Below are positions 1 through 21,835 of a stretch of DNA of 21,835 nt, in pieces. Source of the DNA: Candidatus Raymondbacteria bacterium RIFOXYA2_FULL_49_16 (GTDB lineage: Bacteria; Fibrobacterota; OXYB2-FULL-49-7; XYB2-FULL-49-35); contig MFYT01000105.1 in assembly GCA_001789205.1 (NCBI GenBank), positions 1 through 21,835 on the forward strand, in the 5' to 3' direction. The notes below the pieces were generated by a model, which was not told the DNA's origin, searched no databases, and saw nothing but the letters and a program-made list of their open reading frames with translations. Numbering within the stretch: the stretch's first letter is position 1; each line of letters begins with the position of its first letter. The position numbers were made by a program, and so were the translations under genes.

Positions 1-1064
1 GGATGACCCCGGCGCTTTCCAATGCAACGCCAGGCCCCCACACCATTGACGTGACTGCGGACGTCTATGGCGCGTACGGATACCTTGTCAAGATAATATT
101 TCTTTCGGCCGGAGCAGGGCTTTCTTCACTTGCCATGGACACATGGTGCCAGGCTGCGGCCCAGTCGTTTCCGGCAATCCTGTCGAAAGGTGTGGCCAAG
201 CAGGCCGCATTCGAGTACACCGCAAAGGATGTCAAGGGATACCAGACCGCGCCAATACGCATGTTTTTTGAGGAGGTGCCATCCTCTCCTGTGCACATAA
301 AACCTCCGCGTGAAGGGAAAATAAAATGGATGAGCGCAGGCGCATGTTTCAATAATCACCGCGCGTCTGATCTGATCGAATATTCCACCAACGGTGCGAA
401 CTGGACGCGGCTTTGCGGGCCTTCGGACTTTGGGGGCGATTTCAACGAATGTACACACTGGGTGTGCCAGCAGGACAAGGAGGTGGTATTTGACACACCA
501 GTTCCTGAGGTCTGGGTACGTTTTACCGGCGCGACTTTGCCTGGCACATGGGGCGCTGGACTGCGGGGAGGGCGGATATACGCGCATTATGAAGAATATG
601 ACAGACCAGTCACAAACAGCGCTGTCAGGATCACCCATAAGACGGTTTCGGCGGTATGCGACACGTTGGTCAGTGTTTCCGGAACAGATATGACGACCTA
701 TACCGCTTCAGGCATGGGTGTGGACGAGTGGATAAAGATGGAGGTTGCGGGGAATGTTCCCACTATGGCGGTCGAGAAGATCGGGGGGGGAGTGGAAAAC
801 GGGCTTGTGTGCGATGTGTTTCCGAACCCATTCAATCCCCGAACGGAAATTCGAATTTCGAATATCAAACAAGTGAAAAAGAACGTCGAAGTAAAGATTT
901 TTAATTGCCAAGGGGAAATGGTGCAGGATTTGTCTTCGGTCATTCGTCATTCTTCGTATAATTTCATTGTTTGGGACGCGGGAAACCTGCCCAGCGGCAT
1001 ATATGTCGTACAGGTACGGATGGGAAAAACGGTCATATCCAAGAAAGCGATTCTTTTCAAATAG
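1..1064 (+). CDS. 3' part of a secreted protein with type A sorting domain (5' end outside window)
   Basis: The reading frame is open from the first complete codon at base 3. No ribosome binding site precedes the ATG there and the protein has no signal peptide, so I read this as the C-terminal part of a longer gene. The first ~100 visible residues look like a beta-sandwich (hydrophobic alternation, SLAMDTW, EYTAKD). A second segment carries IEYSTNGANWTRL, a wording common in beta-propeller or F5/8-like surface proteins, but I cannot name the family. The last ~85 residues form a clear sorting domain: FPNPFNPRTEI, then VKIFNCQGEMVQDL, then WDAGNLPSGIYVVQV, ending ILFK. The export route by type IX secretion follows from that tail; the enzymatic or binding role is unknown. 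It ends in TAG and is followed by the largest gap in the window. Confidence 0.8.
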   Translation, partial: MTPALSNATPGPHTIDVTADVYGAYGYLVKIIFLSAGAGLSSLAMDTWCQAAAQSFPAILSKGVAKQAAFEYTAKDVKGYQTAPIRMFFEEVPSSPVHIKPPREGKIKWMSAGACFNNHRASDLIEYSTNGANWTRLCGPSDFGGDFNECTHWVCQQDKEVVFDTPVPEVWVRFTGATLPGTWGAGLRGGRIYAHYEEYDRPVTNSAVRITHKTVSAVCDTLVSVSGTDMTTYTASGMGVDEWIKMEVAGNVPTMAVEKIGGGVENGLVCDVFPNPFNPRTEIRISNIKQVKKNVEVKIFNCQGEMVQDLSSVIRHSSYNFIVWDAGNLPSGIYVVQVRMGKTVISKKAILFK

Positions 1065-1335
1065 TGTCAAATGACCAGTTCTCACTGCTTTGCTACATAA
1101 GGTTCTTAATAGCCATGATCTCGGGATGTCTGATTTCAGGGGTCTGGTGAACGGTGATACTTATTTAGATCATCAAAGCCAACCGGGGATCCAAGAAAAC
1201 GACATATTTTACTAAATTCCCCCTTTTTTTAATAAATATTCATGGTTTTTTATAAATTTATTCCATTATGAGGCTTTTATATTATCAAAGTAATCAATAG
1301 TTGAGACATTCCGATTTTTAAAAGGGAGGGGATTT
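1065..1335 (+). promoter_or_regulatory. Longest intergenic gap; probable promoter region of the downstream cluster
   Basis: This 271-nt stretch holds no credible reading frame. From about 1204 to 1320 it becomes strongly AT-rich, unlike the coding DNA around it, and it ends in a strong ribosome binding site (GGGAGGGG, 1323-1330) for the next gene. A TTATATTAT run near 1277-1285 could serve as a -10 element, but no convincing -35 lies at the right distance, so I do not assign a start site. GGGGA (1185-1189) could pair with TCCCC (1218-1222) ahead of a T-run (1224-1230), a weak terminator-like arrangement for the upstream gene. The promoter call rests on position and base composition only. Confidence 0.35.
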
Positions 1336-3345
1336 ATGATACGACTCTATTATTATGGTATTATTCTTTTTACAGTCAGTCTGGTTTTTTCCCAACTACC
1401 CACGATAAGGGAAGTTGAAAAGAGTTTCGGAAAACCGGCTTTCTTCATTCCACGAACCACCACACCGCCTGTTATTGATGGCGACTTAAACGACGCGGTT
1501 TGGCAGGATATTCAAAGCTATCAACTCGACCATTTTGACGGGTGCAGCTCGCCTATAGAGGCCCCAACAACAGTCAAATTCCTATGCAATGACAGCGGCC
1601 TGTATGTTGCGGCATATTGCACGGAACCGCGCATGGACCTTGCCCTGTCGAGTGGTGTCTGGAATGGTGATATAGTGGGACTCTGTGTTGACCCGGACCA
1701 TACACACCCGAAAATGCCTTTGCTTGCCCGCCTGAAGATCAATCTCAATGGCCAGTGCGACCTTTCTGGCGCTGAGGTCCGTGTTACAAAGGGCAGTGAT
1801 CACTGGACATGCGAATTTTTTGTACAATGGAACCTGCTGTGGATTTCTCCGGACAACATTCCAACCATCATTGGATTCAATTTCTTTCGTATCAGGCCGC
1901 AGGTGGGGCTGACAAATCCATGCAATTGCATGGCTGCGCCCGCGGTTCAGCGGGTGACGAATCTTGCAAACAGCCGATATGGTGAGAATACGTCCCTTGC
2001 GCCATTTTGGCTGGATTACAAAAGACCTGTAGGCCCAAGTACCACCTATGATCCGTTTTCCTGGGGACCAGTAGAAGACGTCTACTGCCCTTGGCGCTTA
2101 GGCCACGCCATTATTGAGAGCGGGGTCATACCAACGCCGCCACCCCCTCTGGACAGCCTGTTCAGGATCCTATATAAGGAGGATTTTGAGAACGGCAGCA
2201 GCGGTATTTTTTCGTTGGGCGCCATAGTCGATGAAAATTATCTTGGTTCCATGAAAGGATACCGGCAGTCCGGAGGCTGGATAAGCGCCGGGGTCAGTAT
2301 TCGAGACCCAATGGATGTGACCGTTGTGGCTACCTGCAAGATAAGCTCAGGAAGGTTGAATGTGTATCCGCGTTCAGCTGACCAGCTCTTTCCCCACCTC
2401 CATGAGAACTGGGGGGAGTATAAAAGCTATGCATCAGACCAGCCTGCTAATCCTGTAAACTACGGCTATGACACCCATTCGGACAAGATGGCCATATATA
2501 CTGTGGGCCGTTTTGGAAAAACAACAGGCGGTTGGAGGCAGGTCACGAATTATTTCGGAGAGGCAACATCAACATCTGTTATGGCCCCTTCGGCAGGATG
2601 GAATATCTGCAGGTTAAGGCTGGAATTGAACGATGGCGGGCCCGCATACCAGAACCTGGTTTGGCACTGGTATGATAGCCGGCGGAATCATCTGGATATT
2701 CAATCATTTACTTTCGCTGGTGAGGCCCTGACAATAGGTGATTTTATCGTTTATAAGGGTCAGGATGTTGAACCACCGGATACGGTAACCGGGATAGCGC
2801 AGACCGACCAAGGTGATTCAGTGGTCATCACCTGGAATCCATCTCACGACAATGTTCTCACCGCATATTATGAAGTCATGAGCATCGAGGAGGGTACGCA
2901 TGATTCCGTCTCTATCCTATATGCGCACGATCTCCGCGCTGTTATTTCCAAGACTGCTACGGCAGGAAAGCAGATCGTTGTGATTGCGTGGGACCTAGAC
3001 GGTAATGCCTCCTCTCAGAAATATCCGACCTCGGTCAGCTCTATGGACCAGGCCGGTACTAGTTTGGTATTTACGGCCTTCCCTGTTCCTTCAAACCCGG
3101 CGGTGCGTTTGAATTTTACGATTCCAAGTTTTAAAGGAAACGCCCAGAATGTCCTTATCCAGATTTTCAATGTCCAGGGGAAATTAATAAATACGCTGGT
3201 ACGGAAAACCATGAGAAGCGGCGCGCACAGCATTGCCTGGCATAACAGTGACAATAGAGGCAATACGGTTCCTTCAGGTGTATATCTGGCCAGAATGAAC
3301 GTGATGGGCATGGAAAAGACAATCAAGCTGATAGTGACAAAATGA
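1336..3345 (+). CDS. Secreted CBM9-like binding protein with FnIII and type A sorting domain
   Basis: The start is set by the GGGAGGGG ribosome site and a clear signal peptide (residues 1-20, hydrophobic core then VFSQ). Residues ~38-235 match the carbohydrate-binding family 9 / DOMON pattern: PPVIDGDLNDAVWQD at the front, VKFLCNDSGLYVAAYC, GDIVGLCVDPD, and a closing WTCEFFVQW segment. A proline run (PTPPPP, ~270) leads into a ~200-residue beta-rich region resembling a LamG/laminarinase-like sandwich (starts FENGSSGIFSLG). A fibronectin type III-like domain follows at ~476-565 (PDTVTGIAQ, VVITWNPS). The last ~90 residues are a sorting domain with a divergent motif, PVPSNPAVRLNF rather than PNPFNPST, then IFNVQGKLINTLV, PSGVYLARM and IVTK. 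Likely role: extracellular glycan binding; no catalytic motif seen. It heads the tightly packed run of genes. Confidence 0.8.
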   Translation: MIRLYYYGIILFTVSLVFSQLPTIREVEKSFGKPAFFIPRTTTPPVIDGDLNDAVWQDIQSYQLDHFDGCSSPIEAPTTVKFLCNDSGLYVAAYCTEPRMDLALSSGVWNGDIVGLCVDPDHTHPKMPLLARLKINLNGQCDLSGAEVRVTKGSDHWTCEFFVQWNLLWISPDNIPTIIGFNFFRIRPQVGLTNPCNCMAAPAVQRVTNLANSRYGENTSLAPFWLDYKRPVGPSTTYDPFSWGPVEDVYCPWRLGHAIIESGVIPTPPPPLDSLFRILYKEDFENGSSGIFSLGAIVDENYLGSMKGYRQSGGWISAGVSIRDPMDVTVVATCKISSGRLNVYPRSADQLFPHLHENWGEYKSYASDQPANPVNYGYDTHSDKMAIYTVGRFGKTTGGWRQVTNYFGEATSTSVMAPSAGWNICRLRLELNDGGPAYQNLVWHWYDSRRNHLDIQSFTFAGEALTIGDFIVYKGQDVEPPDTVTGIAQTDQGDSVVITWNPSHDNVLTAYYEVMSIEEGTHDSVSILYAHDLRAVISKTATAGKQIVVIAWDLDGNASSQKYPTSVSSMDQAGTSLVFTAFPVPSNPAVRLNFTIPSFKGNAQNVLIQIFNVQGKLINTLVRKTMRSGAHSIAWHNSDNRGNTVPSGVYLARMNVMGMEKTIKLIVTK

Positions 3346-3368
3346 AATAAACAAAAAAAGGAGGCGCC

Positions 3369-6086
3369 ATGTTTAGATCAATATCCTGCATGTTCACACT
3401 ACTACTCGGTATGGCATATGTCACCTATGGTACTGTGATTATAGAACGATGGGGCATTGCCGGAGGGAAAAACCAGCATCCCACCCTTAGTTATACTACG
3501 ATCAGCAAAGCGCTTTCCGTTGATCTTGCGCCGCTGTCCTCCGCATCGGTAGTATACCGGGCGACCCTCTACACATCCATGAACGTGTGGAACGGCTGGG
3601 ATGGGGCAGCGCCACATGGACGAACTGCATATGCTCTTGACAGTGTTTTAATTTATAATAAAACTGGTGCGGGTGCTTCGGATTATTCATCTGTTCCACT
3701 TCAGCTTTTACCTCCTTACTATCGCAGCTTTGACATGACAGATGCAGTCAGGGGGTGGCTCAGCAGCAGCGGCAGCAACTATGGCCTTTATGTAAAACAA
3801 TTCCCCAATTTTGACGCATCGAAGAGCTATTTAGAGATAATGTATGAAGGGGATGCGGGCAGTCCACCGGCACAGATTACAGGTTTGCATGCATTTTACC
3901 GGGCAGGCCAGACATTTATTACATGGAATGAGATGCAGGACTGGGTAGGCAAGGATAACCCGACAACCTTGGAAATGTATGATATTATGGCAAACCGCGA
4001 CAGCATAAGTCCCCAGGAGGTCAGATATTATGTATTTCAGCATACATCTCCAATAACCGCATCCAATATAAAAGACGCGACCTTTTTGGAAAGCATCCGG
4101 CCCGTATCAATATGGAACCTTATGGATATCACAAATGATTGGCAGTGCGAACAGTGCCAGAACGGACTTTTGGCCACGTATGTACTCGAACGTTTCTCAA
4201 CTGATGAGGATGGCAACGGCACCAGATTACCGCGCGACAAAGGACTATACGTTCATGCCGTAACAAGCAATCAGAATTCGTATTACGCCGTGGTGACTGT
4301 CGTAAACGGCAAGGCGAATACGATCGATCTGAGCGCGGAGAACGTTGTCGGACCGATAAATGAAACCATTTCCATGACAGAACCTACATTTCAAGGCCTT
4401 GATACTGTCAGCTATGGCGGCGAGGTGGAGCATTTTATTCACTTTCTATCTCCGCCGTTCGCCAATATACCAGGCCCGGGTTTGTCATGGGATTTTCAGA
4501 CGCGAGCCCGCCAATTTAATGATGGATGGCACTATGTTAACTTGCGGACAAAAGTGATAAACAGGGGCGGGGCTTTGACTCTTGAATGCGCCTCGTGGGG
4601 TGGAGTGCGAAGCAACAGCGTTACCGGCTTTGGACAACCCATTAATAACGGAATAAAGATACGCACAAATGATCAATGGCCTCCAAATGGTTTTACCGGA
4701 TTGCATGAATGCCTGGGCACCTTCAGGTCGTGGCGCGATGGCAAAGTCCACAATTACGCTGCGCGTAGAATTATATCGTACGTGGGTTGGGCCGACAGGC
4801 GATGGGGCATAGACAGCAATCAGATCTATATGACCGACTACGAAGGCATGTGGTCCGTACGCTACCCCCAGGTGTTTGCGGCGCATTATATCAAAGGGCT
4901 TACTGATGCCGGACAAGTTAACCCATCCTTTACCTGGCAGCTTGGAAGCAGGCTCGACAGAGTATGGGGTCAGGAAGCGTGGGGAGTTAGCATGGCCGAT
5001 ACCATGATAAACGCATGGGACTGGTTTGATTATTCGAAGGCTTATTACACAGACTCTATCCATATGTCGCCCCTTGTCAGCCAACCTGGACCAAGTCATG
5101 ACTGGAAAGGCAGGGGTGACCGCGCATGGGGAGGCGAACCAAGGATGGTGGAAAATACGCAGAAATATAAGCAAGCCTTTGTTTTCTCATGGCGTTGCAG
5201 CAACTGTGGGCTGGATGCAGGATGGGTAGGACTCAACCAATCGCCAACGTGCTGTTCTAATTACCAGGGATTAAGGCATTCGTCCCCGTTTATGGCCTTT
5301 ACAAACAACACTCTTGACCAGGATATCGGCGATACTATGTGGCACAATGATACGATAGGCTATGGAGGAGACGGAAGTGGTCAGATAAATGGCTTCGCCT
5401 ATTTTGACAGTATTCGTGAAACGTCTACCAGTTTTTCAGTAAATCTGTTTTTAAATGCACCGTATCTGAGTGATTTTGCATGCACGCCGACGGTAAAGCG
5501 TAATTGCGGCCTTACGCTTGATACCGGTGCCCATGTTGATGCAACGCCACGGCGCATGCAGCAGTTCGAAGTGAATGCATGCGACACCTTTACGTGGAAT
5601 ATTGTGTACAATAGCGCTACGGTAGACAGTGGTGAAATAGTGGCCTCTAACAAGAATGTTGTGACGGTCCCTGGTGTATTCATCACGAAGGAAAAACGGA
5701 AGCTCACCTTGCTGTTGAAAGGGAGGAGCGACGGAGTGTGCACGATAAATGCCGCTGTGGAAAAAACGGAGCAAGCAAGTGAAGATATCGTGCTTCGCGC
5801 GTTCCCAGTTCCGTTTAATCCTTCAACAAGGATTTATTACACTGTTCCTCCGCATTCAAGCGTGCAGTGGGGAGGGGTAAAGGAAAAACGAGTTAGGATA
5901 GCAGTGTATGATGTTAAAGGGACATTAGTACGAGTGCTTGCCGATGGAGTACGGAACAGGGGAGGGTATACTGTGGATTGGAATGGCGTTGATCGTGACA
6001 ACAGGCAGGTGTCCACAGGCATGTATGTTGTGCGCATGAGCGCAGGGAAAACTGGTAAAATGATAAAAGTATTATTGGTAAAATAA
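3369..6086 (+). CDS. Secreted alpha/beta-hydrolase-family pseudoenzyme with DNRLRE-like, FnIII and sorting domains
   Basis: AAGGAGG at 3357-3363 and a signal peptide (1-21, ending VTYG) fix the start. Residues ~22-160 resemble a DNRLRE-like sandwich (VVYRATLY, SFDMTDAVRGWL, NYGLYV). A FnIII-like domain follows (ITGLHAFYRAGQTFITW), then a region colinear with the hydrolase core of the gene at 18538 (shared GTF(R/K)SW(R/N)DG and ID(S/T)N(Q/R)I). At the nucleophile elbow the paralogues read G-x-S-x-G; here it is IYMTDYEGMWSV (Q485-V497) and about six residues shorter, so the serine is gone. The position of the catalytic histidine reads FSWRCSNCG, giving C610, C613, C628 and C629. An extra CxxC (C260, C263) sits earlier. 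The TPRRMQQ module starts at T726 and the sorting domain (FPVPFNPSTRI ... STGMYVVRM ... LLVK) closes the protein. I infer a non-catalytic binding or scaffold role. Confidence 0.78.
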   Translation: MFRSISCMFTLLLGMAYVTYGTVIIERWGIAGGKNQHPTLSYTTISKALSVDLAPLSSASVVYRATLYTSMNVWNGWDGAAPHGRTAYALDSVLIYNKTGAGASDYSSVPLQLLPPYYRSFDMTDAVRGWLSSSGSNYGLYVKQFPNFDASKSYLEIMYEGDAGSPPAQITGLHAFYRAGQTFITWNEMQDWVGKDNPTTLEMYDIMANRDSISPQEVRYYVFQHTSPITASNIKDATFLESIRPVSIWNLMDITNDWQCEQCQNGLLATYVLERFSTDEDGNGTRLPRDKGLYVHAVTSNQNSYYAVVTVVNGKANTIDLSAENVVGPINETISMTEPTFQGLDTVSYGGEVEHFIHFLSPPFANIPGPGLSWDFQTRARQFNDGWHYVNLRTKVINRGGALTLECASWGGVRSNSVTGFGQPINNGIKIRTNDQWPPNGFTGLHECLGTFRSWRDGKVHNYAARRIISYVGWADRRWGIDSNQIYMTDYEGMWSVRYPQVFAAHYIKGLTDAGQVNPSFTWQLGSRLDRVWGQEAWGVSMADTMINAWDWFDYSKAYYTDSIHMSPLVSQPGPSHDWKGRGDRAWGGEPRMVENTQKYKQAFVFSWRCSNCGLDAGWVGLNQSPTCCSNYQGLRHSSPFMAFTNNTLDQDIGDTMWHNDTIGYGGDGSGQINGFAYFDSIRETSTSFSVNLFLNAPYLSDFACTPTVKRNCGLTLDTGAHVDATPRRMQQFEVNACDTFTWNIVYNSATVDSGEIVASNKNVVTVPGVFITKEKRKLTLLLKGRSDGVCTINAAVEKTEQASEDIVLRAFPVPFNPSTRIYYTVPPHSSVQWGGVKEKRVRIAVYDVKGTLVRVLADGVRNRGGYTVDWNGVDRDNRQVSTGMYVVRMSAGKTGKMIKVLLVK

Positions 6087-6104
6087 TCGTAAAAGGGGGC
6101 TTTC

Positions 6105-8276
6105 ATGAAGTCGATATCCTTGATCGTTTTAAGCATAGTATGTTACCAAATTTTTGCTGCGCAACCATCGGATGTAAAGGGTTTTTTCCGGGAAGGCCAG
6201 GCTTTCATTACCTGGGAAGAAGATAATTCGCAAACCGGCGAAAAATACAGGGTATATCGGAGCGCTTCTCAGATAACGGACATTAACAGCGCCGACCTTA
6301 TCGCCGAAGTAAATGAAGGCTCAAGCACGTGGCGGGACATGCATAAAAAAGACGGAAGCCTTGTTGATCGTTGCAGCGGTGACCAAATAATCGATAAGTT
6401 CGTTATATATGATGACAGCGTCCAGCTAGGCACCACAACAGGGCTTTTTGTTCATACCGTGCATGAAACTGTACAGACAAACTATTATTATGCGGTGACC
6501 ACGGTTGCCGGTGTTTCTGAAAACACTGTCATTGACGCTTCCAACACCTGCGGTCCCATAAACGAATTAAAACAACCCGCAGGAGCGGTCAGATACCTGA
6601 CGACAAGCGCGAGCGGTACCATAAAAGAATGGTATATCATGTGGTTGGATTACGCGCTTTTTAAAGAAAACTATATGGGTTATGCTTTTTCCGTCGCCCT
6701 TACCATGAGCTCATTCTCGCAGGGAGGGGCAATGCCCCGCTTATATCTTGACGGGATAGGAACGATGAACGTATGTGCAGCGAATTATTCCAATTACGGA
6801 CAAGGCGATTTGAGTGATCAGGGAATGCCTACATGGTATTTTGGCCATCATAAATCCCTTGATTATGATGGAACGTCCACCGTCGGATATGCTCTCAAAG
6901 ACACAATAGCCAACTATATTCAATATAGAATAATCAAGTCAGCCCTATGGGCAAGAAGAAAATACAATATCACTGATCCGAGGTTTAAAATGGAAGGTTT
7001 TTCCATGGGCGGCTCGGGTATGTATGGTTTTTTAATGGCATTTCCCTCTTTTGTCACCTATGCCGGCGCTCAGGAAGGCCTTACCCAATACCGGGTTCCT
7101 GGAATTAATGAAAATGGCGATACCATATGGGCAAGCTCTGCATGGGGAAATTACGGCCGCCCGAATTTCAGCGATCATTCCCAGGAAAATCCGGTAAAAT
7201 TCCTGCCTTTTAATGATCCTGATTATCCGGAACTTGACTGGGTAACACAATATAATGGGATGAATATCTACGACGCCAGGGATGCGGCGAATTTTTTAAG
7301 AATAAATACGGCCAAAAGTTTCGGGCTTTTAGCGGCCATTCATGGAGGCAGGGATGGTTCGATCCCTTATGCCCGTAATGGCGCGCATTTTGAGGAGTAT
7401 ATCAAAAATTCGAGGCATTGTTTTACCTATTATTATAAAGCAGAGGCAGGGCACAGTTCAGGACAGCTGCAAAGCAACGGGATGGGCGGACGTATACGAT
7501 GGGATGAAAGCAGACCTGGTTTTTCAAATGTGCCTCCCCGGATCGTTTATTTGTGGAACAATTACAATTCAGGATTGTCATATTATGGAACAGATACAAG
7601 CCGCGGATATTGCCTGGATGCAAAATGGGGCTGCATTGATGCCCCGATAGGGGGCCATAAAATAGCAGAGACAGACTCGTCATGGAGCATCCCGGTATTC
7701 GGAATTCCCCTGAGCAACGCTCCTGTTGGTTATACATTCGGAGATTATACACTGGATATTACGCCAAGAAATCTCCAGCAGCTTGAAGTGTGGCACGGGG
7801 ACACGTTTGTCTATACAATCACGGATACCGCCGATAATATGGAAGCTTCCGGCGAAATTATAGCCGACAGCCTCAATCTATTGCTGATACCGCAGGTGCC
7901 GGTACGGCTTAACGGTGCTATTGCAAAGGTTGTGTTAAAATCACGAAGCCCCACCACCGGAACAGGGGCATTGGGAAAAATGGATTTTATTAAAACCGGC
8001 ATTGCCATTACACCCAATCCTTTTAATCCTTCAACCATTGTCTCTTTTGGTATTGGCAGGAAATATAGTGTTCGGACATCCGGACAGATGAATATTTATT
8101 CAATGAATGGAAAAATTGTAAGGGTTCTTTCTGTTTCCAGCAGGATAAAGGATGGCTACCAGGTATGCTGGGATGGAAAGGACGGTTCAGGCAGAACCCT
8201 TGGAGCCGGTGTATATTTTATTTCCATTACTATTGATGGAAAAAACATTCACGAAAAGTTGGTATTATCAAAATAA
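6105..8276 (+). CDS. Secreted alpha/beta hydrolase (esterase-like) with FnIII and type A sorting domain
   Basis: Starts 18 nt after the previous gene, with AAGGGGG upstream and a signal peptide ending IFAAQ (~residue 19). The mature protein begins directly with a FnIII-like domain (DVKGFFREGQAFITWEED), matching the second domain of its upstream paralogue but lacking the DNRLRE-like part. The hydrolase core has a full triad candidate: nucleophile S300 in GFSMGGSG, acid D417 in HGGRDGSIPY, and H450 in EAGHSSG, in the normal order and spacing for the alpha/beta-hydrolase fold. A shared module begins TPRNLQQLE at T553. The tail is a sorting domain: ITPNPFNPSTIVSF, IYSMNGKIVRVL, WDGKDGSGRTLGAGVYF, LVLSK. 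Carboxyl-ester hydrolysis outside the cell, for example on acylated polysaccharide, is an inference; a peptidase of the prolyl-oligopeptidase type is a possible alternative. Confidence 0.82.
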   Translation: MKSISLIVLSIVCYQIFAAQPSDVKGFFREGQAFITWEEDNSQTGEKYRVYRSASQITDINSADLIAEVNEGSSTWRDMHKKDGSLVDRCSGDQIIDKFVIYDDSVQLGTTTGLFVHTVHETVQTNYYYAVTTVAGVSENTVIDASNTCGPINELKQPAGAVRYLTTSASGTIKEWYIMWLDYALFKENYMGYAFSVALTMSSFSQGGAMPRLYLDGIGTMNVCAANYSNYGQGDLSDQGMPTWYFGHHKSLDYDGTSTVGYALKDTIANYIQYRIIKSALWARRKYNITDPRFKMEGFSMGGSGMYGFLMAFPSFVTYAGAQEGLTQYRVPGINENGDTIWASSAWGNYGRPNFSDHSQENPVKFLPFNDPDYPELDWVTQYNGMNIYDARDAANFLRINTAKSFGLLAAIHGGRDGSIPYARNGAHFEEYIKNSRHCFTYYYKAEAGHSSGQLQSNGMGGRIRWDESRPGFSNVPPRIVYLWNNYNSGLSYYGTDTSRGYCLDAKWGCIDAPIGGHKIAETDSSWSIPVFGIPLSNAPVGYTFGDYTLDITPRNLQQLEVWHGDTFVYTITDTADNMEASGEIIADSLNLLLIPQVPVRLNGAIAKVVLKSRSPTTGTGALGKMDFIKTGIAITPNPFNPSTIVSFGIGRKYSVRTSGQMNIYSMNGKIVRVLSVSSRIKDGYQVCWDGKDGSGRTLGAGVYFISITIDGKNIHEKLVLSK

Positions 8277-8323
8277 GTGAATAGCCAAAGAGGCTTGGAA
8301 GAGTTCGAGAAAAGGAGGGTGGC

Positions 8324-10015
8324 ATGATATTAGCCTTGTTTGCATTGCTGCTGTTTTCCGCAACGCATCTTGAGGCCGCGAATATTACCGATGCCGCTGG
8401 CGGAAGCCGATTGATAGTTGTGGAGAACCGAACATTCACGCGTACCATTGATGTATGCCACATCAACAGCGGTACATCGGAAATTGTGAATGGAACAGTC
8501 ACATTCAGAATCTCGCGATTCTCCAATCCGGCGCCGAACATGCCGCTTATGGTCGGATTCCATTCATGGGGCGCTTCGATCGACGAAGTAGAAAGCAATG
8601 CGGGGTATGAATATGAGGGCAACGATCCCTTTTTGCTCATCACGTTTGAAGATGGGGGGGATGTGCCAGGGCCAACGTATGTGGAGGGGAACTGGTACTG
8701 GGGGAAAATCTGGCGCGACAGCGCCGGGAAGCGCTGGTCGGTTCCCTGGTTTCATAACGCAGTAGCTGAAATAATTAACGATATAAAATACGGCAGGTTT
8801 AGTGTCGCGGATTCCTGCGGCTGGCAAGGCCTGACCATAGACACGAACAGGATCTACGCAAAAGGCCATTCGATCGGCGGAACAGCGACCTTTCAATTCG
8901 CAGTCAAACACCCTGAGATTTTCGCCGCATTTCACGCACATTCAGGATGGACTACATATTATGGATATGACAATATATTTTTTAATCACGCGAACGGCTG
9001 CTGCGGCTGCTTTTGCGACATGATCGGCTCAATGGGCAGTTATCCGGCCATAGAATATGACCCAAATACAATGATAAAGGGAAATGCGGATCAGGCCTAT
9101 CTTGGAATTATGGAAGAGGAGTATGCCGCGGGTCTATATACGGATCTGGGCTGGTACTTTGGTCCGGACGGTTCCGGGGGATGGAACTTTCGCAATCCCG
9201 GTTTTCCGACCCCGTATGTTTTTTTTACAAACGGCGCAAATGACAACCCGGTAGCCCAGGGCGATAATGTGCAACCATCACTTGAGTTGCAGCGTCGCGG
9301 ATACACCTTCTACCGTCATTCAGGCGGCCATTCGGATCAAAATTTCATGCGGTACCGCCGCTTGCGGAATTTTCGCAAAGACCAGAGTTATCTGGCATTC
9401 ACCAACCGGGACTACGGCATAAATTCGCTTTCGCAGACAGGCTGGTTCAATGATCTCGACGTGCACGGCTGGGACCATACAACGATAAAGGATTCGGCGG
9501 GTTTTTATGAAGTGCGGCTCACCGGCATTGGCACCGCAGACATAACACTCCAACGGCTGCAGCGGCTGCAGCACGGAGCGGGGTCGATATATGAAGTTCG
9601 GCTGGACGGCGTGCCCGGCGATACGGTGACCGCGGATGAGTACGGGCTGATAACCATTCCGCACGTGAGCGGCGGCGCGCTCCTGCGGCTTGACTGCATT
9701 ACGTGCAATCCTGCGGTAGAAATAATACAGAAAAGCGAAAAGAAACCAGATGAGGGCATGGCCCTTTTGGCGAGCCCGAATCCATTTAATCCCTCAATCA
9801 CGATTTCATTAAAAGGTGGGAAAATAAATACCAAATGCCATGTAAGCATTTATTCTTTAACCGGAAAGCAGGTGCTTAGTAAAGGGCTTTCAACTTTTAA
9901 TATACACCAATCAGCGATTAAATGGGATGCGGCCGATCAACCAAGCGGTGTGTATGTTATCAAGGCGCAATCCGGGGATAGGGTACTGGTTAAACGGGTG
10001 ATATTGGTTAAATAA
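8324..10015 (+). CDS. Secreted alpha/beta hydrolase with GHSIGG nucleophile motif and sorting domain
   Basis: AAGGAGGG at 8312-8319 and the hydrophobic N-terminus (1-18, ending HLEA) support this start; an in-frame TAG at 8282-8284 rules out an upstream one. The n-region has no lysine or arginine, which is unusual for a signal peptide. Unlike its paralogues it has no DNRLRE-like or FnIII domain and goes straight into the enzyme. Triad candidates are S183 (GHSIGG), D307 (GANDNPV) and H336 (SGGHSDQN). A cysteine cluster, C226, C227, C229 and C231 (GCCGCFC), sits shortly after the nucleophile region. The shared module is present in divergent form (TLQRLQRLQHG from T408) and ends in CITC. The sorting domain reads ASPNPFNPSITISL, IYSLTGKQVL, PSGVYVIKA, VILVK. 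Substrate unknown; esterase activity is inferred from fold and triad. Confidence 0.82.
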   Translation: MILALFALLLFSATHLEAANITDAAGGSRLIVVENRTFTRTIDVCHINSGTSEIVNGTVTFRISRFSNPAPNMPLMVGFHSWGASIDEVESNAGYEYEGNDPFLLITFEDGGDVPGPTYVEGNWYWGKIWRDSAGKRWSVPWFHNAVAEIINDIKYGRFSVADSCGWQGLTIDTNRIYAKGHSIGGTATFQFAVKHPEIFAAFHAHSGWTTYYGYDNIFFNHANGCCGCFCDMIGSMGSYPAIEYDPNTMIKGNADQAYLGIMEEEYAAGLYTDLGWYFGPDGSGGWNFRNPGFPTPYVFFTNGANDNPVAQGDNVQPSLELQRRGYTFYRHSGGHSDQNFMRYRRLRNFRKDQSYLAFTNRDYGINSLSQTGWFNDLDVHGWDHTTIKDSAGFYEVRLTGIGTADITLQRLQRLQHGAGSIYEVRLDGVPGDTVTADEYGLITIPHVSGGALLRLDCITCNPAVEIIQKSEKKPDEGMALLASPNPFNPSITISLKGGKINTKCHVSIYSLTGKQVLSKGLSTFNIHQSAIKWDAADQPSGVYVIKAQSGDRVLVKRVILVK

Positions 10016-10020
10016 GGAGG
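10014..10020 (+). promoter_or_regulatory. Ribosome binding site overlapping a stop codon, supporting a GTG start
   Basis: AAGGAGG begins inside the TAA stop (10013-10015) of the hydrolase gene and lies 4 nt before GTG at 10025. The overlap suggests translational coupling of the two genes, and the spacing makes GTG the start, followed at once by a signal peptide. Confidence 0.7.
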
Positions 10021-10024
10021 ATTT

Positions 10025-12808
10025 GTGAGATTATCCATTATTTTTATTGTTTTATGTTTTTTTGGCCGGCCATATAGTCTTTATGTTGACATGGACCCGT
10101 GCCCGCGCATACCCCTGCGGCCCGGGGAAAGCCAGTATTTTCTTATCCATCTTTCACAGGCAAGCGTCTCGTGCAATGGCACCGTGAGCTTCAGCGGTCT
10201 TCCAGCTGGCCTGGTCTGCGCGCCTGAATCGCAGGATTACTCTCTTGCTCCAGGCAACGCAAAGCTTTTGATCTTTAATCTCTCCAGCACCAGATGGGGT
10301 GACACATTGGAAATAAGACCAACGATTACTGCCTCCGGCGGAGAGACGATCAATTTCCCTGATTCGTTCAAGACGAAAATAATGCGCGATTCGGTCTATT
10401 ATGAATCTTCCAGTTGGGGCAACAGAAGCCTGAAAAACAATCCGCTTGATGCCGCTGGACTCATGGCATATTATTCCTGCGGAGATGGCGGCTGTGTGGC
10501 TCCTTGTTACTCTGGCCATGGCTTTGATAGAAGCGTGGGTTTTCCTGGTTTTTGGAACGAAGGGGTCTGGATTCATGAAGGAGGCGTTAAAGGAAAATGC
10601 GTGTTTGGCCATAATGGTTTGCAATATCCCCGTCATAGGTGGTCAAAGATAGCATTCGAGGCAATGAATACTGTTGACAACAATAAAAGAGGAACAATCC
10701 TTTTCTGGTTCCGTAAGAATCTTCAGCGGGTGGCCGATATGTCCTATTCCGCCAACCCGGACTCCACATGGAAGATCGGGCCCGATGGAATGCAGGGCAG
10801 CAAAGGTGAAGCGCTTTTCGGACACTCATGGTCCCCGCAGCAGATATATAACTCACAAATCGCCGGCGGCAGTACATACACAAAGTGGAAACCGGGTTCC
10901 CACTCATTTATCGGACTACGGAGATTTAAAGCTCATGGCAGCGTGGCAGGATACCTTGAGGCATATTATCAGGCTATGCGAGGAGACATCTATACGGTGC
11001 AGGCGCCATACGAATGGTCAGAGGTATGGCGCCATGTTGCGGTAGTATGGGACGCGGACAGCGCAAAACTTGAGATATACTTAGATGATCAGCTTGCGAG
11101 CGGATCGCTCAGAAAAAACGGGGTTCCAACTACGGATACGGTTTTTTATGGTTGCCCATGGACAGTAGTCAAATTTAACAATTGTAACTTTACAATAGTT
11201 CAGGTAGGCGATGAAGGCGGCTTTAGCACTACTGACCGTGATGAGTATTATATTTATAACAAAGCCATGACGCAGACAGAGATACAGGCTAACCGGCAGG
11301 CTTCTATGGGAGCAGTGGCCGCTCCTGTTATTGCTCCAGCTGGCATACAGTTCCATGATTCTACAGTGGCTGCGATCAGGAGCTTATGGTCCAACGCGTC
11401 CATCCATTTTACCACCGATGGAAGCAATCCTTCAGAATCAGACCCGGTCTATTCAACGCCGCTTGTTTTTACCGGTTCGACCATGTTTAAAGCGCGGTCT
11501 TATCTGACTGGTTTTTCACCAAGTGAAATTGACAGTGCGTATTTTGAATGTCTCGGCCCTGATGTTGACAAACCACATGTCAGCTCTATATTGTCAATTA
11601 ATAATCCCCAGAAAATCCTTGTTGTTTTTGATGGCCCGGTGGAAAAAACCAGCGCGGAGAATGTAACGAACTATGAGATAAGCGGCGGGGTCTCCGTAAT
11701 ACAGGCTGCCTTAGACAGCGAACAGGTTGCCGTGACGCTGACTACCGATGCGCCGGTTGCTCAAAATACCATGACGATCAGGAATGTCGCGGACGCTTCA
11801 AATGCTTCGCTGCAGATGGATGATCTCTCCGGCGCGGCCATAACAGTTAAGAACCTTCCAGGACTGATGGGATATTATAATTTTGATGTTTTACGCGGTT
11901 ATTATGTGAAGGACCTCTCTTCGTCCGGGATTGACGGCACGGTCTTCAGCGACAATCTTTACCGTGAAGCCAATAGGGTTCCCGGGCATAGCGGCATGGG
12001 CCTGTATTTTGATGGAAATGACTTTCTTGACGTGACCGATTATACTACCGAAGGACTTTTAGTGAATAGGAATTCACCTCACAACGTCGATACATTCACC
12101 ATTGCTCTTTGGTTCAAGGTTCCGTTCGGAATTACCGGATACCACCGGTATTTGTTCCATAAATATTATTCCTACAGCGTAGCAGTTTCAGGCGGTAAAC
12201 TCTGCATGGGGAATTGGGACTGTAATCAGAGCGTTAATGTTCAGGTTAATGATGGCCTCTGGCACCATCTGGTGTACATAGTCCGTGATGGAGCGGCTAA
12301 TGGAACAAAGCTGTTTCTTGACGGGGGCGAAATCGCGGTCATGACGCTAAGTCTTCTTAATAATGAGTCAGCTGGCCTAAGCTATGGCATGGGCGGGGGC
12401 GCGGCTGGACAGCCGGCTTTTTTTGAGGGAGATATGGATGAGATTATGATGTTCAACAGGGCCCTAAGTAATGTTGAGATACTGGCACTGTATCATGATA
12501 GCACGGACCTGTCCGCAGTTATGGAAAAAGCCGATATAGTAGGAAGCAACGAAATGGTAATGAATGTTTCCCCCAATCCGTTTAATCCGAGCACGGTAAT
12601 CACCATTATTGGCCAGAAGGAAGTGTGTCAGAATATTGAGGTGGGTATATATGATTTGCAGGGAAAACTTGTTTACGCACGATCCATCGCGTCTGTTGCC
12701 AATTCACGGTTTATGTGGAACGCGGAGAAGCAGGCAAGTGGAATATATATACTTACGGTAAAGACCGGACGGCAAAAAATGACAAAAAGAATTGCTTTGT
12801 TAAAATGA
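10025..12808 (+). CDS. Large secreted two-LamG-domain protein with chitobiase-C-like domain and sorting tail (copy 1)
   Basis: GTG start after an ideal AAGGAGG; residues 1-19 form the signal peptide. Order of modules: an N-terminal beta domain (~20-130; PRIPLRPGESQYF, FSGLPAGL), a LamG/concanavalin-like domain (~145-425; ILFWFRKNLQ, WRHVAVVWDADSAKLEIYLDD, DEYYIYNKAMT), a chitobiase/hexosaminidase C-terminal-like domain (~434-510; IHFTTDGSNPS), an Ig-like domain (~510-610; ILVVFDGPVEKTSAENVTNY), a second LamG (~614-828; GYYNFDV, TIALWFKV, WHHLVYIVRDG, GDMDEIMMFNRAL), and the sorting domain (PNPFNPS at 850-856, ending ALLK). LamG domains usually bind carbohydrate or protein ligands, so a surface adhesin or glycan-binding role is likely. 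No catalytic residues are recognised. The module order matches the gene at 14022. Three cysteines (C152, C157, C161) near the first LamG are absent from that paralogue. Confidence 0.83.
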   Translation: MRLSIIFIVLCFFGRPYSLYVDMDPCPRIPLRPGESQYFLIHLSQASVSCNGTVSFSGLPAGLVCAPESQDYSLAPGNAKLLIFNLSSTRWGDTLEIRPTITASGGETINFPDSFKTKIMRDSVYYESSSWGNRSLKNNPLDAAGLMAYYSCGDGGCVAPCYSGHGFDRSVGFPGFWNEGVWIHEGGVKGKCVFGHNGLQYPRHRWSKIAFEAMNTVDNNKRGTILFWFRKNLQRVADMSYSANPDSTWKIGPDGMQGSKGEALFGHSWSPQQIYNSQIAGGSTYTKWKPGSHSFIGLRRFKAHGSVAGYLEAYYQAMRGDIYTVQAPYEWSEVWRHVAVVWDADSAKLEIYLDDQLASGSLRKNGVPTTDTVFYGCPWTVVKFNNCNFTIVQVGDEGGFSTTDRDEYYIYNKAMTQTEIQANRQASMGAVAAPVIAPAGIQFHDSTVAAIRSLWSNASIHFTTDGSNPSESDPVYSTPLVFTGSTMFKARSYLTGFSPSEIDSAYFECLGPDVDKPHVSSILSINNPQKILVVFDGPVEKTSAENVTNYEISGGVSVIQAALDSEQVAVTLTTDAPVAQNTMTIRNVADASNASLQMDDLSGAAITVKNLPGLMGYYNFDVLRGYYVKDLSSSGIDGTVFSDNLYREANRVPGHSGMGLYFDGNDFLDVTDYTTEGLLVNRNSPHNVDTFTIALWFKVPFGITGYHRYLFHKYYSYSVAVSGGKLCMGNWDCNQSVNVQVNDGLWHHLVYIVRDGAANGTKLFLDGGEIAVMTLSLLNNESAGLSYGMGGGAAGQPAFFEGDMDEIMMFNRALSNVEILALYHDSTDLSAVMEKADIVGSNEMVMNVSPNPFNPSTVITIIGQKEVCQNIEVGIYDLQGKLVYARSIASVANSRFMWNAEKQASGIYILTVKTGRQKMTKRIALLK

Positions 12809-12957
12809 TAAATGATATAGATGATTGAAAAATGAAGAGAGTGCGATGGCGGCGCATGTATAGCAAGGTAGATAACAAGCGGATATAATAAAATGCAAGT
12901 CGATTATTTCGGGAAATTGAGCGTATTGCAACCATTACAGACAGGGAGTAATGCATT
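12809..12957 (+). promoter_or_regulatory. 149-nt gap before the URO-D-family gene; possible -10 element
   Basis: This gap is longer than those inside the run of secreted genes before it. It contains TATAAT at 12884-12889, but the hexamer 17 bp upstream (TAGCAA) is a poor -35. The downstream gene has GGGAG near 12943-12949. A separate promoter for the cytosolic enzyme is possible but not shown. I see no hairpin that would serve as a terminator. Confidence 0.25.
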
Positions 12958-13995
12958 ATGACATCTAAGGAAAGAGTCCGGAAAGCGATTGATCGTGAGA
13001 CTCCCGACAGAGTACCGGCCCATTCATCCATGACGCCGGTTGACGTCGAGTGGGTGAAGAAAAACTACGGTCTCTTGACCGAGGAGGAAGTCCTAACTTT
13101 CATGCTCGATGATTTCAGACGCGTTTATCCAGTATATATCGGCCCTGAACTGCCCATTTCCAAAAAAACCGGCGCCCAGATGACGGTGTGGCCCGGCGTT
13201 ACCTTTAAAGACGGCGATTATTCACTGGATGGCTTTCCTTTGGCCAATGCCACAATGAAGGACATTGAGAATTACATTTGCCCTAAAGTCGAATGGTTCG
13301 ATTTTAGCTCATTCAGTGTTCCTCCGGAAACAAGCAAAAACCATACGACAATTTGCGGAGAACCGTTTAGCCTATTGGACAAGGCCTATGATCTCATGGG
13401 TATGGAAAACATCATGATAAAGATGTTCGAAGCGCCAGACCTTATCCACGCGCTCATGGAAAAAATCACCCAAAGCAGGTATGATATGATCAAACGGATA
13501 TTGGAAACCGCACCATGGGTGGATATTTTTATAATCACGGATGAGTTGGGTACCCAAGAGAGCCTCTTGATGTCTCCTGAACAATTCCGAGAATTCAGTT
13601 TCCCGTACCATAAAAGGCTTGTTAACCTGATACATTCGTACGGCAAGCTTGTCTATTATCATTCCTGCGGATGCGTAATGCCCTTGGTTCCCGACCTTGT
13701 AGAACTTGGAATTGATATACTGGATAATCTGCAGCCAACGGCGAAAGGCAATGATCCATGGGCGATAAAAAGGAATTTTGGAAACAAACTTATTTTGCAC
13801 GTGCAGGTTGACGAACAAATCGTCATGAGGGAATGGAAACCAAAAGATGTTTATAGTAAATACAGAAAAATGATTGAAGACCTTGCTGTTGGAGGCGGTT
13901 TTATTATTTCAACCACATTTAGGAGCCAGGATACGCCAAGGGAGAATGTCGAGGCGCTATTACAGGCGATACGGACGCCATTAATAGACAATTAG
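12958..13995 (+). CDS. Uroporphyrinogen decarboxylase-family protein (MtaA/CmuA-like methyltransferase branch)
   Basis: The protein has no signal peptide and no sorting domain, so it acts in the cytosol. Family features are the N-terminus TSKERVRKAIDRETPDRVP, the HSCG motif (H235, C237, with a further C239), the segment LVELGIDILDNLQPTAKG, IKRNFGNKLILHVQVDEQ, and the closing GGGFIIS...QDTPRENVEAL. The arginine-rich N-terminal RxAGRY motif of true haem-pathway UroD is absent, so haem synthesis is unlikely. The H-x-C pair resembles zinc ligands of corrinoid-dependent methyltransferases such as MtaA, but I do not see a cysteine in the late GGGF segment where the third ligand would be expected, so methyl transfer is uncertain. 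At 345 residues the length is normal. The 7-nt-upstream ATG (12951) runs into a stop at once, which fixes the start. It separates two paralogous LamG genes. Confidence 0.88.
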   Translation: MTSKERVRKAIDRETPDRVPAHSSMTPVDVEWVKKNYGLLTEEEVLTFMLDDFRRVYPVYIGPELPISKKTGAQMTVWPGVTFKDGDYSLDGFPLANATMKDIENYICPKVEWFDFSSFSVPPETSKNHTTICGEPFSLLDKAYDLMGMENIMIKMFEAPDLIHALMEKITQSRYDMIKRILETAPWVDIFIITDELGTQESLLMSPEQFREFSFPYHKRLVNLIHSYGKLVYYHSCGCVMPLVPDLVELGIDILDNLQPTAKGNDPWAIKRNFGNKLILHVQVDEQIVMREWKPKDVYSKYRKMIEDLAVGGGFIISTTFRSQDTPRENVEALLQAIRTPLIDN

Positions 13996-14021
13996 TCTCA
14001 AATGACGAAAAGGGGTATTGG

Positions 14022-16814
14022 ATGAAACACATTTTATTACTTGTTTGCATGGCCTATCAGGCGTATGGTCTTACTGTGGACATGGATCCGGTCCCGCGCA
14101 TTGTCCTGCGAGCCGGTGATTACCAGTATTTCCTGATCCATCTTTCAAACGCGAGTTCCTCATGCACTGGTACGGTAAGTTTCACGAATCTTCCTCCAGG
14201 GCTGTCGTCAATGCCGCAATCGCAGGATTTCACGCTTTCGCCCGGGGCCTCACAAGACCTTTCATTTAAAGTTTCCAGCAGCACATGGGCGCCGCCGGCC
14301 GTGATACGGCCCACGGTTACTGCGTCTGGCGGTGAGCAGGTCAATTTCCCTGATTCTTTGAAAACATATGTGCTGACAGATTCCTTTTTTATCGACAGCG
14401 TGGGTGCGGCAACGAGGCGGAGTCTAAAAAATACACCGCTTTTCCCCACAGGGCTTTTGGCCTATTATTCTGGCGGCGATGGCAACGACGGTTACCGCTA
14501 TAATTCGAGTGTGGGATACGCGGCTTTCTGGAATGAGGGAATATGGATTCACAATGGCGGTGTAAAGGGAAAGTGTGTGTTCGGCCATAATGGATTAGCG
14601 TATCCCCGGCACCACTGGTCAAAAATTGGTATGGAGACCCTTAATAATATCAGCCATCGGAGGGGAACCATCTTGTTTTGGACGCGCAAGCAGCTTCAGC
14701 AGAGCGGGGAAATCAACTATGCCCCGGGCTTCACTGGCGATCCATCCACAACCTGGCAGATAGGCCCTAACGACATGAGAGGCTCATCTGGAGAAGGTAT
14801 GTTCGGATATTCATGGTCACCTCAGCAGGTCTATTCCAACTGGTATTTGCACCAAGGAACCACTGTTTACAAGTCAGGATCCAATTCGTTCGTGGGATTG
14901 CGCCGGTACAAGAGTGCGGCCGGATTGACCAGCGGTTTTCTTGAAGCCACCTATCTCGCCATGCGGGGGGACATCTATAGCGTACAGGCGTTGTTCGACA
15001 GGCCCGACGAATGGCAGCATGTTGCGGTGGCATGGGACGCAGAGTCCGCCAAACTCGAAATATACGTGAATGGCGTTCTTCAAAGCGGCACAGTGAAGAA
15101 AAACGGTGTCCCAAGCACAGACACCATCTGGTACGGCGCGCCGTTTGACGTAGGTGTATTTTGCAATATCACTATGGCCTTTGTCCAGGTTTCAGACGAA
15201 GGCGGCTGCAACACAACGGACCGTGATGAACTATATATTTACAACAGGGCATTATCCGCGCAGGAGATACAGGCGAATATGCAAGCATCCATGGGTGGCC
15301 CAGTGCCCGTCCCTTCCATTTATCCGCATGGCAGGCAGTTCTACGATTCCCTTGCTGTACAAGTGCGCAGCGTATGGACCAATGCAACAATTCGGTATAC
15401 AATTGACGGCAGCGATCCAACGCTTGCTTCGCCAGTATATGCCGGTCCGATTGTCCTTACCGCATCGGCCCTGCTGAAAGTGCGTTCGTTTCTGACGGGT
15501 TTTGCGCAAAGTGCCGTTGACAGCGCCTATTTCGAGTGCCTGGGGCCTGATGTTGTTCGACCTGCGGTGTACACAGCTGTTTCAATAAATAATTCCAGTG
15601 AAATCATGGTCATTTTTACGAAACCTGTGGATAGCTTAAGCGCGATAAATCCCGCACACTATGCCCTGAGCGGCGGTATAGGGGTGACAAATGTCACCTT
15701 GGACAATGATCGACAGACAGCGAGGCTTGCGACAAATGCCGCAGTGACAAGCGCCACAATGATTAGTGTGCAAAACGTGAATGATGCCACGCATAGCGGG
15801 CTTGGTATGGATCCCTTGGTAGATTCGCTGGTGCGGGTAAAGTCGTTGCCGGGTCTTGTGGGGTATTGGAATTTTGACGTTTTGTCTGGATACACGGTAA
15901 AGGATCTTTCGCCTTCCCGGGTAAACGGCATGGTATTCAGCGACATTTACCGTGAGGCAACCTATGCGCCTGGTAAAAAGGGACAAGGGCTTTTGTTTGG
16001 CGGCGATGATTTTTATGATGTGACAGAGTATGCGGTTGAAGGCCGGCAAGTAAATTCCAGCCAGCCGCTCAATCTTGAGGCAGGCACCGTTGCCTTCTGG
16101 TTCAAGGCCGCTAGTTCAATGAACACGGGCGTGGGCTATCTTGTTTCCAAAAGCTATGCGTATAATCTCAGGATATACCACGGGACGCTCTATGTTGGCC
16201 ATGCTAATGCGACAGTGAGCACAAATACACAGGTCGTGGATGGCGCGTGGCACCATTGCGCGATTTCATTCAGCAATCATGTCAGCAATGGCACCGCGGT
16301 GTATGTTGATGGTGCGCTGATAAGTACGATTACTGCGTCGTTTCTCAATAACTCGGGAACAGGAGTCGGGTTCGGTGTGGGTGGAGGAGGATATGGCCAG
16401 CCTGAATTCTTCAGCGGAACCATGGACGAGATCATGGTCTTTAACAGGCCCCTGAACAGGGCAGAGGTCCTCTCGCTGTATAATGACAGCACGGAACTGG
16501 GCATGACTGCCGCGGAAAATGCTGCTACGGGCGCGTGCGTCGCATCAATCGCCGCGGCGCCCAATCCATTCAACCCGTCAACACATATATTCGTGCGAGA
16601 TATGCCAGGCGCGGCAGAACATATGCGGATCGCGCCAATGGTAAAGATTTATTCCATAAGCGGAAGACTTGTCACAACGCTGACGCAACATACAATACTC
16701 GGCACGCAATATGTGTATATATGGGACGCGAAGAACATGCCCAGCGGTGTATATGTCGTAAAGGCAGATGTTGGAAACAAGGCAATGGCGCGGTTGGTGA
16801 CTTTGATAAGATAA
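14022..16814 (+). CDS. Large secreted two-LamG-domain protein with chitobiase-C-like domain and sorting tail (copy 2)
   Basis: AAAGGGG (14009-14015) precedes the ATG and residues 1-16 are a signal peptide (ending AYG). Module order equals that of the gene at 10025: N-terminal beta domain (LTVDMDP, RIVLRAGDYQYF), first LamG (~145-425; TILFWTRKQLQ, WQHVAVAWDAESAKLEIYVNG), chitobiase C-terminal-like (~428-505; IRYTIDGSDPT), Ig-like (~505-608), second LamG (~610-825; GYWNFDVL, TVAFWFKA, WHHCAISFSNH, GTMDEIMVFNRPL), and sorting domain (PNPFNPS at 847-853, IYSISGRLVTTL, WDAKNMPSGVYVV, LIR). Similarity runs along the whole length, so the two arose by duplication. The likely role is surface or extracellular ligand binding. 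Its 3' end has a second partial copy at 18402-18518, evidence of recombination. Confidence 0.83.
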   Translation: MKHILLLVCMAYQAYGLTVDMDPVPRIVLRAGDYQYFLIHLSNASSSCTGTVSFTNLPPGLSSMPQSQDFTLSPGASQDLSFKVSSSTWAPPAVIRPTVTASGGEQVNFPDSLKTYVLTDSFFIDSVGAATRRSLKNTPLFPTGLLAYYSGGDGNDGYRYNSSVGYAAFWNEGIWIHNGGVKGKCVFGHNGLAYPRHHWSKIGMETLNNISHRRGTILFWTRKQLQQSGEINYAPGFTGDPSTTWQIGPNDMRGSSGEGMFGYSWSPQQVYSNWYLHQGTTVYKSGSNSFVGLRRYKSAAGLTSGFLEATYLAMRGDIYSVQALFDRPDEWQHVAVAWDAESAKLEIYVNGVLQSGTVKKNGVPSTDTIWYGAPFDVGVFCNITMAFVQVSDEGGCNTTDRDELYIYNRALSAQEIQANMQASMGGPVPVPSIYPHGRQFYDSLAVQVRSVWTNATIRYTIDGSDPTLASPVYAGPIVLTASALLKVRSFLTGFAQSAVDSAYFECLGPDVVRPAVYTAVSINNSSEIMVIFTKPVDSLSAINPAHYALSGGIGVTNVTLDNDRQTARLATNAAVTSATMISVQNVNDATHSGLGMDPLVDSLVRVKSLPGLVGYWNFDVLSGYTVKDLSPSRVNGMVFSDIYREATYAPGKKGQGLLFGGDDFYDVTEYAVEGRQVNSSQPLNLEAGTVAFWFKAASSMNTGVGYLVSKSYAYNLRIYHGTLYVGHANATVSTNTQVVDGAWHHCAISFSNHVSNGTAVYVDGALISTITASFLNNSGTGVGFGVGGGGYGQPEFFSGTMDEIMVFNRPLNRAEVLSLYNDSTELGMTAAENAATGACVASIAAAPNPFNPSTHIFVRDMPGAAEHMRIAPMVKIYSISGRLVTTLTQHTILGTQYVYIWDAKNMPSGVYVVKADVGNKAMARLVTLIR

Positions 16815-16865
16815 AGTCCAGTATTTAATCAGGCCCAACATCAAAAAATATAAATTGAGGATACT

Positions 16866-18401
16866 ATGCCAAAAGGAACAGGCCAGTTAAACTTACCAAA
16901 ATTAGCAATAGCAATAATTTTATCATTTTGGGCCCTTTTGTTTGGCGCGGTTGAATTTCCCGCTGTTAAAAATCCCAAGGTTCCCTATATCGACATCAGT
17001 GACAATTATTATCCGCCATGGGACTGGGACGATGTGCTGGATATTGAACAGGTATATACACTTACCGATTCTTTCCTCGATCCGAAGCTGTTCGTATGCG
17101 ATCAGCCCTATACAGGAAGGGGCGATGGCAGGATATGGCGGTACATATTCGGCCATATCTATGGAAGAGATTATTATTACGCTATGGGCCTCATCAACCA
17201 GTTGGGTAGCGTAATGGATAATGGGTTAAACCAGCCGGCAGTGAATCAGGAAGGCGTAAATAAAATACTGGAGGTACTAGGCCGGGCCACGGGAAAAATA
17301 CGGATTTCCAACCATGGCAGTTACCGGGACATTGCGGCTGCGTTTCTGCGGGATTCCAATCTAGTCAGGCAGAAGGTGGAACGCATTTATATGTGCGACG
17401 GTATCGAAGGTGACATCCACAACAGGCCTGACTGGGGTTCTGACGCATATGCGGTGAAGATACTTCTGGAGAACAAACTGCCGTGCTATATAACGATTAA
17501 TGCCAAGGATTCGACCACGTACAGCAAGGCCGGCTGGAGTCTTGACCTGCCCGCATATCTTGCAATGACAGACACCATGCCGGATAGTATGCATTCTGCC
17601 GTTGTTTACTGGGCATATTACAATTCTATGGACAACGGCTATCGGACAAAACACAACATCCCTTTTCCTGACAGGCCATCCGTACCTGACGGGATCACTG
17701 AAGAGAAGGTACAGGCGAATGGAAGCGTGTTCTTCAGCGAGCCGAGAGACCAGATGTCGATCAGTGGAATATCGGTAGAGCAGGAGATTCGGTCGCCGGG
17801 TATGGTACGCGGATTGTTAACTACTCCGACATTATTCCATGCCGCAGATCTGAATGTTTTTATCGGTAATGGGAAAATCACGGTGGATTATCGGGACTCT
17901 ATCCCAGGACTTATAAAAATATATGATTTTCTTCCTCATAGGGCGGTTTTCACCAGTGAGTTCAATCTACAATACATTCCTTGTACGGAGGAGGAAGCGA
18001 CCATAAGGCTTTTTAAGCTGAAGGTGGCACGGCAGGTCTATTCAAACACCATGAATGCTGTTTGCAGAGAATTTGTCAGGCGGTTCGGAAGGAATGCAGG
18101 CGGTTCAAGCAAGGAGACCGTGCCAGCCCAGAAGGGCATAGAGGACATTGGTCTGAACGTTTTCCCCAATCCGTTCAATGCCGCAGTCTCCATCTTGTTT
18201 AATTTAAGGGCACAGGAGTATGTACAACTTACTATATACGATGCTAACGGCAGGCTGATAGAGAAAATCCAGGGCCAGTGGCTGTCAGCCGGAAACCATG
18301 TCCATTCATGGAGCCATCCTCAATGGCCATCGGGTATATATGTAATCACCGTTAAAGCTGAGAACAAAATGTATACTAAAAGGACTGTGCTGATGCAATA
18401 A
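16866..18401 (+). CDS. Exported nucleoside-hydrolase-fold-like protein with type A sorting domain
   Basis: GAGGA (16857-16861) and a signal peptide with a long n-region (MPKGTGQLNLPK, then a hydrophobic core to ~residue 28) support the start. The ~300-residue body resembles the inosine-uridine nucleoside hydrolase fold: an acidic segment after the first strand (D43, D46, then D53, D55, D56 in PWDWDDVLDI), GVNKILEVLGRATGKIRISNHG, RDIAAAFLRDSNLVRQKVERIYMCDG (compare the family's TNhAhAh...ikRIvhMGG), and DAYAVKILLENKLPCYITIN. The canonical DTDPGxDD motif is not intact, so hydrolysis of N-glycosidic bonds is uncertain and a binding role or a related DUF1593-type protein is possible. The tail is FPNPFNAAVSILF (P434 onward), IYDANGRLIEKI, PSGIYVITV, ending VLMQ, without the usual terminal lysine. 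The frame continues past the TAA into the relic described next. Confidence 0.65.
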   Translation: MPKGTGQLNLPKLAIAIILSFWALLFGAVEFPAVKNPKVPYIDISDNYYPPWDWDDVLDIEQVYTLTDSFLDPKLFVCDQPYTGRGDGRIWRYIFGHIYGRDYYYAMGLINQLGSVMDNGLNQPAVNQEGVNKILEVLGRATGKIRISNHGSYRDIAAAFLRDSNLVRQKVERIYMCDGIEGDIHNRPDWGSDAYAVKILLENKLPCYITINAKDSTTYSKAGWSLDLPAYLAMTDTMPDSMHSAVVYWAYYNSMDNGYRTKHNIPFPDRPSVPDGITEEKVQANGSVFFSEPRDQMSISGISVEQEIRSPGMVRGLLTTPTLFHAADLNVFIGNGKITVDYRDSIPGLIKIYDFLPHRAVFTSEFNLQYIPCTEEEATIRLFKLKVARQVYSNTMNAVCREFVRRFGRNAGGSSKETVPAQKGIEDIGLNVFPNPFNAAVSILFNLRAQEYVQLTIYDANGRLIEKIQGQWLSAGNHVHSWSHPQWPSGIYVITVKAENKMYTKRTVLMQ

Positions 18402-18518
18402 GGAACACTGACGCAATATGCAGTGCGCGGCACGCAATATGTGCATATGTGGGACGCGAAGAAGATGCCCGGCGGCGTATATGTCGTAACGGCACATATT
18501 GGACAAAACATACCATAA
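18402..18518 (+). pseudogene. Orphan fragment of a sorting domain, related to the 3' end of the gene at 14022
   Basis: Directly after the TAA of the preceding gene, and in its frame, lies an open stretch ending at TAA 18516-18518. Its translation reads TLTQYAVRGTQYV, HMWDAKKMPGGVYVV, TAHIGQNIP. The gene at 14022 ends TLTQHTILGTQYV, YIWDAKNMPSGVYVV, KADVGNKAM. By hand, about 85 of 99 bases agree between 18405-18503 and 16677-16775. The fragment has no start, signal peptide or PNPFNP motif, and the preceding gene already has its own complete sorting domain, so it is a remnant of a duplicated or deleted paralogue rather than a gene. Confidence 0.8.
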
Positions 18519-18524
18519 GAAAAC

Positions 18525-18532
18525 AGGAGGAG
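18525..18532 (+). promoter_or_regulatory. Ribosome binding site that sets the start at 18538
   Basis: AGGAGGAG lies 5 nt before ATG 18538, which begins a standard signal peptide. An upstream in-frame TTG at 18499 would add 13 charged residues, has no ribosome site and overlaps the relic sorting domain, so it is rejected as the start. Confidence 0.8.
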
Positions 18533-18537
18533 TCTGT

Positions 18538-21066
18538 ATGAGATATTGCATCATCATTTTTTTGATTGCGGCCGCGACCCATGCCGCTCTTTCCACTCGC
18601 AGCTTCACAGACCAGCAGAACATGGGCTCTGATCCACAGAAGCTTACCTATTCCGCCGGAATCATCACCGTTGACCTTTCAGCCATTGCAGGCGCGGAAG
18701 TATACCGCGCCATGCTTTACCCGGACCGGTACACCAACGGCGGTTACATGCAGACCGCCTACTGCCGGCAGAATATCATTATCACCACGGCCACAGGCGA
18801 TACGCTCCGGCTGATGCCGCCGCGCCATCTCATGCTGGATGTCACTCAGGCGGTCCAGGCTGCTGTGGGTTCTGGGACGCTTACCTTGAACGTGCGCAAT
18901 GCTGCAGGACTCGGCAGCGGAAACAAGGCCATCCGCCTGGACGTGACGTGCAATCGCGCCGCTCCGGCAGCCATTGGGCAAGTCACGGGCGCAGCCGCAA
19001 GATTTCAAGACGGCGATGCCATGATCACGTTCATGGAGGTCAACCCTCCTTTGACAGATACGGCAATGCAATGTTCGCTTATGCATGCGGCATTTTTAAA
19101 TCTTGATGCCGGGGACATCATACGTTACAGAATTTATCGCTCGACTCTTCCGTTAACTTCCGAGGCAGCAGTGCAATCGGCTGAATTTGTTGACGAGATA
19201 TTGCCTCTTTCCATGTGGGACCATGATTTTTACGGCATCAATGAGGGGTATCATGGATGCAAGAACTTTCCCGTTCCTGCGATCCGCTATCCCGTGAATA
19301 ATCTTATGCTTCCGCCGGCCGGAACCGGAATATATGTGAACCGGTTCAAAAGCGCGGGCGCGGAGACAGCTTACTATTTAGTCAGCCATACTATAAACGG
19401 CGCGGAAGATTTTTCCTCGCTGAATCAAGGGGCAAATGCAACAGGTTCAGTTGAAGAGGCGCCGGGCAAGGGAATGGTCCTGCTCAGGGCTGTCCAGAAC
19501 AGCATCGGCATTTCAGGGGCGCAGGGCAATTCAACAGGGTATTATTATGTACGCTGGGAAAGTTCTCCAAATGCCAATCTACCCGGCACACCCCATAATT
19601 ATTTAGTGGCCTTGCCGCCTTCTTCAATAAGAAGCTCAAACTTCCCCGTGGCGCTTATGCTCCACTGCTGGGGCGGATCCATGACCAGTGGGTATGGCTG
19701 GTGGTATCGCGCTGACGAAGGCTCCATGCTTGTGTCAACAATCCAAAATCCTTATGACTGGTGGACGGCTTATCATGAAAACCACGGAACATTCAAATCC
19801 TGGAATGATGGCACAGTACAGCCTTTTACGCAGATAAGGACGCTCTCTTTTCTTCATGATTTTGTTAAGGAACATTACAGCATAGATACAAATAGAATCC
19901 TTTTGGCCGGTCTTTCCATGGGCGGCTCCGGCGCCTCCATGTGGGGCCTGCGCAGCGGTCATATTTTCTCTCATATCATTTCCTGGGTTGGCGTGCATAT
20001 CGCCCGGGAGACGCCGGGTTATTACGGCTCTTACAGCAGCATGTTTGGTGACACATCATGGCACTGCGGTTATTCTAACGAGGGGCTTATTCGTTTCGGC
20101 TATCCAGCGATCCGCCCCGAAGACAATGTGGATGTGTGGGATTATTGGGACAATGAGAAGTGGCTGCGCGATAATCCAAAAGTGGAAACACCCTGGATGT
20201 CTCACGCCAATGGCAAGAATGACGGCGGTATTGGCTGGCCCCAGGCATGGAAAAACACACGGTCCCTGATAGACACAAAATGTCCCTATAATTTTAGCTG
20301 GGGCCAGGGCGGACACGGCGAGCGTGCCCAGCTGATCGACGGAACCGACCGCGTGAGCGGCCTGGATTTCAGGCTCAACCAGTCCCTGCCGGTTTTTACC
20401 AGTTGTACGCTGGACCGTAATCTGGGAGCTACGCCGGATGCGGCGGATTCATCGGGCCAGACAAACCGTTATTTCAAGTGGGACATCAATACGGTTGTTG
20501 ATGAGCCATTGCAATGGGAGATGACGATGTGGCTCATCGGGAGCGCTCCGGCGGCGACCTGTACGGCGGATCTGACGCCGAGGAGATTGCAGCAACTCAT
20601 GCACGGTCCGGGTTCGACTTATTCATGGCAGTATTTGGAAGGGGCTACCGAGCTTGCAAACGGTAATGCAGTTGCCGGCAGCAACGGGATCATTACGATA
20701 ACAGGTTTACAGATATCAAAGACGCAAAGGACAATTAAAATATCATGCGACAACTGCGTTACCGGAGGCGAATCCAGGATCGGTGGTTATATCCCGGTGT
20801 CTTTATTTTCCATTGTTCCGAATCCGTTCAATCCTTCGACCAGTATTTCCTTTACTTGTGATGGAAAACAGCAGGTCAGGCTTGCCGTATACGATTTGCG
20901 CGGACAATTGGTCCGGAGTTTGAAGTCCGGCATTGTGTCTGGGAGTGTGAATGTTGTTTGGGATGGCAGGGACAGACATGGTAAAGGGTGCTCCACCGGA
21001 ATATATGTATTTTATCTTAATTCCGGGAAGAGAGTGATTACTCAAAAGGCGATTCTTCTAAAATAG
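18538..21066 (+). CDS. Secreted alpha/beta hydrolase (esterase-like) with DNRLRE-like, FnIII and sorting domains
   Basis: With the start at 18538 the protein is 842 residues and opens with a signal peptide (MRYCIIIFLIAAATHA). Residues ~20-140 resemble a DNRLRE-like sandwich (VYRAMLYPD, LMLDVTQAVQAAV), followed by a FnIII-like domain (RFQDGDAMITFME). The hydrolase core carries S460 in GLSMGGSG, D562 in GKNDGGIGW and H593 in GQGGHGER, a complete triad in the right order. The TPRRLQQ module starts at T680 and ends in CDNC. The sorting domain reads IVPNPFNPSTSISF, VYDLRGQLVRSL, WDGRDRHGKGCSTGIYVF, ILLK. It has the same architecture as the gene at 3369, which lacks the serine and histidine; the two are a useful active/inactive pair. 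Extracellular ester hydrolysis is inferred; the substrate is unknown. Confidence 0.84.
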   Translation: MRYCIIIFLIAAATHAALSTRSFTDQQNMGSDPQKLTYSAGIITVDLSAIAGAEVYRAMLYPDRYTNGGYMQTAYCRQNIIITTATGDTLRLMPPRHLMLDVTQAVQAAVGSGTLTLNVRNAAGLGSGNKAIRLDVTCNRAAPAAIGQVTGAAARFQDGDAMITFMEVNPPLTDTAMQCSLMHAAFLNLDAGDIIRYRIYRSTLPLTSEAAVQSAEFVDEILPLSMWDHDFYGINEGYHGCKNFPVPAIRYPVNNLMLPPAGTGIYVNRFKSAGAETAYYLVSHTINGAEDFSSLNQGANATGSVEEAPGKGMVLLRAVQNSIGISGAQGNSTGYYYVRWESSPNANLPGTPHNYLVALPPSSIRSSNFPVALMLHCWGGSMTSGYGWWYRADEGSMLVSTIQNPYDWWTAYHENHGTFKSWNDGTVQPFTQIRTLSFLHDFVKEHYSIDTNRILLAGLSMGGSGASMWGLRSGHIFSHIISWVGVHIARETPGYYGSYSSMFGDTSWHCGYSNEGLIRFGYPAIRPEDNVDVWDYWDNEKWLRDNPKVETPWMSHANGKNDGGIGWPQAWKNTRSLIDTKCPYNFSWGQGGHGERAQLIDGTDRVSGLDFRLNQSLPVFTSCTLDRNLGATPDAADSSGQTNRYFKWDINTVVDEPLQWEMTMWLIGSAPAATCTADLTPRRLQQLMHGPGSTYSWQYLEGATELANGNAVAGSNGIITITGLQISKTQRTIKISCDNCVTGGESRIGGYIPVSLFSIVPNPFNPSTSISFTCDGKQQVRLAVYDLRGQLVRSLKSGIVSGSVNVVWDGRDRHGKGCSTGIYVFYLNSGKRVITQKAILLK

Positions 21067-21092
21067 CGGCTGTTTCATCAGAGGGGGGGCGT

Positions 21093-21835
21093 ATGCGATC
21101 TTTTCTATTCGCGCGATTCAGGCCTTTTATTGGCTGTCTTTCATTCCGGCGTTTGACCATTATTTTTCTAACAGTCATGACAGCATCCCTGTGGGCGATC
21201 GTTTATTCGCCCAAAGTCGTTTCCGAGGAAGTGGCCGATGTTTCCGGCGACTGGCAGAACTTTTTGCGCCATAAGAAATTCCGCGACAGTACCGGCGCCC
21301 AGCTCCAGAATACCAGGCTGGCGTATGCCGTATGGCAGTACCTTGCGGACACGCTTACCGGCGTATGTCATTGGGGCGGGACCTACGATGTCCCTCAAAA
21401 GGTTCCCTATTCATGGCAGACCGACTTGGCACATCATAATTATGACATTTTAGCCATGCGCGACCCGGTAAAAAACATCAATGTTCGCGGCTTTGGTTTT
21501 TGCGGAATATTAAGCAGCGTTGGGCCCGGGTTTCTCCATAACCTTGGTTTCACTAAAAATCGCGTCATGGATGCAAGCGAAATTTCCGGGGGTCACGTTA
21601 CCAGCGAGGTTTGGGTGGATGGCGACTGGGCATATCTGGATTTCCAGGTCAAGGGGGCCATATTGCAGAACAGTCCTGATACCATCGCATCACTTGACGA
21701 CTGGCACAATAATGCATCCGCATATTATGTGTATTCCCGCCCGCGCGTCGTTCCTTTTTTTCCGGGCGGAGACGGCACGTCCTTTTTCCAGGCCATGATG
21801 AACGGCGCGCAGGCGCATCCGGCGGAATTCAGGCG
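21093..21835 (+). CDS. Transglutaminase-like protein, 3' end beyond the window
   Basis: A frame opens at ATG 21093, behind GAGGGGGGC, 26 nt after the previous stop, and stays open to the last base (247 codons plus two bases). The N-terminus (MRSFLFARFRPF, then RRLTIIFLTVMTASLWAIVY at ~23-43) is a basic segment followed by one hydrophobic helix, so the protein is either exported or anchored in the inner membrane. A transglutaminase-like core is visible: the cysteine in GFGFCGILSSVG, then FLHNLGFTKNRV, the histidine in SGGHVTSEVWVDGDW and the aspartate in AYLDFQ. The order Cys-His-Asp and the EVWVDGDWAYLD wording are typical of this superfamily, which includes bacterial cysteine proteases and peptidoglycan or protein cross-link enzymes. 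The actual reaction cannot be told. Whether it carries a sorting tail lies outside the window. Confidence 0.8.
   Translation, partial: MRSFLFARFRPFIGCLSFRRLTIIFLTVMTASLWAIVYSPKVVSEEVADVSGDWQNFLRHKKFRDSTGAQLQNTRLAYAVWQYLADTLTGVCHWGGTYDVPQKVPYSWQTDLAHHNYDILAMRDPVKNINVRGFGFCGILSSVGPGFLHNLGFTKNRVMDASEISGGHVTSEVWVDGDWAYLDFQVKGAILQNSPDTIASLDDWHNNASAYYVYSRPRVVPFFPGGDGTSFFQAMMNGAQAHPAEFR

Follow-up and report, generated by a model that had tools for sequence, protein, structure and literature searches.

An esterase-fold protein without a catalytic serine in a Candidatus Raymondbacteria genome: a probable secreted pseudoenzyme with serine-less relatives in Planctomycetota

Within the alpha/beta-hydrolase fold, it is in animals that pseudoenzymes are best known. 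The neuroligins, neurotactins and gliotactins combine a cholinesterase-like alpha/beta-hydrolase fold and an altered triad with a non-enzymatic role at the cell surface (PMC8387733). Here we describe a bacterial protein, P0001, whose likeness to these proteins is one of kind and not of membership, theirs being a different, eukaryotic family concerned with adhesion and signalling. The fold of its central domain instead matches that of esterase D / S-formylglutathione hydrolase and of CE1-type feruloyl and acetylxylan esterases (Z 14-18; Foldseek), yet while those esterases carry a Ser-His-Asp triad and a GxSxG nucleophile elbow, P0001 is without the serine and the histidine. A literature search found no bacterial esterase-fold pseudoenzymes in polysaccharide loci and no description of a bacterial secreted set of such a kind, which is weak evidence of absence. 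A further point of comparison is provided by the DNRLRE proteins, to members of which the alginate-binding module CBM96 is ~30% identical (PMC9971899); the N-terminus of P0001 matches the NCBIfam DNRLRE model weakly (E 0.0016), and at 18.6 bits falls below the curated cut-off of 34.

Architecture of P0001 and its altered active site

The window analysed, a stretch of 21,835 nucleotides, corresponds to contig C105, one of the 112 contigs of a 5.43-Mb genome; P0001 with its parts, the genes 1336-3345, 6105-8276 and 8324-10015, and the paralogue at 18538 all lie on its forward strand. The P0001 gene (3369-6086) encodes 905 amino acids without an internal stop. A signal-peptide-like N-terminus is followed by a DNRLRE-like domain (3501-3863; residues 45-165) that also aligns in the serine-less relatives described below, a domain delimited by alignment which we name FN3-like by inference (3870-4373; residues 168-335), a degenerate alpha/beta-hydrolase domain recognised by the match of its model to esterases (4374-5303; residues 336-645), a C-terminal TPRRMQQ module common to the hydrolase family (5304-5738; residues 646-790), and a FlgD/T9SS-like sorting tail resembling FlgD-Ig and Por_Secre_tail (5790-6083; residues 808-905). 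The tail scores 30.4 bits against FlgD_ig (cut-off 27) and 15.5 against Por_Secre_tail (cut-off 27), with TIGR04183 likewise below its cut-off; P0001 is a candidate cargo of type IX secretion.

The preliminary description of this DNA concerned positions 4821-5260, which correspond to residues 485-631, and claimed that about six residues are missing exactly at the nucleophile elbow with the frame unbroken. BLASTP, MAFFT and HMM alignments agree on this: the six-residue gap sits after IDSNQIYMTDYE, at the place where the paralogue P0002 (18538) has GLSMGGSG, so that the elbow region of P0001 reads IYMTDYE------GMWSV. What stands there is D490-Y491-E492-G493 (4836-4847), the serine column falls on E492 or the gap, and a GxSxG elbow with its serine is not present. 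The reported replacement of FSWGQGGHGER by FSWRCSNCGLD (5184-5216; residues 606-616) is equally clear, His593 of P0002 aligning with Cys613 of a CxxC motif, and Cys610, Cys613, Cys628 and Cys629 (the latter pair at 5250-5255) occupy the positions originally given for them. The acid of the triad may survive as Asp584 (5118-5120), a candidate remnant indicated by one alignment and by the strand register of the model, but an uncertain one, the acid column being Asp578 in a second alignment and an arginine or unaligned in a third.

Both catalytic changes thus stand, but they are not the only two, as further segments of the active site are altered: LHC-WGG has become LECASWGG, VGVH has become GLTD, GYP is deleted and NGxNDxxIGWPQ is scrambled. 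P0001 keeps 27 of 91 invariant hydrolase residues (30%), while by a leave-one-out count each of nine close paralogues keeps at least 91% of those invariant in the others. Consequently, with the oxyanion loop and the VGVH and GYP segments altered or deleted as well, the active site appears eroded as a whole and not struck by a single lesion. The accompanying claim that the flanking domains, the TPRRMQQ module and the tail are all kept holds for the tail, which alone is near background identity (33% versus 38%); the N-terminal, FN3-like and C-terminal modules are, like the hydrolase domain, only 22-28% identical to the paralogues.

An AlphaFold model of P0001 (mean pLDDT 71.5) keeps an alpha/beta-hydrolase core, with a central beta-sheet and flanking helices in hydrolase order, and its residues 338-637 match 3s8y with Z 17.7 (244 residues at 3.2 A), this being a structure of the esterase D / S-formylglutathione hydrolase type; the P0002 model matches esterase structures with Z 20.9. 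When the two models were compared by their strand and helix registers, strand 449-459 of P0002 was seen to lead to Ser460 and an 11-residue helix, whereas strand 486-489 of P0001 leads to a loop and a helix of 5 residues. Confidence in the hydrolase domain of the P0001 model is moderate, and its input alignment consisted mostly of active homologues, favouring their fold. The sequence is therefore compatible with a hydrolase fold, short of proof, since the model was built on homologues.

Paralogues, serine-less relatives and the origin of the loss

P0001 lies within a run of genes on the same strand. From 1336 to 12808 these are separated by short gaps, of 23, 18, 47 and 9 bp, and a number of their products end in FlgD-Ig/Por_Secre_tail-like sorting domains. 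Upstream is a gene with a CBM9-like N-terminus (1336-3345). Downstream follow the paralogue P0003 (6105-8276), with Ser, Asp and His intact, and the hydrolase P0004 (8324-10015), with GHSIGG and an intact triad. Further along, the active-type paralogue P0002 (18538-21066; GLSMGGSG, NGKND and GGHG) has the same architecture as P0001 and is 24% identical to it over most of its length. Other features of the window include a cysteine-rich loop, CCGCFC, at residues 225-231 of P0004, inside an active-type hydrolase domain, and two similar large proteins (10025-12808 and 14022-16814), with Laminin_G_3 and CHB_HEX_C_1 domains, whose genes flank a URO-D family gene (12958-13995).

A family profile search of the same genome found about fifty members. 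The catalytic columns were read in 54 family proteins counted as distinct, P0001 included, and the serine is kept in 53/53 of the others, leaving P0001 (E/gap, D, C) as the sole exception; aspartate and histidine are also in the aligned columns of those 53, except in two. The presence of more than 50 secreted alpha/beta-hydrolase paralogues in one 5.4-Mb genome, many with a TPRR(L/M)Q or TPRNLQ module, is in itself a striking expansion. The block around 6105 is duplicated on contig C45 (L062): the terminal part of the first gene and a homologue of P0003 are found there, but a different gene of 503 aa takes the place of the 1336 gene and P0001.

No match to P0001 was found in other genomes of its own phylum (the 60 nearest, and in a second search 167 genomes counting its own), a scan of IMG/VR gave nothing, and no close orthologue was found in any search. 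A conserved-peptide scan of one genome per species over 84,980 species recovered 35 relatives, and all that were read retain the active-site serine, once within a degenerate ATSDG elbow. Homologues read in other phyla, genome G329 of the Planctomycetota excepted, also keep the serine, motif variants aside, and the triad is intact in those checked from Verrucomicrobiota, Acidobacteriota and Planctomycetota other than G329. When a profile of the serine-less proteins was run against Verrucomicrobiota, Acidobacteriota and relatives of G329, with only 2-3 candidates per genome scored at first, all hits with aligned catalytic columns were found to keep Ser-Asp-His, though serine-less copies may occur there too. 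A single in-frame TAG, placed immediately ahead of the hydrolase half, splits one homologue from the Acidobacteria (L095 3389-5884 / L139 886-3381); a sister copy (L148) is intact.

The exception, G329, was the one genome among 392 of Planctomycetota with much better matches to P0001 (35% over 107-493, E 5e-54). It yielded 24 candidates, and of the 19 proteins read one has an intact triad, one is cut by the end of its contig and the rest are without the serine; G329 holds at least 16 serine-less relatives, several of their genes lying side by side. Their elbows read, for example, GIGAWGMW, WGQFAGWA, LSSGWAW, PGGDGAVM and GCRGGASG. Across the serine-less set (16 proteins of G329 and P0001), 0/17 have serine at the serine column, compared with Ser, Asp and His in 17/17 active homologues. 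Loss of the serine is consequently not unique to the assembly containing P0001, a point on which the preliminary description had made its reading depend. The G329 proteins, which rank near the top of the full-length matches to P0001, share with it the domain order, the absence of serine and histidine at the catalytic columns, the W533- and D435-type positions and the TPRR module. They differ from it in that no FlgD/T9SS-like tail was seen in the sequences read, the elbow is of variable length, a CBM9 domain is fused to three of them, and neither CxxC nor CC occurs near the histidine site of those read.

This last difference bears on an earlier suggestion, that the cysteines of P0001 mark a metal- or disulfide-stabilised scaffold. 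We reject a conserved motif of this sort, as the serine-less relatives have no CxxC or CC near the lost histidine and the total of cysteines in P0001 is ordinary (12 after residue 22, compared with 10-14 in nine close active paralogues). In a secreted protein these cysteines could make local disulfides, but nothing points to a conserved metal site.

Members of the serine-less set share on their part 27.9% identity in the hydrolase domain, 35.8% in the N-terminal domain, 36.9% in the FN3-like domain and 33.5% in the C-terminal module, the corresponding values among active proteins being 47.6%, 25.2%, 34.3% and 39.7%. The drop is greatest in the hydrolase domain, suggesting that constraint has been lifted mainly there. 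Four residues are specific to the serine-less set (E338, D435, R466 and W533), and no serine, histidine or cysteine is newly conserved in the hydrolase domain of the 17 proteins.

As to where P0001 belongs, its grouping with the active paralogues encoded in the same genome is rejected (p-AU 0.002 in one tree, which included external relatives; dlnL 116 in another), with the caution that its placement involves long branches. The trees put P0001 outside the active clade, and on this ground we reject the idea that it arose recently as a dead duplicate of its neighbouring paralogues. P0001 would instead stem from an ancient lineage within an esterase family that spans several phyla and is built of DNRLRE-like, FN3-like and alpha/beta-hydrolase domains and a TPRR(L/M)Q module. 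A full-length tree unites it with the G329 set (support 79/79), and over the full length it mostly resembles serine-less proteins more closely than active ones, a signal that comes mostly from the N-terminal half. A single ancient loss common to P0001 and the G329 set is possible; it is unproven, because trees of the hydrolase domain or the N-terminal domain alone neither confirm nor reject the grouping (p-AU 0.2-0.44 for either placement). The same indecision of the single-domain trees, together with the different elbow lengths of serine-less subgroups, leaves room for independent losses, in which case the N-terminal half and long branches would account for the grouping. Given the full-length tree, even at its modest support, and the pattern of full-length similarity, we regard independent loss as a serious but somewhat doubtful alternative, and one compatible with the explanation of function that we favour.

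Proposed role and competing explanations

In three of the serine-less G329 proteins (L180 370-3291, L218 1814-4906 and L222 1758-4793) the N-terminus is formed by a CBM9_1 domain that scores above its Pfam cut-off. The N-terminus of the gene directly upstream of P0001 (1336-3345) is homologous to these domains by BLASTP (E 2e-9, 28% over 170 columns), scoring 49.3 bits where shuffled controls reach at most 25.8, though Pfam detects no domain in it. When two elements are fused in one phylum and lie side by side in another, this is classically read as a sign that they share a function. The surroundings of the serine-less genes in G329 furthermore include genes for another CBM9 protein, a DUF2961 protein and Gfo/Idh/MocA oxidoreductases. 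Together with the weak DNRLRE match, these associations favour glycan binding by P0001 over a role as partner to an enzyme, and they lend indirect support to the earlier idea of a binding subunit, which is plausible, the link to glycans being by association only.

By a narrow balance of probability, then, we take P0001 to be a maintained secreted pseudo-hydrolase, directed to the surface and probably glycan-binding. The nucleophile elbow and the catalytic histidine would have been lost in its branch while the fold was kept, and the protein presumably does not hydrolyse esters. The face that once held the active site, together with the N-terminal domain, may bind a glycan or another surface polymer, and P0001 could thereby serve as a binding module that works alongside the CBM9-like protein and the active esterases of the same gene run.

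A different reading of the same neighbourhood is that P0001 binds, regulates or scaffolds the active esterases directly downstream (6105 and 8324), with which it shares a strand, short gaps of 18 and 47 bp, a related architecture and sorting tails. However, the duplicated block on C45 encodes a protein closely similar to that of 6105 but no P0001, which speaks against an obligate partnership of P0001 and P0003, and the serine-less genes of G329 often adjoin each other rather than an active copy. We therefore consider this reading improbable.

That P0001 is a decaying gene which has merely not yet acquired a stop is suggested by the loss of most of its invariant hydrolase residues, but is much harder to reconcile with its open frame. 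Its terminal branch carries 1.7-2.2 changes per site, and there are many length differences from P0002, yet 905 codons remain open. In simulations of neutral decay 0/60 runs stayed open even at 80% identity, with a mean of 9 stops at that identity and 33 at 25%. In addition, 92% of the sorting-tail invariants are kept, and there are numerous relatives, likewise with open frames, that have undergone a comparable loss. A dead gene is accordingly unlikely, and decay in this sense very much so. The preliminary reading of a maintained pseudoenzyme is borne out by these observations, by the absence of an active-site serine and histidine, by the hydrolase core of the model and by the serine-less relatives in another phylum; judged from its sequence, P0001 would qualify as a pseudoenzyme, having lost its catalytic residues in a gene that appears intact and maintained.

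Haloalkane dehalogenases have an aspartate nucleophile at the equivalent place, and the acidic residues at the elbow of P0001 could suggest that the fold now houses another functional active site, using Asp490 or Glu492 as nucleophile or a chemistry based on Cys613; this is highly improbable, as no histidine is left at the catalytic position, the acidic residues and cysteines do not recur in the serine-less set, and E338, D435, R466 and W533 form no recognised catalytic pair. Nor is any Ser/His pair newly conserved in the set, as might be expected had another serine and histidine come to form a working triad, the outcome that had been named beforehand as contrary to a pseudoenzyme.

Returning to the glycan-binding pseudo-hydrolase, we tentatively propose, as a hypothesis that may well need revision, that P0001 and its relatives represent a family of secreted alpha/beta-hydrolase pseudoenzymes in at least two bacterial phyla, with at least 16 copies in G329, in which an esterase fold has been turned into a non-catalytic glycan-binding module, the elbow repeatedly eroded and a CBM9 joined to it. 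If this is true, the family would constitute a natural experiment on the passage from esterase to binding protein, in which the elbow itself is eroded and one member stands beside more than 50 intact copies. It would also warn annotators that homology to an 'esterase' need not mean activity, and P0001 and its serine-less relatives offer testable candidates for new carbohydrate-binding modules.
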